From positions 1 to 64,000 of the forward strand of contig JALCRM010000002.1 of NCBI GenBank assembly GCA_022652545.1: a stretch of DNA of 64,000 nucleotides, in the 5' to 3' direction. Position 1 is the stretch's first letter. Every line of letters begins with the position of its first letter. The notes beneath the pieces are model-generated. The model was given only the letters and a program-made list of their open reading frames with translations, did no database searches and was not told where the DNA came from. The translations under genes were made by a program, and so were the position numbers. The stretch is from Lachnospiraceae bacterium. GTDB taxonomy: Bacteria; Bacillota; Clostridia; Lachnospirales; Lachnospiraceae. Below, piece by piece: positions 1 to 64,000 of this stretch.

Positions 1-428
1 GTGTGAACCTGCCGCCTGAAATGGCCGGCAAGGTGTTCGACAACGTCAGGCAGGGTGAGGCTGTCGTGGTCTACGGCGGCATGACACAGAAGGAAGCGAT
101 CGCTTATAACGAGGAAAAAGGTATCGCGTCCGTGACAGAAGATTCTTCTTCAAAACAGACCGCATCCGCACCGGCAGCGGCAGCAACAGCACCCGCAGGA
201 GATGCTTCCGGCGGCAGTGCAGGGCAGCAGGCTGCGACCCAGGCGGCAGTGACACAGGCCCTGCAGGCAGCGCAGGCCGCGCAGCAGGCAGCGGCGGAAG
301 CCATGCAGGCTTCGCAGAACGCACCGGATGATGCGGAACTCGCACAGGCCGCGAAAGCAGCCCAGGCGGCCGCGGATCAGGCAGTGGCTTACGCACAGCA
401 GCTGGCCGGTATGTCGGGAGGAGAATAG
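1..428 (+). CDS. C-terminal part of an unrecognised protein with Ala/Gln-rich tail (cut by window edge)
   Basis: The frame is open from the first bases of the window, so only the C-terminal ~141 residues are visible. The first ~45 residues look like part of a folded domain (for example 'GEAVVVYGGMTQKEA'). The rest is a low-complexity Ala/Gln/Ser tail with many AQQA-type repeats that could form a helix or a flexible spacer. I do not recognise the family. The stop lies 2 bp before the next ATG, and that gene's ribosome binding site (ggaggaga) lies within this gene's end, so the two are probably co-transcribed. Confidence 0.6.
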   Translation, partial: VNLPPEMAGKVFDNVRQGEAVVVYGGMTQKEAIAYNEEKGIASVTEDSSSKQTASAPAAAATAPAGDASGGSAGQQAATQAAVTQALQAAQAAQQAAAEAMQASQNAPDDAELAQAAKAAQAAADQAVAYAQQLAGMSGGE

Positions 429-430
429 GC

Positions 431-1243
431 ATGTCCGGAAACAGATACGAACCGGAACCGCGGTATGTGACATTGACGCGGGACGGTCTTACGATGCGCG
501 GCATGATGCATGTGCCGTCCGGAGCGGACGAAACACACCGCGTTCCTGTGGTGCTGATCCTGCACGGATTTGCAGGAAACCGTATCGGGACCGGTTTTTC
601 AAATGCAGAGCTGTCCAAACGGCTGGCGGCGGAAGGGATCGCCAGCGTGAGGTTCGATTTCCTGGGCAGCGGCGAAAGTGACGGCAGGTTTCAGGATATG
701 TCGGTCCTTACGGAACTGCAGGATGCGGAGAGTATCCTGGATTTTGCACGCAGACAGCCCTTTGCGGATCCCGGGAGGATCGCAGTACACGGCATGAGCC
801 AGGGAGGCCTTGTCGCGGCGCTGCTCGCAGGAAGCCATCCGGAGGAGCTGGTGTGCGAAAGTCTCTGGTCGCCGGCCTTTTCCATCGGAGATAAATGGAA
901 GAGAGGCATCGCGGAGGATCTTGACCCGGATGTCCTGCAGCGGGACGGATATGTCGATGCAGGCGGTCTCAGGCTGGGGGAGATCTATTACAGGGATGCC
1001 GTCAATACGGATTTTTACGGGATCGCCGCCGGCTTCAAAGGGGACGTTTCGATCGTACACGGCACGAAGGACAAAGTCGTACCGATCGCCTTTTCACGGA
1101 AGCTGAAGCAGGTGCTCGGCGACAGGGCGGTCCTGACCGAGATAGAAGGGGCAGGGCACGATTATGAAAAGATCGCTTATGCGGAAGCCAGGCAGGATCT
1201 GGCTGTACGCTTTCTGAAGAAGGAACTGCTCGGGAAGGAATGA
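431..1243 (+). CDS. alpha/beta hydrolase, cinnamoyl/feruloyl esterase-like
   Basis: A 270-residue serine hydrolase of the alpha/beta fold. The oxyanion-type motif LHGF is near residue 44. The nucleophile elbow GMSQGG puts Ser at ~123. The likely acid is Asp214 in GTKD, and the likely His is ~243 in GAGHDYEK. The size and the 'FDFLGSGESDG' segment resemble small intracellular cinnamoyl esterases of rumen Butyrivibrio, which would release ferulate or similar acids from plant wall sugars; that substrate is inferred. It starts 2 bp after the upstream gene behind a good ggagga site and ends next to murI, so a three-gene transcript is likely. Another carboxylesterase or peptidase-like role is possible. 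Confidence 0.8.
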   Translation: MSGNRYEPEPRYVTLTRDGLTMRGMMHVPSGADETHRVPVVLILHGFAGNRIGTGFSNAELSKRLAAEGIASVRFDFLGSGESDGRFQDMSVLTELQDAESILDFARRQPFADPGRIAVHGMSQGGLVAALLAGSHPEELVCESLWSPAFSIGDKWKRGIAEDLDPDVLQRDGYVDAGGLRLGEIYYRDAVNTDFYGIAAGFKGDVSIVHGTKDKVVPIAFSRKLKQVLGDRAVLTEIEGAGHDYEKIAYAEARQDLAVRFLKKELLGKE

Positions 1244-1248
1244 TCTGT

Positions 1249-2067
1249 ATGAAGATAGGAATTTTTGACTCCGGTGTGGGCGGCCTGTCCGTCCTCAACG
1301 AATGCTGGCATGAACTGCCGCAGGACACGGAGTATCTTTTTTACGGCGATACGGAACATGTGCCGTACGGGCTGCGTACCGCGCAGGAGATACGCGGCTA
1401 TGCGGACAGCGCGGTAGACTGCCTGGCTTCGCAGGGTGTCGATGCGGTCATCATTGCCTGCAACACGGCGACCGCAGTTGCGATCTCCCGGCTCAGGCAG
1501 AAATACACGCTGCCGATCATCGGTATGGAGCCGGCCGTTAAACCGGCCGTGGAAAAAAATGACGGACGCCGTGTACTGGTCACGGCAACGCCTGTTACGC
1601 TGAGAGAGGAAAAACTGCGGAATCTGCTGGAACGGGTGGATGAGGAACACTGTGTGGAACTTCTGCCTCTGCCGGAACTGGTCATGTTTGCAGAGAGAGA
1701 GGAATTCGATTCCCCTGCTGTCCTGCAGTATCTGAAAAAACAGCTCGGCGACCGGAAGCCGGAAGAGTATTATGCTCTGGTGCTGGGCTGCACGCATTTT
1801 AATTATTTCAAGCCGGCTTTCCGCACGATCTTCGGAAAAGGGACAGTTCTGGTGGATGGACGGCGCGGAACGGTACGCCATCTCCGCGACATGCTCGGCA
1901 TCCCGCAGGGCGAAGGGTGCACGGATGCCCGGGCAGCTACGCCCGGGGACCTGCGTGCGCGCCGGCACACCGCGTTCCTGCTGTCCGGGCATCCGGTCAA
2001 AGATGCGGATACGCTGGGACATTTCATGCGGCTGATGAACCGTCTCGAGGATGTGAGAGAGGTGTGA
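1249..2067 (+). CDS. murI: glutamate racemase
   Basis: Converts L-glutamate to D-glutamate for peptidoglycan. The N-terminus MKIGIFDSGVGG is diagnostic. The two catalytic cysteines are in IACNTATA (Cys ~71) and LGCTHF (Cys ~181). Its 272 residues match the family. An ATG at 1240 overlaps the hydrolase stop (ATGA), but the gggaagga site sits about 9 bp before the ATG at 1249, and the family usually starts at this MKIG, so 1249 is chosen. The end is 6 bp from the convergent protease gene. The C-terminal stretch is Arg-rich but otherwise normal. Confidence 0.95.
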   Translation: MKIGIFDSGVGGLSVLNECWHELPQDTEYLFYGDTEHVPYGLRTAQEIRGYADSAVDCLASQGVDAVIIACNTATAVAISRLRQKYTLPIIGMEPAVKPAVEKNDGRRVLVTATPVTLREEKLRNLLERVDEEHCVELLPLPELVMFAEREEFDSPAVLQYLKKQLGDRKPEEYYALVLGCTHFNYFKPAFRTIFGKGTVLVDGRRGTVRHLRDMLGIPQGEGCTDARAATPGDLRARRHTAFLLSGHPVKDADTLGHFMRLMNRLEDVREV

Positions 2068-2073
2068 CGGCGT

Positions 2074-4623
2074 TCACTCTTCGATCAGCGGTGCCGTCCA
2101 GTACTGCTGGTCAAAACAGTCCGTAAAGCAGTAGCATACATTCAGCTTGCCGCCGTCACCCGTGATCTTCGTGTTGCTGATCTCAATATCGGCGGGATCG
2201 TCGACCGTCATTTCTTCCCCAAGGTAATAACTGTCCTGGTAGGTTCCGGAATACGTGTAGTAATCGCACAGGAAATCCAGCTTGTCTCCGGCCTGCAGGC
2301 CGGTCATGGATTTTGCCAGTGTGTCTGTTTCCCCGTTTACATAGTCGGTGCGGGCACCGGCTATATAGCCGTACGGATGGTCATTGTCAAAGACCAGGAT
2401 CAGGTTGACGCGGGTACCGTTCAGCATTGCGGGCACGCGGCCGGTGATCGTGTAACTGTCGGCAGTGCCGACGGTATCGAGATGATAGTAGGCGACAGGC
2501 TGGCTGTTGATGGAAAGCCAGGTGCCGTCGGTATCCCCGATCAGATCGCCGCTGTCGCTGAAGGAGTAGTTGTTGTCGAGCCCAAGATCCACGTAGCCGC
2601 TGCCGTCGTCGTAGAAAACATTCAGGTCCAGTTTCCGGACCTTTTCCCACTGTTCCTCGGAAAGATGCAGAAGGTGACGGCCGCCGTCAGAAGTCCAGAC
2701 GAGGGCGGACGGGTCGAACTGTGAAGAGGCAATGGACTGTACAATGGTCTCGTTGCTGACCGAACGGTCGGACAGGAAGCCGGTGTTGGAGGACGTCAGT
2801 CCGGAAACGCCGTTCACATCTCCGCCGAGGAAGGCATTCAGCAGCTCGCCGAGGGCATCGGTCGAATAGGAGCCGTAAGAGCTGCCGTCATAGCTGCCGC
2901 TGTCATAGGAAGAAGTGCCGTAGGAGGAGCCGCCGGTCAGCACGCCAAAAGGCGAAGAAGAGCCGCCGGAAGCGTACTGCCCGCTTGCTTCGATCTTGGC
3001 AAACGAAGAGATGCATTTCGAGTAGTCGGTGTCCAGGCCGAGTGTTTTATAGGAACTGATCATGGTATCGACATAGGACAGGCGCTTGTAGGGGAAATAG
3101 ATCGAGAGCCCGTAGGCGTTGGTCATGTCGTCGGAAGTACGGTTGTACTTCACCGCAGAAAGTACCGAGGCGGTTAAGGCCTTGGCACTGTCCGTGCCGA
3201 GACGGCCGGCGAGGTCCACCAGGTCCACCTGATCGATCTTCGAGGAGCTTGCAAATTCGCGCGCACCGCTGCGGGCTGCGGAGACAGTGCTGTAGCTGTT
3301 TCCGCTGATAAGCTGTGCGGTTTCCTTTGAAAAGGTGCTGAAACCGGAAGGAAATGTTTTCTGCAGCTCCGCCAGATCGATCAGGGAAAGCGTGGTCGAC
3401 TGTCCCCGGCATTTCTGGGCACTTACATCCACAAAATCGTCGATGATCGTTTTGGCCAGCGTCGTCGTGGGAACAGAGGTGTTTTTGGAAAGCTCCGTGA
3501 GCCAGTTGGTATAGTACCATCCCATGCCCGGTTCCGTCTCTTCGGAAGCAATGAGGTAATCAGCGCTTCCGGACAGGGACAGGGCATTTTCGGCAGTAGC
3601 CATCAGACAGGCGTCGAAGCCGATGAAATCGAACTTCTGCCCGGAATCCACGACGGCGGCCTTTATGCCGGAAAGGCTCATGGCACCTTCGTCGCTGTGT
3701 TTTTCGTCGTAGCCGTAACCGCTGATCGAACCGCCGCCATGGTCCCAGAGCACCAGTTCATTGCGGTCAGCAGGGAAGTTTTTCGTACAGTAATTGATGA
3801 AGGAAGTGAGTGTGGCCGGATCGGTCATGACCTTGTCGCCGACGCTTTTTACAAGCCGCTGCAGGCCTCCGTCAGCCACGCGGTAGATCTGGTTGGTGCG
3901 GCTGCTCACGACATCGTTCTGCCACTGGGTGCAGCCGCCGGTGTAAAGGATCACGTTCACGTTGTCGGACAGTGTCGCATTCGCCATTTCCGAAATGTCG
4001 GAGGTGGCCATGCCGCTCTTGGATTCAAGATCGGTGCCGCACATATAGACCATGACGGTGACCGTGTCTTTGCCGCTGCCTTTGAGTTTTGTGTATTTTG
4101 CCCGCGCGCCCTGCGCCACGTCCGTGTTCAGGGTGCCGCGGTTGTCTGCGGTGCCGCTCCAGGAAGAAGAGGTGCCGGAAAGCGTGTCCGTATAATCGCT
4201 GCCGAAAAGAGAGGAAAGCTGGCCGAAGCCGTCGGAAGCGGAGCCTGCCTGCATTGTGCCGTCGCCGGAGGGTTCTGTTTCATTACTGCCGGAGACCGAA
4301 TTATATGAGCCGGAACTGTCCGTGCCGGTGTCATAGCTGCCGCTGTCCGCGCTGCCTGTACCTGTGGTTCCGCTGAAAAGGCCCTTGCCGCCTGTCACGG
4401 CGAGTACGATCAGGGCGATCGCGATCACGAGCGGGGTAAGACACCCGCCGCCTCCGCCGCTCCGCAGGGGACCGCTTCCTCCGCCGGAACCGCCGCTGCC
4501 GCGGCCGCCGTATCCGTTCGAGCTGCCTACCGGGCCGGTGCCCAGTCCGCTGCCGCGGCGGTGCACACCGGCTCCGCCTCCCGTGACATGTTCCTGTCTG
4601 CCTAACGGCCTGTTTTCAGTCAT
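2074..4623 (-). CDS. membrane-anchored clostripain-family (C11) cysteine protease-like protein
   Basis: About 849 residues. Residues 1-80 are a Gly/Arg/Ser-rich segment, followed by one hydrophobic segment (LTPLVIAIALIVLAVTGG) at ~85-105. This predicts an N-in membrane anchor with the rest outside. A Ser/Gly/Asp linker leads to the C11 domain. The catalytic pair is visible: His ~295 in WDHGGG and Cys ~339 in FDACLM. Further Ser/Tyr/Gly-rich linkers separate it from a C-terminal beta-rich region. The ORF track begins 5 codons earlier, but the ATG at 4623 has a better gagggtgag site. Family members are Ca-dependent, Arg-specific proteases; substrate here unknown. It is divergent from the GH42 gene. 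Confidence 0.85.
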   Translation of the reverse strand: MTENRPLGRQEHVTGGGAGVHRRGSGLGTGPVGSSNGYGGRGSGGSGGGSGPLRSGGGGGCLTPLVIAIALIVLAVTGGKGLFSGTTGTGSADSGSYDTGTDSSGSYNSVSGSNETEPSGDGTMQAGSASDGFGQLSSLFGSDYTDTLSGTSSSWSGTADNRGTLNTDVAQGARAKYTKLKGSGKDTVTVMVYMCGTDLESKSGMATSDISEMANATLSDNVNVILYTGGCTQWQNDVVSSRTNQIYRVADGGLQRLVKSVGDKVMTDPATLTSFINYCTKNFPADRNELVLWDHGGGSISGYGYDEKHSDEGAMSLSGIKAAVVDSGQKFDFIGFDACLMATAENALSLSGSADYLIASEETEPGMGWYYTNWLTELSKNTSVPTTTLAKTIIDDFVDVSAQKCRGQSTTLSLIDLAELQKTFPSGFSTFSKETAQLISGNSYSTVSAARSGAREFASSSKIDQVDLVDLAGRLGTDSAKALTASVLSAVKYNRTSDDMTNAYGLSIYFPYKRLSYVDTMISSYKTLGLDTDYSKCISSFAKIEASGQYASGGSSSPFGVLTGGSSYGTSSYDSGSYDGSSYGSYSTDALGELLNAFLGGDVNGVSGLTSSNTGFLSDRSVSNETIVQSIASSQFDPSALVWTSDGGRHLLHLSEEQWEKVRKLDLNVFYDDGSGYVDLGLDNNYSFSDSGDLIGDTDGTWLSINSQPVAYYHLDTVGTADSYTITGRVPAMLNGTRVNLILVFDNDHPYGYIAGARTDYVNGETDTLAKSMTGLQAGDKLDFLCDYYTYSGTYQDSYYLGEEMTVDDPADIEISNTKITGDGGKLNVCYCFTDCFDQQYWTAPLIEE

Positions 4624-4646
4624 CGTTCTCACCCTCATGGAATATC

Positions 4647-4675
4647 TTTGTCCGGAAAATCATTTATAGTATACA
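4647..4675 (+). promoter_or_regulatory. candidate sigma-A promoter of the GH42 gene
   Basis: TTTGTC, then 17 bp, then TATACA, about 57 bp before the GH42 start in the short divergent gap. The -35 box is imperfect. The minus strand of the same AT-rich stretch could serve the protease gene. Confidence 0.4.
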
Positions 4676-4683
4676 ATAATTAT

Positions 4684-4697
4684 TGCGCCGCGGCGCA
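4684..4697. promoter_or_regulatory. perfect 14-bp palindrome in the GH42 leader
   Basis: TGCGCCGCGGCGCA is self-complementary and lies just after the predicted transcription start of the GH42 gene. This position suits a repressor operator (a CG-centred palindrome as used by LacI-type regulators) or a small hairpin. No regulator gene is adjacent, so the role is inferred. Confidence 0.35.
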
Positions 4698-4731
4698 GAA
4701 GATCAATTCGGAAGGAGCCTGCAGAAAACAT

Positions 4732-6735
4732 ATGAACATACATTTCGGAGCGGATTATTATCCGGAACACTGGCCGGAGGAAAGATGGGAAACAGATGCG
4801 CGTCTTATGCAGGAAATGGGCCTGCAGGTCGTGCGTATGGCGGAATTTTCCTGGCATAAGCTGGAGCCGGAGGACGGCCGGTTCGATTTCACATGGCTGG
4901 ACAGGGCGATAGCTTTGCTCGGGAAATACGGCATCAAAACAGTGATCGGCACACCCAGCGCCGCCCCGCCGGCCTGGATGATCGCTGCACACCCGGAGAT
5001 CCTGCCGACAGACAGGGAAGGAAGGACGCGCGGCTTCGGTGGCAGACACCATGACTGCCAGTCAAACGAAGTTTACCGTGCATATGTCCGACGCATGGTG
5101 ACGGAAGAAGCGGAGCATTACCGTGATGATCCGAACGTCATCGGCTGGCAGATCGACAATGAACTCGGCAACAGCCACGGCGATCTTTGCCATTGCGAGA
5201 GCTGCCGCAGGGCATTCGGAAAATGGCTGCAGAAAAAATACGGCTCGGTCGATGCATTGAACAGGGCATGGGGCACTGCGTTCTGGAGCCAGGAATACAA
5301 CAGCTTCGACGAGATCCCTACGCCCCGCATCACAGTCTGCGGGGAGAACCCCTCACAGATGCTGGACTGGAACTGCTTTCATTCGGACCTGATCCTGGAT
5401 TTTGCCTCCATGCAGGCGGAGATCCTGCGCAGGATCTGCCCCGGCAAATTCATCACACACAATTTCATGGGCTTTTCGGAGCTGGTGGATTACTATGACC
5501 TGGCCGAACGGCTGGACTTCGTGAGCCATGACCAGTATCCCTGCCTGCCGGACGAATTTTCACCTTCCCGGAGCGAAGCCGGCGCGGCAGCTGCCCTGGA
5601 CGTGGTGCGCAGTTTCAAGGAGCGCAGCTACTGGATCATGGAACAGCAGTCCGGGATCACGGGCTGGCAGACGATGAGCCGTGCACCGGAGCCCGGCCAG
5701 CTGTCCGCATGGACGATGCAGTCGATCGCCCACGGAGCGGACTGCGTGGTGTTTTTCCGATGGAGAGTGTACCGCTACGGAACGGAACAATACTGGCACG
5801 GGATCCTGCCGCACAGCGGGACGCCCGGCCGCAGGTACGAGGAGCTCAGGGACTGCATAAAGTCGGCAGGGCCGCTGATGGACCGTATGCAGGGCGCGGT
5901 GCCGCGGGCGCAGGCGGGCATTCTGTATTCGTTCCGACAGAACTATGCGATCACAATTCAGCCGCAGCACCCGCAGCTTTCCTACACCGGGCAGCTGCAG
6001 GCGTGGCACAGGGCTCTGTACGGGCAAAACATCCCGGTCGATTTTGTGCAGGGCGGAACGGTACACGGTGATCTGCCGCACGCTGATTTTTCGCGCTACA
6101 GGCTTTTGATCGCACCGCTCCAGTACCTCATGACGCCCGCTATGGAAGAACTTTTCACGGCTTACGTCAAAAACGGCGGCACGCTCGTGCTCACCATGCG
6201 CACAGGCGTGAAGGATGAAAACAACGTCTGCATGACGGACCGGGAACTGCCGGGCAGACTTTCCGAAGCGGCCGGTCTGGAGGTGCGGGATTACGACTGC
6301 CTGCGCGGTACGGATGTGAAGGTCACCTTCGAAGGAAAAGCTTACACTGCCGTCAAATGGGCTGATCTCATCACGCCATCCGAAGATACGGAAGTCCTTG
6401 CGGAATACGCCGGCGGCTGGTATGCGGGAACGCCCTGTATTACTTCACACCGCTTCGGGAAAGGCACCTGCGTGTACGTCGGCACGGAGCCCGGCCCCGA
6501 ACTGATGGAGGCGCTTACGGCAAAACTGTGCGCGGAGGCGGGCATACTCCCGCTGGCAAAGAGCGACCGGGGCGTGGAACTGATGCAGAAGGAGAACGCC
6601 TCCGGTTCCTGGCTCTTTGCCATCAACTTCACCGGGGAGACAAAACATTTTGAAGTGCCGGCAGGCCGCACCATGATCCTCGGCTCCGCGGCCGATACCC
6701 TGGGCCCCTATGAGACCCAGATCTTTGAGGGATAA
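4732..6735 (+). CDS. GH42 beta-galactosidase
   Basis: A 667-residue family 42 glycoside hydrolase, cytoplasmic (no signal peptide), releasing galactose from beta-galactosides. The N-terminus HFGADYYPEHW is typical. The acid/base Glu ~144 is in QIDNELG and the nucleophile Glu ~304 is in WIMEQQSG. After the TIM barrel come the trimerisation and C-terminal beta domains. Cysteines in 'GDLCHCESCRRAF' match the zinc site found in many members. The ORF track starts 28 codons upstream, but gaaggag and the family N-terminus favour 4732. galK and a GH36 alpha-galactosidase elsewhere in the window would handle related sugars. Confidence 0.93.
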   Translation: MNIHFGADYYPEHWPEERWETDARLMQEMGLQVVRMAEFSWHKLEPEDGRFDFTWLDRAIALLGKYGIKTVIGTPSAAPPAWMIAAHPEILPTDREGRTRGFGGRHHDCQSNEVYRAYVRRMVTEEAEHYRDDPNVIGWQIDNELGNSHGDLCHCESCRRAFGKWLQKKYGSVDALNRAWGTAFWSQEYNSFDEIPTPRITVCGENPSQMLDWNCFHSDLILDFASMQAEILRRICPGKFITHNFMGFSELVDYYDLAERLDFVSHDQYPCLPDEFSPSRSEAGAAAALDVVRSFKERSYWIMEQQSGITGWQTMSRAPEPGQLSAWTMQSIAHGADCVVFFRWRVYRYGTEQYWHGILPHSGTPGRRYEELRDCIKSAGPLMDRMQGAVPRAQAGILYSFRQNYAITIQPQHPQLSYTGQLQAWHRALYGQNIPVDFVQGGTVHGDLPHADFSRYRLLIAPLQYLMTPAMEELFTAYVKNGGTLVLTMRTGVKDENNVCMTDRELPGRLSEAAGLEVRDYDCLRGTDVKVTFEGKAYTAVKWADLITPSEDTEVLAEYAGGWYAGTPCITSHRFGKGTCVYVGTEPGPELMEALTAKLCAEAGILPLAKSDRGVELMQKENASGSWLFAINFTGETKHFEVPAGRTMILGSAADTLGPYETQIFEG

Positions 6736-6736
6736 G

Positions 6737-7918
6737 ATGGTCAAAACAGTGACGCCGGCCGAACTCGGCACCTGGGAAAGCGGGACATACAGGGTGCTGG
6801 ATGTGCGGGACAGGGAAGAATTTGAAAAGGACAGCATGAAAGGCGCGGTGAACGGAAGCCTCGCGCAGCTCCGGGAAGGTATCCTGCCGGTCGGCATGGC
6901 GAAAGATGTGCGCATCGTCGTGGTCTGCAGGTACGGAAAAGAGTCGGAGGAAGCAGCGGAACTTTTGTGCGCGGCCGGGTACGACGCCTGGAACCTGGAG
7001 GGCGGGTACGGCAGCTGGGTATGGTACCAGGCGAGGAACGCGGCCGATCCGGAACAGCGCCGTCTGGACATTGAAGACAGTATCAGGCGGAAATTCAAAA
7101 AGGACCTCTTCGGCAAATTTGTGAGTGCGATCGTGCAGTACAGGCTGGTCGAAGAGGGAGACCGCATCGCGGTCTGCATTTCCGGCGGCAAGGATTCGAT
7201 GTGTATGGCCAAGCTGTTCCAGGAACTGAAGCGGCACAACAAGTTTCCGTTCGAGCTTGTTTTTCTTGTCATGGACCCGGGATACAGCGAAGCAAACCGA
7301 AAGGTCATAGAAAGCAATGCCGCTCTTCTTGGCGTGCCCGTCACCTTTTTTGAGACGAGGATCTTCGATTCCGTCTACAAGGTCGAGAAATCGCCCTGCT
7401 ATCTCTGCGCCAGGATGCGCAGGGGGTACCTGTACAAAAAGGCAAAGGAACTGGGCTGCAACAAGATCGCGCTGGGACACCACTTTGACGATGTCATCGA
7501 GACGGCGCTCATGGGTATCCTGTACAGCGGGCAGTTCCAGGCGATGATGCCCAAACTGCACAGCATGAACTACGAGGGCATGGAACTGATCCGGCCGATG
7601 TACTTTATCCGGGAGGCGGACATCCGGCACTGGCGCGATTACAACGGGCTTCATTTCATACAGTGCGCATGCCATTTCACCGATACCTGCTCCACCTGCC
7701 GCGCAAACGGCGAGACAGGCTCCAAACGGCTCGAGACCAAGAGGCTGATCGCCGAACTGAAAAAGACGAATCCGTATATTGAAAACAACATTTTCAAGGC
7801 CACGGAGAATGTGCCGCTCAACAAGATCGTAGGCTACCGCATCGCCGGGGAGAAGCACAGCTTCCTGGAGCACTACGGGGACCGGGACGCTGATCTGTTT
7901 GAAGAAGACGGGAAGTAA
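6737..7918 (+). CDS. rhodanese domain fused to a TtcA/TilS-type PP-loop ATPase (probable tRNA thiolation enzyme)
   Basis: 393 residues in two parts. Residues 1-100 are a rhodanese domain with the likely sulfur-carrying Cys64 in VVVCRYGKES. Residues ~115-390 are an adenylating PP-loop domain with SGGKDS at 149-154 and GHHFDDVIET near 247. Cys pairs C221/C224 (CYLC) and C318/C321 (CSTC) fit the iron-sulfur or metal site of TtcA-like tRNA 2-thiolation enzymes. ThiI carries its rhodanese at the C-terminus; here it is N-terminal. Function (sulfur transfer to tRNA) is inferred from both domains. The start at 6737 is 1 bp after the GH42 stop, with a gaggg site inside that gene. Confidence 0.8.
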   Translation: MVKTVTPAELGTWESGTYRVLDVRDREEFEKDSMKGAVNGSLAQLREGILPVGMAKDVRIVVVCRYGKESEEAAELLCAAGYDAWNLEGGYGSWVWYQARNAADPEQRRLDIEDSIRRKFKKDLFGKFVSAIVQYRLVEEGDRIAVCISGGKDSMCMAKLFQELKRHNKFPFELVFLVMDPGYSEANRKVIESNAALLGVPVTFFETRIFDSVYKVEKSPCYLCARMRRGYLYKKAKELGCNKIALGHHFDDVIETALMGILYSGQFQAMMPKLHSMNYEGMELIRPMYFIREADIRHWRDYNGLHFIQCACHFTDTCSTCRANGETGSKRLETKRLIAELKKTNPYIENNIFKATENVPLNKIVGYRIAGEKHSFLEHYGDRDADLFEEDGK

Positions 7919-7928
7919 GAGACGGCAG

Positions 7929-7970
7929 AAAAAGGGACCGCAGCGCAGTGCGCGCCTCGGCCCCTTTTTT
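7929..7970. terminator. bidirectional intrinsic terminator
   Basis: An A-rich 5' arm (aaaaagggaccg) pairs with cggccccttttttg across a GC-rich loop. T runs occur on both strands. It lies between the convergent rhodanese/TtcA gene and the ANTAR gene. Confidence 0.7.
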
Positions 7971-8011
7971 GTTCGCGCCCGGAAGGCGCACATCTTTTCT
8001 TTCCGTTTTTA

Positions 8012-8548
8012 CTATTCCGCATTGAAAAGGATCAGCCTTGCCACTTCCGACATGGGCGTCGAGGTCTCCATGCTTCGCTTCTGCAGGAAACGGTGCGCCT
8101 GGTCTTCGGTCATGGAGTTGTGCTCGATGAGATAGGCCTTGGCTTCGTCAATGGCTTTCTTGTCCTCGTCCGTACGTTCCGAAATATGTTCGCGGCTGCG
8201 CCGTTCGTCCAACTGCATGAGGATACGTACGCTGCCGCAGAGTTCATCGCTGTGTACCGGCAGGGCGACTTTGAAAAGATCCTCATTCTCCAGATATCCC
8301 AGCGTTTCCGTCCGCCCCAGTACGAGGAAATAGCAGATCCTGTCCAGGTCGTAGCTGAGTGTGTCCACGGTCATGTCCGGCAGTCTTGCCGAACAGATCA
8401 GCACGCCGCCGTCCATCTTGCGGATGGCGCGCGAGGCTTCCATTCCCGTACGGCAGGAACTCCGCACAAGGATGTTGTTCCGGGACAGGATCTGCTCGAC
8501 CGAGGTTCTGAGCTGTTCATTTGTGATGGCAATCACGATCCGGTCCAT
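8012..8548 (-). CDS. ANTAR-domain RNA-binding antiterminator with degenerate receiver domain
   Basis: 178 residues. The C-terminal ~55 residues (AKAYLIEHNSMTEDQAHRFL...) form an ANTAR domain, the RNA-binding module that promotes antitermination in nitrogen and ethanolamine operons. The N-terminal ~115 residues resemble a response-regulator receiver, but the usual phospho-Asp strand reads 'LICSARLPDM', with Ser where Asp is expected. Phosphorylation is therefore unlikely and it may sense through a protein or ligand partner (inference). The gene starts 13 bp after glnA on the same strand behind aggaggg, so it is in the glnA transcript. The glnA leader contains a terminator, a natural target. 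Confidence 0.85.
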   Translation of the reverse strand: MDRIVIAITNEQLRTSVEQILSRNNILVRSSCRTGMEASRAIRKMDGGVLICSARLPDMTVDTLSYDLDRICYFLVLGRTETLGYLENEDLFKVALPVHSDELCGSVRILMQLDERRSREHISERTDEDKKAIDEAKAYLIEHNSMTEDQAHRFLQKRSMETSTPMSEVARLILFNAE

Positions 8549-8561
8549 GGACCCTCCTGGT

Positions 8562-9893
8562 TCAGTATGAGATCATGTAATGGTCAAGTTCCCACTGACT
8601 GACGGAAGTACGGTAGCTGTCCCACTCCTTGTTTTTTCCGGTAATGTACTGCGTATAGACATGCTCGCCGAGTGTATCCCTGATGAGCGGATCCTCGCCG
8701 AGTGCGGCAAGTGCGTCCGCAAGGTTCCCCGGAAGCGAATCGATGCCGTTCTTTTCGCGCGCCTCGCTGTCCATGGCGAAGATGTTTTCCGTGATCTCAG
8801 CGGGAGGCGTCAGATTGTTCTTGATGCCGTCCAGTCCGGCCGCCAGGCAGACAGCCAGCTCCAGGTAAGGGTTGCAGGCCGGATCCGGGCAGCGCAGCTC
8901 GATGCGCGTGCTCTGTCCGCGGGCTGCAGGAATACGGATCAGTGCTGAGCGGTTGGATGCGCTCCATGCCAGGTAGCAGGGTGCCTCGTAACCGGGCACC
9001 AGCCTCTTGTAGGAGTTGACCGTGGGATTCGTGATGGCGGTCATGCTCTTCATGTGCTGCAGGATGCCGGCGATAAAGCTGTAGGCTTCCTTCGAAAGCT
9101 GGTGTTCGCCGCTTTCATCATAGAAAATATTCTTTCCGTTCTTGAAGAGCGACATGTTGGTGTGCATGCCGGAACCGTTGACACCGAAGAGCGGCTTCGG
9201 CATGAAGGTCGCGTGCAGACCGTTGCGCTGGGCTGTTGTTTTGACCGTGAGTTTGAAAGTCATGATCTTGTCCGCAGTCGTCAGTGCGTCGTCGTATTTG
9301 AAGTCGATCTCGTGCTGGCCGTTGGCCACCTCGTGGTGGCTGGCTTCGATCTCGAAGCCCATCTTTTCGAGCAGCAGGCAGATCTCGCGGCGGGTATCGC
9401 TGCCGTGGTCGAGAGGAGCCAGGTCAAAATAACCAGCATCGTCCCCTGTCACCGTGGTAGGCTTGCCTTCCTCGTCCGTCTGGAAGAGGAAAAACTCCAA
9501 TTCGGGGCCGACATTGAAGGAATACCCCATTTCACTTGCCGCTTCGAGTTCCTTCTTCAGGACATATCTGGGATCGCCGACGAAGGGCGTGCCGTCCGGG
9601 TTGTGGACATCGCAGATGAGACGTGCCACCTTGCCGTGCTGCGGGCGCCAGGGGAAGATCGTGAAGGTGTCCAGATCGGGCCAGAGATACTGGTCGGATT
9701 CATAAATACGGGCAAAGCCCTCTATGGAACTGCCGTCGATCATGATCTCGTTATTTACGGCCTTTTCAAGCTGGGAGCGTGTGATGGCAACGTTCTTGAG
9801 CTGCCCGAAGATATCCGTGAACTGCATGCGGATAAATTCCACATCCTCCTCTTCGGCCATGCGTAACACATCTTCCTTCGTGTACTTTGTCAT
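8562..9893 (-). CDS. glnA: glutamine synthetase type I
   Basis: 443 residues; makes glutamine from glutamate, ammonia and ATP. Visible signatures include DGSSIEGF near residue 54, EFFLF, the ATP/ammonia region [12 protein letters not shown], and the active-site stretch [17 protein letters not shown]. The compact length is the Firmicutes (GSI-alpha) form without the adenylylation insert. The ORF track begins 41 codons upstream; the ATG at 9893 is preceded by aaggag at 6 bp and fits the family N-terminus. It has its own strong promoter and a leader terminator, and it is followed by the ANTAR gene. Confidence 0.95.
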
Positions 9894-9955
9894 ATTGTCT
9901 CCTTTCAGACTCTTTTGGTGTTCTCTGCGCAGGCAGCCGGGGAAAACATGTACCC

Positions 9956-9973
9956 GTGTATCAACGTATACAC
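9956..9973 (-). ncRNA. small hairpin in the glnA leader, downstream of the attenuator
   Basis: In the RNA sense, GUGUAU pairs with AUACAC across the hexaloop ACGUUG. The loop lacks the A1/G4 pattern of ANTAR targets, so it is described only as a 6-bp hairpin between the terminator and the glnA ribosome binding site. Confidence 0.4.
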
Positions 9974-9981
9974 ACCTTGCT

Positions 9982-10028
9982 AAAAAAAGAAGAGCAGGGT
10001 TCTCTCTTGCGAGCACCCTTGCTCTTCT
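9982..10028 (-). terminator. intrinsic terminator in the glnA leader (attenuator)
   Basis: In the RNA sense the arm AGAAGAGCA(A)GGGU pairs with ACCCUGCUCUUCU (13 bp, one bulged A), followed by seven U. It begins within about 10 nt of the predicted transcription start and lies ~90 bp before the glnA start codon. Transcription should stop here unless antitermination occurs. It could partly act as terminator for dapL, but the glnA promoter lies between dapL and this hairpin. Confidence 0.85.
10011..10024 (-). promoter_or_regulatory. candidate ANTAR-target hexaloop hairpin overlapping the glnA attenuator
   Basis: GAGC-AAGGGU-GCUC: a 4-bp stem with a six-base loop carrying A at position 1 and G at position 4, the pattern reported for ANTAR RNA targets. 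It shares bases with the 5' arm of the terminator, so forming it would block termination. The second hairpin of the usual pair was not found. Confidence 0.45.
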
Positions 10029-10039
10029 ACATGCGGACG

Positions 10040-10068
10040 ATTATAAAACCGCATTCCGGGGCTGTCAA
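10040..10068 (-). promoter_or_regulatory. consensus sigma-A promoter of glnA
   Basis: TTGACA, 17 bp, TATAAT on the minus strand: a perfect match to the housekeeping consensus. It sits directly after the dapL stop and ~7 bp before the leader terminator. Such a strong promoter followed at once by a terminator points to control after initiation. Confidence 0.85.
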
Positions 10069-10084
10069 GTGCATGTTTGAAAAA

Positions 10085-11302
10085 TCAGAGGCGCTGCAGA
10101 CGTTCGACGGCAGCCTTTGTGTTTTCGTGTGTACCGAAGGCAGTGAGCCGGAAATAGCCTTCTCCGCTGGGGCCGAAGCCGGATCCCGGCGTGCCGACGA
10201 CGCTGGCTTCTTCCAGCAGGCGGTCAAAGAACTCCCAGGAACTGAGGCCGTCCGGGGTCTGCATCCAGATATAGGGGGAATCGATCCCTCCAAAGGCGGT
10301 ATACCCGGCTGCGGCAAGGCCTTCCCGGATCGTTCTGGCATTTTCCATGTAGTAGGAGACCAGGCCGCGGATCTCGGTCTGCCCGGCTTCCGAGTAAACC
10401 GCTTCGCCTGCCCGCTGCTGAATGTAAGGCGCCCCGTTGAACTTGGTGCCGTGCCGGCGTGCCCAGAGATCGCGCAGCGCCGTACCGTCTGCGTCCTTCA
10501 GGTCCTTCGGGACGACGGTATAGCCCAGGCGCAGGCCGGTAAAGCCGGCATTTTTCGAAAAACTGCGGATCTCGATCGCGCAGGTGCGCGCACCGCTGCA
10601 CTCGTAAATGGAGTGAGGTACCTCCGGATCCGAGATGTAAGCTTCGTAGGCTGCGTCAAAAATGATCACGGAGCCATGCGCGTTCGCATAGTCTACCCAT
10701 TCCTGCAGCCGCTCCTTTTTCATGGCGGTGCCAGTGGGGTTGTTCGGCGAGCAGATATAAATGAGATCCGGAACTTCGGAAGGCAGTTCCGGACTGAAGG
10801 CATTCGCTGCGGTACAGGGCAGATAGATGACGCGGCTCCACTGCTGTTTTGCCTCGTCAAAGTCGCCGGTGCGTCCGCCCATGACGTTGCTGTCCAGATA
10901 GACTGGATAGACCGGGTCGCAGACGGCAATGCGGCAGTCCCGGGAGAAGATCTCCTGGATGTTTCCGGAGTCGCTCTTGGCGCCGTCGGAAATAAAGATC
11001 TCGTCGGCGGCTATGTCACAGCCGCGCGCCTTGAAATCGTGGGCTGCGGCGGCTTCGCGCAGAAAGCCGTAACCCAGGTCCGGCGCGTAGCCGCGGAACG
11101 TTTCGGCGTGCGCCATCTCGTCGCCGGCCTTGTGGATGGCGGCCACGACAGTGGGCGTGAGCGGCAGTGTCACATCGCCGATGCCGAGCCGGATGATCTG
11201 CCGGTCCGGGTGCGCTGCCTGGCTGGCAGCGACTTTGCGCGCCACGGTGGAAAACAGATAGGAACCGCGCAGTTTGAGATAATCAGGATTTACTTTCAGC
11301 AT
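10085..11302 (-). CDS. dapL: LL-diaminopimelate aminotransferase
   Basis: A 405-residue class I/II PLP aminotransferase that converts tetrahydrodipicolinate to LL-diaminopimelate in one step, for lysine and peptidoglycan. The N-terminus (MLKVNPDYLKLRGSYLFSTV) and RLGIGDVTLPL are characteristic. The PLP-binding Lys is in RSFSKNAGFTGLRLGY, with SPNNPTG upstream. The gene starts 18 bp after pyrG on the same strand with a clear ggaggt site, so it is probably read from the pyrG transcript. The dapL route is common in Clostridia lacking the succinylase or acetylase branch. Confidence 0.95.
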   Translation of the reverse strand: MLKVNPDYLKLRGSYLFSTVARKVAASQAAHPDRQIIRLGIGDVTLPLTPTVVAAIHKAGDEMAHAETFRGYAPDLGYGFLREAAAAHDFKARGCDIAADEIFISDGAKSDSGNIQEIFSRDCRIAVCDPVYPVYLDSNVMGGRTGDFDEAKQQWSRVIYLPCTAANAFSPELPSEVPDLIYICSPNNPTGTAMKKERLQEWVDYANAHGSVIIFDAAYEAYISDPEVPHSIYECSGARTCAIEIRSFSKNAGFTGLRLGYTVVPKDLKDADGTALRDLWARRHGTKFNGAPYIQQRAGEAVYSEAGQTEIRGLVSYYMENARTIREGLAAAGYTAFGGIDSPYIWMQTPDGLSSWEFFDRLLEEASVVGTPGSGFGPSGEGYFRLTAFGTHENTKAAVERLQRL

Positions 11303-11320
11303 GTCGGGGACCTCCTTCCG

Positions 11321-13051
<1,731 letters not shown>

Positions 13052-13127
13052 TTATATAACAGCCGGATGGACTTGAAAATAGAAAATTCCGAAAAAACAT
13101 AAAAATGCATACTTGTATACAAAACGC

Positions 13128-13156
13128 TTGACATCCTCCGGGACGGGGTGTATTTT
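13128..13156 (+). promoter_or_regulatory. sigma-A promoter of asnB
   Basis: TTGACA, exactly 17 bp, TATTTT. The predicted start is near 13163, ~20 bp before the leader terminator, mirroring the glnA layout. Confidence 0.75.
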
Positions 13157-13184
13157 CAGTACATTATTTGTGGCGCCGCTGACG

Positions 13185-13232
13185 GGCAGAAAGTCTTTCG
13201 CATGCGAAAGGCTCTCTGCCTTTTTGTTTTTT
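13185..13232 (+). terminator. intrinsic terminator in the asnB leader
   Basis: GGCAGA and CTTTCG-CATG-CGAAAG/TCTGCC form a two-part stem (6 bp, an internal loop of 4+4, 6 bp) followed by TTTTTGTTTTTT. It lies between the asnB promoter and its start codon, so it is an attenuator. A short alternative stem CTG-ACGGG-CAG overlaps its 5' arm, but the loop is five bases, not the six expected for an ANTAR target. Confidence 0.8.
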
Positions 13233-13277
13233 CGGGGCGCTCGTACAACGGAATCCCAAGGAAAGGAGGCGCCGTAT

Positions 13278-14861
13278 ATGTGTTCCATCATCGGTTTTGA
13301 GAGGAGGTCCATTCAGCGAAATCTGGCTGAAGAATGTTTTGCAGCAACGGCGTCGCGCGGCCCGGATATGGAGCGCTTCGAGGAGGCCGGAGAAGGCTGG
13401 CTCGGGTTCCAGCGCCTGTCCATCATGGGCCTGACGGAGAAGGGCATGCAGCCTTTCGTCCTGGACCGGGACAAGGTAGTCTGCAACGGCGAGATCTACG
13501 GTTTCCGTCCGCTGAAGACAGAAATGGTCATCCGCGGCTATCGCTTCAGCAGCGAGTCGGACTGTGAGATCATCCTTCCCATGTACAGGGAATTCGGCAC
13601 GGAGATGTTTTCCATGCTGGATGCCGAGTTTGCCATGATCATATATGACGGAAGCACCGGAAAACTGGTTGCGGCGCGCGATCCGATCGGTATCCGGCCG
13701 CTTTATTACGGGCAGCTGGAGGACGGCTCCACGGTCTTTGCCAGCGAACCCAAGGACATCGTCCGCATCTGCCGCAAAATCATGCCGTTTCCGCCCGGAT
13801 GCTACTGGAAAGACGGCGTATTCACGCGGTTCTGCGATCCTGCGGAGGTCACGGAGATCTCCCGCGATGATGCGGATGCCGCGGCCGGACGTATACGCGA
13901 ACTGCTCGTAAAAGCTGTTGCCAAGCGCATGGTATCGGATGCGCCGGTCGGCTATCTGCTTTCGGGAGGGCTGGATTCCAGTCTGGTCTGTGCAATTTCT
14001 TCCAGACTCCAGAGGGAGCCTGTGCGCACCTTTGCGATCGGGATGGATACCGATGCGATCGACCTCAAGTATGCCAGGCAGGCCGCGGATTTCATAGGAG
14101 CGGACCACACGGAGGTCATCATCTCCAGGCAGGATGTGCTGGACAATCTGGAGGAAGTGATCAGGATCCTCGGAACCTTCGACATCACGACGATCCGCGC
14201 CAGCATGGGCATGTACCTCTGCTGCAGATACATTCACGAACATACGGATGTCCGCGTGCTGCTGACCGGGGAGGTCTCCGACGAACTTTTCGGCTATAAG
14301 TACACTGATTTTGCTCCGTCTCCCGAGGAGTTCCAGAACGAGGCGGCAAAGCGCGTACGCGAACTGCACGAATACGACGTGCTGCGCGCCGACCGCTGCA
14401 TTTCGGTCAATTCGATCGAGGCACGCGTGCCGTTCGGGGATCTGGAATTTGAAAAATATGTCATGAGCCTTGATCCGGCGATCAAAATGAATGTGTACGG
14501 GAAGGGCAAGTACCTGCTGCGCCATGCCTTCGACAAAGGAGAATGGCTCCCCGAAGGTATCCTCATGCGGGAAAAAGCCGCGTTTTCCGACGCTGTCGGG
14601 CACTCCATGGTGGATGATCTCAAGGAGTACGCAAACGCATACTATACGGATGCGGAATTCGAAGAGAAACGCAGGCAGTACACACATGCGCAGCCTTTCA
14701 CCAAAGAGAGCCTCCTCTACAGGGAGATTTTCGAGAAGTATTATCCGGGACAGAGCGGAATGGTCACCGGTTTCTGGATGCCGAACAAAACATGGCCAGG
14801 CTGCAATGTCAACGATCCTTCGGCCCGCGTTCTTTCCAACTACGGGACGAGCGGACAGTAA
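13278..14861 (+). CDS. asnB: asparagine synthase, glutamine-hydrolysing
   Basis: 527 residues; forms asparagine from aspartate, ATP and glutamine. The N-terminal glutaminase uses Cys2 (MCSIIGF), which fixes the start at 13278 behind gaaaggaggc. RDPIGIRPLYYG closes that domain. The synthetase domain has the PP-loop LLSGGLDSSL near residue 230 and LLTGEVSDELFGY. The ORF track starts 55 codons too early, which would bury the catalytic Cys. It is expressed from a promoter with a leader terminator, and its downstream neighbour is the ammonium channel, so both may respond to nitrogen status. Confidence 0.95.
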   Translation: MCSIIGFERRSIQRNLAEECFAATASRGPDMERFEEAGEGWLGFQRLSIMGLTEKGMQPFVLDRDKVVCNGEIYGFRPLKTEMVIRGYRFSSESDCEIILPMYREFGTEMFSMLDAEFAMIIYDGSTGKLVAARDPIGIRPLYYGQLEDGSTVFASEPKDIVRICRKIMPFPPGCYWKDGVFTRFCDPAEVTEISRDDADAAAGRIRELLVKAVAKRMVSDAPVGYLLSGGLDSSLVCAISSRLQREPVRTFAIGMDTDAIDLKYARQAADFIGADHTEVIISRQDVLDNLEEVIRILGTFDITTIRASMGMYLCCRYIHEHTDVRVLLTGEVSDELFGYKYTDFAPSPEEFQNEAAKRVRELHEYDVLRADRCISVNSIEARVPFGDLEFEKYVMSLDPAIKMNVYGKGKYLLRHAFDKGEWLPEGILMREKAAFSDAVGHSMVDDLKEYANAYYTDAEFEEKRRQYTHAQPFTKESLLYREIFEKYYPGQSGMVTGFWMPNKTWPGCNVNDPSARVLSNYGTSGQ

Positions 14862-14923
14862 ACTGCAGGTCTGCAGGAAAGGCAGCTGCTGCAAATTTCA
14901 TATACACATCACTTTCACCAGGT

Positions 14924-14935
14924 GGCAAAGGCGCC
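14924..14935 (+). promoter_or_regulatory. candidate ANTAR-target hexaloop hairpin before amt
   Basis: GGC-AAAGGC-GCC: a 3-bp stem (4 with a U-G pair) and a six-base loop with A1 and G4, overlapping the 5' arm of the following terminator exactly as in the glnA leader. The stem is short, so the evidence is the shared layout more than stability. Confidence 0.4.
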
Positions 14936-14969
14936 GAGGGATCCCAAAAAGGATCCTCCGGCGCCTTTT
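14927..14969 (+). terminator. intrinsic terminator between asnB and amt
   Basis: AAAGGCGCCG..GGATCC pairs with GGATCC..CGGCGCCTTT (10 bp, a two-base mismatch, 6 bp; A-rich loop) and is followed by TTTT. It may end asnB transcription, attenuate amt, or both. No strong promoter is visible between asnB and this hairpin. Confidence 0.75.
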
Positions 14970-15003
14970 CACATACAGACAACAGCACAGAGGAGGGAGA
15001 ATT

Positions 15004-16755
15004 ATGAAATATGAGATGACTACCGTAGCATGGGTCCTCATTGCTTCGGCGCTGGTCTACTTCATGCAGGCGGGCTTTGCTCTCTGCGAGGCAGGCCTCA
15101 CGAGGGCCAAGAACACAGGCAACATATTAATGAAGAATATGATGGATTTCTGCATCGGGACCCCGTGCTACTGGCTCGTGGGCTTCGGCATCATGTTCGG
15201 CGGCTTAGGGCCCATCATCGGAGGTTTCGACCCGCTGATCCGGGGAACCTACACGGCGGCCAACAGCGTCGTTCCGCAGACCATGCCGCTGTGGTGCTAT
15301 GTGATCTTTCAGACAGTGTTCTGCGCGACGTCGGCGACTATTGTTTCCGGTTCCATGGCAGAGCGCACCAACTTCAAAGCCTACTGCATCTATTCCGCAG
15401 TGATCTCCCTGTTCGTCTACCCTGTGGAAGGGCACTGGATCTGGGGAGGTGGCTGGCTCAGCACACTCGGTTTCCACGATTTTGCGGGCAGCACCTGCGT
15501 ACACATGGTAGGCGGCGTCATAGCCTGCCTGGGCGCATGGATGCTCGGCCCCCGTATCGGAAAGTATGATAAAAACGGCAAGGCCCGCGCGATCCCCGGA
15601 CATAACCTGACTGCCTGCACGCTCGGTGTATTCGTTCTCTGGTTCTGCTGGTTCGGATTCAACGGCGGTTCCACGGTCGCAATGAATTCCGATGCGGCTG
15701 CGGAAACGGCCAGTCTCGTATTTATGAACACCAACCTTGCGGCCGCAGTAGCCACGACGGTCGCCATGATCTTCACCTGGTTCCGCTACGGCAAGCCGGA
15801 TGTTTCGATGACGATGAACGCCGCACTTGCAGGCCTGGTCGCCGTTACGGCGCCCTGTGACTGCATCAGCCCCGTCGGCGCGTTCTTCATCGGCCTTGTA
15901 TCCGGGTTCCTGGTGGTACTCAGTGTGGAATTCTTTGATAATGTAGCCAAGATTGACGATCCTGTCGGCGCGGTCTCCGTCCACATGGCCAACGGCATCT
16001 GGGGCTCAATCGCAGTAGGCCTGTTCTCCACCGGCGCGGACGGCGTAGGCAAGGGACTGTTCTACGGCGGCGGTTTCCGGCAGCTCGGAATCCAGCTTCT
16101 CGGGATCGTCAGCGTGCTCGCTTATGTGCTTGTGGTCATGTACATCGCATTCAGGATCATCGATAAGGCTGTCGGTCTGCGTGTATCGCCGCAGGTCGAG
16201 ATCGAAGGCCTGGATATCCATGAGCACGGCCTGGCCTCCGCTTATTCAGGTTTTGCCATTACGGATGTCACCGATATGGGCATGGATGTAAACGACAACA
16301 CGGACCTCGGCGAGGAAAAGGTCGAGAAGGCTTCGGAAGCCCAGAAAAACGCGGCAGTCAAGGTGCGTCAGGAGGCGCCGCTTGCTCCGGAAGCGGATTC
16401 CGGCATCCACAAGGTCAGCATTATCTGCCGTCTATCCAGTTTTGACAAACTGAAAAAGGCACTGAATGAACTGGGCGTCACCGGGATGACGATGACACAG
16501 GTCATGGGCAGCGGCATACAGAGAGGCTCCACGGACCGCTACCGCGGCGCTCTCGTGGATTCCACGCTGATCCCCAAGGTCAAGGTGGAGGTCATCATCT
16601 CCAAGATCCCCGTGCAGGCGGTCGTCGACACGGCGGTCAATACGCTGTACACCGGGCATATCGGAGACGGCAAGATCTTCGTTTACAACGTGGCCCGCGT
16701 CGTAAAGGTGCGTACAGGGGAAGAAAACTTCGCGGCGCTGCAGGACGTGGAATAG
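15004..16755 (+). CDS. ammonium channel (Amt) with fused C-terminal P-II domain
   Basis: 583 residues. Residues ~1-405 are an Amt/Rh channel with about 11 membrane spans (MQAGFALCEAG near the start, FCWFGFNGGS and the His-containing pore helices). A charged linker (~410-465) leads to a P-II (GlnB/GlnK) domain at ~467-583 with a T-loop ending in RYRGALVDSTLIPKVKVEV. At the position of the uridylylated Tyr51 of E. coli GlnB there is no Tyr, as is usual in Firmicutes. Normally a separate P-II plugs the channel; here gate and sensor are one chain. The true start (gaggaggg site) is well inside the longer track ORF. Confidence 0.93.
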   Translation: MKYEMTTVAWVLIASALVYFMQAGFALCEAGLTRAKNTGNILMKNMMDFCIGTPCYWLVGFGIMFGGLGPIIGGFDPLIRGTYTAANSVVPQTMPLWCYVIFQTVFCATSATIVSGSMAERTNFKAYCIYSAVISLFVYPVEGHWIWGGGWLSTLGFHDFAGSTCVHMVGGVIACLGAWMLGPRIGKYDKNGKARAIPGHNLTACTLGVFVLWFCWFGFNGGSTVAMNSDAAAETASLVFMNTNLAAAVATTVAMIFTWFRYGKPDVSMTMNAALAGLVAVTAPCDCISPVGAFFIGLVSGFLVVLSVEFFDNVAKIDDPVGAVSVHMANGIWGSIAVGLFSTGADGVGKGLFYGGGFRQLGIQLLGIVSVLAYVLVVMYIAFRIIDKAVGLRVSPQVEIEGLDIHEHGLASAYSGFAITDVTDMGMDVNDNTDLGEEKVEKASEAQKNAAVKVRQEAPLAPEADSGIHKVSIICRLSSFDKLKKALNELGVTGMTMTQVMGSGIQRGSTDRYRGALVDSTLIPKVKVEVIISKIPVQAVVDTAVNTLYTGHIGDGKIFVYNVARVVKVRTGEENFAALQDVE

Positions 16756-16803
16756 TCGCCGCAGGCTGAATACGGAAGCGGTTCCGGGAATTTACGGAAC
16801 CGG

Positions 16804-16843
16804 ACAGAAAAGCGGTGCGGAGAGATCCGCACCGCTTTTCTGT
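16804..16843. terminator. bidirectional terminator between amt and uxaA
   Basis: A perfect 18-bp stem (ACAGAAAAGCGGTGCGGA and its complement) with a 4-base loop and A/T-rich arms, between convergent genes. Confidence 0.85.
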
Positions 16844-16883
16844 GGCCATCCGCCGAAGGCAAGCGGTTTTTTTCCTCAGAAAA

Positions 16884-18368
16884 TCAGAGAGTGATTCCGT
16901 CTTTGAAAATGGCGATACCGCGATAACCGTTCAGTTCATTCTTTGTCTTCCTGCCATCGGCAATATCCAGTGTAAAATCGAGAAGTCGCCCGGCCGCTTC
17001 TTCACAGGTCTCTTTTCCCTCCGCGATGGAACCGGCATTGAAATCGATCCACTCGTTCTTCTTTTTATACAGTTCCGTATTGGTGGATATTTTAACTGTC
17101 GGTACCGGTGCGCCGAATGGAGTTCCGCGTCCTGTTGTAAAAACTATGAGCTGGGCACCGGCTGCCACCAGATCTGTTGTGCTGACCAGATCATTGCCCG
17201 GGCCCGAGAGCAGATTCAGGCCATTTTTTATGACGGGTTCCGCATACCCCAGAACATCCGTTATCTGGGCGGAACCGCCTTTCTGCACACAGCCGCAGGA
17301 CTTGTCTTCCAGGGTAGTGATCCCGCCTGCCTTGTTGCCGGGGCTGGGATTCTCATAGACGGTCTGGCCGTGCGAGACAAAATATTGTTTAAAATCATCT
17401 GTCATTTTTACGGCCTTGCGGAAAACTGTTTCATTTTCACAGCGGGGGAACAGAATGGATTCTGCGCCGAACATTTCCGGTACTTCGGTGAGAATCGTCG
17501 AACCACCGAGTGCCACGAGAAGGTCGGAAAACCGGCCGACTGCGGGATTGGCCGTAATGCCGGACAGGCCGTCGGAGCCGCCGCATTTCATGCCTACGAT
17601 AAGCTCTGATGCAGAAATGGTTTCACGCTGCTGTTCAGCGGCAGTAGCCGCCAGTTCCTGCAGAATCTTTGCTCCGGCCTCGAATTCATCCTCCACATCC
17701 TGACAGGACAGAAAACGAATGCGTTCTTCGTCAAAGCACCCCAGCGCTTTTACAAACCGCGCGCGTGTCAGGTTTTCACAGCCAAGGCTGAGAATCAGCA
17801 CACCGCCGGCATTTGGGTGGTGGGCGAGTGCTGCCAGCAGCTTTTCAGTCTGTGCGAGATCATCGCCCAGCTGACTGCAGCCGTATGGATGTGTAAAGGC
17901 ATAGAGGCCGTCGATACTGCCGCGGACCAGATCCTGATTCCTGCGGACCAGTTCTTCAGCAATCGGGTTGACACAGCCTACGGTCGGCAGGACCCAGATT
18001 TCATTTCGTACGCCCGCGCGATGATCGCTTCTTCGGTATCCCTGAAATGTGCGCGCAGGAACGGAGGGCAGTCGGAAGGCTTCATGATGATAAACGCAGC
18101 CGCTGTTTTCCGTCAGTGCGGTGCCGGCATTGTGTGTATGTACCCAGGTCCCCGCGGGGATGGCCTGCCTGGCCAGAGCGATCGGACAGCCGTACTTAAT
18201 GACCGGCGCACCGGCGGGAATGTTCTGCAGAGCTATCTTGTGCCCCTGGGGAACGGACTCCGCCGCTGTGATGGATATACCGCCGACGTCCAGTGTTTCT
18301 CCGGCCTGAACGGGGGCAAGAGCAACGGCTACATTGTCAGATGGCTCGATCCGGATCAGTTTTATCAT
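16884..18368 (-). CDS. uxaA: altronate dehydratase
   Basis: 494 residues; dehydrates D-altronate to 2-keto-3-deoxygluconate in galacturonate breakdown. An N-terminal SAF domain (~1-95) is followed by the UxaA dehydratase domain with GMKCGGSDGLSGITANPAVG and PSPGNKAGGITTLEDKS. Cys-rich motifs (LPTVGCVN, SCGCVQKGG) fit its iron requirement. The start overlaps the uxaB stop by 4 bp, so translation is coupled. It is last in the uxaCBA operon and ends at the shared terminator with amt. Confidence 0.95.
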   Translation of the reverse strand: MIKLIRIEPSDNVAVALAPVQAGETLDVGGISITAAESVPQGHKIALQNIPAGAPVIKYGCPIALARQAIPAGTWVHTHNAGTALTENSGCVYHHEAFRLPSVPARTFQGYRRSDHRAGVRNEIWVLPTVGCVNPIAEELVRRNQDLVRGSIDGLYAFTHPYGCSQLGDDLAQTEKLLAALAHHPNAGGVLILSLGCENLTRARFVKALGCFDEERIRFLSCQDVEDEFEAGAKILQELAATAAEQQRETISASELIVGMKCGGSDGLSGITANPAVGRFSDLLVALGGSTILTEVPEMFGAESILFPRCENETVFRKAVKMTDDFKQYFVSHGQTVYENPSPGNKAGGITTLEDKSCGCVQKGGSAQITDVLGYAEPVIKNGLNLLSGPGNDLVSTTDLVAAGAQLIVFTTGRGTPFGAPVPTVKISTNTELYKKKNEWIDFNAGSIAEGKETCEEAAGRLLDFTLDIADGRKTKNELNGYRGIAIFKDGITL

Positions 18369-19855
18369 CGATTTTGTATCTCCCTCATGGCTTCATATAT
18401 GCCCAGTCTCCGGATCTCTTCCAGATCTTCCAGCACAGCTTTTTCAAAACCCGGAAGTTCCCGCAGGGCGGCCCCCCAGAAGCTTTCATTCTCTATTGCC
18501 GCAGAAGCCAGGGATTCGATCGGACTCTCTCTGTGAGCATAGAAGAAGTCAAGTACGTCAGGGCTGTCCTTTATTTCGAAGGTATCGGCGCCGCGCCGGG
18601 CGACGAGGCTGTTTTCCGTGCGCGTCTTCCCGCAATGATAAAAAGAAAGATAGGCGGCAAAAGAGAACGTAAGCACCGGCGGCAGCTTTCCATACATTGC
18701 ATAATATTCCAGTACCGTCGGCATGATCCGTGATTTCCATTTTGAAGTACAGTTGAGTGCGATGGAGAGCAGGAGGTGGTCGATGAACGGGTTATTGAAG
18801 CGATCCGTCACATCGGAGGCAAACTGCATCACTTCGTCATGCGGCAGGTCAGTCAGGACGGGGAGGATTTCATTGTAAAGCGCCCTGTTCATATAGCCGT
18901 GGATCACGGGGTCCTGCATGCATTCCCGCACGATGTTCCGGCCGGACAGATAGGCACCCGGGACCATGGAAGTATGTGCGCCGTTCAGAATCCTGACTTT
19001 TCTTTTTTTATACGGATCGACGTTATCGACCAGGGTGACCGGAAGACCGGCCTTGTCAAACGGGAGTTCCTGAAGGATCGCCCGAGGACCCTCGATCACC
19101 CAGCATGCAAATACTTCCCCTGCATCAAGGCAGCTGTCGGTATAACCAAGTCTGGCGCAGATTTCCTCGGCGTCCGCCTTCGGGTAACCCGGGACGATAC
19201 GGTCGACAAGGGAGGAACAGAAGAGATTTTCTGAGTTGACCCAGTTTTGAAATTCTTTCTGCAGGTGCCAGTACTCGATATAGCGGTCTACGCATTTTTT
19301 CAGCTCACGGCCGTTGTGGTCGATGAGCTCACAGGAAAGTATGATAAAACCGGGAAGTTTCTTTTCCCAGCGCTCGTACAGGAAGCGGGTCAGCTTTGCG
19401 GGAAACGAGGCAGGCGGTTTGTCTGCGGCGGCACAGGCGGCGTCAAAAACGATACCGGATTCCGTGGTGTTGGAAATGATAAAGCGAAGATCGGGGTTTG
19501 CCGCGCACTGCAGGAGAGCATCATAGTCGCGCAGGGGATTGAGACAGCGGGAAACGGATGAGATGACTCTGCTCCGGTCAACTTTCTCTCCGTTTTTCTG
19601 TCCGCGGACCAGCAGAGTATACAAACCGTCCTGCGCGTTGATACGATCAGCGGAAGCAGTGGTCGTACCTACGGGCTGCACCAGGACCACCTTTCCGTTG
19701 AAGCTGCACTTTTCGTTCAGCACATCGATGAAAACGTCAGCGAAGGCACGCAGGAAATTACCTTCTCCGAATTGCAGGATACGTTCAGGCGCATTCTTCA
19801 GGAGAAAACCGCTATATTGCTGTTTTTCCAGTGTGCTGTAACTTAGCTTTTCCAT
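18365..19855 (-). CDS. uxaB: tagaturonate reductase (altronate oxidoreductase)
   Basis: A 496-residue mannitol-dehydrogenase-type NAD enzyme reducing D-tagaturonate to D-altronate. The Rossmann start is ILQFGEGNFLRAF at ~25. The catalytic region VRILNGAHTSMVPGAYLSG carries the family Lys/Asn/His pattern (KRKVRILNGAHT). Length matches UxaB rather than the shorter fructuronate or mannitol enzymes. It sits between uxaC (18 bp upstream) and uxaA (4-bp overlap), which settles the pathway assignment. Confidence 0.93.
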   Translation of the reverse strand: MEKLSYSTLEKQQYSGFLLKNAPERILQFGEGNFLRAFADVFIDVLNEKCSFNGKVVLVQPVGTTTASADRINAQDGLYTLLVRGQKNGEKVDRSRVISSVSRCLNPLRDYDALLQCAANPDLRFIISNTTESGIVFDAACAAADKPPASFPAKLTRFLYERWEKKLPGFIILSCELIDHNGRELKKCVDRYIEYWHLQKEFQNWVNSENLFCSSLVDRIVPGYPKADAEEICARLGYTDSCLDAGEVFACWVIEGPRAILQELPFDKAGLPVTLVDNVDPYKKRKVRILNGAHTSMVPGAYLSGRNIVRECMQDPVIHGYMNRALYNEILPVLTDLPHDEVMQFASDVTDRFNNPFIDHLLLSIALNCTSKWKSRIMPTVLEYYAMYGKLPPVLTFSFAAYLSFYHCGKTRTENSLVARRGADTFEIKDSPDVLDFFYAHRESPIESLASAAIENESFWGAALRELPGFEKAVLEDLEEIRRLGIYEAMREIQNR

Positions 19856-19873
19856 AGAGGGTATCCTCCGTCC

Positions 19874-21313
19874 TCAGAGCTCAATGTTAAAATAGCGGGC
19901 CGCATTGCGGCAGCTGACACCCTCCACGATCTTTTTCAGGGCATCCTCCTCATACGGATATTCGCCGTTGTCGACCCAGTTACCGATCAGGTTACAGAAA
20001 ATACGGCGGAAATATTCGTGCCGCGGATAAGAAAGAAAAGAACGTGAATCAGTAAGCATACCGATGAAATTACCGAGCAGGCCGAGATTGGCGAGTGATC
20101 GCATCTGTTTTTCCATGCCGTCGCGTGTATCGAGGAACCACCATGCCGGACCGACCTGCAGTTTGCCTGGCAGAGCGCCTGTCTGGAAACAGGCAATTGC
20201 CGTAGACAGCAAATCGAAATCCGAAGCCTGCAGCGAAAACAGTATCATTTTCGGAAGTTCATTTGTTTTGTCCAGTTCGCTCATGAAAGCGGCTAGCGCA
20301 TTGCCGCATGCATACTGCGCGATCATGTCGAAACCGGTATCGGGGCCTTCCAAGGAAAACATGCGCTCATTGACATTCCGAAGACAGTTATAATGAATTT
20401 CCATTGCAATATCATAGTGGCGGTACTGCTTTGCCAGATACAGGAGAAGCGCGGTCTGGTACTTTTCCACCTCTTCTGTTGTAAGTGCAGCGCCGGCAAT
20501 GGCTTTCTTAAAAACAGCATCGGCCTCCTCCATGGAACACGGGCGGTATGCCACATAGTCCAGACCATGATCGCTTGCACGGCAGCCGTGCTTTGCAAAG
20601 AAGGCCAGTCTGTTTGAAAGAGCGTTGCAGACCTCACCGGCGGTGGTGAGTTTTTCCTTTCCAACCGAGGCGGCGAGTTTTTCAATATAAGAAACAAAAC
20701 CGGTTTTGCCGATATTGATCGCCTTATCGGGACGGAAGGAAGGACAGACGAGGAAACTGACGGAAGGATCGGAGGAGATGCGTTCATGCCATTCGAGTGT
20801 ATCTGTCGGATCATCGGTCGTCCCGATGTAACGGACATTTGACCGGGCGATCAGTCCGCGGACAGACATTCCGGGGCCATTTGCGAGACGATCCGCACAC
20901 TGGTCGTAAATGCGTTTCATGCTGTTTTTCGTCAACGGCTCATGAATGTCAAAAAAACGCTTCAGTTCGAGATTGCACCAGTGATACATGGGATTGCCGA
21001 CCGCCTGCTCCAGCGTTCCGGTAAATGCGGTGAATTTGTCGTACGGATCGGCACCGCCTGTAACGGAATCCTCCGGAACACCGTTTGCGCGCATCAGTTT
21101 CCATTTGTAATGATCGCCGTAATAGCTGCCATCGTCATTGCGGCCGCCCAGCCACACCTGGGAAATGCTGTCAAAACGGCGGTCCTCATAGATCTCCCTG
21201 GGTGAAAGATGACAATGATAATCAATGATCGGCATCTTCTCTGCAAAGCGGTGATACAAGGAAGAGGCGGTCGGCGACTGAAGCATGAATTCCTCATCCA
21301 TAAATGTTTTCAT
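19874..21313 (-). CDS. uxaC: uronate (glucuronate/galacturonate) isomerase
   Basis: 479 residues; isomerises D-galacturonate to D-tagaturonate (and glucuronate to fructuronate), the first step of the operon. An amidohydrolase-fold enzyme: IIDYHCHLSPREIYEDRRF near residue 30 holds the metal-binding HxH, and RGLIARSNVRYIGTTDDPTD and ARWWFLD-like 'GPAWWFLDTRDGMEKQM' are typical. The start is placed at 21313 (ggaggc at 8 bp), 28 codons inside the track ORF. No uronate regulator (UxuR/KdgR type) or kdgK/kdgA is adjacent. Confidence 0.95.
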   Translation of the reverse strand: MKTFMDEEFMLQSPTASSLYHRFAEKMPIIDYHCHLSPREIYEDRRFDSISQVWLGGRNDDGSYYGDHYKWKLMRANGVPEDSVTGGADPYDKFTAFTGTLEQAVGNPMYHWCNLELKRFFDIHEPLTKNSMKRIYDQCADRLANGPGMSVRGLIARSNVRYIGTTDDPTDTLEWHERISSDPSVSFLVCPSFRPDKAINIGKTGFVSYIEKLAASVGKEKLTTAGEVCNALSNRLAFFAKHGCRASDHGLDYVAYRPCSMEEADAVFKKAIAGAALTTEEVEKYQTALLLYLAKQYRHYDIAMEIHYNCLRNVNERMFSLEGPDTGFDMIAQYACGNALAAFMSELDKTNELPKMILFSLQASDFDLLSTAIACFQTGALPGKLQVGPAWWFLDTRDGMEKQMRSLANLGLLGNFIGMLTDSRSFLSYPRHEYFRRIFCNLIGNWVDNGEYPYEEDALKKIVEGVSCRNAARYFNIEL

Positions 21314-21665
21314 TATCTGCCTCCATATTTTAATTAGTGTGTTCAAGCCAGCGTGAAATTCCGGGATGCCTGCACAGACTGATGGCAGCAGGCGCAATGA
21401 CAGAATAAATAAATTTTAATCTATAGTAGCACAAATAAACGGGGAGATTACTGCATAGCCGCTTCATTTTTAAAGAAGTTTCTCCATATGTATGTAACCG
21501 GATGGCAGCGAAAGCCGTTTCTTCATCTCCGCGTGATGTATGAGATAGTTGCACCGCCTTTCATGCGGGGCGTCCGGAGAACGGTCTGATATGATAGAAT
21601 AGCCGTAGCGGCAATGCCGCATACAGGCACCCGACATTTCGGAGCGGCGCCTCATGGAGGCTTTT
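21314..21665. other. divergent uxaC/pepC intergenic region
   Basis: 352 bp. On the minus strand an extended -10 element (TGCTACTAT, plus 21423-21431) could start uxaC transcription, with a leader containing an inverted repeat GCCTGC/GCAGGC (21368-21393). On the plus side TATGAT/TAGAAT boxes near 21590-21600 could serve pepC, but I see no matching -35. No ORF of its own. Confidence 0.4.
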
Positions 21666-23006
21666 ATGGATAAGGCAATAAAAGAAAAAGATCTTAGGCA
21701 GTTCGGCAGGGTTTTCGACAGCAGCGAGACAGCACACGTTGCCATGAATGCAGTCGTGAAAAACGGGATCAATGCATCTGCGCTGAACAGTGCAGCGGGA
21801 GCGATCTACCCCAGGGTGTTCCCGATCGAAGTAGAGGCAGGGGAAGTATGCAACCAGAAAAAGTCCGGCCGCTGCTGGATGTTCGCGTCACTGAACGTCA
21901 TGCGGATCGACGTGATGAAAAAACTGAACCTGAAGAATATGGAGCTCAGCCAGAGTTACCCGTTCTTTTACGATAAACTGGAGCGTTCCAACATGTTCCT
22001 TGAAACCATGCTTGAGACGCTGGAGGAACCGCTCGACGGCCGCCTGATGGCGTTCCTGCTGCAGGATCCCGTCGGTGACGGCGGACAGTGGGATATGTTC
22101 CGCAGTCTGATCGACAAGTACGGTGTCGTGCCGCAGGAGATCTATCCGGAATCACAGGCGTCGTCCAATTCGAGGGAACTGCACGACTGGCTCACGCGCA
22201 AGCTGCGCGGCTGGGCCTGCGAACTCAGGCAGCGTCACGAAGCCGGTGAGTCTGTGGCCGCGCTGCGCGCCTCCAAGGAGAAAATGATGGAGGATGTATA
22301 TCGCATGCTGGCCATCACGCTGGGCAGGCCGCCGATGAGCTTCACCTGGGAAGCTCGCGACAAGGATGGACATTTCGTACAGGTCGCGGATATCACTCCG
22401 CAGGATTTCTTCCGGAAATATGTAGGCTGGAACCTGGACGACCGCATCACGGTCATCAACGCGCCGACGGCTGACAAGCCGTACCACAGGACCTACACGG
22501 TGAAATATCTGGGCAATGTGGAAGGCGGGAAATATCCCGTCAAATACCTGAACCTGCCCATGGAAGACCTGAAGGCACTGGCAGTCGCACAGCTCCGTGA
22601 CGGGCAGACCGTCTGGTTCGGCTCCGACGTGGATCAGTTCTCCGACGACAAGATCGGTCATCTCGCCCTGGACGCCATGGAAGTCGGGCGCCTGTTCGGT
22701 GTGGATTTCCCTATGACGAAGGCACAGCGTCTCGACTACGGCGAGAGCCTCATGACGCATGCGATGGTCATCACCGGCGTGGATCTGGATGAAAAAGGCA
22801 ATCCGGTGCGCTGGAAGGTGGAAAACAGCTGGGGCAAGGAAGTAGGCAAAGACGGCTTCTACGTCATGAGCGACGAGTGGTTTTCCGAGTATGCATACCA
22901 GATCCTGCTGGATCGGAAATACCTTTCCGAAGAGCAGAGGGCGGAGCTGGATACAAAACCGAAGGTGCTGCAGCCCTGGGATCCCATGGGCAGCCTTGCG
23001 TTCTGA
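21666..23006 (+). CDS. pepC: aminopeptidase C (bleomycin hydrolase family)
   Basis: A 446-residue papain-fold cysteine aminopeptidase of peptidase family C1B, cytoplasmic. Catalytic residues are visible: Cys in SGRCWMFASLN (~65), His in THAMVITGVD, and Asn in ENSWG. These enzymes form a self-compartmentalising hexamer and trim peptides from the N-terminus. ATG 21654 is possible, but ATG 21666 has ggagg at 5 bp. The C-terminus (QPWDPMGSLAF) is consistent with the self-processing tail of the family. Confidence 0.93.
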   Translation: MDKAIKEKDLRQFGRVFDSSETAHVAMNAVVKNGINASALNSAAGAIYPRVFPIEVEAGEVCNQKKSGRCWMFASLNVMRIDVMKKLNLKNMELSQSYPFFYDKLERSNMFLETMLETLEEPLDGRLMAFLLQDPVGDGGQWDMFRSLIDKYGVVPQEIYPESQASSNSRELHDWLTRKLRGWACELRQRHEAGESVAALRASKEKMMEDVYRMLAITLGRPPMSFTWEARDKDGHFVQVADITPQDFFRKYVGWNLDDRITVINAPTADKPYHRTYTVKYLGNVEGGKYPVKYLNLPMEDLKALAVAQLRDGQTVWFGSDVDQFSDDKIGHLALDAMEVGRLFGVDFPMTKAQRLDYGESLMTHAMVITGVDLDEKGNPVRWKVENSWGKEVGKDGFYVMSDEWFSEYAYQILLDRKYLSEEQRAELDTKPKVLQPWDPMGSLAF

Positions 23007-23045
23007 AACGGAACGGCGGGCACTTGCAGGGAAAGGGAAAGCGGT

Positions 23046-24122
23046 ATGAACGAAGAGCATCAGCGCAGGCCGCATTACAGCGGCAGCCATCCTCATACAT
23101 ATGAAGAAAAATACAAGGAACTGCAGCCGGAAAAATACGCGGATACGGTGGAAAAGGTGATCGCAAAGGGCAGCACGCCGGCAGGCATGCACCTTCCGAT
23201 CGCCGTCGATGAGATACTCGATGTTCTGAAAATAAAGAGCGGGGAGAGCGGTATTGACTGTACGCTCGGATACGGCGGCCATACGCGCGCGATGCTGGCA
23301 AAACTCGACGGGCAGGGACACCTGTGCGGTCTTGACGTCGACAGTGTGAACCTTGCGCGCACTGCGGGAATGCTGCGTGAAGAAGGCTTCGGGGACGATG
23401 TTTTCACACCGCTGCACCTGAATTTTTCCGCAGTCGACGAAGCTGCGGAAAAGTACGGCCCTTTCGACTTCCTGCTTGCGGACCTCGGGGTGTCTTCCAT
23501 GCAGCTGGACGATCCGAAAAGAGGATTTTCATGGAAACGCGAAGGCCCTCTGGACCTGCGTCTGGATCCTGCCTCCGGCATGACGGCGGCGCAGCGTCTT
23601 AAGACGATGGAGTGCGATGAACTCGAAGGGATGCTTGTGACGAATGCGGATGAACCCTACGCCGCAGAGATCGCCGGCGCCATAACGGCGGCCCTGAAAA
23701 AGGGAGAGCCGGTCAATACGACTGCGCAGCTCCGGAAACTGGTGGAAGCGGGCGTAAAAAACGCACTTGCCCACGAGGAGCGTGAACTGCACGGCGACCA
23801 CCGCAGGAAAGCGGAGATCGAGGAACTGGTCCGCGGATCCTGCCAGCGCACGTTCCAGGCACTGCGGATCGATATCAACGGAGAGTACGAAGCGCTGCAG
23901 GCGCTGCTGGAAAAACTGCCCGCGGTCCTGAGGGAAGGCGGACGCGCGGCATTTCTGACCTTTCATTCGGGAGAAGACCGCATCGTAAAAAAAGAACTGA
24001 AAAGGCTGCACAGGGAAGGACTGCTTTCGGAGATCCCGGACGATGTGACGAGGCCTTCCGCTGAGGAGATGGAGCGCAATCCGAGGGCGCGTTCCGCGAA
24101 ACTGAGGTGGGCGATCAGATGA
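23046..24122 (+). CDS. RsmH-type 16S rRNA C1402 methyltransferase, second-type paralogue
   Basis: A 358-residue SAM-dependent methyltransferase of the MraW/RsmH family (N4-methylation of C1402 in 16S rRNA). Motifs: DCTLGYGGHT (SAM motif I) near 77, LLADLGVSSMQLD, and the C-terminal FLTFHSGEDRIVKKE. It carries a ~45-residue N-terminal extension (His/Tyr/Glu-rich) before the usual MHLPIAVDEIL start, and it lies outside any division/cell-wall cluster. This fits the 'RsmH 2' type annotated in some Clostridia. Whether a canonical rsmH exists elsewhere cannot be seen here. It is translationally coupled to maf. Confidence 0.85.
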   Translation: MNEEHQRRPHYSGSHPHTYEEKYKELQPEKYADTVEKVIAKGSTPAGMHLPIAVDEILDVLKIKSGESGIDCTLGYGGHTRAMLAKLDGQGHLCGLDVDSVNLARTAGMLREEGFGDDVFTPLHLNFSAVDEAAEKYGPFDFLLADLGVSSMQLDDPKRGFSWKREGPLDLRLDPASGMTAAQRLKTMECDELEGMLVTNADEPYAAEIAGAITAALKKGEPVNTTAQLRKLVEAGVKNALAHEERELHGDHRRKAEIEELVRGSCQRTFQALRIDINGEYEALQALLEKLPAVLREGGRAAFLTFHSGEDRIVKKELKRLHREGLLSEIPDDVTRPSAEEMERNPRARSAKLRWAIR

Positions 24123-24712
24123 AGGTGCGCTGGATACTGGCTTCTGCGTCGCCGCGGCGCAGGGAGATCCTGGAACAGATCGGCATAGAACCGGAGGTGC
24201 GGCAGAGTCATCTGGAAGAAAAAGCTGACAGTGCGGACCCGGCGGAGGTAGTACGGCAGCTGTCGCTGCAGAAAGCGGCGGATATCGCGGCGCAGCCTGA
24301 TCTGCAGACATGCGGGGCACCTATGATCGTACTGGGGGCGGACACCGTAGTCGCCGCGGGCGGGAAAATACTCGGCAAGCCCCGGGACCACGGCGAAGCG
24401 GCAGATATGATCAGGCTGCTGCAGGGCAGTACACACCGTGTACTGACCGGCGTCACGATGATCTTCCTGCGGCCGGGGAAACCGGCGGAAACAGTTGCCT
24501 TTACGGAACAGACAGAGGTAGATGTAGCGCCGATGAGCGAGGCGGAGATCACGGCCTATGCGGACAGCCCCGAACCGATGGACAAGGCTGGCGCCTATGC
24601 GATCCAGGGCGGCTTCGCCGCTTATGTGATGAGGATCCGCGGCAGTTACAGCAACGTGGTGGGCCTGCCGGCGGCGCAGGTGTATGAAACGGCACGGAAA
24701 TTCAGCTGGTGA
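24119..24712 (+). CDS. maf: Maf family nucleotide pyrophosphatase
   Basis: 197 residues; hydrolyses dTTP/UTP or modified nucleotides and is linked to septum regulation in Bacilli. ASASPRRREIL and VLGADTVVAAGGKILGKP are the two family signatures. The ATG at 24119 overlaps the upstream TGA (ATGA), giving coupled translation; the track start (24107) is a GTG without advantage. Confidence 0.93.
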   Translation: MKVRWILASASPRRREILEQIGIEPEVRQSHLEEKADSADPAEVVRQLSLQKAADIAAQPDLQTCGAPMIVLGADTVVAAGGKILGKPRDHGEAADMIRLLQGSTHRVLTGVTMIFLRPGKPAETVAFTEQTEVDVAPMSEAEITAYADSPEPMDKAGAYAIQGGFAAYVMRIRGSYSNVVGLPAAQVYETARKFSW

Positions 24713-24744
24713 CGGTCAGCAATTTTGCAAAGGAGCAGAAGACA

Positions 24745-26994
24745 ATGGCGATCACATTTGATGAAGGCAGGAAAATATTCAAGCTGGACACTGACGAAAC
24801 GACCTATCTCATAGGCGTCACACCGGAAGGCTACGTCGGGCACATTTATTATGGAAGAAAACTGTGCCGCCCCTGCGGCCTGCAGCTGCTGCGCACGGAC
24901 GAACGTCCTTTCACTCCCTCCGTTATGGCCCGTGAAAAGGCGAATTTCCTGGACTGCTTTCCGATGGAATACCCGACGGGCGGAACGGGAGATTTCCGGG
25001 AATCCTGCCTGGACGTCCTCAGCGAGAGCGGCCAGAAGGGCTGCGAACTGCTTTTCAGAAGCTGGACGGTAAGCGACGGGAAGCCGGCGCTGGAGGGCCT
25101 GCCCGCATCCTTTGAACACAGGGCGGACGAGAGCGCTCCTTCCGGAGAAGAAAGATTGCAGACTCTCACACTGACGCTGGCGGACAGCGGGCTGGGCCTG
25201 GAGGCTGACCTGCTGTATTCTGTTTTTCCTGCGGAAAACATCATCACGCGCAGCGTGCGGATCCGCAACGTGGGAACCGAAGGCGGGAAATATACGAAGA
25301 GCCAGGTGCTGCGCCTCACCAAGGTGAACAGTGCCTGCATCGATATGGAAGAAAAGAACTTTGACATGGTGACGCTGAACGGTTCCTGGGCCAGGGAGCG
25401 GCACATCGGACGCGGCAGGCTGAACCGCGGCATACAGGGCGTACGCTCGATCCGCGGTGAAACAAGTCACCAGGAGCAGCCGTTCATGGCGCTCGCGACG
25501 GCAGGAACCGACCAGGGAAACGGGGAAGTCTGGGCCATGGACCTCGTGTATTCAGGCAACTTCGAGGCGCTTGCCGAGTGGTCGCAGTTCGATTCGGTAC
25601 GCATGACGCTGGGTATCGGCGGCACCAATTTCGAGTGGCGCCTGCAGCCCGGCGAGACCTTTACAGCCCCGGAAGCTGTGCTGACGTATTCTGCGGCCGG
25701 CTTCGGGCGCATGACAAGGCAGTTCCATGACTTCTGGAGAAAACACATGATCCGGAGCCCCTGGCTGCACCGGGAACGTCCGATCCTCATCAACAACTGG
25801 GAGGCCACTTATTTTGACTTCGATACGGAAAAGCTGATCGGCCTGGCCAGGGAGGCAAAACAGGCCGGCATTGAGATGCTGGTCATGGACGACGGCTGGT
25901 TCGGGCACCGGAACAATGACGACAGCTCGCTCGGCGACTGGAAGGTGAATGAAAACAAACTGCAGGGAGGCCTGAAGCACCTGGTCGACGAGGTGAATGC
26001 CATCGGTCTGAAGTTCGGCATCTGGTTCGAGCCGGAAATGATCTCCCCGGACTCCGAGCTGTACAGGGCGCACCCGGACTGGGTGCTGCGTACGGCAGAC
26101 CGGGCACCGGCCGAATCGCGCCAGCAGTTCGTGCTGGATATCACGCGGAAGGAAGTGCGTGACTGTATCTACGACATGGTAGCCGCCATCCTGCGCTCGG
26201 CCAACATCGAATACGTGAAATGGGATATGAACAGGCAGCTGACGGATCTCGGCAGTGCGGGGCTCCCGGCTGACCGGCAGGGCGAGATCTCCCACCGCTA
26301 TGTACTGGCCCTCTATGAGATGCAGGAGCGCCTGGTCACGGATTTTCCTGAGCTGCTGCTCGAGAACTGCTCCGGCGGAGGCGCCCGCTTCGACGCCGGC
26401 ATGCTGTATTACAGCCCGCAGATCTGGTGTTCGGACGATACGGATGCGATCGAAAGACTCAGGATCCAGGAAGGGACGGAGATGCTCTACCCGCTGTCCA
26501 CAATGGGTGCCCATGTCAGCAAGTGCCCGAACGAACAGGTCGGGCGCATGAGCGGCTTCGAAACGCGCGCAGAGGTGGCGCTTGCCGGTACGTTCGGCTA
26601 TGAACTGGATATCACGAAGATGGATCCGGAGGAACGGAGCAGGATTCCGGGGCAGACGCGGAAATACCACCGTTTCCATTCTCTTATCGCAGAAGGCGAT
26701 TACTACCGCGTCCACTCCTGGAACGACAGCGCGCCGTACGACTGCTGGATCGTCGTTTCAAAGGACAGGGAGCAGGCGCTCGTCACCTTTGTGCAGGTGC
26801 TGGGCCGCCCGAATGCAAAGCGCTATATCCTGCCGCTGTGCGGACTGGATCCGGAGGCGGAATATGAAATGGAGGACGTCGCGGAAAATGCGCAGGCAGG
26901 CGTGTTCGGAGGCGACGAACTGATGCAGTGCGGCTTCACCGTGCCGATGCTGGGAGATTTCAGCAGCAGGCTGTTTTACCTGAAGAAAAAGTAG
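24745..26994 (+). CDS. GH36 alpha-galactosidase
   Basis: A 749-residue cytoplasmic enzyme releasing alpha-linked galactose (raffinose, melibiose, galactomannan side chains). The N-terminal beta-supersandwich is followed by the TIM barrel with MLVMDDGWFGHRNND. The nucleophile Asp ~494 is in YVKWDMNR and the acid/base Asp ~565 is in CSDDTDAIERL. The size fits the tetrameric AgaA/RafA group. aaaggag precedes ATG 24745; the track ORF starts 12 codons earlier with a GTG. It pairs in function with GH42 and galK in this window. Confidence 0.94.
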   Translation: MAITFDEGRKIFKLDTDETTYLIGVTPEGYVGHIYYGRKLCRPCGLQLLRTDERPFTPSVMAREKANFLDCFPMEYPTGGTGDFRESCLDVLSESGQKGCELLFRSWTVSDGKPALEGLPASFEHRADESAPSGEERLQTLTLTLADSGLGLEADLLYSVFPAENIITRSVRIRNVGTEGGKYTKSQVLRLTKVNSACIDMEEKNFDMVTLNGSWARERHIGRGRLNRGIQGVRSIRGETSHQEQPFMALATAGTDQGNGEVWAMDLVYSGNFEALAEWSQFDSVRMTLGIGGTNFEWRLQPGETFTAPEAVLTYSAAGFGRMTRQFHDFWRKHMIRSPWLHRERPILINNWEATYFDFDTEKLIGLAREAKQAGIEMLVMDDGWFGHRNNDDSSLGDWKVNENKLQGGLKHLVDEVNAIGLKFGIWFEPEMISPDSELYRAHPDWVLRTADRAPAESRQQFVLDITRKEVRDCIYDMVAAILRSANIEYVKWDMNRQLTDLGSAGLPADRQGEISHRYVLALYEMQERLVTDFPELLLENCSGGGARFDAGMLYYSPQIWCSDDTDAIERLRIQEGTEMLYPLSTMGAHVSKCPNEQVGRMSGFETRAEVALAGTFGYELDITKMDPEERSRIPGQTRKYHRFHSLIAEGDYYRVHSWNDSAPYDCWIVVSKDREQALVTFVQVLGRPNAKRYILPLCGLDPEAEYEMEDVAENAQAGVFGGDELMQCGFTVPMLGDFSSRLFYLKKK

Positions 26995-27008
26995 GATGTG
27001 ACGGCAGT

Positions 27009-27040
27009 GCCCCGCGGGTTTTCTTCCCGCGGGGCTTTTT
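27009..27040 (+). terminator. intrinsic terminator after the alpha-galactosidase
   Basis: CCCCGCGGG-ttttctt-CCCGCGGGG followed by CTTTTT, 15 bp after the stop codon. Confidence 0.85.
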
Positions 27041-27066
27041 GCGCAGAGGGGCGGAGAAGGATAACC

Positions 27067-27519
27067 ATGGACTATAAAGAAATAAACGGACGCGAATCGA
27101 TCCCGGACGATGCCGGCACGCACGATCCCATCGCATTGCTTTCGAATGCGGCGGCCGTACTGAAGGAAGAAATGGAGGATGTGACCTGGGTCGGATTCTT
27201 CCGCGTGAAAGGCCGGAAACTGGTGATCGGTCCCTACCAGGGAGAGATCCGCATCTCGGAATGTCCGGTCGGTACGGGCGCGAAGGGCATCGCCGCCCGG
27301 GATGACCGCACGCTCGCGGTCCCTGACGTACACGCCATGGCGGAATACTGTATCGATGAGGAAGACACCCGGTCGGTGATCGCCGTTCCCGTGCACCGGC
27401 ACGGCAGACTCTATGCCATTCTTTTCCTGGAGAGCGGGAGCAGGGGCAGGTTCACCGATGCCGATGCCCGCGGCCTCGAGGAATTCTCTTCTATCCTGAC
27501 AAAACAGCTGGACAGCTGA
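27067..27519 (+). CDS. small GAF-domain protein
   Basis: 150 residues forming a single GAF domain (VTWVGFFRVKGRKLVIGPYQGE... VPDVHAMAEY... SVIAVPV). It resembles free methionine-R-sulfoxide reductase (fRMsr), and VPDVHA is typical of it. However, the fRMsr cysteine in 'GVCG' is replaced (GAKG) and the cysteine four residues before the Pro is missing, so catalysis is doubtful. It has two cysteines (SEC and EYC). A sensor or a diverged reductase is possible. It has its own agaagga site after the terminator and is probably an independent gene. Confidence 0.75.
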   Translation: MDYKEINGRESIPDDAGTHDPIALLSNAAAVLKEEMEDVTWVGFFRVKGRKLVIGPYQGEIRISECPVGTGAKGIAARDDRTLAVPDVHAMAEYCIDEEDTRSVIAVPVHRHGRLYAILFLESGSRGRFTDADARGLEEFSSILTKQLDS

Positions 27520-27579
27520 AAAGCAGGACACAGAAAAAACACATTTTGAACATAGTAGATACACTGTGGGAACGCAATA

Positions 27580-27598
27580 TTTTGATGTAATATCAAAA
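27580..27598. promoter_or_regulatory. inverted repeat TTTTGAT-N5-ATCAAAA at the Gld-like ABC promoter
   Basis: Perfect 7-bp arms lie just upstream of an extended -10 element (TGCTACGAT, ~27604-27612) and ~60 bp before the ABC operon start. Its position over the -35 region suggests a repressor site; the regulator is unknown. Confidence 0.45.
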
Positions 27599-27659
27599 AA
27601 TTGTGCTACGATATCCTGTTGTCAGAATACGGACACAATAACGAAAGGGGAATAAAGCT

Positions 27660-28760
27660 GTGATTGAAGTAAAGGACCTGACTAAGAAATACGGCGATCA
27701 CACCGCGGTCGACCATCTTAACTTTCAGATCGGCAAAGGAAGAGTCTATGGTTTTCTGGGGCCGAACGGCGCCGGCAAAACAACCACGATGAACATGATG
27801 ACCGGGTATATCGCCCCGACAGAGGGCACCTGCCTGATCGACGGACACGATGTGCTGGAGGAGCCTGAAGAGGCGCGCAGGAATATCGGATATCTGCCGG
27901 AGATCCCGCCTGTATATATGGACATGACGATCTCCGAGTATCTGGATCTGGCTGCGGATCTGAAAAAGGTACCGAAGGCAGAGAAGAAGCAGATGGCGGA
28001 AGAGGTCATGCAGAAGGTGCAGATCGCCGATATGCAGGGGCGCCTGATCAAGCATCTTTCCAAAGGCTACCGCCAGAGAGTAGGACTGGCACAGGCACTC
28101 ATGGGAAAGCCCGAGACGATCATTCTCGACGAGCCTACGGTGGGCCTGGATCCCCGGCAGATCATTGAGATCCGTGATCTGATCAGGGAACTCGGCAAAG
28201 AGCATACGGTCATCCTGAGCTCCCATATTCTTTCCGAAGTCAGTGAGATCTGCGACTATGTCATGATCCTTTCCCACGGGAAGATGGTCGCGAACGATAC
28301 GACTGAGAATCTGGCTAAAATTATGCAGGGCCAGAATTCCCTGGAACTGACGCTGCGTGCCGATGCCGACAGGACGGAAGCCATGCTGGCGGGCATTCCG
28401 CAGATCTCTTCCCACACGATCAGGCCGCACGGCGAGGACGCCGTAGATGTGACGCTGAAGATGGCCGGCAGCGATGACCTGCGCGAAAAGATCTTCTATA
28501 CCTGCGCCGCCAGCCAGTGCCCCATCCTTCGTATGGATTACACGCATGTTTCCCTGGAGGATATCTTCCTGGAAGTGACAGAGGACGCTCCCGCAGCAAA
28601 ACCGGAGACAGATGCTGATGATGCAGCAAAGGCCGGAGATGCAGCAGAGACCGCGGAAACGAAGGCTGCCGCGGAAGCAGAGCCTGCAAAGGCTGCAGAA
28701 GATACCGGGGCCGCGGAGAATGAGACAGTTCCCGCGGCAGATGAGGAGGGTGACAGATAA
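27660..28760 (+). CDS. ABC transporter ATPase, Gld/multidrug type, with acidic Ala-rich tail
   Basis: A 366-residue ATP-binding subunit. Walker A GPNGAGKTT at ~37, signature LSKGYRQRVGLAQAL, Walker B IILDEPTVGLDP. After the ~300-residue core comes a C-terminal tail of ~55 residues rich in Ala, Glu and Asp (ETDADDAAKAGDAAET...), not part of the family. GTG start at 27660 behind aaagggg. First gene of a four-gene set (ATPase, permease, GldG-like, DUF4340-like) known from Bacteroidetes gliding loci and common in Firmicutes, where the cargo is unknown. Confidence 0.9.
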   Translation: MIEVKDLTKKYGDHTAVDHLNFQIGKGRVYGFLGPNGAGKTTTMNMMTGYIAPTEGTCLIDGHDVLEEPEEARRNIGYLPEIPPVYMDMTISEYLDLAADLKKVPKAEKKQMAEEVMQKVQIADMQGRLIKHLSKGYRQRVGLAQALMGKPETIILDEPTVGLDPRQIIEIRDLIRELGKEHTVILSSHILSEVSEICDYVMILSHGKMVANDTTENLAKIMQGQNSLELTLRADADRTEAMLAGIPQISSHTIRPHGEDAVDVTLKMAGSDDLREKIFYTCAASQCPILRMDYTHVSLEDIFLEVTEDAPAAKPETDADDAAKAGDAAETAETKAAAEAEPAKAAEDTGAAENETVPAADEEGDR

Positions 28761-29623
28761 TGAAGACCATAGCCAAAAAAGAGATCCGGACGTATATGAC
28801 CACCATGTCCGGGTATGTCCTGATCGCCTTCATGCTGTTTGCAGTGGGCATCTATTTTACCGCTTACCATCTTGCGCAGGGGTATCCCAAGTTTTCCGCT
28901 ACGATGTCCTCCTGCGAATTCATGTTCCTGATCATCATCCCTATCCTGACCATGCGTTCCCTGGCCGGTGAAGAAAGGCAGAAAACGGACCAGATGCTGC
29001 TGACGTCACCGCTTTCCATCCGGGACATCGTGCTCGGAAAATTCTTCGGCATGCTGGCTGTTTTCGCGATCGCGATCGGGATCGTCTGCCTGTATCCGCC
29101 GATCCTTACACTGTACGGAACTGTCAATCTGCGCGCTGCCTATGTAGCCATTCTGGGCTATTTCCTGATGGGCGCGGCGTGCATCGCCATCGGCCTGTTC
29201 ATTTCCTCCCTGACCTCCAATCCGGTCATCGCCGCAGTCATCACCTTCGGCGTGATCTTCCTGCTGTACATGATGAGCGGGATCAAGAGCATCTCCGATT
29301 CGACGGCGTTCACTTCCTATATTGCTTATTTTGCCATTATCGTGGCATTGGCGATCCTGATCTTCGTGCTCATGAAGGATGCGATGACGGCCCTGATCGC
29401 CGGTGCTGCCGGCGAAGCAGCGATCACCGTCCTATACTTCAAAAATCCCACGGGTCTCGAAGGCTCGGTGCAGACGATCATGGATGCCCTCGATATAACG
29501 AGCCGTTTCACCGACTTTGCGGACGGTGTGCTGGATCTGAAAAATGTGATCTACTACATCGGTGTTGCAGCACTGTTCCTTGTCCTGACGATCTTTTCGG
29601 TCGGCAAGAGAAGATGGAACTGA
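28760..29623 (+). CDS. ABC-2 type permease (GldF-like)
   Basis: A 287-residue membrane protein with six or so spans (for example VLIAFMLFAVGIYFTAYHL, VFAIAIGIVCLYPPILTLY, VIAAVITFGVIFLLYMMSG). AGEERQKTDQMLLTSPLSI is characteristic of this permease family. The start codon overlaps the ATPase stop by one base (TAATG), with gaggagg upstream, so the two are made together. Confidence 0.9.
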   Translation: MKTIAKKEIRTYMTTMSGYVLIAFMLFAVGIYFTAYHLAQGYPKFSATMSSCEFMFLIIIPILTMRSLAGEERQKTDQMLLTSPLSIRDIVLGKFFGMLAVFAIAIGIVCLYPPILTLYGTVNLRAAYVAILGYFLMGAACIAIGLFISSLTSNPVIAAVITFGVIFLLYMMSGIKSISDSTAFTSYIAYFAIIVALAILIFVLMKDAMTALIAGAAGEAAITVLYFKNPTGLEGSVQTIMDALDITSRFTDFADGVLDLKNVIYYIGVAALFLVLTIFSVGKRRWN

Positions 29624-29641
29624 GGAGGGAGACAGGACGTC

Positions 29642-31291
29642 ATGAAAAATCCATTTGATAAAAAAGCGAAAGACAGTACGGCATCCCAGACAAAACAGGT
29701 GGCCGGACAGAAAAAGCTGCCGAAGCTGACAATTGCAAGAGGCAACAGAATACATATCCGCAAGGGCTCCTATGCCCTGCTTTTCGGCGCGGTCACCCTG
29801 GCGATCGTCGTCGTGGTGAACCTGCTGGTCATGAAGATCCCGTCGCAGTACCGGAGCGTGGATGTCAGCGATTCCGACGTGACGGGGATCTCCGATACGA
29901 CGAAGACGCTGGTCAGCGGCCTGAAGGACGATGTGACGATCTATCTGCTGGCTCAGAGCGGCCAGGAGGATTCCACACTGCAGAAGATGCTTGAGCACTA
30001 CAGCGATCTCTCGAGCCATATCAAGGTGAAGACGGTCGATCCCGTGCAGCATCCTAATTTTGCCAAGGATTATACATCGGACAGCCTGGACAATAATTCC
30101 CTGATCGTAGTCGGGCCGAACAGAAATAAAGTCATTGCCAACTCCAGCATCTATGAGACAAGCATTGATTATCAGACCTACCAGGAGCAGACCACAGGGT
30201 TTGACGGAGAAGGTCAGCTGACCGCCGCCATCAGCTATGTGACATCCGACAATATGCCGACCGTTTATACACTGACCGGCCATTCGGAGACAGCCATGAC
30301 AAGTTCCATGACAACGGCTCTGTCCAAGGACAACATCACCACGGCAGATCTGAGCCTGCTTACGGCAGGTGCCGTGCCGGACGATGCCAGCGCGGTCATT
30401 GTCAATGCACCGCAGACGGATCTCTCTTCCGATGAAGCGGACGAACTGATCGCCTATCTGAAAAAGGGCGGCAAATTGTTCATGGTGACGAATTACTCCA
30501 CGACGGCCATACCCAATCTGCAGAAGGTGCTGAATGAGTACGGTATTTCCACTATGGACGGCGTTGTCGTCGACGTAGGGGCTGACCATTATGCAAACCG
30601 CAACCCGCTCTATCTTGTGCCTACGATCGGGACAGCGGAAGCACTCGGCGATCTTGCAAACGGCGGCTATTATGTCCTTATGCCGGTGGCACAGGGAATC
30701 AAAACACTGGATACAAAGCGCGATACGGTCACGGTCAGTTCATTGCTGTCATCTTCCAGCGACTCGTATATCAAAACAGATGTGAACTCTTCCCTGGAGA
30801 AGGCGGACGGAGATGCGGCAGGTCCCTTTGATCTGGGCGTTGTCGTTACCGAGACGGTGAGCGGGACAGCTTCCTCAGACAGCTCAGCGGCTTCTTCCGA
30901 TGCTTCGTCGGATACGGCGGTTTCGTCGGATACGGCAGCATCGACAGATACGGCGGAATCGGCAGATACGGCGGCTTCAACGGCTGCCGCGGCAACGTCA
31001 GAGTCGGCGGAAACGCGGATCGTGTATCTCACTTCCGAGAATCTGTTCAATGACCAGGTCGATTCTATGGTGTCCGGAAGCAATATGAAGCTGCTGGCGA
31101 ATACCATGAACTGGCTTGTCGGGTCTTCTTCCGATGTCAGCGTTTCCATCCCCAGCAAGAGCCTTTCGGTCACATATCTGACGGTCACCGAAGCGGCGGT
31201 GCGTACATGGGGCTTCCTCACGGTCATTCTGCTGCCGATCGCTTTCCTGGTCTTCGGCGGGGTGCTCGTGTACAGGAGATCCAAAGCCTGA
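29642..31291 (+). CDS. GldG-like ABC auxiliary protein
   Basis: 549 residues. A Lys-rich N-terminus, one membrane span at ~40-60 (SYALLFGAVTLAIVVVVNLLVM), a long extracytoplasmic part of the GldG / ABC-type uncharacterised transport type (VTIYLLAQSGQEDSTLQKML; TVYTLTGHSE), a Ser/Asp/Thr/Ala repeat stretch (SSDTAASTDTAESADTAAST, ~420-455), and a C-terminal span (FLTVILLPIAFLVFGGVLVY). Probable partner of the upstream permease. The repeat-rich linker is encoded by near-identical 'tcggatacggcg' units and may vary in length. Confidence 0.85.
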   Translation: MKNPFDKKAKDSTASQTKQVAGQKKLPKLTIARGNRIHIRKGSYALLFGAVTLAIVVVVNLLVMKIPSQYRSVDVSDSDVTGISDTTKTLVSGLKDDVTIYLLAQSGQEDSTLQKMLEHYSDLSSHIKVKTVDPVQHPNFAKDYTSDSLDNNSLIVVGPNRNKVIANSSIYETSIDYQTYQEQTTGFDGEGQLTAAISYVTSDNMPTVYTLTGHSETAMTSSMTTALSKDNITTADLSLLTAGAVPDDASAVIVNAPQTDLSSDEADELIAYLKKGGKLFMVTNYSTTAIPNLQKVLNEYGISTMDGVVVDVGADHYANRNPLYLVPTIGTAEALGDLANGGYYVLMPVAQGIKTLDTKRDTVTVSSLLSSSSDSYIKTDVNSSLEKADGDAAGPFDLGVVVTETVSGTASSDSSAASSDASSDTAVSSDTAASTDTAESADTAASTAAAATSESAETRIVYLTSENLFNDQVDSMVSGSNMKLLANTMNWLVGSSSDVSVSIPSKSLSVTYLTVTEAAVRTWGFLTVILLPIAFLVFGGVLVYRRSKA

Positions 31292-31326
31292 AAGAAGCGG
31301 CGGTTCTCTTCATGGAGGTTTATCAG

Positions 31327-32028
31327 ATGAAAAAGACAAAAGGCTTAGGCCTGATCATTGCGGTCATCATACTGGCTGTACTGATCGCAGCATATTAAAT
31401 TATTACCGGCATATCCAAAAAAGAGGACACGAAGAAAACGGAAGCCGCGGAAGCAGCCAGTTCGGCCGCACAGGCGGCTCTGCCCTGGGCAGTTTCGGCA
31501 GATGATATCGCATCGTTTTCCGTGACCAATACGAACGGGACCTTCACCTTTGAAAAGGATGGGACCAGCTGGAAACTGAAGGAGGATCCCACATTCGAAC
31601 TGAACCAGGATACTGTGACGGCCAAAACAACGACCATCAGCGGCATTGCGGCTGCCAGTACGATCGACACTCCCGATGCACTTGCGGATTACGGCCTCGA
31701 CAAACCCACAGTCACGCTGACCGTCACAAGGACGGACGGCGGTTCCTACACCCTGCTGTTCGGCAGCGAAAATACGGCAGCATCCGTGTATTATATGATG
31801 TATCAGGGCAAAGAGGACAAAGTCTATACGGTGTATGCCGTGACGGAACAGACCTTTGAATTCCAGGAAAGTGACCTTGCGCCTGCGTCGGATGCTTCCA
31901 CTTCCGGCTCGGCAGCGGCGGTCACGGCATCTTCTGCGGAAGCGGCTACATCCGCCGCTGCATCCGCAGCGACATCTGCCGGTGCGGAAACATCCTCTTC
32001 GGATGCGGCGGCCTCAGCAGCGGAATAA
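31327..32028 (+). pseudogene. DUF4340-like extracytoplasmic protein interrupted by one in-frame TAA
   Basis: ATG 31327 (ggagg site) opens MKKTKGLGLIIAVIILAVLIAAY, then TAA at 31396-31398. The same frame continues without a further stop to 32028: IITGISKKEDTKKTEAAEAASS... FSVTNTNGTFTFEKDGTSWKL... ending in a Ser/Ala-rich tail. The stop falls inside the single N-terminal membrane span, whose hydrophobic sequence resumes after it. DUF4340 genes are the usual fourth member of Gld-like ABC operons. So this is one gene with a nonsense change, or a sequencing error. A restart at GTG 31522 would lack the anchor. Confidence 0.8.
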
Positions 32029-32099
32029 AGCTACCAGGCAAAACAGAAACAATAAACAGCATACAGTTGCTGCAGACAAAATGCAGACAAAAAACGAGA

Positions 32100-32141
32100 G
32101 CAGATCGTGCACGGGCTGAAGGTGCACGATCTGCCTTTTTT
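32100..32141 (+). terminator. terminator of the Gld-like ABC operon
   Basis: GCAGATCGTGCAC pairs with GTGCACGATCTGC (13 bp), followed by CTTTTTT. Confidence 0.88.
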
Positions 32142-32258
32142 CGGCAAAACGTGTGTGGCGATTCACATAAAGATGCGGATCGCAGCATTCTTTTGACTGC
32201 TGTATACCGCAGGTGATGTGCTTTTTAAATTGCGAAGTATGCTTCAGCAGGCTTACGG

Positions 32259-32309
32259 ATTCAAGAGATTGTCAAATTCAGGAGATAAGCAAATTCAGGA
32301 GATTGACAA
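32259..32309 (+). repeat. three tandem 17-bp iteron-like repeats
   Basis: ATTCAAGAGATTGTCAA, ATTCAGGAGATAAGCAA and ATTCAGGAGATTGACAA lie head to tail with an exact 17-bp period. The last copy contains the -35 box (TTGACA) of the importer promoter. This spacing and position suit cooperative binding of a regulator along the DNA. Confidence 0.8.
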
Positions 32310-32331
32310 TTGTCGGCTGCCCGGCTACAAT
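32303..32331 (+). promoter_or_regulatory. sigma-A promoter of the TrpX-type importer
   Basis: TTGACA, 17 bp, TACAAT. The -35 lies in the third 17-bp repeat, so a bound regulator would directly affect RNA polymerase. Confidence 0.8.
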
Positions 32332-32338
32332 AACGACA

Positions 32339-32374
32339 TTGATACTTTAACAGCACAAAGCGTTAAAGCATCAA
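32339..32374 (+). ncRNA. hairpin at the 5' end of the importer mRNA
   Basis: TTGAT-A-CTTTAAC pairs with GTTAAAG-C-ATCAA (12 bp with one mismatch) around a 10-base loop. It begins at about the predicted transcription start and may protect the mRNA 5' end. There is no T run, so it is not a terminator. Confidence 0.45.
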
Positions 32375-32509
32375 TGCAATAAAGAGAACCGTGACCGGCA
32401 AAACAGTATCGGGAGACCGTTGCTGCCGGCACCGGCTGCAGCATCGGCAGACAGTGCCGCCGATGTTTATTTCGGAGAATCAGAAGATTCTTCTCAGGGA
32501 GGGATTATT

Positions 32510-33607
32510 ATGAAAAATGTCAGGAGATTCATTTCTGCAGGCATGGCCGTCATGATGGCTTTCGGCCTGGCAGCCTGCGGCAGTTCCACTTCCACAGGCG
32601 CAGCATCGGCAGATGCGTCAGCTTCTGCAGCGGCATCCGCCTCTGCGGGGAGTGCCGTATCGACGGCGGCAACTTCTGCCGCGGCTTCCGCGACATCCGC
32701 GGCATCTGCGGATGCAGGGGACAAAAAGTATACGGTAGGTATCTGCCAGCTTGTACAGCACGTGGCGCTGGATGCGGCAACGCAGGGATTTGAAGATGCG
32801 CTCAAGGCAGAGTTTGGTGACAATGTAACGTTCGATCTGCAGAACGCGGCAGGAGATTCCGCAACCTGCACCACGATCTGCAATAACTTCGTTTCGGAAG
32901 GCGTGGATCTGATCCTGGCCAATGCAACACCGGCCCTGCAGGCGGCAGCTTCTGCCACCAACAAGATCCCGATCCTGGGCACTTCGATCACCGATTACGG
33001 CACGGCGCTGAGCATAGACAATTTCAGCGGTACAGTCGGCGGGAACATTTCCGGCACATCGGATCTTGCTCCTCTTGACCAGCAGGCAGCCATGGTATCG
33101 GAGCTGTTCCCGAACGCCAAGAAGGTCGGTATTCTCTACTGCTCAGCAGAAGCAAACTCAGTTTATCAGGCAAATGAAGTGAAGAAGGCACTGGAAGCCG
33201 GCGGCCTTACGGTAACGGTATACACCTTTGCCGATTCCAACGATGTCGCTTCCGTCACGCAGACAGCCTGCTCCGAAAATGAAGTTCTGTACATCCCGAC
33301 GGACAACACAGCAGCTTCCTGTACGGAAGCCATCAACAATGTGGCACAGCCTGCCGGAATTCCGATCATCTGCGGAGAAGAAGGAATCTGCAAGGGCTGC
33401 GGTGTGGCTACACTTTCCATCAGCTATTATGAACTCGGCAAGACGACCGGCGCCATGGCAGCCAAGATCCTCAAGGGAGAAGCGGATGTCTCCACGATGC
33501 CTGTCGAGTATTATCAGAATCCGGTCAAAGAATACAACCCGACGCTTGCCAAGGCACTCGGCATTACCATCCCGGACAGCTACACGGCTATCGATATGAG
33601 CAAGTAA
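32510..33607 (+). CDS. ABC transporter substrate-binding lipoprotein, TrpX type
   Basis: 365 residues. Signal peptide with lipobox LAACG (Cys ~20), a Ser/Ala-rich linker of ~45 residues, then the ABC_sub_bind fold (YTVGICQLVQHVALDAATQGFEDAL... GVDLILANATPALQAA). This family carries amino acids, with tryptophan shown for TrpX of streptococci; the ligand here is inferred only. The true start at 32510 follows agggaggg; the track ORF begins 30 codons earlier. First gene of the importer, followed by a partial terminator that would make it the most abundant subunit. Confidence 0.9.
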   Translation: MKNVRRFISAGMAVMMAFGLAACGSSTSTGAASADASASAAASASAGSAVSTAATSAAASATSAASADAGDKKYTVGICQLVQHVALDAATQGFEDALKAEFGDNVTFDLQNAAGDSATCTTICNNFVSEGVDLILANATPALQAAASATNKIPILGTSITDYGTALSIDNFSGTVGGNISGTSDLAPLDQQAAMVSELFPNAKKVGILYCSAEANSVYQANEVKKALEAGGLTVTVYTFADSNDVASVTQTACSENEVLYIPTDNTAASCTEAINNVAQPAGIPIICGEEGICKGCGVATLSISYYELGKTTGAMAAKILKGEADVSTMPVEYYQNPVKEYNPTLAKALGITIPDSYTAIDMSK

Positions 33608-33650
33608 CAGGTAAAGAAAGACATTTTGTCACAATGGCATGGCAGCAGGA

Positions 33651-33681
33651 AGAGGTGCCGCAGCGCGGCGCCTCTTTTGCT
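33651..33681 (+). terminator. stem-loop between binding protein and permease
   Basis: AGAGGTGCCGC pairs with GCGGCGCCTCT followed by a short TTTT. Probably a leaky terminator or mRNA stabiliser that raises binding-protein output over the permease. Confidence 0.6.
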
Positions 33682-33808
33682 GTAAACAATCTGTTTCGTA
33701 TGTGTAATGCATGTATCTTTGCTGTAAACGGTTTGTTTCGTACGTATAATGCAGGTGTCTTTCGCTGTAAAACAGTTTGTTTCATACGCATAATGCAGGT
33801 ATAATCGG
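33679..33808 (+). repeat. three imperfect 42-45-bp tandem repeats
   Basis: Units begin GCTGTAAAC at 33679, 33721 and 33764 and share GTAAAC-N4-TGTTTCGTAYGTRTAATGCAKGT. Each contains a -10-like TRTAATG box. The array lies between the binding-protein gene and the permease. It may be repeated promoter-like elements, a regulator array or mRNA structure; no known repeat family is recognised. Confidence 0.7.
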
Positions 33809-33835
33809 AGAGAAAGTTATCCGGGAGGACTGATC

Positions 33836-34807
33836 ATGAATTTTGCGGCATATTTTGGATCACTCAATCCGGCGGGGCTGCTCGGCAGATTTCCCGCAGG
33901 TATCGCACAGGGCATCATCTGGGGCATCATGGCGCTGGGTGTGTATATTACATTCCGGCTGCTGGACATCGCGGACCTTACCGTAGACGGTACGTTTACT
34001 ACAGGCGGCGCCGTTACGGTCATGCTGATCCTGGCTGGCTGGAATCCGTGGGCGGCCATGCTGATCGCTCTGCTGGCCGGCATTGCCGCAGGCGCTGTCA
34101 CAGGACTGCTGCATACGATCCTGGGCATACCCGCGATCCTGGCCGGGATCCTGACACAGTTTGCACTGTACTCGATCAACCTGGCGATCATGGGGATGAA
34201 GGCCAACCAGGCGATCAGCGTCGACCGGTTTTACCTGGCCGTCACATCGCGCAATGTGCCGATGGCGATCCTCGTCTCCGGCATCGTTGCAGTTGCCGTC
34301 GTTGCGCTCCTGTACTGGTATTTCGGCACCGAGCAGGGCTCCGCGATCCGGGCCACCGGCTGCAATCCGGAAATGAGCCGTGCGCAGGGCATCAATATCA
34401 ATACAATGAAAGTCATCGGCCTCGCTCTGTCAAACGGCCTCGTTGCGCTGGCCGGCGGCATGATGGCGCAGTTCCAGGGCTTTGCCGACATCAATATGGG
34501 CCGCGGCTCCATCGTCATCGGCCTGGCGGCGGTGATCATCGGCGAAGTGCTCGGGGAAGCCATTCTCGGAAAACACCTGAATTTTGCGGGCAGGCTGCTG
34601 TTCGTCATCCTGGGCGGCGTCATCTACTATATGATCGTCATCATCGTCCTGTGGCTGAAGCTGGATTCCAACATGCTCAAACTGTTTACGGCCATTATCG
34701 TGGCGGTGTTCCTGGCGGTGCCGAACCTGAAGGCGCACAGGAAAAACTCATTCGGTCGGGCAGCCAGAAATGCCATGGCCGAAACTTCCGGAAAGGAGGA
34801 GCAGTGA
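33836..34807 (+). CDS. ABC transporter permease, TrpY type
   Basis: A 323-residue polytopic membrane protein of the BPD_transp_2 (branched-chain amino acid/sugar) permease class. About eight spans; ALGVYITFRLLDIADLTVDGTFTTGGAV and the coupling region EQGSAIRATGCNPEMSRAQGI are typical of TrpY-like permeases. A ggagga site lies 7 bp before ATG. The ATPase gene follows at once, so the binding protein, permease and ATPase form one importer. Confidence 0.9.
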   Translation: MNFAAYFGSLNPAGLLGRFPAGIAQGIIWGIMALGVYITFRLLDIADLTVDGTFTTGGAVTVMLILAGWNPWAAMLIALLAGIAAGAVTGLLHTILGIPAILAGILTQFALYSINLAIMGMKANQAISVDRFYLAVTSRNVPMAILVSGIVAVAVVALLYWYFGTEQGSAIRATGCNPEMSRAQGININTMKVIGLALSNGLVALAGGMMAQFQGFADINMGRGSIVIGLAAVIIGEVLGEAILGKHLNFAGRLLFVILGGVIYYMIVIIVLWLKLDSNMLKLFTAIIVAVFLAVPNLKAHRKNSFGRAARNAMAETSGKEEQ

Positions 34808-34808
34808 T

Positions 34809-35612
34809 ATGGCTGCAATGCTTTCTCTCATAAATGTACGGAAGACGTTCAATCCCGGCACCATCAACGAAAAGAAGGCGCTGAAGGGGATCAGCCTGAA
34901 TCTTGAAGAAGGCGATTTTGTCACTGTGATCGGCGGCAACGGGTCGGGAAAATCCACCATGCTGAATGCAGTGGCCGGCGTCTGGCCGATCGACGGCGGA
35001 AAGATCGAGATCGCGGGACAGGATGTGACCGGACTTCCGGATTACCGGCGGGCCAGTCTCATCGGACGTGTTTTCCAGGATCCCATGACAGGCACGGCCG
35101 CAACGATGCAGATCGATGAAAACATGGCCCTCGCCGACAAGCGAGGCCGTTCCCGCGGGCTCGGGTGGGGCGTCACCGCAGAGGACCGTGACCGTTTCAG
35201 GGAAAAACTGAAGCTCCTGGATCTGGGTCTGGATGACCGCATGACCGCCAAGGTCGGCCTGCTGTCCGGCGGGCAGAGGCAGGCCCTGACACTGCTGATG
35301 GCTACGCTCAGGAAACCGAAGGTACTGCTGCTGGATGAACATACGGCTGCCCTGGATCCCAAGACGGCAGAGAAAGTGCTGGCCGCGACGGAAAGAGTTG
35401 TAAACCGGGACAACCTGACGACGCTGATGATCACGCACAACATGCGCGATGCGATCACACACGGCAACCGCCTGATCATGATGAATGAGGGACATATCAT
35501 TCTGGATATAGCAGGCGAAGAAAAGAAGAAACTTACTGTAGAGGATCTGCTGCAGAAGTTCAGCGTTGCGTCCGGCGAGGAGTTCGCCGATGACGGCGCT
35601 CTGCTGGGATGA
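34809..35612 (+). CDS. ABC transporter ATPase, TrpZ type
   Basis: 267 residues. Walker A IGGNGSGKST at ~40, signature LLSGGQRQALTLLMA, Walker B VLLLDEHTAALDP, switch His in MITHNMRDA. DEHTAALDP (rather than DEPT) is usual in this subgroup. ATG 34809 follows ggaaaggagg near the permease end. Energises the importer; the thioesterase gene starts 6 bp later. Confidence 0.92.
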   Translation: MAAMLSLINVRKTFNPGTINEKKALKGISLNLEEGDFVTVIGGNGSGKSTMLNAVAGVWPIDGGKIEIAGQDVTGLPDYRRASLIGRVFQDPMTGTAATMQIDENMALADKRGRSRGLGWGVTAEDRDRFREKLKLLDLGLDDRMTAKVGLLSGGQRQALTLLMATLRKPKVLLLDEHTAALDPKTAEKVLAATERVVNRDNLTTLMITHNMRDAITHGNRLIMMNEGHIILDIAGEEKKKLTVEDLLQKFSVASGEEFADDGALLG

Positions 35613-35618
35613 GAAGCT

Positions 35619-36107
35619 ATGGAAGAGAACAAAAGAGAGGAACGGCCGGTCAGTTATTCGGCGACGGAGAGTACGCACGTCCTCAAATATGAAGATATCA
35701 ACGGGCAGGGCCGACTGTTCGGCGGGCGTCTTATGGCCTGGATCGACGAAACAGGAGGCATGGCCGCCATGCGTCATTCGGGCTGTCACGTTACGACGGC
35801 GGCGGTCGACAATCTGCAGTTCAAACGGGGAGCCAGGCTGAATGATACCGTGGTGCTCGCTGCGCGGGTGACCTACGTGGGCAACACGTCCATGGAAGTG
35901 CGCGTCGATTCGTATCTTGAAGAAAACGACGGCAGGCGGTATCCGATCAACCGCGCTTTTCTCATTTATGTGGCGGTGGACGAAAACGGGGATCCCGTAC
36001 GCGTTCCCTATCTTCTGAAAATAGAGTCAGAGAGCGAAAAGGCTGACTGGGAGGGCGCGATGCTGCGCAAGGAGAACCGCAGGATCCGCAGGCAGGAGGG
36101 CTTTTGA
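35619..36107 (+). CDS. hotdog-fold acyl-CoA thioesterase
   Basis: 162 residues of the YciA/BFIT-type acyl-CoA hydrolase family. NGQGRLFGGRLMAWIDETGGMAA contains the conserved Asp/Gly hotdog helix motif. The Arg-rich C-terminus is unusual but short. Substrate unknown. It follows the ATPase by 6 bp and overlaps the next start by 4 bp, so it travels with the importer transcript although no functional link is obvious. Confidence 0.85.
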   Translation: MEENKREERPVSYSATESTHVLKYEDINGQGRLFGGRLMAWIDETGGMAAMRHSGCHVTTAAVDNLQFKRGARLNDTVVLAARVTYVGNTSMEVRVDSYLEENDGRRYPINRAFLIYVAVDENGDPVRVPYLLKIESESEKADWEGAMLRKENRRIRRQEGF

Positions 36108-37009
36108 CAAGGAGGACTTCGGGTATTGTACTGGCGATCAGCGGCGGTACCTGCTGGGGACTTTCAGGCGCCATGGGACAATACCTGTTTACAAGAGAGG
36201 CGATGGACAGCCGCTGGCTCGTGCCGATCAGGCTTGGGCTGGCAGGCTGTCTGCTTTTTGTATACTGCCTGTTTCGCTACGGGCGGAAGACTTTCGAGCC
36301 GCTGCGTCTTGGCAGGGACAGGCGCGAACTGCTGATCTATGGCATTCCAGGGGTCAGCCTATGCCAGTTTCTGTACTTTCTTACGATCCAGCAGGCGGGT
36401 GCCGGAGTCGGCACGATCCTGCAGGATCTTTCGCCGGTACTGATCCTGCTGTACACCTGCAGAAAAGAAAAGCGTCGGGCGGGTCTGCGTGAGGTCATCT
36501 GTGTACTGCTGGCTTTCTTCGGCGTATCGCTGATCACGACACACGGCACTTTCGGGGCTCTGGCTGTACCTCTGGGGGCGCTCGCGACCGGCATATTGAG
36601 CGCCGTCTGCGTTACGGTCTACAATGTGGAGCCCGAAAGACTGCTCACAAAATACCCGGTCGTCATGCTCCAGGCCTATGCTTTTCTGATGGGAGGGGCG
36701 CTTCTCGGACTGCTGTTCCATCCCTGGACCTGGGGGTATATTCCTGACAGCCGCGGATATTTCGGCATAGCTTTCGTGGTACTGGTCGGAAATGTGCTCG
36801 CCTTTACAGCCTATATGTCGGGCGTGAGCAGGATCGGCCCTGAAAAGGCCATCCTCTACGGATTTGCCGAACCGGTCACCGCCGCGATCATCGGGACAGT
36901 GCTGCTCGGCAGCAGGTTCACCATATGGGACGGCATAGGCTTTGCGGCGATCTTTATGATGATGTTTCTGATTTCCTGTCAGCCGAAGTCTGCACAAGGC
37001 GGACGGTAA
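36104..37009 (+). CDS. EamA/DMT-family transporter
   Basis: A 301-residue ten-span drug/metabolite transporter with two EamA repeats (GGTCWGLSGAMGQYLFTR at the start; SGVSRIGPEKAILYGFAEPVTAAIIGTVLLGSRF at the end). It starts with TTG at 36104, overlapping the thioesterase TGA (TTGA), with ggaggg just upstream. Many members export amino acids or metabolites. Its 3' end overlaps the convergent glycosyltransferase gene by 56 bp. Confidence 0.88.
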   Translation: MTRRTSGIVLAISGGTCWGLSGAMGQYLFTREAMDSRWLVPIRLGLAGCLLFVYCLFRYGRKTFEPLRLGRDRRELLIYGIPGVSLCQFLYFLTIQQAGAGVGTILQDLSPVLILLYTCRKEKRRAGLREVICVLLAFFGVSLITTHGTFGALAVPLGALATGILSAVCVTVYNVEPERLLTKYPVVMLQAYAFLMGGALLGLLFHPWTWGYIPDSRGYFGIAFVVLVGNVLAFTAYMSGVSRIGPEKAILYGFAEPVTAAIIGTVLLGSRFTIWDGIGFAAIFMMMFLISCQPKSAQGGR

Positions 37010-38162
37010 ACCATACATAGGCTGCAAAATAAACGGCAGACGCGATGAAAAAGAGTTCGTCGGAAATATCATAGGAAAACAAGTAATAGCCGTAGTGGAG
37101 AAGGGAACAGCAGACCGCTGCGGCTGCGGCCGGGATCAGGGCAGGCTGGAGGCAGCAGGAAATTACGAGCAGCGCCTCTGGCAGGTAGCCGTAGCGCTCG
37201 TGCATGGACGGGAGAAACATGACGCATGTCCAGGCAGTCCAGGCAGCAGTCGGAAGAAACAGCGTCGGCGAGGAGGCCTGTTTTGACGGGATGCGCAGCA
37301 GGCGGAACAGGCCGCAGCCCAGCAGCACGACGGTGAGCATTTCAGCAGGACCGGACAGGATCTTATAGCTGTCATCCGGACAGACCAGAACCCAGAAACT
37401 TTGGAAATTCAGGTACATATAGGGATAGACGCCGGCCTGGTCCGCATAAATGGTGATCGGGTCGGCCAGACTGCGCCCGCAGAGGAACGCGGGAATGGAA
37501 AGGATATACTGCACGGCCGGCAGCCACAGAAAGTTCAGAAGGCTGAAACGGCGGTCCGCTGCCCAGCGGTAGAGAAAGAAAGGCAGAATGAACACTGCCT
37601 GCAGCTTGAATGCAAAAGCGATGCCGAGCATGATGAAAGCAGCGCGGAACCGGTCTTCATAAAGGAACAGCAGCGCGAGCAGGATGAAAGCGGAAAAAAT
37701 AGCGTCGCACTGCGCCCATTGCGCCGAATTCATGATGACGGTGGGCAGGAACAGGAGCGAGCAGTAGGCCGCGATCCCCGCAGCCATACGCTTATCGTAC
37801 TCCAGATGGGCAGAGAGCCCGAAGACCAGCTTCCCCGAGGCTGCGGCCATGATGAAATCGCAGATGCAGGATATGATCTTGTAGGCGTAGAGAGGCTTGA
37901 TCGGAAGCAGCGTCAGGATCCAGATCATCGTCTGGTAGGGAATGTTGTAATTGCCGACAGCTGTTGCCAGGGCTTCGCGGCCGGACAGGGAACGTATTTT
38001 CTCATACCACGGCAGCAGATAGATATTGTAGTCCCGGGAAGTGAAGTCAAAGAGACCGATCCTGACGACTACCGCCAGCACACTCATGACGACTGCAAAA
38101 AGGAGAAAGAGATTCTTCTGTATGCAGTCCAGCAATCTTTTTTCCACAGCTGTTATTTTCAT
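36954..38162 (-). CDS. multi-span mannosyltransferase-like protein (COG5542/Gpi18-related)
   Basis: 402 residues with about ten membrane spans. SAQWAQCDAIFSAFILLALL and AFAFKLQAVFILPFFLYRW are hallmarks of this bacterial GT-C family related to eukaryotic Gpi18. LPSMHERYGYLPEALLV is also typical. Probably transfers a lipid-linked sugar at the membrane; acceptor unknown. The ATG at 38162 (ggaagg site) is used rather than the track start, which adds 94 unlikely residues. The tail overlaps the convergent EamA gene. Confidence 0.85.
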   Translation of the reverse strand: MKITAVEKRLLDCIQKNLFLLFAVVMSVLAVVVRIGLFDFTSRDYNIYLLPWYEKIRSLSGREALATAVGNYNIPYQTMIWILTLLPIKPLYAYKIISCICDFIMAAASGKLVFGLSAHLEYDKRMAAGIAAYCSLLFLPTVIMNSAQWAQCDAIFSAFILLALLFLYEDRFRAAFIMLGIAFAFKLQAVFILPFFLYRWAADRRFSLLNFLWLPAVQYILSIPAFLCGRSLADPITIYADQAGVYPYMYLNFQSFWVLVCPDDSYKILSGPAEMLTVVLLGCGLFRLLRIPSKQASSPTLFLPTAAWTAWTCVMFLPSMHERYGYLPEALLVISCCLQPALIPAAAAAVCCSLLHYGYYLFSYDISDELFFIASAVYFAAYVWFTVRLVQTSADRKSETSS

Positions 38163-38166
38163 TCCG

Positions 38167-38195
38167 TTTACCTTCCATGTTTCTTGTATTATAAT
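38167..38195 (+). promoter_or_regulatory. candidate sigma-A promoter of mscL
   Basis: TTTACC, 17 bp, TATAAT, ~70 bp before the mscL start. TATTATAATA is palindromic, so the same -10 could serve the divergent mannosyltransferase gene. Confidence 0.5.
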
Positions 38196-38264
38196 ACTTA
38201 ATAGTGTTTTTTGCGGGATATTCAGCGGATTTAGCGCGGTTTTCAGGCTGCGGAGGTATTGGGA

Positions 38265-38672
38265 ATGAAAGGATTCTTTAAAGAATTCAGAGAATTTGCC
38301 CTGAAGGGCAATGTGATGGATATGGCGATCGGCGTCATCATCGGCGCAGCGTTCCAGAATATCATCAAAGCGCTGACGGACAATATCATCAGCCCGCTTC
38401 TGGGCCTCATTTTCCAGATGGATTTCAGCAGTGTGGTCATCCATCTCACACCGACGGTGGATCTCGGGATAGGCGCCTTTATTTCAGCGATCATCAATTT
38501 CTTTCTCATGGCTCTTGTACTGTTCCTTATTGTAAAAGCGATCAATAAGATCCAGGAGCAGGCCGAAGCACTGGAAAAGAAAGATGCTCCGGCGGCGGAG
38601 GAGGCTCCGGCTGCACCGACGTCCGAGGAACTTCTCACCCAGATCCTGGCGGAACTGAAAGACCGGAAATGA
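38265..38672 (+). CDS. mscL: large-conductance mechanosensitive channel
   Basis: 135 residues; releases solutes on sudden osmotic downshock. N-terminal amphipathic helix MKGFFKEFREFALKGNVMDMAIGVIIGAAF, pore helix, periplasmic loop with TPTVDLGIGAFI, second span INFFLMALVLFLIVKAIN and a charged C-terminal helix. The Ala/Pro-rich linker (APAAEEAPAAPT) before that helix is longer than in E. coli. cggagg lies 8 bp before ATG 38265. Confidence 0.95.
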   Translation: MKGFFKEFREFALKGNVMDMAIGVIIGAAFQNIIKALTDNIISPLLGLIFQMDFSSVVIHLTPTVDLGIGAFISAIINFFLMALVLFLIVKAINKIQEQAEALEKKDAPAAEEAPAAPTSEELLTQILAELKDRK

Positions 38673-38775
38673 TTTTATTGCGGAGAAGAAAAATGATCCG
38701 GTGCGGAATGCCGGTGAAAGTATAGACAGAAAAACAACACTACTGAAGCAGTAAAAACTTGAGGAGGGTCGGAAT

Positions 38776-39198
38776 ATGAAGTGTCCTAATTGTGGTTATG
38801 AGAATCCGGAAGGTGCCAATAACTGTGCGCAGTGCGGTGCACCGCTCGCGCCTGCGGCAGGTCAGCAGTTCCAGCAGAGTCAGGCACAGCAGACGCAGCA
38901 GAGTCAGCCCCAGCAGCCGCATTACACGCAGGCAGCATTCGATCCCAATACGATCCCGGAAGAGTACAAGCCGATCAGCATGTGGGGATATTTCGGCTAT
39001 GAGCTCCTTTTCTCCATCCCGATCGTAGGCTTTATTCTTCTGATTGTCTTTTCGGTCGGCGGCACCAGGAACAACAATCTTAAAAACTTTGCGCGTTCTT
39101 ATTTCTGCTTCCTGATCATTGCAGTGGTCATTGCCATCATTATCATTGCAGCAGGTGCAGGTGCAGGCATCGCGGAGTCGTTCAGCAATATGCGCTGA
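38776..39198 (+). CDS. zinc-ribbon membrane protein
   Basis: 140 residues. An N-terminal zinc ribbon (CPNCGYENPEGANNCAQCG), a Gln/Ser-rich spacer (~30-55), then two hydrophobic spans (ELLFSIPIVGFILLIVFSVGG and SYFCFLIIAVVIAIIIIAAG). Function unknown; such proteins are common single genes in Lachnospiraceae. gaggagg precedes the ATG. Confidence 0.85.
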   Translation: MKCPNCGYENPEGANNCAQCGAPLAPAAGQQFQQSQAQQTQQSQPQQPHYTQAAFDPNTIPEEYKPISMWGYFGYELLFSIPIVGFILLIVFSVGGTRNNNLKNFARSYFCFLIIAVVIAIIIIAAGAGAGIAESFSNMR

Positions 39199-39258
39199 TC
39201 CGTGGGAAGTACGATTTTTCTGCCGCGTACATGCACACGGCAGAAAATAAAGAGCAAT

Positions 39259-39303
39259 AAAAAAGAGGCACAGCCGCTGTTGAAGGCTGTGCCTCTTTTT
39301 TTT
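39259..39303. terminator. bidirectional terminator
   Basis: AAAAAAGAGGCACAGCC and GGCTGTGCCTCTTTTTT form a perfect stem with A/T runs on both sides, between the convergent zinc-ribbon gene and galK (overlapping the galK stop by a base or two). Confidence 0.9.
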
Positions 39304-40546
39304 ACTGTACTTCCACGGCACCGGTCTGTCGGATGCCCATGACATATATATTCTTTTCACCGGCGAAGGGAGTCATGTACTTTACGAAGCCGGCTGTCTC
39401 CTTCTTGGGAAGCACGCACATCACGACGCCGGCGAATCCGCCGCCGTGGATGCGGCAGACGCCGGAGCCGATCTTCTTCATATAGATCTCCGCCAGCGCC
39501 AGTGTGAGCGGAATCGACTGCTCCTTCGGGTCGCGGGCGATATAGCAGTTCTGCAGCCATTTCCAGGAGGAATTCCCGGATTCGCGGATGATGCCGGGAA
39601 TCCGGTCCGCATGGCCTTCCCTGAGTGCGGCGGCTGCTTCGTCCACGCGCTTGCACTCTTCGAAATAGTGGAGCGCGCGCAGAATGGCACGGTCATTTCC
39701 GAGGGCAGAACGGATCTCCGGGAGCCTTGCCAGCAGTGTTTCCTCGCTGGTTTCACAAAGGTTCCCGACTCCCAGCAGCGCTGCCACCTCGCGCATTTCG
39801 TTCGGTACGGAAGAGTACTCTGCGCTGAGATCCGCATGGCCTTTTCCGGTATTGACGATGATCAGGTCGTAGCCCAGGCTGTCAAAGGAAAAGTCCACCT
39901 TCTCGAATTTCACGCCGTCGGAGAAATCCAGCAGGATCGTGCCGCCCACGGCGCAGGCCATCTGGTCCATGAGGCCGGAGGCTTTGTCCCAGAAATGATT
40001 TTCGGCGTACTGGCCCATCCGTGCATAGTGGGCGCAGTCGATCGTGCCGTTGTTGTAGAAACTGTTCAGGATCGTGCAGATCAGCATTTCAAAGGAAGCG
40101 GATGAACTGACGCCGGCAGAGCTGATCACCTGCGTGGATACGCAGGCGTCGAAGCCGCCGATCCGGAAACCGAACTCCAGGGCTGCCTTGCAGATGCCTG
40201 CGACGAGAGAAGTACTGTCCGTTCTGTGAGGGACGGAGTCGAGCGCGTTTGTATCGACGATGATCGCGTTGTCATAGCCGCTGCTGTAGATGGTGATCAC
40301 GCCGTCTGTGTTCGGACGGGCGGCAGCGATCGTATCCATCGTGATGCTCGCAGCAAGGATCTTACCGCCGTTGTGGTCGGTGTGGTTGCCGATGATCTCA
40401 GTGCGTCCGGGCGCGGAAAAACAGGATGCGCAGTTTCCGCCGAATTTTTCACCGAAGGTCGCGGAAAGGCTTTCGAAACGATCTGCAGCCTCCGCAGCTT
40501 TGTCGCCGTAGATCTTTTTCAGAGCTTCCTCAGAAGGCATAGCCAT
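39302..40546 (-). CDS. galK: galactokinase
   Basis: 414 residues of the GHMP kinase family; phosphorylates galactose at C1. GRTEIIGNHTDHNGG (substrate motif), VISSAGVSSSASFEM (ATP-binding loop, slightly diverged from GLSSSA) and GGGFAGVVMCVLP (motif 3) are all present. The start at 40546 has aaggag at 6 bp; the track start is 14 codons earlier. No galT or galE is adjacent. It lies downstream of the aldo/keto reductase with a 124-bp gap. Confidence 0.94.
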   Translation of the reverse strand: MAMPSEEALKKIYGDKAAEAADRFESLSATFGEKFGGNCASCFSAPGRTEIIGNHTDHNGGKILAASITMDTIAAARPNTDGVITIYSSGYDNAIIVDTNALDSVPHRTDSTSLVAGICKAALEFGFRIGGFDACVSTQVISSAGVSSSASFEMLICTILNSFYNNGTIDCAHYARMGQYAENHFWDKASGLMDQMACAVGGTILLDFSDGVKFEKVDFSFDSLGYDLIIVNTGKGHADLSAEYSSVPNEMREVAALLGVGNLCETSEETLLARLPEIRSALGNDRAILRALHYFEECKRVDEAAAALREGHADRIPGIIRESGNSSWKWLQNCYIARDPKEQSIPLTLALAEIYMKKIGSGVCRIHGGGFAGVVMCVLPKKETAGFVKYMTPFAGEKNIYVMGIRQTGAVEVQ

Positions 40547-40670
40547 TTTTATCTCCTTTTCGGGCAAAACATGTTGCAGCCCGTACATTGTTTTGACAGA
40601 TCCATTTTACTCTGTGACACCCGGAAGACAGGCCGATGTTCGTGCAGATAAATTGCATTTCTGACCTGTT

Positions 40671-41819
40671 TCAAAGCCCGAAGACAGAGGCGGCCTTTTT
40701 CATGTTGCTGCGGACGGGCACTTCAAACGGACAGCGTGTCTCACAGGCGCCGCACTGCACGCATTCCGACGCGTGGTGCGGAAGCAGCGCGTAGTGTTCC
40801 CGGACGGTTTCCGGGACTGCCTCATGCGCTGCGGCAAGGCTGAGAAATTTCGTGACATTCGCGACGTCGATGCCTGCAGGGCAGGGTGCACAGTGGCCGC
40901 AGTACATACAGTGCCCCTTCCAGCTGATCTTCGGGAAGGAAGCCAGCGCCGAAGCATAGTCTTTTTCGTCTTCTCCCGCCTCTTCGTAAGCCAGGCAGTC
41001 CTGCAGCTCCGGGGCGGTTCTCGCACCGGCCATGACAGATGCCACGGCAGGGCGCGTGAGGGCGTAATGCAGGCACTGGAGGGATGTGAGTGCCGCACCG
41101 GCAGGAGACTGGTCCGCGGAAAGCAGGTCGCCGCCTCCGAATGCCTTCATGACCGTGATCCCGACTCCGAGACGCTGACAGGTCTCATACAGTTCGCTGC
41201 GCTGCGGATCCATGTTGAGCAGGGGCTTTTCATAGGCCTCGTCTGCCCAGAGCTTTTCCACATCCTCGCCGGCAGGCTGCAGGTCGTAGCAGGGGTTCAC
41301 GGAAAACATCAGCACGTTCAGGGCACCGCTTTGTACGGCCGCAAGTGCGACTTCCGGATTGTGGCTGGACATGCCGACAGCTTCTATGACGCCGTGCTTT
41401 TTCAGCTCCTGTGCATACTGCAGAACGCCGTTTCTGCGGATCGTCTCCCAGTCATCGAGCGAATCGCAGTAATGGATCATGCCGATCTCGAAGTGGTCGG
41501 TCCCGAGCCTGCGCAGTTCGTCGCTGAAGCCCTCGCGCACTTCGGACAGTTTCCGGGTCCGCTTATACTGTCCGTCTTTCCATACCGAGCACAGATGGGC
41601 CTGCAGTATAAAGTGTTCCCGGCGGCCTTTCAGCGCAGTGCCGAGGGCGGAGCGGAAGCCGGGATCCGGCGCGTACATGTCGATGATGTTCGCGCCGCCG
41701 CTTTCCATGATATCCAGAAAGGAAGAAACTTCGGACTGTGTTTTGCCAAGGAACCCCTCACAGCCCATCCCGATCTCCGAGACGCGCAGACCGGTATTTC
41801 CAAGATCGCGATAGTTCAT
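40671..41819 (-). CDS. aldo/keto reductase with C-terminal two-cluster ferredoxin domain
   Basis: 382 residues. The N-terminal barrel (MNYRDLGNTGLRVSEIGMG; IDMYAPDPG; IHYCD; GMSSHN) is an aldo/keto reductase. The C-terminal ~80 residues hold CMYCGHCAPCP and CVQCGACETRCP, two [4Fe-4S] motifs. This iron-sulfur AKR subgroup is common in anaerobes and may use ferredoxin or flavodoxin electrons; physiological substrate unknown. The canonical Tyr of the AKR tetrad reads as Tyr in 'DMYAPDPG'. aggagg precedes the ATG. Confidence 0.88.
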   Translation of the reverse strand: MNYRDLGNTGLRVSEIGMGCEGFLGKTQSEVSSFLDIMESGGANIIDMYAPDPGFRSALGTALKGRREHFILQAHLCSVWKDGQYKRTRKLSEVREGFSDELRRLGTDHFEIGMIHYCDSLDDWETIRRNGVLQYAQELKKHGVIEAVGMSSHNPEVALAAVQSGALNVLMFSVNPCYDLQPAGEDVEKLWADEAYEKPLLNMDPQRSELYETCQRLGVGITVMKAFGGGDLLSADQSPAGAALTSLQCLHYALTRPAVASVMAGARTAPELQDCLAYEEAGEDEKDYASALASFPKISWKGHCMYCGHCAPCPAGIDVANVTKFLSLAAAHEAVPETVREHYALLPHHASECVQCGACETRCPFEVPVRSNMKKAASVFGL

Positions 41820-41938
41820 CTGGTTTATGTCCTCCTGTGATTGTATTTTAGCAGGAAACAGATATACTGTGTGATGGATTTTCTGCAGATGTCACGCCGC
41901 GGCAGGAAACGGAAACTACTATCGGGGGATAACTGAAC

Positions 41939-43417
41939 ATGACAGAGGTCTCGGATGATCTGTATGAGGAATTGAAGGAAGACTGCCGTAAATACTATCC
42001 GCTCCATATGCCGGGGCACAAACGCAGGATCTCGCCGGCGGAAGGCTTTCCGGTCGAAATTGACACGACAGAGGTGGAGGGCACTGACAACCTGCACAAT
42101 GCGGAAGGGATCCTGAAGGCGGCCATGGAACGCACGGCGGCTCTGTACGGGGCTGCACATACCTGGTATCTTGTGAACGGCAGCACGGTGGGCAATCTTG
42201 CCGCCATCCGGGCAGCCGCGCCGCACGGCAGCGAGGTCATCGTGGCCCGCAACTGTCATAAATCCGTTTATCACGCAATAGAACTAGGCGGCCTGCGCGC
42301 GCATTACCTGGTGCCCGACACGGATGCGGCGTTCGGGATCTACGGCAGCGTGCCGCCCGAAAAGGTGCGGGAACAGCTTGTTAAACACCCGGATTCCCGC
42401 GCGGTCATCCTCACCAGCCCCACATATGAGGGCGTGGTCTCCGACATCGCTTCGATCGCCGAGATCTGCCACGCGGCAGGCGTACCGCTCATTGTGGACG
42501 AGGCGCACGGCGCGCATCTCGGACTGCCCTGCGCGGAGAAATACGGCTTCCCGAAGGGGGCGGTCATGGGCGGCGCGGACCTGGTGATCCAGAGCGCGCA
42601 CAAGGTCCTTCCGAGCTTCACGCAGACCGCCTGGCTGCACCAGAACGGCAGCCTCGTACGCCCCGATGAAGTGGAACGGCAGCTAGAGATCTTTGAGACG
42701 ACTTCTCCTTCCTATCCGATGCTGGTTTCCCTGGATTTCTGTACGACCCTTATGCGCGAGCACGGGGATGAACGTATGGCCGGCTGGCAGCGCATGCTGG
42801 AGGATTTCGATACCGCAGCGGCCGGTCTTCACAACCTGCGTACGCTCTGCCACGGCAGCGACAGGACAGGAAAAGGCGGCACCGGCGCACATCCTTCGTT
42901 TTTCGCCCACGATCCGGGGAAGATCGTTGTGAACGCAGCCGGTGCGGGCATGACCGGGCGGGAACTGGCCGATGTCCTCCGGGAAAAATATGCTTTCGAG
43001 ACAGAGATGAGCTGCGGCATGAACATGCTGGCCATGACCTCCAGCGCAGACGATCCGGCGCAGATCGCCCGCTTTGCAAAGGCGCTTCTCGAGATCGACG
43101 CTGCCTGCGAGAAACCGGCGCTCCGTACAGAGGCAGCCATTCTGCCGCCTCCCGGCTGGGCAGCATTCACGATCGCCGAGGCTCTCGAAAGGCCGTCCGG
43201 GATGGTGCCGGAAGAAAGGGCGGCCGGCAGGGTGCTGGCCGAGTATATCTGGGCATATCCGCCGGGAGTGCCGCTCGGCGCACCGGGGGAGATCGTAACG
43301 CCCGAGCTGCTGCATACGATCAGGATGCTGCTTGAAAGCGGTACCCGCGTCTACCACCGCGGCAGCGGTTATCCTGCGGGAGCGATTGACAAACAGGACT
43401 TCCGCTGTGTATCATAG
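41939..43417 (+). CDS. Orn/Lys/Arg decarboxylase family PLP enzyme
   Basis: A 492-residue fold-I PLP enzyme of the short (YaaO/SpeA-like) decarboxylase group. PLHMPGHKRR at the start is the family hallmark. The PLP Lys is in QSAHKVLPSFTQTAWLH and DEAHGAHLGLP precedes it. GVPLGAPGE near the end is conserved. Likely decarboxylates lysine or arginine for polyamines; the exact amino acid cannot be told. Starts behind cgggggata; the SCIFF gene follows after 52 bp. Confidence 0.9.
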   Translation: MTEVSDDLYEELKEDCRKYYPLHMPGHKRRISPAEGFPVEIDTTEVEGTDNLHNAEGILKAAMERTAALYGAAHTWYLVNGSTVGNLAAIRAAAPHGSEVIVARNCHKSVYHAIELGGLRAHYLVPDTDAAFGIYGSVPPEKVREQLVKHPDSRAVILTSPTYEGVVSDIASIAEICHAAGVPLIVDEAHGAHLGLPCAEKYGFPKGAVMGGADLVIQSAHKVLPSFTQTAWLHQNGSLVRPDEVERQLEIFETTSPSYPMLVSLDFCTTLMREHGDERMAGWQRMLEDFDTAAAGLHNLRTLCHGSDRTGKGGTGAHPSFFAHDPGKIVVNAAGAGMTGRELADVLREKYAFETEMSCGMNMLAMTSSADDPAQIARFAKALLEIDAACEKPALRTEAAILPPPGWAAFTIAEALERPSGMVPEERAAGRVLAEYIWAYPPGVPLGAPGEIVTPELLHTIRMLLESGTRVYHRGSGYPAGAIDKQDFRCVS

Positions 43418-43469
43418 GGTTGCTGCAAACAAAACACAGATTCAGATCATACGAAAGAGGGTAATTCCG

Positions 43470-43619
43470 ATGAAACATATTGAAACGCTCAATACACGTG
43501 ATATGGCTGAAAGCCTTGAGAACGGCGGCTGCGGCGAGTGCCAGACATCCTGCCAGAGTGCATGCAAGACCAGCTGCGGCATTGCAAACCAGAAGTGCGA
43601 GAAGGCCGACAAGAACTGA
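43470..43619 (+). CDS. scfA: SCIFF six-cysteine ranthipeptide precursor
   Basis: A 49-residue precursor too short for most gene callers. Leader MKHIETLNTRDMAESLENGG, then six Cys in a short core (CGECQTSCQSACKTSC..., last Cys in QKCEK). This matches the 'six cysteines in forty-five residues' peptide almost universal in Clostridia. The adjacent radical SAM enzyme installs thioether links between Cys sulfur and a backbone carbon. Role of the product is unknown. Start behind gaaagaggg. Confidence 0.95.
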   Translation: MKHIETLNTRDMAESLENGGCGECQTSCQSACKTSCGIANQKCEKADKN

Positions 43620-43671
43620 GCTGCAGCAGCAGGTCAGCGGGAAATCAGGAAATACGGAACGGCTAAACGCG

Positions 43672-43703
43672 GCCGGAACGCCGGAAGGCGCTCCGGCTTT
43701 TTC
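43672..43703 (+). terminator. stem-loop between SCIFF gene and maturase
   Basis: GCCGGA-AC-GCC-ggaa-GGC-GC-TCCGGC followed by TTTTTC. Likely lets the short peptide mRNA outnumber the maturase message. Confidence 0.75.
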
Positions 43704-43769
43704 ATATTATGAAGAAGGCCGGTATCGCAGGCCGCATATCACATTTCGGGCAAAGGCAGGGAATTTTTC

Positions 43770-45188
43770 ATGATACATCAGTATAAAATGAACGGATACA
43801 ATATTGTTTTGGACACCTACAGCGGCAGTGTGCACGTGGTCGACGATCTCGCCTACGATGCGATCGCGCTGCTCGACGCGGGCCGCAGCCCGGAGGAAGC
43901 AGGAGAGATACTGAGATCCGGGATCGCACAAAAGGCTGCGTCCGGCCATACGGAGGGCCTTCCGAAGGAGAGCGACGTGGACGACGTGCTCTCGGATATC
44001 GCGGAACTGACCGCGGCCGGAAAACTGTTTTCCAAAGATATTTTTGAGCCGCACGCCTTCGACTTCAAGAAACGGGGCACCGTGGTCAAGGCGCTGTGTC
44101 TGCATGTCGCGCACACCTGCAACCTGAGCTGTGCCTACTGTTTTGCCGCGCAGGGCAGATTTCACGGAAAGGCCGGCCTCATGAGCTTCGAGACCGGAAA
44201 GCGGGCCCTGGACTTTCTCGTGGAGAACTCCGGCACGAGGCACAATCTCGAGGTGGACTTTTTCGGGGGCGAACCCCTGATGAATTTCGGCGTCTGCAAG
44301 GAACTTGTGACCTATGCGCGTTCCATCGAAAAGGAACGGAACAAGAACTTCCGCTTCACGCTCACGACGAACGGGATAGGGATCACCGACGAAGTCATCG
44401 AATGGGCCAACCGCGAATGCTACAATGTCGTGCTCAGCCTGGACGGAAGGCAGGAGGTCAACGACCGCTTCCGCAAAGACATCGAGGGCAACGGCAGCTA
44501 CAGCCGTATCGTGCCGAATTTCCAGAAGTTCGTCAGGGCACGCGGCGACAGGAACTACTATATCCGCGGAACCTTCACACACTACAATCCGGACTTTACG
44601 AAGGATCTTTTCCACATGGCGGACGACCTGGGCTTCACACAGCTGTCCATGGAGCCTGTCGTGGCAAAACAGGGGGATCCCGTGGCACTCACGCCGGACG
44701 ATCTGAAGATCGTGTGCGAACAGTATGAGATCCTTGCAAAGGACATGCTGCGGCGCGAGAAAGAAGGCCATCCCATAACGTTCTACCATTACATGCTCGA
44801 TCTCACCGGCGGCCCGTGTGTCTACAAGCGCATTTCAGGGTGCGGCTCGGGTACGGAGTACATGGCTGTGACGCCGTGGGGCGACCTGTATCCGTGCCAC
44901 CAGTTCGTCGGCGATGAAAAGTATAAACTCGGCGATATCTGGCATGGTGTGACCAACACTGCGCTGCGTGATGAATTCAAGCTCTGCAATGTGTATGCGC
45001 GCCCGGACTGCGCGGATTGCTGGGCCAGGCTGTACTGCTCCGGAGGCTGCGCGGCGAACGCACTGCATGCGACCGGCGACATTCACGGCATTTACGAAGC
45101 AGGCTGCGAGGTCTTCCGCAAACGCATCGAGTGCGCGGTCATGATGAAGGCTGCCGAGGCGGAGATGGCAAAACATCCGGAGGCCTGA
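43770..45188 (+). CDS. scfB: SCIFF radical SAM maturase
   Basis: 472 residues. The N-terminal ~95 residues form a PqqD-like precursor-binding domain (RRE). The radical SAM motif CNLSCAYC binds the catalytic cluster with Cys 117, 121 and 124. The C-terminal SPASM region carries the auxiliary-cluster cysteines (GCGSGTEY, DLYPCHQF, CNVYARPDCADCWARLYCSGGC). Matches CteB-type enzymes that make thioether bonds in SCIFF peptides. The precursor gene lies 150 bp upstream. Confidence 0.95.
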   Translation: MIHQYKMNGYNIVLDTYSGSVHVVDDLAYDAIALLDAGRSPEEAGEILRSGIAQKAASGHTEGLPKESDVDDVLSDIAELTAAGKLFSKDIFEPHAFDFKKRGTVVKALCLHVAHTCNLSCAYCFAAQGRFHGKAGLMSFETGKRALDFLVENSGTRHNLEVDFFGGEPLMNFGVCKELVTYARSIEKERNKNFRFTLTTNGIGITDEVIEWANRECYNVVLSLDGRQEVNDRFRKDIEGNGSYSRIVPNFQKFVRARGDRNYYIRGTFTHYNPDFTKDLFHMADDLGFTQLSMEPVVAKQGDPVALTPDDLKIVCEQYEILAKDMLRREKEGHPITFYHYMLDLTGGPCVYKRISGCGSGTEYMAVTPWGDLYPCHQFVGDEKYKLGDIWHGVTNTALRDEFKLCNVYARPDCADCWARLYCSGGCAANALHATGDIHGIYEAGCEVFRKRIECAVMMKAAEAEMAKHPEA

Positions 45189-45214
45189 ACTTCCGGCACG
45201 GGAAAGAAGAAAAT

Positions 45215-46402
45215 ATGAAATTTAAAAGAGTATTCCTTATCGTAATGGACAGCTTCGGGATCGGCGAGGAGCCGGATGCCGCGGCATTCGGTGACGAGGG
45301 CGCAAATACGATCAGGAGCTGCGCGGAGAGCCGGTATTTTGTCTGTCCGCATCTGGCCTCTCTCGGCCTTTTCCATATAGAAGGCGTGGAGGCGGGGAGC
45401 CGTGCATACCACGAAATACCGCAGAAAGGTGCCTGCGCGCGTCTCAGGGAAATGAGCGCGGGAAAGGATACGATCATCGGCCACTGGGAGCTGGCGGGGC
45501 TCGTGAGCACCACACCGATGCCTGTTTTTCCTTACGGCTTTCCGCAGTCCTTCCTTGACCGCTATGAAGCGGCAGTCGGAAGAAGATGCATTGTGAACAG
45601 GCCCTATTCGGGGACCAGAGTGCTTCGCGATCACGGAGAAGAACAGCTCAGGAGCGGTGCACTCATTGTGTATACCAGCGCCGACAGCGTGTTCCAGGTG
45701 GCGGCAAACAAGGCGGTCGTGCCGCTCGACGAACTGTACCGCGACTGTGAGATCGCAAGGAAAATGCTTACCGGCGACCTGGCGGTAGGCCGGGTGATCG
45801 CTCGTCCGTTTATTGGCGATTTGCCGGAGAACTTTACGCGCACTTCCGAGCGCCGCGACTATGCTCTTTCACCTTTTGCCCCCACCATGCTCGATCTTCT
45901 CCGGGAGGCCGGACTGGATACGATCGGCGTCGGGAAGATCGGCGATATTTTCAATATGCAGGGTCTTGAGGAATCGACACATACGACAGGTAACGCGGAT
46001 GGCTGCAGGCTCACGAAATCGATCCAGGAAAGAACGGACTGGACAGGCCTCTGCTTTACGAATCTGGTCGATTTTGACATGCTGTACGGCCATCGCCGCG
46101 ACGTCGACGGCTATGCGCGTGCGGTCGCGGATTTTGACGCATGGCTGCCGTCTTTCATGGCAGATATGCGGGAAGACGATATGCTCATGATCACGGCTGA
46201 CCACGGCTGTGACCCGGCATTCACGAAAACAACGGACCATACCAGAGAGTACGTGCCTCTCCTGCTTTACGGGAAGCATATCGGAGCGGAAAACCTGGGC
46301 TCCGTGCAGGGCTTCTCCTGTGTGGCAAACACGGTCTGCGAAGCACTCGGCGTGCCTTCACACTTTTCCAGCCCCGGACTGCTTTCCGGCATTGTGCGCT
46401 GA
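45215..46402 (+). CDS. deoB: phosphopentomutase
   Basis: 395 residues; interconverts (deoxy)ribose 1- and 5-phosphates in nucleoside salvage. KRVFLIVMDSFGIGEEPDA at the start, the phospho-Thr loop AGKDTIIGHWELAG, and TADHGCDPAF with metal ligands. ATG 45215 is 26 bp after the maturase stop; the longer track ORF reads through the maturase in another frame. Confidence 0.95.
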   Translation: MKFKRVFLIVMDSFGIGEEPDAAAFGDEGANTIRSCAESRYFVCPHLASLGLFHIEGVEAGSRAYHEIPQKGACARLREMSAGKDTIIGHWELAGLVSTTPMPVFPYGFPQSFLDRYEAAVGRRCIVNRPYSGTRVLRDHGEEQLRSGALIVYTSADSVFQVAANKAVVPLDELYRDCEIARKMLTGDLAVGRVIARPFIGDLPENFTRTSERRDYALSPFAPTMLDLLREAGLDTIGVGKIGDIFNMQGLEESTHTTGNADGCRLTKSIQERTDWTGLCFTNLVDFDMLYGHRRDVDGYARAVADFDAWLPSFMADMREDDMLMITADHGCDPAFTKTTDHTREYVPLLLYGKHIGAENLGSVQGFSCVANTVCEALGVPSHFSSPGLLSGIVR

Positions 46403-46425
46403 CAGGGTTTCGAAGGAGGAACGCG

Positions 46426-47313
46426 ATGGACAGGGAAACGGAGATGCGCATCACGCATACCGCAGCAAAGAGCGGCAGGCCGGAATACACAGCCGGCTGC
46501 GGGGAGGTCAGTCTCGGCACGATCGCGGACAGCGGGCAGTGCTTCCGCTGGCAGCTCAAGTGCGGTTCTCCGTCGCTGACTTATCGTATCATCGCCTTCG
46601 GAAGGGCAGTTGAAGTGTCGCAGACCGAAGACGGGAAAGGCCTCGTTTTTCACTGCACGGAAGAAGAATTCAAAACCGTCTGGGAGAATTATTTTGACAT
46701 GAAAGAGGATTACGCCGCCATCCGGGCGATGGTGGATCCCTCGGACACCTGTATGAAGGCAGCAGCCGAAGCCTGCCGCGGACTCCGTATCCTGCGGCAG
46801 GATCCCTTTGAGACGCTGATCACTTTCATACTTTCCCAGCGCAAGAACATTCCAGCCATCCGGGGCGTTGTGGACGCACTTTGCTGCGCAGCCGGCGAGA
46901 AGATCACAGTGAACGGCCGGCGCACCTCCCTCTGCGCTTTCCCCGCGCCTTGGGCAATCGCGGCGCTGAGCGGCGAACAGCTTGAAGCCTGCCGCTTCGG
47001 GTACCGCGCGCAGTATGTGCGTGCAGCGGCGGAAAGCTTTGCCTCCGGGAAATATAACATCGAAGAAATGCAGAACATGAACGATGCGGATCTGTCCTTA
47101 CTTCTGAACGGTATGCTCGGCGTGGGACCGAAGGTCGCGGCCTGTACGATGCTGTTCGGCTTTCACAGGATGAACGCCTTCCCGAAGGACGTCTGGATCC
47201 TCCGTGCTCTGAAGGAGCACTATCCCTGCGGGTACGATGCGGAAAGATACAGCCCTTACAACGGTGTCATGCAGCAGTATCTCTTTATGTACGAACGGCT
47301 GAAACATCAATAA
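46426..47313 (+). CDS. OGG1-type 8-oxoguanine DNA glycosylase/AP lyase
   Basis: 295 residues. N-terminal TBP-like domain (SGQCFRW near 38) and a helix-hairpin-helix glycosylase domain with MLGVGPKVAACTMLFGF. The likely Schiff-base Lys is 236 and the catalytic Asp ~255 in FPKDVWI. Removes oxidised guanine; bacterial OGG1-like enzymes occur in Clostridia. It is the last GC-rich gene before the AT-rich island. aaggagg precedes the ATG. Confidence 0.9.
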   Translation: MDRETEMRITHTAAKSGRPEYTAGCGEVSLGTIADSGQCFRWQLKCGSPSLTYRIIAFGRAVEVSQTEDGKGLVFHCTEEEFKTVWENYFDMKEDYAAIRAMVDPSDTCMKAAAEACRGLRILRQDPFETLITFILSQRKNIPAIRGVVDALCCAAGEKITVNGRRTSLCAFPAPWAIAALSGEQLEACRFGYRAQYVRAAAESFASGKYNIEEMQNMNDADLSLLLNGMLGVGPKVAACTMLFGFHRMNAFPKDVWILRALKEHYPCGYDAERYSPYNGVMQQYLFMYERLKHQ

Positions 47314-47362
47314 GTAATTGTTGATTATGCGGATGCAATTATTTATATGAAAGAAGGTAATA

Positions 47363-48871
47363 ATGGCTGAGATACGAATAGATACAGACAGAGAGACCGG
47401 AAAAAGAAGTGATATGATATACGGTCACTTTCTGGAACATTTTCACAGGCAGGTATATGGCGGTTTATATGATCCGAACAATGCTTTATCAGACGATGAA
47501 GGAATGCGGGAAGATGTAATTGAGGCTATGCGCAGGATAAAAGTTCCGATATTGCGCTGGCCCGGCGGCTGCTTTGCATCCGCATATCACTGGAAGTATG
47601 GCGTGGGACGGAAACGTCAGACGGTATTTGATAAAGCGTGGAGAGTGGAAGAGCCGAATTTATTCGGTACCGATGAATATATCAGCTTGTGCAGAAAAGT
47701 CGGATGTAAGCCATATATTTGTACAAATGCCGGCACTGGTTCCGCTGAGGAAATGTCAGATTGGGTTGAATATTGTAATCTGGCATCGGAAGGAAAGTAT
47801 GCCGGCTGGCGTATAGAAAACGGTAACCCTGACAGCTTTGACGTTAAATACTGGAGCATCGGAAATGAAAATTACGGCAGTTGGGAAATAGGTGCGAAAA
47901 GAGCTGAAGAGTGGCCTTCACTTGTAAAAGAATCAGCAAAAATGATGAAACATGTTGATCCTACGATTGAACTTTCGGCAGCGGCAATCACGGATGTTGA
48001 CTGGACATTGAATCTTATACGTGCATGTGCGCCTTTTCTCGACTGGATTTCTATTCACGAGTATTGGGATATGATGGCGGAAGAGCACAAACCGGCTTCA
48101 TACGACGTGTGTATTAAGTATTGCGAGGATGTGGGACATTCGGTACGAAAGATACGGGGGATATTGGAAACGCTCGGATTGGAAAAGCAGATAAAAGTTG
48201 CTTTTGACGAATGGAATCTTCGAAGCTGGCATCATCCCAATGTTTTGACTGTAAAGCAGGGTATAACGAAAGAAGAGTATATCCTGCCGAGGGATAAAAA
48301 TGATGATAACAGCACCTATACGATGGCAGATGCTGTTTTTGCCGCATGTTTTCTGAATGAAATGAACAGAAACTGTGATCTGGTAGGCATGGCAAATTTT
48401 TCGCCGATCGTCAATACCACCGGCTGCATATACAGCTATCCGGACGGTATCGTGTTAAGAAGCACTTATTATGTATTTGAACTGTATGTGCGCCATCTGG
48501 GCGACATTGTCTTAAATTCATGGACAAAAGACAATGAGGAAGCCGGAATCTGCTGCGCCGATAAAAAGGCTGAAACAGGTGCAATAGATGCGATAGCAAC
48601 AAAATTCAGCGGAAGTGACGGTATAGCGATAGCTGCCGTAAACAAAAGCAAAACAGAACACATTAAAATAGACATAAATATAACTAATAAAAATGAAAAG
48701 ACAGAGAGCAGAAGCGTCCTGCTGAATTATCTCAATGGACCTTCAGCAGATTCCTACAATGATGTCGGAAGAACTGAAATTGAAATAAAGCAAAAATCTT
48801 TTGGAATATTTAAAAATGGCATGAGCATTACATTGGAACCGCATTCTGTCAATATTATTGAAATAAGGTAG
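47363..48871 (+). CDS. GH51 alpha-L-arabinofuranosidase
   Basis: A 502-residue intracellular enzyme removing arabinofuranose from arabinan or arabinoxylan oligosaccharides. YGHFLEHFHRQVYGGLYDP and LRWPGGCFASAYHW are typical. The acid/base Glu ~169 is in GNENYG and the nucleophile Glu ~283 is in FDEWN. A C-terminal beta domain closes the chain. No signal peptide. gaaagaagg lies before the ATG. It opens the AT-rich island, and the next 200 bp are a gene remnant. Confidence 0.95.
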   Translation: MAEIRIDTDRETGKRSDMIYGHFLEHFHRQVYGGLYDPNNALSDDEGMREDVIEAMRRIKVPILRWPGGCFASAYHWKYGVGRKRQTVFDKAWRVEEPNLFGTDEYISLCRKVGCKPYICTNAGTGSAEEMSDWVEYCNLASEGKYAGWRIENGNPDSFDVKYWSIGNENYGSWEIGAKRAEEWPSLVKESAKMMKHVDPTIELSAAAITDVDWTLNLIRACAPFLDWISIHEYWDMMAEEHKPASYDVCIKYCEDVGHSVRKIRGILETLGLEKQIKVAFDEWNLRSWHHPNVLTVKQGITKEEYILPRDKNDDNSTYTMADAVFAACFLNEMNRNCDLVGMANFSPIVNTTGCIYSYPDGIVLRSTYYVFELYVRHLGDIVLNSWTKDNEEAGICCADKKAETGAIDAIATKFSGSDGIAIAAVNKSKTEHIKIDINITNKNEKTESRSVLLNYLNGPSADSYNDVGRTEIEIKQKSFGIFKNGMSITLEPHSVNIIEIR

Positions 48872-48873
48872 CA

Positions 48874-49077
48874 TGGTATTTATGGGGTGCTACTTCAAAG
48901 AAGCCGGATCATTGCTGGATGATTTATAACAATATACAGCGTATAGGGGCTCTCATTAAAGGTGCAGATTATTGCGTCAGAGTGGATGCATTTAATGAAA
49001 ACGGGATTACAGAGGGCACAATTACCCATATTGGCTATGCAGTGACGAATACTGGCTTAGACAATAATAAATACTAA
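48874..49077 (+). pseudogene. C-terminal remnant of a probable GH43 glycosidase
   Basis: Too short for the ORF track and without a start. The frame (different from GH51) reads WYLWGATSKKPDHCWMIYNN, then RVDAFNENGITEG and ends at TAA 49075. The 'DxFNENGITEG' ending is typical of clostridial GH43 beta-xylosidase/arabinofuranosidase proteins. It begins 2 bp after the GH51 stop, so a deletion or recombination joined the GH51 gene to the tail of a lost gene. Family assignment is from memory of the motif and is moderate. Confidence 0.6.
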
Positions 49078-49376
49078 GCTGAGTTAATCTTAACGATTGT
49101 TTGAAAATGAAATTACATTAAGCCCTCATGATGGATTAGTCAGATCCTGATTCACAGAGATGTTATTTACAGAAAAACAGTGATATAAGAAACACCTTAT
49201 ATGATTGGAAAATAAAGAATTGACAGCAAGGATGTAATATAGTTCGGTGAAGCTGAAAATAACCCTTTAAGGATGAAAAATATTCTTGACACATTAGGGT
49301 GGTAAATGTACAACTATAGTAAGTTAAGATAATTAAGTAAGTCAATGAGACAACATCGCTCAAGAAGGAGGAATAA
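49078..49376 (+). promoter_or_regulatory. intergenic region with candidate promoter before the iron dehydrogenase
   Basis: About 300 bp of AT-rich DNA. TTGACA (49286), 17 bp, TACAAC (49309-49314) fits a sigma-A promoter ~63 bp before the start codon. Nothing else is recognised. Confidence 0.5.
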
Positions 49377-50546
49377 TTGAATAGTTTTTCATATTATGCT
49401 CCCACTAAGATCTTATTTGGTTTGGGATCAGTCAATCAGATAGGAAAAGAAGCTAAAGCATTCGGGAGAAAGGCACTTTTAGTTCACGGGAGTAATAAGT
49501 CCTCGCATTCTTCAATATATGAAAATATAAAAAAGGTACTTGTGGATAGTGGAATAGAAGTGTCTGATTTTGATGGCGTACTTCCAAATCCCACAACAGA
49601 AGTTGTAACTGCAGGTGCCCTAATTGCTAAAGAAAATAAGGCGGATATGGTAATTGGCATAGGCGGCGGATCGGCCATGGATACTGCAAAAGCAATTGCT
49701 GTAGAATCGACACATCGTGGCACGGCATTTGATTATCTGTTTTATACGGATGGGCCTACCTGCAAGACGCTGCCAATTATTGCAGTCGGAACAACTGCTG
49801 GGACAGGATCACAGGTAACACCGTGTTCGGTAATTACAAATACAAAAGATAAAAACAAATCAGCGATATGGAATGCTAACATATTTCCAAAAGTTGCAAT
49901 AGTAGACCCGGTTTTGACAGCCTCTATGCCCGTAAATGTAACAGCGCAAACTGGATTTGATGCATTTTGCCATAATTTTGAGGCCTATATTTCAAGAAAT
50001 ACGAATCCCCTTGTTGAGGCAATGGCAATTGATGCAATCAAAATTATAGCTAAACAGCTTCCAATTGTGATAAGAGACGGCCAAAATATGGAAGCACGAT
50101 CTCAAATGGCATGGGCAGATACACTCGGCGGATTGACCAATGCTTCCGGAGGCGTAACATTGCCCCACGGGCTTGGAATGCAAGTGGGAGGACATTGCCC
50201 GAATGTCACACATGGACAATCGCTTGCTATTATATATCCACAATTCATGAGATTTACTTGGAAAGCATCAATTCAGAAATTCGCAACTGTCGGACGTATT
50301 TTTAATCCGAAATTGTGTCAGGAACCAGATGAAGTTGCTGCAGAAATGAGCTGTATAGCCATAGATGATTTTTTAAAAGAAATTGGATTGTGGATTGGTT
50401 TCAAAGATCTCGGCGTTTCAAATGATGAAATATATGAGATTGCTGAATGCGGTCATGTTTTAAACGATTATAAAAACAATCCAAGAGTAGCAACTATTGA
50501 AGAAATGCATGAACTTTTAAAAGCGTGTTATGAACGAACTGAGTAA
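49377..50546 (+). CDS. iron-containing (group III) alcohol dehydrogenase
   Basis: A 389-residue NAD(P) enzyme. GIGGGSAMDTAKAIAV is the nucleotide-binding motif. Metal-ligand His residues are in LPHGLGMQVGGHCPNVTHGQ. Possible substrates include lactaldehyde (from fucose), butyraldehyde or another sugar-derived aldehyde; the fucosidase-type gene nearby makes lactaldehyde attractive, but this is inference. It starts with TTG at 49377 behind a strong aaggagga site. Confidence 0.88.
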   Translation: MNSFSYYAPTKILFGLGSVNQIGKEAKAFGRKALLVHGSNKSSHSSIYENIKKVLVDSGIEVSDFDGVLPNPTTEVVTAGALIAKENKADMVIGIGGGSAMDTAKAIAVESTHRGTAFDYLFYTDGPTCKTLPIIAVGTTAGTGSQVTPCSVITNTKDKNKSAIWNANIFPKVAIVDPVLTASMPVNVTAQTGFDAFCHNFEAYISRNTNPLVEAMAIDAIKIIAKQLPIVIRDGQNMEARSQMAWADTLGGLTNASGGVTLPHGLGMQVGGHCPNVTHGQSLAIIYPQFMRFTWKASIQKFATVGRIFNPKLCQEPDEVAAEMSCIAIDDFLKEIGLWIGFKDLGVSNDEIYEIAECGHVLNDYKNNPRVATIEEMHELLKACYERTE

Positions 50547-50558
50547 TGAAATGAAATA

Positions 50559-50604
50559 AAAAGATTGCAATCTATACCGTAATGGTATAGACTGCAATCT
50601 TTTT
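50559..50604. terminator. bidirectional terminator
   Basis: AAAGATTGCA..TATACC-gtaat-GGTATA..TGCAATCTTT with A and T runs on either side, between the convergent dehydrogenase and ROK genes. Confidence 0.88.
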
Positions 50605-50608
50605 TATA

Positions 50609-51820
50609 TCAGCGGATCATTTCTCCACCCTTTTTAATCAACTCATCAAGAAGAAAGGTTGCAGCACCGATGGAAGCACAGTAAATTCCTAACTTAGAGA
50701 TCACTATATCACACTTCTTAACGGGCATCACATGATGGTTGACTTCTTCAATTAGAGGGCTCAAAAGCAGATCACCTGCACGACTGACACCACCTTCAAG
50801 GATAATAATTGCTGGATCAATAAAATTAATGGCGCTTCCTATAGCAGAGCCTAAATATACAATAGCCTGGTGCAGTATGGTATTTGCCAACGGGTCACCA
50901 GCGGCAGCAGCTTCAAAAATTATTTTCGCGTCAATCTTTTTCAAATCTCCCTGGACCATAGAAGATATCATTGATACCGCACCGCTTTTTATGGCTGCTT
51001 GAGCTTGCTTTGAGATAGCGTTTGCTGAAGCAACAGCCTCAAGACAACCATAGTTTCCACAACTGCATTTGGGACCATTCTGCTCAACTATTACATGTCC
51101 CAATTCTCCGCTTGCGCCACTGTCACCATTATATATTCTGTGGTTAATTACTATTGCTGATCCGATGCCATAGCCAAGATTAACGCAAATATAGTTATTT
51201 ATATTATGCCCTAATCCAAAATACAACTCACCCATGGCCATTGATTTCGTAACATTGTTTATACGCATCGGAAGATTGAAGTGCTGTCTTAACTCTTTTA
51301 GAAGATCCTTATCTTTCCAGCCAAAGGCCGGCGAGAGGAGAATCTTACCACTTTCGGGTGATATAACTCCGGGCATGCCAATCCCAATTCCCAAAATCTG
51401 AGCGATATCAATCTTTGATGTAGCTATAATCTTATCTATACAATACACAACCTGTGCAACGACCTCATTAAAATGTCTCTCAGCGGAGGTCGGCTGTTGA
51501 TAGGAGCTTAGCATATTTGCATCCAAGTCCATTAAAATGACGTTGATATTGGTTGTTCCAATATCGATTCCAATTATGTACATTGAGTCACCGGCAAAGG
51601 ATAGAAGACGAGGCGGTTTGCCGCCTGTAGACTTGGCAATTTCACCTTCTATAACAAGACCTTTAGAGATTAGGCTATCAGTAATCTTCATAACCGTAGG
51701 AATGCTGAGATTGGTTATGCGTGAAATTTCTGCTCTATAGATTGGCGATTTCTCTCTTATTATATCCAGAATAGTGCTTTTATTTACTAGAGACATAATA
51801 GACTTATCCATGCGGTCCAT
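50609..51820 (-). CDS. ROK-family transcriptional repressor (XylR/NagC type)
   Basis: 403 residues. N-terminal winged helix-turn-helix (EISRITNLSIPTVMKITDSLISKGLV, ~28-55), then the ROK sugar-kinase-like fold with the ATP motif DIGTTNINVILMD and the zinc site CSCGNYGCLEAVAS. Members bind a free sugar or sugar phosphate and release DNA; here probably a xylose-, arabinose- or fucose-related ligand. aggtgagg precedes ATG 51820. The upstream 130 bp repeats AGCAATAT about 20 bp apart. Confidence 0.92.
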   Translation of the reverse strand: MDRMDKSIMSLVNKSTILDIIREKSPIYRAEISRITNLSIPTVMKITDSLISKGLVIEGEIAKSTGGKPPRLLSFAGDSMYIIGIDIGTTNINVILMDLDANMLSSYQQPTSAERHFNEVVAQVVYCIDKIIATSKIDIAQILGIGIGMPGVISPESGKILLSPAFGWKDKDLLKELRQHFNLPMRINNVTKSMAMGELYFGLGHNINNYICVNLGYGIGSAIVINHRIYNGDSGASGELGHVIVEQNGPKCSCGNYGCLEAVASANAISKQAQAAIKSGAVSMISSMVQGDLKKIDAKIIFEAAAAGDPLANTILHQAIVYLGSAIGSAINFIDPAIIILEGGVSRAGDLLLSPLIEEVNHHVMPVKKCDIVISKLGIYCASIGAATFLLDELIKKGGEMIR

Positions 51821-51949
51821 TTCACGAACACCTCACCTTTTTTTAAAAATAATACATCAGAATATAAGCAATATCAGTCATATGCCAGCAATATTGTTTA
51901 CAATGTTTAGCTTCCGAAGGTATGCATTTACACGCTAAGCTGTTTGAGG

Positions 51950-53521
51950 TTAATGTTTGTTCCTGAATGTGGATGGTGTACATCCAACAATCTTTTTGAA
52001 TGTAGTATTGAAATAGGCAAGGGAATTAAACCCCACTTTTTCTGATATTTCATATAACTTTAAATTTGTGTTAAGGAGATATTCCTTGGCTTTTCCAATA
52101 CGATACTGATTAATATAATTTGGAATGCTTGTTCCGACATTTTTATTAAAAATGCGGCTAAGGTATGTTTCGCTTACCTCCAAAGAATCTGCAATATTAC
52201 TGACGGAAATATCATTCACATAGTTTTTGTTAATAAATTGAATCGTCTGCTTGGATAAGTAATCAATTTGTTCGATCTTGTCTAGCTGAAAGCTATAAAA
52301 TATTTCTGAATCAAATAGTTTATTTAGGGCTTCAAAAGTTTCACAGGAATTTATTTTTTCTATTGTAAGCTTATCCACTGTCTGATTATTAGTGTGGATG
52401 CTTCTTGCAATTCCAATATATAAGCTCTTTATCTGTTCCGGGAATAGCAGAGGAAGTTTTTTGTATTTTAGGCATAAATCAGGAATATCCGATAGATAAT
52501 TGCGTAAGCTCTTATAACCATTTATATCGCAATAGAGGAATAACTGATTTGCAATATTATTGTATTGCTCTTGCGTACAAAAATCATAACATTTATCTTT
52601 GTAAAAAATAATTTCTTCTTTTGGATTATAAAAATAAACGATCATGGCATTGATAGCCTGTCGATATGATTCATCAAGAGAAGAAAGACTGTGGAACGGT
52701 GATCCAATGCCAAAGATGATAGAAATATTTAGATAGGTTTTTCCCAATTCGGATAATTTTTCAATTTTCTCTGAAATCATATCCTGGATTTTCCGAGACT
52801 CATCAATATTGGAAAAACTAAGCAATAATATAAACTCGTTTTCTTTATTTCTGAATAATTCTTTAGCTGGGATATCTGAAAGAGCATTTTCAAATATTGT
52901 ACACATAGAAGAAACCAGAAAAGAAATATCATTATTCTGATATCTCCTGATAACGTCACTGAAGTGGGAAATTGCAAAAACAATGCAACAACAGTTTTTT
53001 TCATCAATTGAGATATATTGTGAGAGTTTGACATTCTTATCTATAGTTCCGTTTATTATATGCTTTAGAATATCTTCATGGTAAATAGTGCTTATCTTTT
53101 TGAGATCTCCGGAAATATTTTCGAGATTTAGATTTTTGTTGTCTGTTTGTATTTTGCTTCTTAGCTTGTTGAGGGAATTGATAAGGTTATCATGATTCAG
53201 TGTGTTTTTCAGAATATAATCATCCGCACCGTTAATTAACGCTTCTTTCACCAAATTAAATTCGTCGTGACAACTAAGAACTAGTACTTTTGGAGGATGT
53301 GCCATATCCTTCAGCTTCTTTAGCATCGTGATTCCATCCATTACCGGCATGGTTAAATCAAGGAGAATAATATCAGGCTTGCTCTTCCCTATCAGAGACA
53401 GCGCTTCTTCACCGTCTTCAGCGGAGCCGCACACATGATAATCTGTTGCATTTTCAAGTAAATGCACTATTTCGACGCGCATAAGTAATTCATCGTCTAC
53501 TACTAAAATGCGAGTTGCCAT
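51950..53521 (-). CDS. response regulator with AraC-type DNA-binding domain (YesN type)
   Basis: 523 residues. The receiver domain (RILVVDDELLMRVEI; phospho-Asp in PDIILLDLTMPVMDG at ~55) is intact. A ~270-residue middle region has no clear known fold. The C-terminal AraC HTH pair is INKNYVNDISVSNIADSLEVSETYLSRIFNKNVG plus GFNSLAYFNTTFKKIVGCTP. Such regulators activate nearby sugar ABC importers. It is read after the histidine kinase gene with a 14-bp gap. Confidence 0.94.
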   Translation of the reverse strand: MATRILVVDDELLMRVEIVHLLENATDYHVCGSAEDGEEALSLIGKSKPDIILLDLTMPVMDGITMLKKLKDMAHPPKVLVLSCHDEFNLVKEALINGADDYILKNTLNHDNLINSLNKLRSKIQTDNKNLNLENISGDLKKISTIYHEDILKHIINGTIDKNVKLSQYISIDEKNCCCIVFAISHFSDVIRRYQNNDISFLVSSMCTIFENALSDIPAKELFRNKENEFILLLSFSNIDESRKIQDMISEKIEKLSELGKTYLNISIIFGIGSPFHSLSSLDESYRQAINAMIVYFYNPKEEIIFYKDKCYDFCTQEQYNNIANQLFLYCDINGYKSLRNYLSDIPDLCLKYKKLPLLFPEQIKSLYIGIARSIHTNNQTVDKLTIEKINSCETFEALNKLFDSEIFYSFQLDKIEQIDYLSKQTIQFINKNYVNDISVSNIADSLEVSETYLSRIFNKNVGTSIPNYINQYRIGKAKEYLLNTNLKLYEISEKVGFNSLAYFNTTFKKIVGCTPSTFRNKH

Positions 53522-53535
53522 CTTCTACCTCTTTG

Positions 53536-55317
53536 TCATGAAATAAGTTCACATGGAAGGACGACTGTTATGGCCGTATACTCATTTATCTTGCTTTCTA
53601 TCGATATGCCATAATTTTCTCCGCACATCATCTTAATCCGGTTATTAACATTTTCCAGACCAATATGCTTATGAGCTCTGAACTGCGAGTTTCCTCTTTC
53701 CTGCAGCAATGATTCTTTTACATTTTCTGGTATTCCAATCCCATTGTCTTTTACAGTAATTCGGATTTCATTGCTGTCTGACTCAAAGCCAATGACAATT
53801 TGCTTTTGCCCATCCTTTTTAGAAAATCCGTGAATTATTGAATTCTCTATCAGCGGTTGAAGGATGAAGCGGGGAATTTTTTTCGCCTTTAATTCTTCGG
53901 GGCATATACATTTATAATCGATTTCATTCATATATCGAAAGTTCATGATTGCCATGTAATTATCGATACCGTGGATTTCATCTTCAAGAGGAACAATTTC
54001 AGAGCTCGTATTTAAGCAATATCTTAAAAAGGAAGCAAACTTACCGATTATATTAGAAATAGACAGGGATCCTTGAATTTCTGACATGATTTTTATTGAA
54101 TTCAAGGTGTTATAGATAAAATGAGGGTTGATCTGTGCCTGCAACGCGGACAATTCGGCTTCTCGTTTTTCTTTCTCATTTACTTTGATTTTTGAAATCA
54201 GTTCTCTTACCGATTCACTTAACTGATTGAATGAATGTGCGAGTTGACCGATTTCATCATTACCTTCTTCAGCGTGAATATTGAGGCCGTTCTGCTCTGC
54301 ATCAGAAATGGATTTTTGCAGACTAAGGATTGGAATGGTAATGTACTCGGATGCCTTTTTGGCAGCAAAAGAGATTAATATAAGAGTTAGACAAACAGTA
54401 ATTACACCAGTTATCAATATCATTTTTTGCTCAGAGATAATCTCGTCAACTGGTATTACATTGATTATTCTTATTCCATATTTATCCGGAGCAGTAACAT
54501 TGATTAAGTAAGGACGAATTTTCTGCCAGGATATAAAACGAAAAGAGGCTTTAACGGTCTTTGATTCATTTACGATTCTTTCTTTTACTTTTAAATCAGG
54601 ATCAACATTGTCATGCTGAAAGAAAATATTGTTTTCGCACATAAGAAGATGATAGCTATTATGAGTGATTTGTCCATCATCCCACAGTTCCTGAATTTTA
54701 TCGTTCGTCATATTAATTATAAATACTCCTAATAATTTATCATTATCAAGAGGATCGACCAACGATCTTCCCACAGAAATCGTATCGCTATTGGAATTAA
54801 TTGCAGGATTATTCTGAATACCTATGACAACTATTTTTCCTTTGCTATTTGCAATTTCATCATAAGCGGTAATTTCTTTCGGGCTGTGCTTGCTATAGGG
54901 ATTGCTTGCCACCTGATAAATATAGCCAACATTTTCCGGTATCAAAAATAGAGAATTGATGGAGTCACTTAGGTGGTAGAAGACAGACATGACTTGAATA
55001 ATGTCTCGATAATCCTGATATTTTTCCAATTCTTCTTTGGCACCATAGTCGCTATAATCTTTGCGCAAGTCTGTGGAAATTGATTTATCCAATGTAAAAT
55101 AATTTGAAAGAGAACAGAGAGAATCGATGGAATACTCAACATTTTTCATCGCCTGAGTGTCATTAGAATTGATTAAATTTATTACATGATCTCCAATATA
55201 CCTGATATCAAGGAATAGCAAAATCAGAACAGTTATTACTGATGGAATCAGGACATACCTAAGGATTGCTTTATAGAATTTTGTTTTGATAGATACAAAA
55301 TCGCCGCTGTTTGTCAT
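53536..55317 (-). CDS. sensor histidine kinase, YesM type
   Basis: 593 residues. First span ~18-38, a ~270-residue extracellular sensor region, second span (KMILITGVITVCLTLILISFAAKK), a HAMP domain, the His_kinase H-box QINPHFIYNTLNSIKIMSE and a HATPase domain (NGIGIPENVK). This family senses extracellular sugars, often through a binding protein. Divergent from the importer operon that it probably controls. Confidence 0.94.
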   Translation of the reverse strand: MTNSGDFVSIKTKFYKAILRYVLIPSVITVLILLFLDIRYIGDHVINLINSNDTQAMKNVEYSIDSLCSLSNYFTLDKSISTDLRKDYSDYGAKEELEKYQDYRDIIQVMSVFYHLSDSINSLFLIPENVGYIYQVASNPYSKHSPKEITAYDEIANSKGKIVVIGIQNNPAINSNSDTISVGRSLVDPLDNDKLLGVFIINMTNDKIQELWDDGQITHNSYHLLMCENNIFFQHDNVDPDLKVKERIVNESKTVKASFRFISWQKIRPYLINVTAPDKYGIRIINVIPVDEIISEQKMILITGVITVCLTLILISFAAKKASEYITIPILSLQKSISDAEQNGLNIHAEEGNDEIGQLAHSFNQLSESVRELISKIKVNEKEKREAELSALQAQINPHFIYNTLNSIKIMSEIQGSLSISNIIGKFASFLRYCLNTSSEIVPLEDEIHGIDNYMAIMNFRYMNEIDYKCICPEELKAKKIPRFILQPLIENSIIHGFSKKDGQKQIVIGFESDSNEIRITVKDNGIGIPENVKESLLQERGNSQFRAHKHIGLENVNNRIKMMCGENYGISIESKINEYTAITVVLPCELIS

Positions 55318-55488
55318 TTTTCTCTCCTCAAGCTACCCATTATAACTGCTCCCCGAAAAAATGTGTATACTGTGCAAAATTGCCGCTTCTAATCCGGCAT
55401 ATGATGACTTAATTTCCAAACGGTCATGACGGAGAGCAGAAAAATTAAAAAATTAGCACGAAATTAGAACTTTATGTCCCTAAGAAGT

Positions 55489-55507
55489 TGCTATATTTTC
55501 TATAGCA
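55489..55507. promoter_or_regulatory. inverted repeat TGCTATA-N5-TATAGCA before the importer
   Basis: Perfect 7-bp arms about 40 bp before the binding-protein start in the 226-bp gap between the sensor kinase and the importer. The repeat also contains -10-like TATA sequences. Candidate operator for the ROK protein or a site near the YesN activator; inferred from position. Confidence 0.45.
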
Positions 55508-55543
55508 CTTATTTTTATTCTCGAAGGGAGGAAGGTACAAAAT

Positions 55544-56869
55544 ATGAAGAAATATTCAGCGGTTTTATTATCAATGGCGGTTGTTGTTTCGTCAATTACT
55601 GGATGCGGGGCTGGGTCAACTGGGCAGGCGACGACCACAACAACTTCTGAAGCAGTGACATCAACGGCAGCAACCTCATCGGAGGCAGCAGTTGCTGCAA
55701 GCACAACGACAAGTGGCGATAGCGGTGATGGTGTAACAATTACTTTCGGTTCATGGGGAAATGATTATGAAATTGAATCATATAAAAAAATGGCCGAAGG
55801 TGTTTCAGATGCTGTTCCGGGAGTAAAAGAAGTCAAGTTTATTACATATGCCAGTACTGACGACTTTTGGAACAATATACCTTCGCAGATGGCGGCAGGG
55901 ACAGCACCGGATCTGATATATCCTACTGATGAAAATGCATATGAGTATATTAGGGGCGGCCTTTATGATGCTATTGACACAAGTTCAATTGATTTGAGCG
56001 ATGTATCAAAAGATGCTCTGAAGGTGTGGACAATAGATGACAAGCTCTATGGTATTCCGCTGACAATGCAGCCTACCTGCTTACTTCTTAACCTTGATCT
56101 GTTTAAACAGTACGGTTTTACAGAAGCAGATTACCCGAAGTCCTGGGATGATGTCAGGAAAATTGCCGAAAAGGTAAGCGATCCGAAAAATAATTTCTAT
56201 GGGCTTTGCTTATACATGGAGAACCCCTTCCACTTTACGCAGGTGCTGCAGGGATTCGGCGGAAGCTGGGGAAACGGCAAGACAATTGACAGCGAGAAAA
56301 ATGAAGAGGCCCTTCAGTGGGCTATTGATATGTTTAAAGATGGACTTGCTGTGAGTCCGACGCAGCTTGGTGATCATTGGGACGGTGAAACCTTTGCGGC
56401 AAATAAGTGTCTTATGACTACTGGCGGTGTTTGGTATTATGGACAGATGCAGTCTGCTGCTCCAAAAACCAATTATATAGCTCTTCCGATTCCGCAACAG
56501 GATTGGGATACTCCAGCTTGCTCTCTTCATTCCAGCGCATTAGTGATATTAAAGAATTGCCAACATAAAGACTTAGCATCAAAGGTAGCGGCATATATGG
56601 CCAGAAAAGACGCACAGAAAATTAACACGGACGCTTCAGGAGCAATACCGTCTAATCCGGAATTAAAGGAGGAGTACTTTAAGTCACATACTCAGTTTAC
56701 ACAATTGGATGGGGCGGAAAAATATGCTGTATCTTTCGGGTATCCTTCAAAAACGACAGAGTTTGAAACAGATTTTGTAAATGCGGTAACTGCCGTAATC
56801 TATGATTCCACGAATAATACATCAGCTAAGGATATTTTGTCACAGCTTCAGTCGCAGTATGGCGAATAA
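55544..56869 (+). CDS. sugar ABC transporter substrate-binding lipoprotein (family 1)
   Basis: 441 residues. Signal peptide with lipobox SITGCG (Cys ~21), a Thr/Ser/Ala-rich linker, then the family 1 solute-binding fold (ITFGSWGNDYEIESYKKMAEG... MAAGTAPDLIYPTDENAYEYI). These bind oligosaccharides. First gene of the island importer; no ATPase is encoded here, so a shared MsmX-type ATPase elsewhere is expected. gggagg precedes the ATG. Confidence 0.93.
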   Translation: MKKYSAVLLSMAVVVSSITGCGAGSTGQATTTTTSEAVTSTAATSSEAAVAASTTTSGDSGDGVTITFGSWGNDYEIESYKKMAEGVSDAVPGVKEVKFITYASTDDFWNNIPSQMAAGTAPDLIYPTDENAYEYIRGGLYDAIDTSSIDLSDVSKDALKVWTIDDKLYGIPLTMQPTCLLLNLDLFKQYGFTEADYPKSWDDVRKIAEKVSDPKNNFYGLCLYMENPFHFTQVLQGFGGSWGNGKTIDSEKNEEALQWAIDMFKDGLAVSPTQLGDHWDGETFAANKCLMTTGGVWYYGQMQSAAPKTNYIALPIPQQDWDTPACSLHSSALVILKNCQHKDLASKVAAYMARKDAQKINTDASGAIPSNPELKEEYFKSHTQFTQLDGAEKYAVSFGYPSKTTEFETDFVNAVTAVIYDSTNNTSAKDILSQLQSQYGE

Positions 56870-56882
56870 CGAATACTAATAC

Positions 56883-56916
56883 AAAGGCTCATTCTATTTA
56901 GTACGAGTGAGCCTTT
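56883..56916 (+). terminator. stem-loop between binding protein and permease
   Basis: AAAGGCTCA pairs with TGAGCCTTT around a 16-base loop; there is no strong T run. Likely a leaky terminator or mRNA-stabilising hairpin. Confidence 0.5.
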
Positions 56917-56939
56917 GCGAGTTTTATGAGGGACAAGAA

Positions 56940-57841
56940 GTGAAAAAGAAGATTGGAAGAAACGATAAAAAAAGATGGTTGACTGCATATCTGTTCATTT
57001 TACCAGCAGCGATATTTTGGACTTATTGGTTTTTTATACCGGCGTGTGAGTCATTCGGGCTGAGCTTTTTTGAATATAATTATGTTATGCCATTAAACAA
57101 TCATTTTGTTGGATTGAATAACTATATCAAACTGTTTTCAGATAATAATTTCCTTAGGGCAATTCAACACTCACTTACAATAGTCGCGGTTGCAGTTCCT
57201 ATACAAACAATTATATCCTTACTGATGGCTTTGATTATTAATAAAAATTTTAAAGGAAGAGGATTCTTCCGTACATTATTCTATTCTCCATATGTTATTT
57301 CTTCTTTAGCCGTTGCAACAGTATTTATGTATTTGTTTGCTCAAAACCAGCCATTAACAAATTTGTTTTCAAAATTATTTGGGATGGAAAATTCTGCATG
57401 GGCCGTAAATGTAAGATATGCACTTATACTTGTAATACTGATGTACGTTTGGCAACAAGTTGGGTTTTACATGGTTATGTACCTTTCTGGTCTTCAAACA
57501 ATACCAGGGGAGATCAATGAATCAGCCAAGATAGATGGCGCAAGCGGCTTTCAAATTTTTTGGTATATTACGCGCCCCTTATTAAAACCGACAACTTTCC
57601 TGGTCATTACATATGGCGTGATTTCAGCTTTTCAGATATTTGATCAAATTTCTGCAGTTGCCGGTACTGGTGTTTTAGGTACTCCAGGGGGGGGGCACTT
57701 AATACAGTTGTAACCTATTTTTATCTGAATTCCTTTAGATATGGAGAAGTGGGATATGGAAGTGCAGCAGTAATGATATTGTTCTTTGGAATACTTCTGG
57801 TGACGATGGTTCAAAAAAAGTTACTTGATAAGGAAGAATGA
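56940..57841 (+). pseudogene. sugar ABC permease (MalF type) frameshifted at a run of nine G
   Basis: GTG start at 56940 behind tgaggga. The first ~252 residues are a normal MalF-type permease with about six spans and the coupling motif INESAKIDGASGFQIFWYITRPLL. At GTGVLGTPGGG, a G9 tract (57687-57695) throws the frame into HLIQL and a stop at 57713. One more G (or two fewer) continues ALNTVVTYFYLNSFRYGEVG to TGA 57841, restoring the expected last span. So the gene is either phase-variable, slippage-expressed, mutant or misassembled. The second permease starts 10 bp later. Confidence 0.8.
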
Positions 57842-57851
57842 AGGTAGGAAT

Positions 57852-58661
57852 ATGAGATTAATTAGAAGAATATTATTTATTATTGTTCTACTTCTGTTTT
57901 CTGTGATTTTTCTTTATCCTCTTATCTATACTGTACAAAATTCGCTTGTTGATTTGAGCGATCTGGGAAAATTCGTTCCTTTGTCAAGACTGACACTAGA
58001 TAACTATATTCTTTTGTTTACTCAATATCCAGTCACCAGGTGGTTTATGAATACGTTAGTCGTAACGATATGCTGCGTGATTAGCCAGATACTTGTTAAC
58101 ACGCTTGCAGGATACGCTTTAGCAAGATTTGATTTCCCCGGGAAAAATGCAATTTTTATTATTGTGCTAGCTTCAATGATGATTCCTTTCCAATTTATTT
58201 TAACACCGGTCTATATCAGGCTGGCACAGTTTAAGTGGAACGATCATTTGATTTCACTAATCGTACCATTTATCTTTCAAAGTTTATTTGTTTTTATGTC
58301 GAGGCAATTCTTTTTGACAATTCCGAAAGAACTCGAGGATGCTGCCAGGGTCGATGGGCTTGGATACGCTGGAACTTTTTTCAAGATCGTACTTCCGATT
58401 TCAGGCCCATTGATTACCTCGATAACTATATTAGCGTTTACTGGTACATGGAATTCATATATGGCGCCATCTACTTTTATGATGACGAGGGAGAGATTCG
58501 TTTTATCTGTTGGCTTGAAAACGGTCCGAGATTTCCAATTTGTAAAAATGAACGTAACGCTCGCCGGAGTAGTATTATTATCTCTTCCAATTTTGGTTAT
58601 GTTTCTATGCCTGCAGAAGCATTTTATGGAAGGTATCGCAACAACCGGTATAAAAGGTTGA
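57852..58661 (+). CDS. sugar ABC permease (MalG type)
   Basis: 269 residues with six spans. The coupling motif is IPKELEDAARVDGLGYAGTFFKIVLPISGP. ATG 57852 lies 10 bp after the intact end of the first permease gene; the track ORF begins 9 codons earlier inside it. Partner of the frameshifted permease; without that partner the importer would not work. Confidence 0.93.
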   Translation: MRLIRRILFIIVLLLFSVIFLYPLIYTVQNSLVDLSDLGKFVPLSRLTLDNYILLFTQYPVTRWFMNTLVVTICCVISQILVNTLAGYALARFDFPGKNAIFIIVLASMMIPFQFILTPVYIRLAQFKWNDHLISLIVPFIFQSLFVFMSRQFFLTIPKELEDAARVDGLGYAGTFFKIVLPISGPLITSITILAFTGTWNSYMAPSTFMMTRERFVLSVGLKTVRDFQFVKMNVTLAGVVLLSLPILVMFLCLQKHFMEGIATTGIKG

Positions 58662-58748
58662 TCTATATGCAATATGCGTCTGATTTAAATTAAGTGCCTG
58701 AGGAAAAATAGGTAGCTTGATCAAAACCACTATTCTCTATAAGACAAA

Positions 58749-61145
58749 ATGGGACGAATGATGAGTAATTCGATTTTATGGTATAAAGAACCAGCACAAT
58801 TCTGGAATGAAGCTTTACCTTTAGGTAATGGGATAATGGGTGCAATGATCTATAGTGACCCAGTTAATGAGAAGATTATGCTTAATAATGAAACTTTATG
58901 GTCAGGATTTCCCAGGGACTACCATAATAATGAGGCATACTCAAATCTTACTAAAGTAAGAGGACTAATATTAGAAGGAAAAGAAAAAGAAGCACAAAAT
59001 ATTATGGAAGCTCACATGCAGGGGAGATTTAATGAATCCTTTTTGCCAATGGGAGAAATTACTATCGGATATGATAAAGAAAAATCGTATACAGGGTATA
59101 AAAGAAAACTTGATTTAGAAACAGCAGTAATATCAAGCTCGTGGACTACATCTAGCGGTGAGAACAGACAAGCGTTATGTTTCATAAGCCAACCGGATAA
59201 TGTTTTGATATATCGTATATCAGGTAAGAGTTTATCATTGAGAATCAATTTAAACAGCTCACTAAAAAATACCGTGTTTTCCGAGGATAATGGATTGTTT
59301 TTGTGTGGGGAAGCGCCGTCTCATGTTGTTCCTCATTATTGGCCTTCTGATAATCCAATTGAATATGGAGATGATTCGCATAAGCACGGAATGAATTTCG
59401 GAATATATGCCACAGTAAATGCAGGACACGGAGACGTGCAAATTGACAATGGAAGTTTATTAATTGCGAATTCTTCAGAAGTCACTGTATCTGTTTATAC
59501 GGAAACAGGATTTGTTGCTTATAACAAATATCCGGGAACCGGTTGGAATGATATATCAAAACAGTTAATTGAACACTGCCAAAAAGTAAATCAGCATAAT
59601 TACGATTCCGTTTTGAAAAATCATATTCGTGAATATCAAAAATACTATTTTGCAAATCAGCTTGTTATTCAAGAGGATTCTATTGAGGAAATACCAACAA
59701 ATGTGAGAGTTATTCACTACCGTGAAACAAAAAAGGATAATGGGCTTATTGCACTTTTATATAATTATGGTAGATATCTATTATTATCTTCCTCGAGAAA
59801 ATGCAATGAACCGGCGAATCTACAAGGAATTTGGAACAAGGAGAATAGACCATATTGGAGTTGTAATTACACTTCTAATATCAATCTTCAGATGAATTAT
59901 TGGCCCGCTGAAGTCTGTAATTTATCAGTTTGCACAATGCCGTTGATTAATTTGATAGAGCAGGTGAGCAGAGACGGTAAAATGACAGCGAATATTCATT
60001 ATGGCTGCCATGGTTGGACTGCGCACCACAATATTGATTTATGGAGACAGGCAATACCGGCAGGAGCTAAAGAAGCTACAACGGGGCTTGCTACCTCTCT
60101 GTTCTGGTGTATGGCAGGTGGTTGGCTTTGCAGGCATCTTTGGGATCATTATTTATTTTCGCTTGACGTGGATTTCCTTCAAAATGAGGCAATGCCTATT
60201 ATTATTGGTGCGGTTGACTTCTATCTGGATTGGATGGTTTTGCTGAAAGACGGCACATATACTACTATTCCGGCATTCTCCCCGGAAAACAGTTACTATA
60301 CAGATAATAAAGAACGTTGCAGCGTATCAGCTGGCAGTACAATGGATCAGCAGATTATTACAGATACATTCAATTATTTTTTGGAAGCTTCAAAAATCTG
60401 TAAATTTGAAAATGGCTCTCAGGCAGGGCAAGAACAAGATAATAGAATCAATAGAGTCAAAGAACATCTTAATAGGATGCGCCCGATTTTATGTGATGAT
60501 CACGGTAGAATATTAGAATGGGAAAAAGAAAGGTTACCGTTTGAGCCGGGGCACAGGCATCAATCTCCTCTATATGGACTTTTTCCGGCATGTTTAATTA
60601 ATGAAAATACTCCGGCACAATTTGAAGCATCAAGAAAATTTTTGGATTGGAAGACGAATAACCACAGCAGTGATTTTGGATGGAGCTTAGCTTGGGTTAT
60701 CTGTTTGTATTCACGTTTGAAAGATAAAGATAAGGTAAATGAAAAAATAAAAATGTTTATTAGTGGTTCAATATATCCAAATCTGTTTACACTTTTCCCG
60801 CCGCTGTCTAAAGAAGAAAAAGAGGTATTTCAGATTGATGCTATTTTTGGCTTTACTGCAGCAATCGCTGAGTGCCTTTTACAGAGCCAAAATGGAGAAC
60901 TCGATGTTCTACCTTGTCTTCCGGCATGCATGAATAGCGGTAAGGTTTTTGGCCTATGTGCCAGAGGCGGATATGTGGTTGACATTGCATGGAAAGATCG
61001 AATGTTGATTAGCCTTTCTATAATGAGCAAGAGCAACAGCATTGTTAAGATCAGGTACCGGGAGATGAAAAAGGAAATTAAGATTAATAAAAATGAGACG
61101 AAAACGATGGATAATAAATTGAAATTGATTAATCGTGATGTATAG
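58749..61145 (+). CDS. GH95 glycosidase (alpha-L-fucosidase/alpha-L-galactosidase type)
   Basis: 798 residues, no signal peptide, so likely intracellular. N-terminal beta domain starts WYKEPAQFWNEALPLGNGIMGAM. The (alpha/alpha)6 barrel holds NLQGIWNKENRPYWSCNYTS and NINLQMNYWPAE (the two catalytic Asn), TIPAFSPENSY (the likely acid Glu) and FQIDAIFGFTAAIAE (the Asp). The usual 'IDGNFG' reads IDAIFG here. Substrates of the family are alpha-1,2-fucosides (xyloglucan, host glycans) or alpha-L-galactosides. The start could also be ATG 58758 or 58761, since no clear ribosome site decides. Confidence 0.9.
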   Translation: MGRMMSNSILWYKEPAQFWNEALPLGNGIMGAMIYSDPVNEKIMLNNETLWSGFPRDYHNNEAYSNLTKVRGLILEGKEKEAQNIMEAHMQGRFNESFLPMGEITIGYDKEKSYTGYKRKLDLETAVISSSWTTSSGENRQALCFISQPDNVLIYRISGKSLSLRINLNSSLKNTVFSEDNGLFLCGEAPSHVVPHYWPSDNPIEYGDDSHKHGMNFGIYATVNAGHGDVQIDNGSLLIANSSEVTVSVYTETGFVAYNKYPGTGWNDISKQLIEHCQKVNQHNYDSVLKNHIREYQKYYFANQLVIQEDSIEEIPTNVRVIHYRETKKDNGLIALLYNYGRYLLLSSSRKCNEPANLQGIWNKENRPYWSCNYTSNINLQMNYWPAEVCNLSVCTMPLINLIEQVSRDGKMTANIHYGCHGWTAHHNIDLWRQAIPAGAKEATTGLATSLFWCMAGGWLCRHLWDHYLFSLDVDFLQNEAMPIIIGAVDFYLDWMVLLKDGTYTTIPAFSPENSYYTDNKERCSVSAGSTMDQQIITDTFNYFLEASKICKFENGSQAGQEQDNRINRVKEHLNRMRPILCDDHGRILEWEKERLPFEPGHRHQSPLYGLFPACLINENTPAQFEASRKFLDWKTNNHSSDFGWSLAWVICLYSRLKDKDKVNEKIKMFISGSIYPNLFTLFPPLSKEEKEVFQIDAIFGFTAAIAECLLQSQNGELDVLPCLPACMNSGKVFGLCARGGYVVDIAWKDRMLISLSIMSKSNSIVKIRYREMKKEIKINKNETKTMDNKLKLINRDV

Positions 61146-61222
61146 GGGATGCTTTAGCTTACATAATAATATGAATTCATTCACTAATTATTGAATACGA
61201 GTTATAGAAGAGGGAAATATAT

Positions 61223-62275
61223 ATGAGAAATAAAATGAAAGTGGCGATTATGACTGGCCTCATGAAAATGGATTTTACGGAAAGCCCGATTCCTCAACCG
61301 AAAGATGATGAGGCATTGGTGAAAGTTGAGTATGTAGGTGTCTGTGGGTCTGATCTACACTATTATGAGCAAGGAAAAATTGGAAATTATATTGTAAAAC
61401 CTCCCTTCGTACTCGGACATGAAGCAGGTGGCGTTGTCGTAGAAGTTGGTAAAAAGGTGACGAATGTGAAGGTGGGGGACAAGGTTGCTCTGGAACCAGG
61501 TAAAACCTGTGGGCATTGCGAGTTTTGCAGGACAGGCAGATACAATCTTTGTCCGGACGTGCAGTTCTTTGCAACACCACCTGTAGATGGCGTTTTTCAG
61601 GAGTACGTGGCACATGAGGCGGATCTGTGCTTTAAGGTACCAGACAATATGGATACGATGGAGGCGGCTCTTATTGAACCGCTGGCCGTAGGATTCCATG
61701 CTGCGCGCCAAGGAGGCGCCACGGTCGGACAGACAGCAGTCGTTATGGGCGCTGGCTGTATCGGCCTTGTTAGCATGTTAGCAATGAAAGCTATGGGCGT
61801 TAATAACATTTATGTTGTCGATGTCATAGATAAAAGACTCGCAAAGGCAAAGGAACTCGGAGCTACGGAAATAATCAATGGCAAAAATAAAGACGCCGTG
61901 GAGGAAATCATGCGCCTGACAGGCGGAGCAGGAGCGGATCTGATGATTGAAACGGCAGGTACGGAGGTCACATCAAGACAGACTGTTTTTATGGCAAAGA
62001 AGGGCGCGACCATTGTCTTTGTGGGATATTCAAAGTCCGGAGAAATCACATTGCCGATGAGCACGGCACTTGATAAGGAACTGACATTCAAGACAGTTTT
62101 TCGCTATCGACACATTTATCCGCTGGCAATCGATGCCGTGGCCTCAGGTAGAATCAACCTCAAGGGCATTGTGACGAATATCTTTGATTTCGAAGATATC
62201 CAGAATGCCATGGATACCAGCGTGAAAGACAAGGCAAATGTCGTAAAAAGCATTATTAAATTCAGTAAGCAGTGA
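61223..62275 (+). CDS. zinc-dependent medium-chain dehydrogenase (sorbitol/xylitol dehydrogenase type)
   Basis: 350 residues. Catalytic zinc region VGVCGSDLHYYEQG and GHEAGG; structural zinc site CGHCEFCRTGRYNLC; NAD fold VVMGAGCIGLVSM. Closest in style to L-iditol 2-dehydrogenases that interconvert polyols and ketoses. Substrate here could be a pentitol or an intermediate of L-fucose/L-arabinose use. gagggaa lies before ATG 61223. Last gene of the island. Confidence 0.92.
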   Translation: MRNKMKVAIMTGLMKMDFTESPIPQPKDDEALVKVEYVGVCGSDLHYYEQGKIGNYIVKPPFVLGHEAGGVVVEVGKKVTNVKVGDKVALEPGKTCGHCEFCRTGRYNLCPDVQFFATPPVDGVFQEYVAHEADLCFKVPDNMDTMEAALIEPLAVGFHAARQGGATVGQTAVVMGAGCIGLVSMLAMKAMGVNNIYVVDVIDKRLAKAKELGATEIINGKNKDAVEEIMRLTGGAGADLMIETAGTEVTSRQTVFMAKKGATIVFVGYSKSGEITLPMSTALDKELTFKTVFRYRHIYPLAIDAVASGRINLKGIVTNIFDFEDIQNAMDTSVKDKANVVKSIIKFSKQ

Positions 62276-62400
62276 AGGTAATTGCAGCAATAATTTGCGT
62301 TTGTCTAAAAATCATCGTAAGTATCAAGGTATCTTGAAACTAGCATAAAATCCCCAGTCATACCAGATATCTGTCATAAAAAATGGGTGCGGGGCCCCGG

Positions 62401-62733
62401 TCAGTCTTTGACGATCAGGGCCATAAACACGATCGGATCTCCGTCGACGGGAGTCAGTGCGTGTCCCTTTCCATCCGGGGTATAGGTCACATCGCCGGGC
62501 ATGACGATTCTCTTTTGACCGTTGTCGTCATATTCGCCCTTCCCGGACAGAATATAATAGGTTTCGCTTTCTCCGTGATGTTCGTGATATCCCAGGGATG
62601 AACCGGGATTGATGGTTACTTCCGCATATAATCCGCAGTTGCCGTGCAGTTCCTTTTCCCCGAGAATATGTTTGATGATCACTTCACCTTTTCCACCGCA
62701 CATGTTGCGAATCACTTCACTTGACAGGCCCAT
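62401..62733 (-). CDS. small cupin-domain protein
   Basis: 110 residues forming a single cupin barrel. Metal-binding motif YHEHHGESETYYILSGKGEY near 48-67. Many homologues are unassigned sugar- or oxalate-related cupins. The ATG at 62733 is 1 bp after the AraC stop, with aggtgaa inside that gene; the longer track ORF adds 30 residues read from the AraC gene in another frame. Probably made together with the AraC regulator. Confidence 0.85.
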   Translation of the reverse strand: MGLSSEVIRNMCGGKGEVIIKHILGEKELHGNCGLYAEVTINPGSSLGYHEHHGESETYYILSGKGEYDDNGQKRIVMPGDVTYTPDGKGHALTPVDGDPIVFMALIVKD

Positions 62734-62734
62734 G

Positions 62735-63919
62735 TCAAACTTCACCTGCTTTTCTGCGGTATTCACGCGGGGAGGCCCCGTATCTGCGTCTGAAGGTCCG
62801 GGAAAAGTGGTCAGTGCTCTCATAGCCTACGGCCGCCGCAATGTCTTCCACTTTCATATGGGTCTGGCGCAGCAGTGTCTCCGCACGTGACAGGCGAAGG
62901 CTCTCCTTCAGTTCCCCCAGCGTCTGGCCTGTTTTGGCCCGGATCATCCGGCTGAGATAGGACGGATTGTAGTGAAACCTTGAGGCGAGCGTCGAAAGAT
63001 CCGCCGTCCGGTAATGGCGCTGCAGGTACTGCAGAACGCTGATGAGATCCGTGTGAGCGTCCGGACCATTTGCACTGCCGAACAGCTGGATGCTGTCGCT
63101 GTACCCGCGCAGGAGCTGGCTGAAAAAAAGCAGGACCCGGCTGACGATGCAGGTGCCGGAAAAAGGATCGGAAAGATAGCTTTCCATAAAAATGTTCTTT
63201 ACCGCATCGCGCAGATCCCGGCTGTTGTCGGTCTCAAACAGAATGTAATTGGCGCTCCGGTGTCCCGCGTACAAAGTTGTGCGGAAGAAAGAGGACAGCG
63301 GATTTTCCTGGGACAGCAGGGCAAAAAACGTGTTTTCAAACATATTCCGGCGCAGCATAAAGGATACGACGGTGCTGTCGTCACTGACTGTCAGGTCGTG
63401 CATGGAATCGGGAGCGATGATAGCGATCTCGCCCTCGTTCAATACCCGTCTTTCATTTTCAAATAACATCTGACATTTTCCTGACAGCACATAATCGATC
63501 TCAAAAAAGTTGTGTACATGCAGTTTTTCGAGGATGTCCCGCGTATACAGGATGGCGTAGACTTCCAGAAATGACGGCATGATCTGTTCTGCGGCGATTT
63601 CGTTCGGGACCTTTTCCGGCTGGAGTTCAGGATCCAGAATACGCACGGGAAGTTTATAGAGCAGTGTCTTGAAAGCAGTGTCGTCGAGCATGCTCCAGAG
63701 CGAGACCTTCGGAAATGCGATCCGGTCTTCATGATACAGATTTTTACGGAACAGGATCTCCACGATCTCCCGAAAACCGGTCTTGCTGCCATATCTTTTA
63801 TAATACTGCACGGCCTGGTTTTCGACCTGCCGATAGGTAACGTATGCTCCCGGATGCAAGGTTTCTCCTTCCTGCCGGCGCTGTACGGAGGAACGCACCG
63901 TCGAAATATTATCCCACAT
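62735..63919 (-). CDS. AraC-family transcriptional regulator with cupin-type sensor domain
   Basis: 394 residues. N-terminal ~110 residues of unknown role, a cupin sensor (VHNFFEIDYVLSGKCQMLFENE, GEIAIIAPDSMHDLTV), and a C-terminal double HTH (LSTLASRFHYNPSYLSRMIRAKTG; VEDIAAAVGYESTDHFSRTFRRRYGASP). Ligand unknown. It is GC-rich like the rest of the window, so outside the AT-rich island. The ribosome site before ATG 63919 is weak and a different start is possible. The last ~80 bp of the window show nothing else. Confidence 0.92.
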   Translation of the reverse strand: MWDNISTVRSSVQRRQEGETLHPGAYVTYRQVENQAVQYYKRYGSKTGFREIVEILFRKNLYHEDRIAFPKVSLWSMLDDTAFKTLLYKLPVRILDPELQPEKVPNEIAAEQIMPSFLEVYAILYTRDILEKLHVHNFFEIDYVLSGKCQMLFENERRVLNEGEIAIIAPDSMHDLTVSDDSTVVSFMLRRNMFENTFFALLSQENPLSSFFRTTLYAGHRSANYILFETDNSRDLRDAVKNIFMESYLSDPFSGTCIVSRVLLFFSQLLRGYSDSIQLFGSANGPDAHTDLISVLQYLQRHYRTADLSTLASRFHYNPSYLSRMIRAKTGQTLGELKESLRLSRAETLLRQTHMKVEDIAAAVGYESTDHFSRTFRRRYGASPREYRRKAGEV

Positions 63920-64000
63920 GGAACAGGTAAAAAAAAGTCGGAAATCGGAAAAACCAGGACATGTTGAAACCAGGTCCGCGGTCTTATGATAGTTCAGGAA

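Follow-up and report, generated by a model that had tools for sequence, protein, structure and literature searches.

A nine-G run places the end of a sugar permease gene out of frame, most likely through recent slippage or an error in the consensus

In the 64-kb window analysed here (the whole stretch of DNA under study), the end of a sugar permease gene is out of frame with the rest of the gene, most likely because slippage recently altered an error-prone G run, or else because the consensus is wrong there. The run of nine G lies at positions 57687–57695 on the + strand, within the gene for the first permease of an importer (permease 1). As assembled, this gene (56940..57713, + strand) encodes a MalF/UgpA/SugA-type permease of the BPD_transp_1 family, assigned from its ORF, from alignment A1 and from its match to the family profile (PF00528, 1.2e-16), with a conserved EAA-loop region, EINESAKIDGA. 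The ORF opens at 56907, but the GTG at 56940 is preceded by a GAGGGA ribosome-binding site and is taken as the start. The frame passes through the run as GTGVLGTPGGG-HLIQL-stop, with the stop codon at 57711–57713, and yields a protein of 257 amino acids that lacks the last membrane span. That span is found in another frame after the run: positions 57698–57838 are open, read LNTVVTYFYLNSFRYGEVGYGSAAVMILFFGILLVTMVQKKLLDKEE, and are followed by a TGA at 57839–57841, 10 bp upstream of the ATG of permease 2 at 57852. This detached 3' part (57698..57841, + strand, 47 codons plus the TGA) is intact and homologous to the C-termini of related permeases (tblastn to L027, L028, L033, L035 and L036; 67% identity to L028). 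Tract length thus sets the reading frame, nine G leading to the early stop and another length class opening the gene to the TGA. The initial annotation had reported the nine consecutive G and the early HLIQL stop, and had calculated that 7 or 10 G would restore the last span up to the TGA just before the next permease; both the observation and the arithmetic are borne out.

Comparison with related permeases indicates which length is ancestral. We collected 12 loci from named genomes, 11 of which, 44–71% identical to the window protein, were used for spacing. The conserved TP and LNT codons are separated by 11 nt in the window and by 9 nt in 11/11 relatives, as judged concordantly from alignment A1 and from the DNA of all 11, and in the five tblastn matches in which both flanks were aligned the gap is exactly 9 nt. 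At the tract site these proteins carry LG or IG, then S-P, two residues, and A or S. The spacing equivalent to seven G aligns without any gap (TP-GG-ALNT in the window, SP-GN-ALNT in L028) and gives a permease 1 of 299 amino acids, the same length as L028, while the 10-G form would carry one extra glycine that is present in 0/11 relatives. Judged from these sequences, the window is 2 nt longer than the ancestral spacing, which is equivalent to seven G. None of the 11 related permeases has a G run at this site, either in alignment A1 or in the DNA, which argues against a conserved switch; most likely the run originated within this lineage. No close ortholog of permease 1 was found in 62 congeners or in 397 genomes of the family, and at the DNA level neither plasmids nor the genus yielded a useful match to the same locus.

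The detached part of the gene does not look like an old relic. Compared with L028, the 5' part of permease 1 has a pN of about 0.18 (0.181) and a pS of 0.91, and the out-of-frame 3' part a pN of 0.215 and a pS of 0.77, pS being near saturation in both comparisons. By these values the two parts are under roughly equal constraint, which in the 3' part has persisted almost to the present. The remainder of the operon is intact. The sugar-binding lipoprotein of the same importer (55544..56869, + strand; PF13416, 5e-29; PF01547, 3e-21; 59% to L028) and permease 2 (57852..58661, + strand, ATG start; PF00528, 1.8e-13; 63% to L028) are uninterrupted, as are a divergent YesM-like sensor kinase (53536..55317, – strand; PF06580, PF02518), a response regulator with an AraC-type HTH (51950..53521, – strand; PF00072, PF12833) and a GH95 glycosidase of the fucosidase family (58749..61145, + strand; PF22124, 1e-134). 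The binding protein, permease 2, the two-component pair, the GH95 enzyme and a zinc dehydrogenase all give full or near-full-length family matches, and with all the neighbours examined being full length, decay of the whole island is ruled out. A constrained 3' part in an otherwise intact operon implies a frame shift that is of recent date, reversible or spurious. The gene order, with the binding protein followed by permeases 1 and 2, is that of MalF/UgpA/SugA-type systems (PF00528; PDB 7cad, 8ja7, 2r6g), which belong to the same family and are often adjoined by a YesM/YesN-like pair, as here; the assembled permease 1 differs from these permeases in lacking the last membrane span. The island (48000–62000) has 34–42% GC within a genome of 55–60% GC, and contains the end of an arabinofuranosidase-like gene, an iron-type alcohol dehydrogenase and a ROK protein, and also the two-component pair, the importer, GH95 and the zinc dehydrogenase; no tRNA was found in the 64-kb window.

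These properties lead us to favour, with confidence evenly balanced, the idea that the nine-G run is an incidental slippage hotspot and that a recent off-frame allele was captured in the assembled consensus. Two glycine codons beside a GCA codon would have created a G run in the loop that precedes the last membrane span, and slipped-strand mispairing would then have added two G to the run, or removed one from a 10-G form, to produce the off-frame allele. The tract site lies in the loop that joins the last two membrane spans, and an alignment of L028 with relatives of solved structure (SugA, the 7cad permease) passes through it to their last span. A permease 1 ending at the tract, without its last span, probably would not assemble, and the importer should fail in cells carrying that allele, the reading frame being restorable in principle by further slippage, though nothing points to selection for switching. 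The run, the frame break, the two extra nucleotides relative to the relatives and the constraint on the 3' part are direct observations, whereas slippage in the cell, the non-functional protein and the reversibility of the shift are inferred. This reading draws support from the 11-nt spacing against 9 nt in the 11 relatives and from the youth of the shift that an intact, constrained 3' part implies. It is weakened by the two steps required from seven G, by the presence of MutS and MutL genes, which lower slippage rates, and by the fact that a consensus error yields an identical pattern. Both mismatch repair genes are uninterrupted, and loss of mismatch repair is therefore ruled out.

Further support comes from the G runs elsewhere in the genome (2.67 Mb in 27 contigs, 81% complete), which contains 11 G/C runs of at least 7: seven of 7, two of 8, one of 9 and one of 12. 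Among the four of at least 8, three are coding and two of these three break their gene, namely the nine-G run of permease 1 and an 8-G run at C5:22051–22058 (L022:2052–2059, – strand) in the gene for a 1001-amino-acid sensor kinase of the CheB-CheR-PAS type. The kinase is interrupted just after KYTPEGG, within its ATPase domain, the remainder of the protein and the receiver domain lying in another frame; its relatives and its own paralogue are single-frame at this point (e.g. TPEGGKV), with a spacing in the relatives equivalent to seven G, and by this comparison the kinase run is also over-long. The third coding run, of 8 G at C4:156424, keeps the frame of a dihydrolipoamide-dehydrogenase-like gene. 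Of the seven 7-G runs, five are in frame with a gene, either internally or at its end, and the other two are Shine-Dalgarno sequences (L065, L066), which suggests that errors or slippage start at about eight G. All 26 coding A/T runs of 7–8 in a 480-kb sample are in frame as well, and thus neither the 7-G runs of the whole genome nor the sampled A/T runs showed a frame break. A break of the same kind was seen in a congener (G051, L083:1498–1506), where nine G, two nucleotides above the in-frame length, interrupt a sugar-binding protein gene. The kinase and G051 breaks, like the soundness of the shorter runs, are in favour of a slippage hotspot.

The number of long runs can be set against two expectations. 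From first-order composition, about 18 G/C runs of at least 9 would be expected genome-wide and 2 are observed, suggesting that long G/C runs are avoided in this genome. Relative to the decay extrapolated from runs of 4–7, the observed 11, 4 and 2 runs of at least 7, 8 and 9 compare with roughly 13, 1.5 and 0.2, small numbers in which the longest runs exceed the prediction and look as though slippage, whether in cells or during sequencing, had extended them, an excess that again agrees with a hotspot. Locally, a first-order Markov model of the 15-kb AT-rich island gives 0.025 expected G/C runs of at least 9, and a dinucleotide shuffle of the whole window gives 2.3 expected G8 matches, the shuffled sequence being mostly 55–60% GC, unlike the island. 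A codon-usage frameshift finder missed the permease 1 break because the island is AT-rich; most of its matches were operon overlaps.

A serious alternative is that the true gene is in frame, with 7 or 10 G, the run having been miscounted during library amplification, base calling or assembly; we regard it as possible but somewhat doubtful. The fragmented, incomplete assembly, the intact remainder of the operon and the restriction of frame breaks to G runs of at least 8, in two of three coding cases, agree with such an artefact, and the congeners point to poly-G as a problem spot in assemblies of this sort. G runs of at least 9 occur in 40 of 62 congeners, and among the 63 runs whose contexts were read, nine are found 100 nt or less from a scaffold gap; most of the runs in G051 and G040 that seem to be off frame belong to these nine. 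Poly-G/C runs of 9–13 at no more than 100 nt from N gaps were observed at L085, L087, L088, L089, L105, L107 and L113, and such gap-adjoining runs are probably scaffolding or sequencing artefacts. However, there is no N in the window or in the 400 kb sampled, and the sound 7-G runs and A/T runs of 7–8 rule out a general homopolymer error of the assembly. The C4 8-G run is in frame in its gene, and gap-free congener runs in clear genes are in frame in seven cases (9–10 G) and off frame in one, counts that serve as a guide only, as the classifier used the codon usage of the window's genome and left most runs unclassified.

The initial annotation had gone further and proposed a phase-variable importer. 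Its premises stand, since the frame effect is real and a run of this type and length is prone to slip; the switch itself is unsupported. That selection maintains the run to turn the importer on and off, in the manner of the contingency loci of Campylobacter and Neisseria, appears unlikely. The length and base of the run would suit slippage, the whole 3' part is retained and constrained, and the 12-G run on C1 and the kinase run could be additional loci. Nevertheless, the tract has no counterpart in 11/11 close relatives, the importer is no surface antigen, the genome carries mismatch repair genes, and the gap-free congener runs in genes are mostly in frame. Nor is the genome enriched for such tracts, as four runs of at least 8 in 2.67 Mb are fewer than composition predicts. 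The run also lies at about 84% of the gene, although this alone is not strong evidence against switching, because in a survey of homopolymeric tracts the 5'-end bias was found for A/T and not for G/C runs (PMC2831843). In the systems of that survey (swrA, flhA, inlA), slipped-strand mispairing in a coding run turns a gene off and on, as is conceivable here, but the tracts are mostly A/T, near the 5' end, and switching was measured, while permease 1 has a G run near its 3' end. According to PMC8355987, Campylobacter has, like this genome, G/C homopolymer runs within or between genes, and there they are hypermutable, with phase variation established; here there are four runs of at least 8, unconserved, in a genome with mutS and mutL. 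The broader proposal that poly-G slippage switches a set of metabolic contingency loci, comprising the horizontally acquired, GH95-linked importer, the CheB-CheR-type kinase and possibly a transporter promoter, is decidedly improbable.

The closest parallel is the G7 run of Mycobacterium tuberculosis glpK, in which a one-base expansion recurs in isolates (PMC6667613). In both cases a G run lies in a carbon-source gene and its expansion shifts the frame in a potentially reversible way, but many isolates carried glpK length variants, with Sanger sequencing as a check, whereas permease 1 is known from one assembled consensus. If the run varies in living cells, this bacterium would hedge its sugar use by slippage, as a metabolic analogue of glpK; if it is invariant, the case calls for caution, and gene breaks at G runs of at least 8 in this assembly should not be taken as biology without reads.

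Recoding, by a –1 ribosomal slip on G GGG GGG or by RNA polymerase slippage yielding some full-length permease 1, is very improbable: nine G form a homogeneous slippery sequence from which a –1 slip enters the downstream frame, but the relatives do without it and the RNA structure downstream of the run is unexceptional (z = –1.39), too weak for a frameshift-stimulating structure. Finally, the 12-G run at C1:255671–255682 (L020:2672–2683) is intergenic, between divergent genes for an MFS transporter and an amino-acid-binding protein, where variation in its length might possibly alter promoter spacing.
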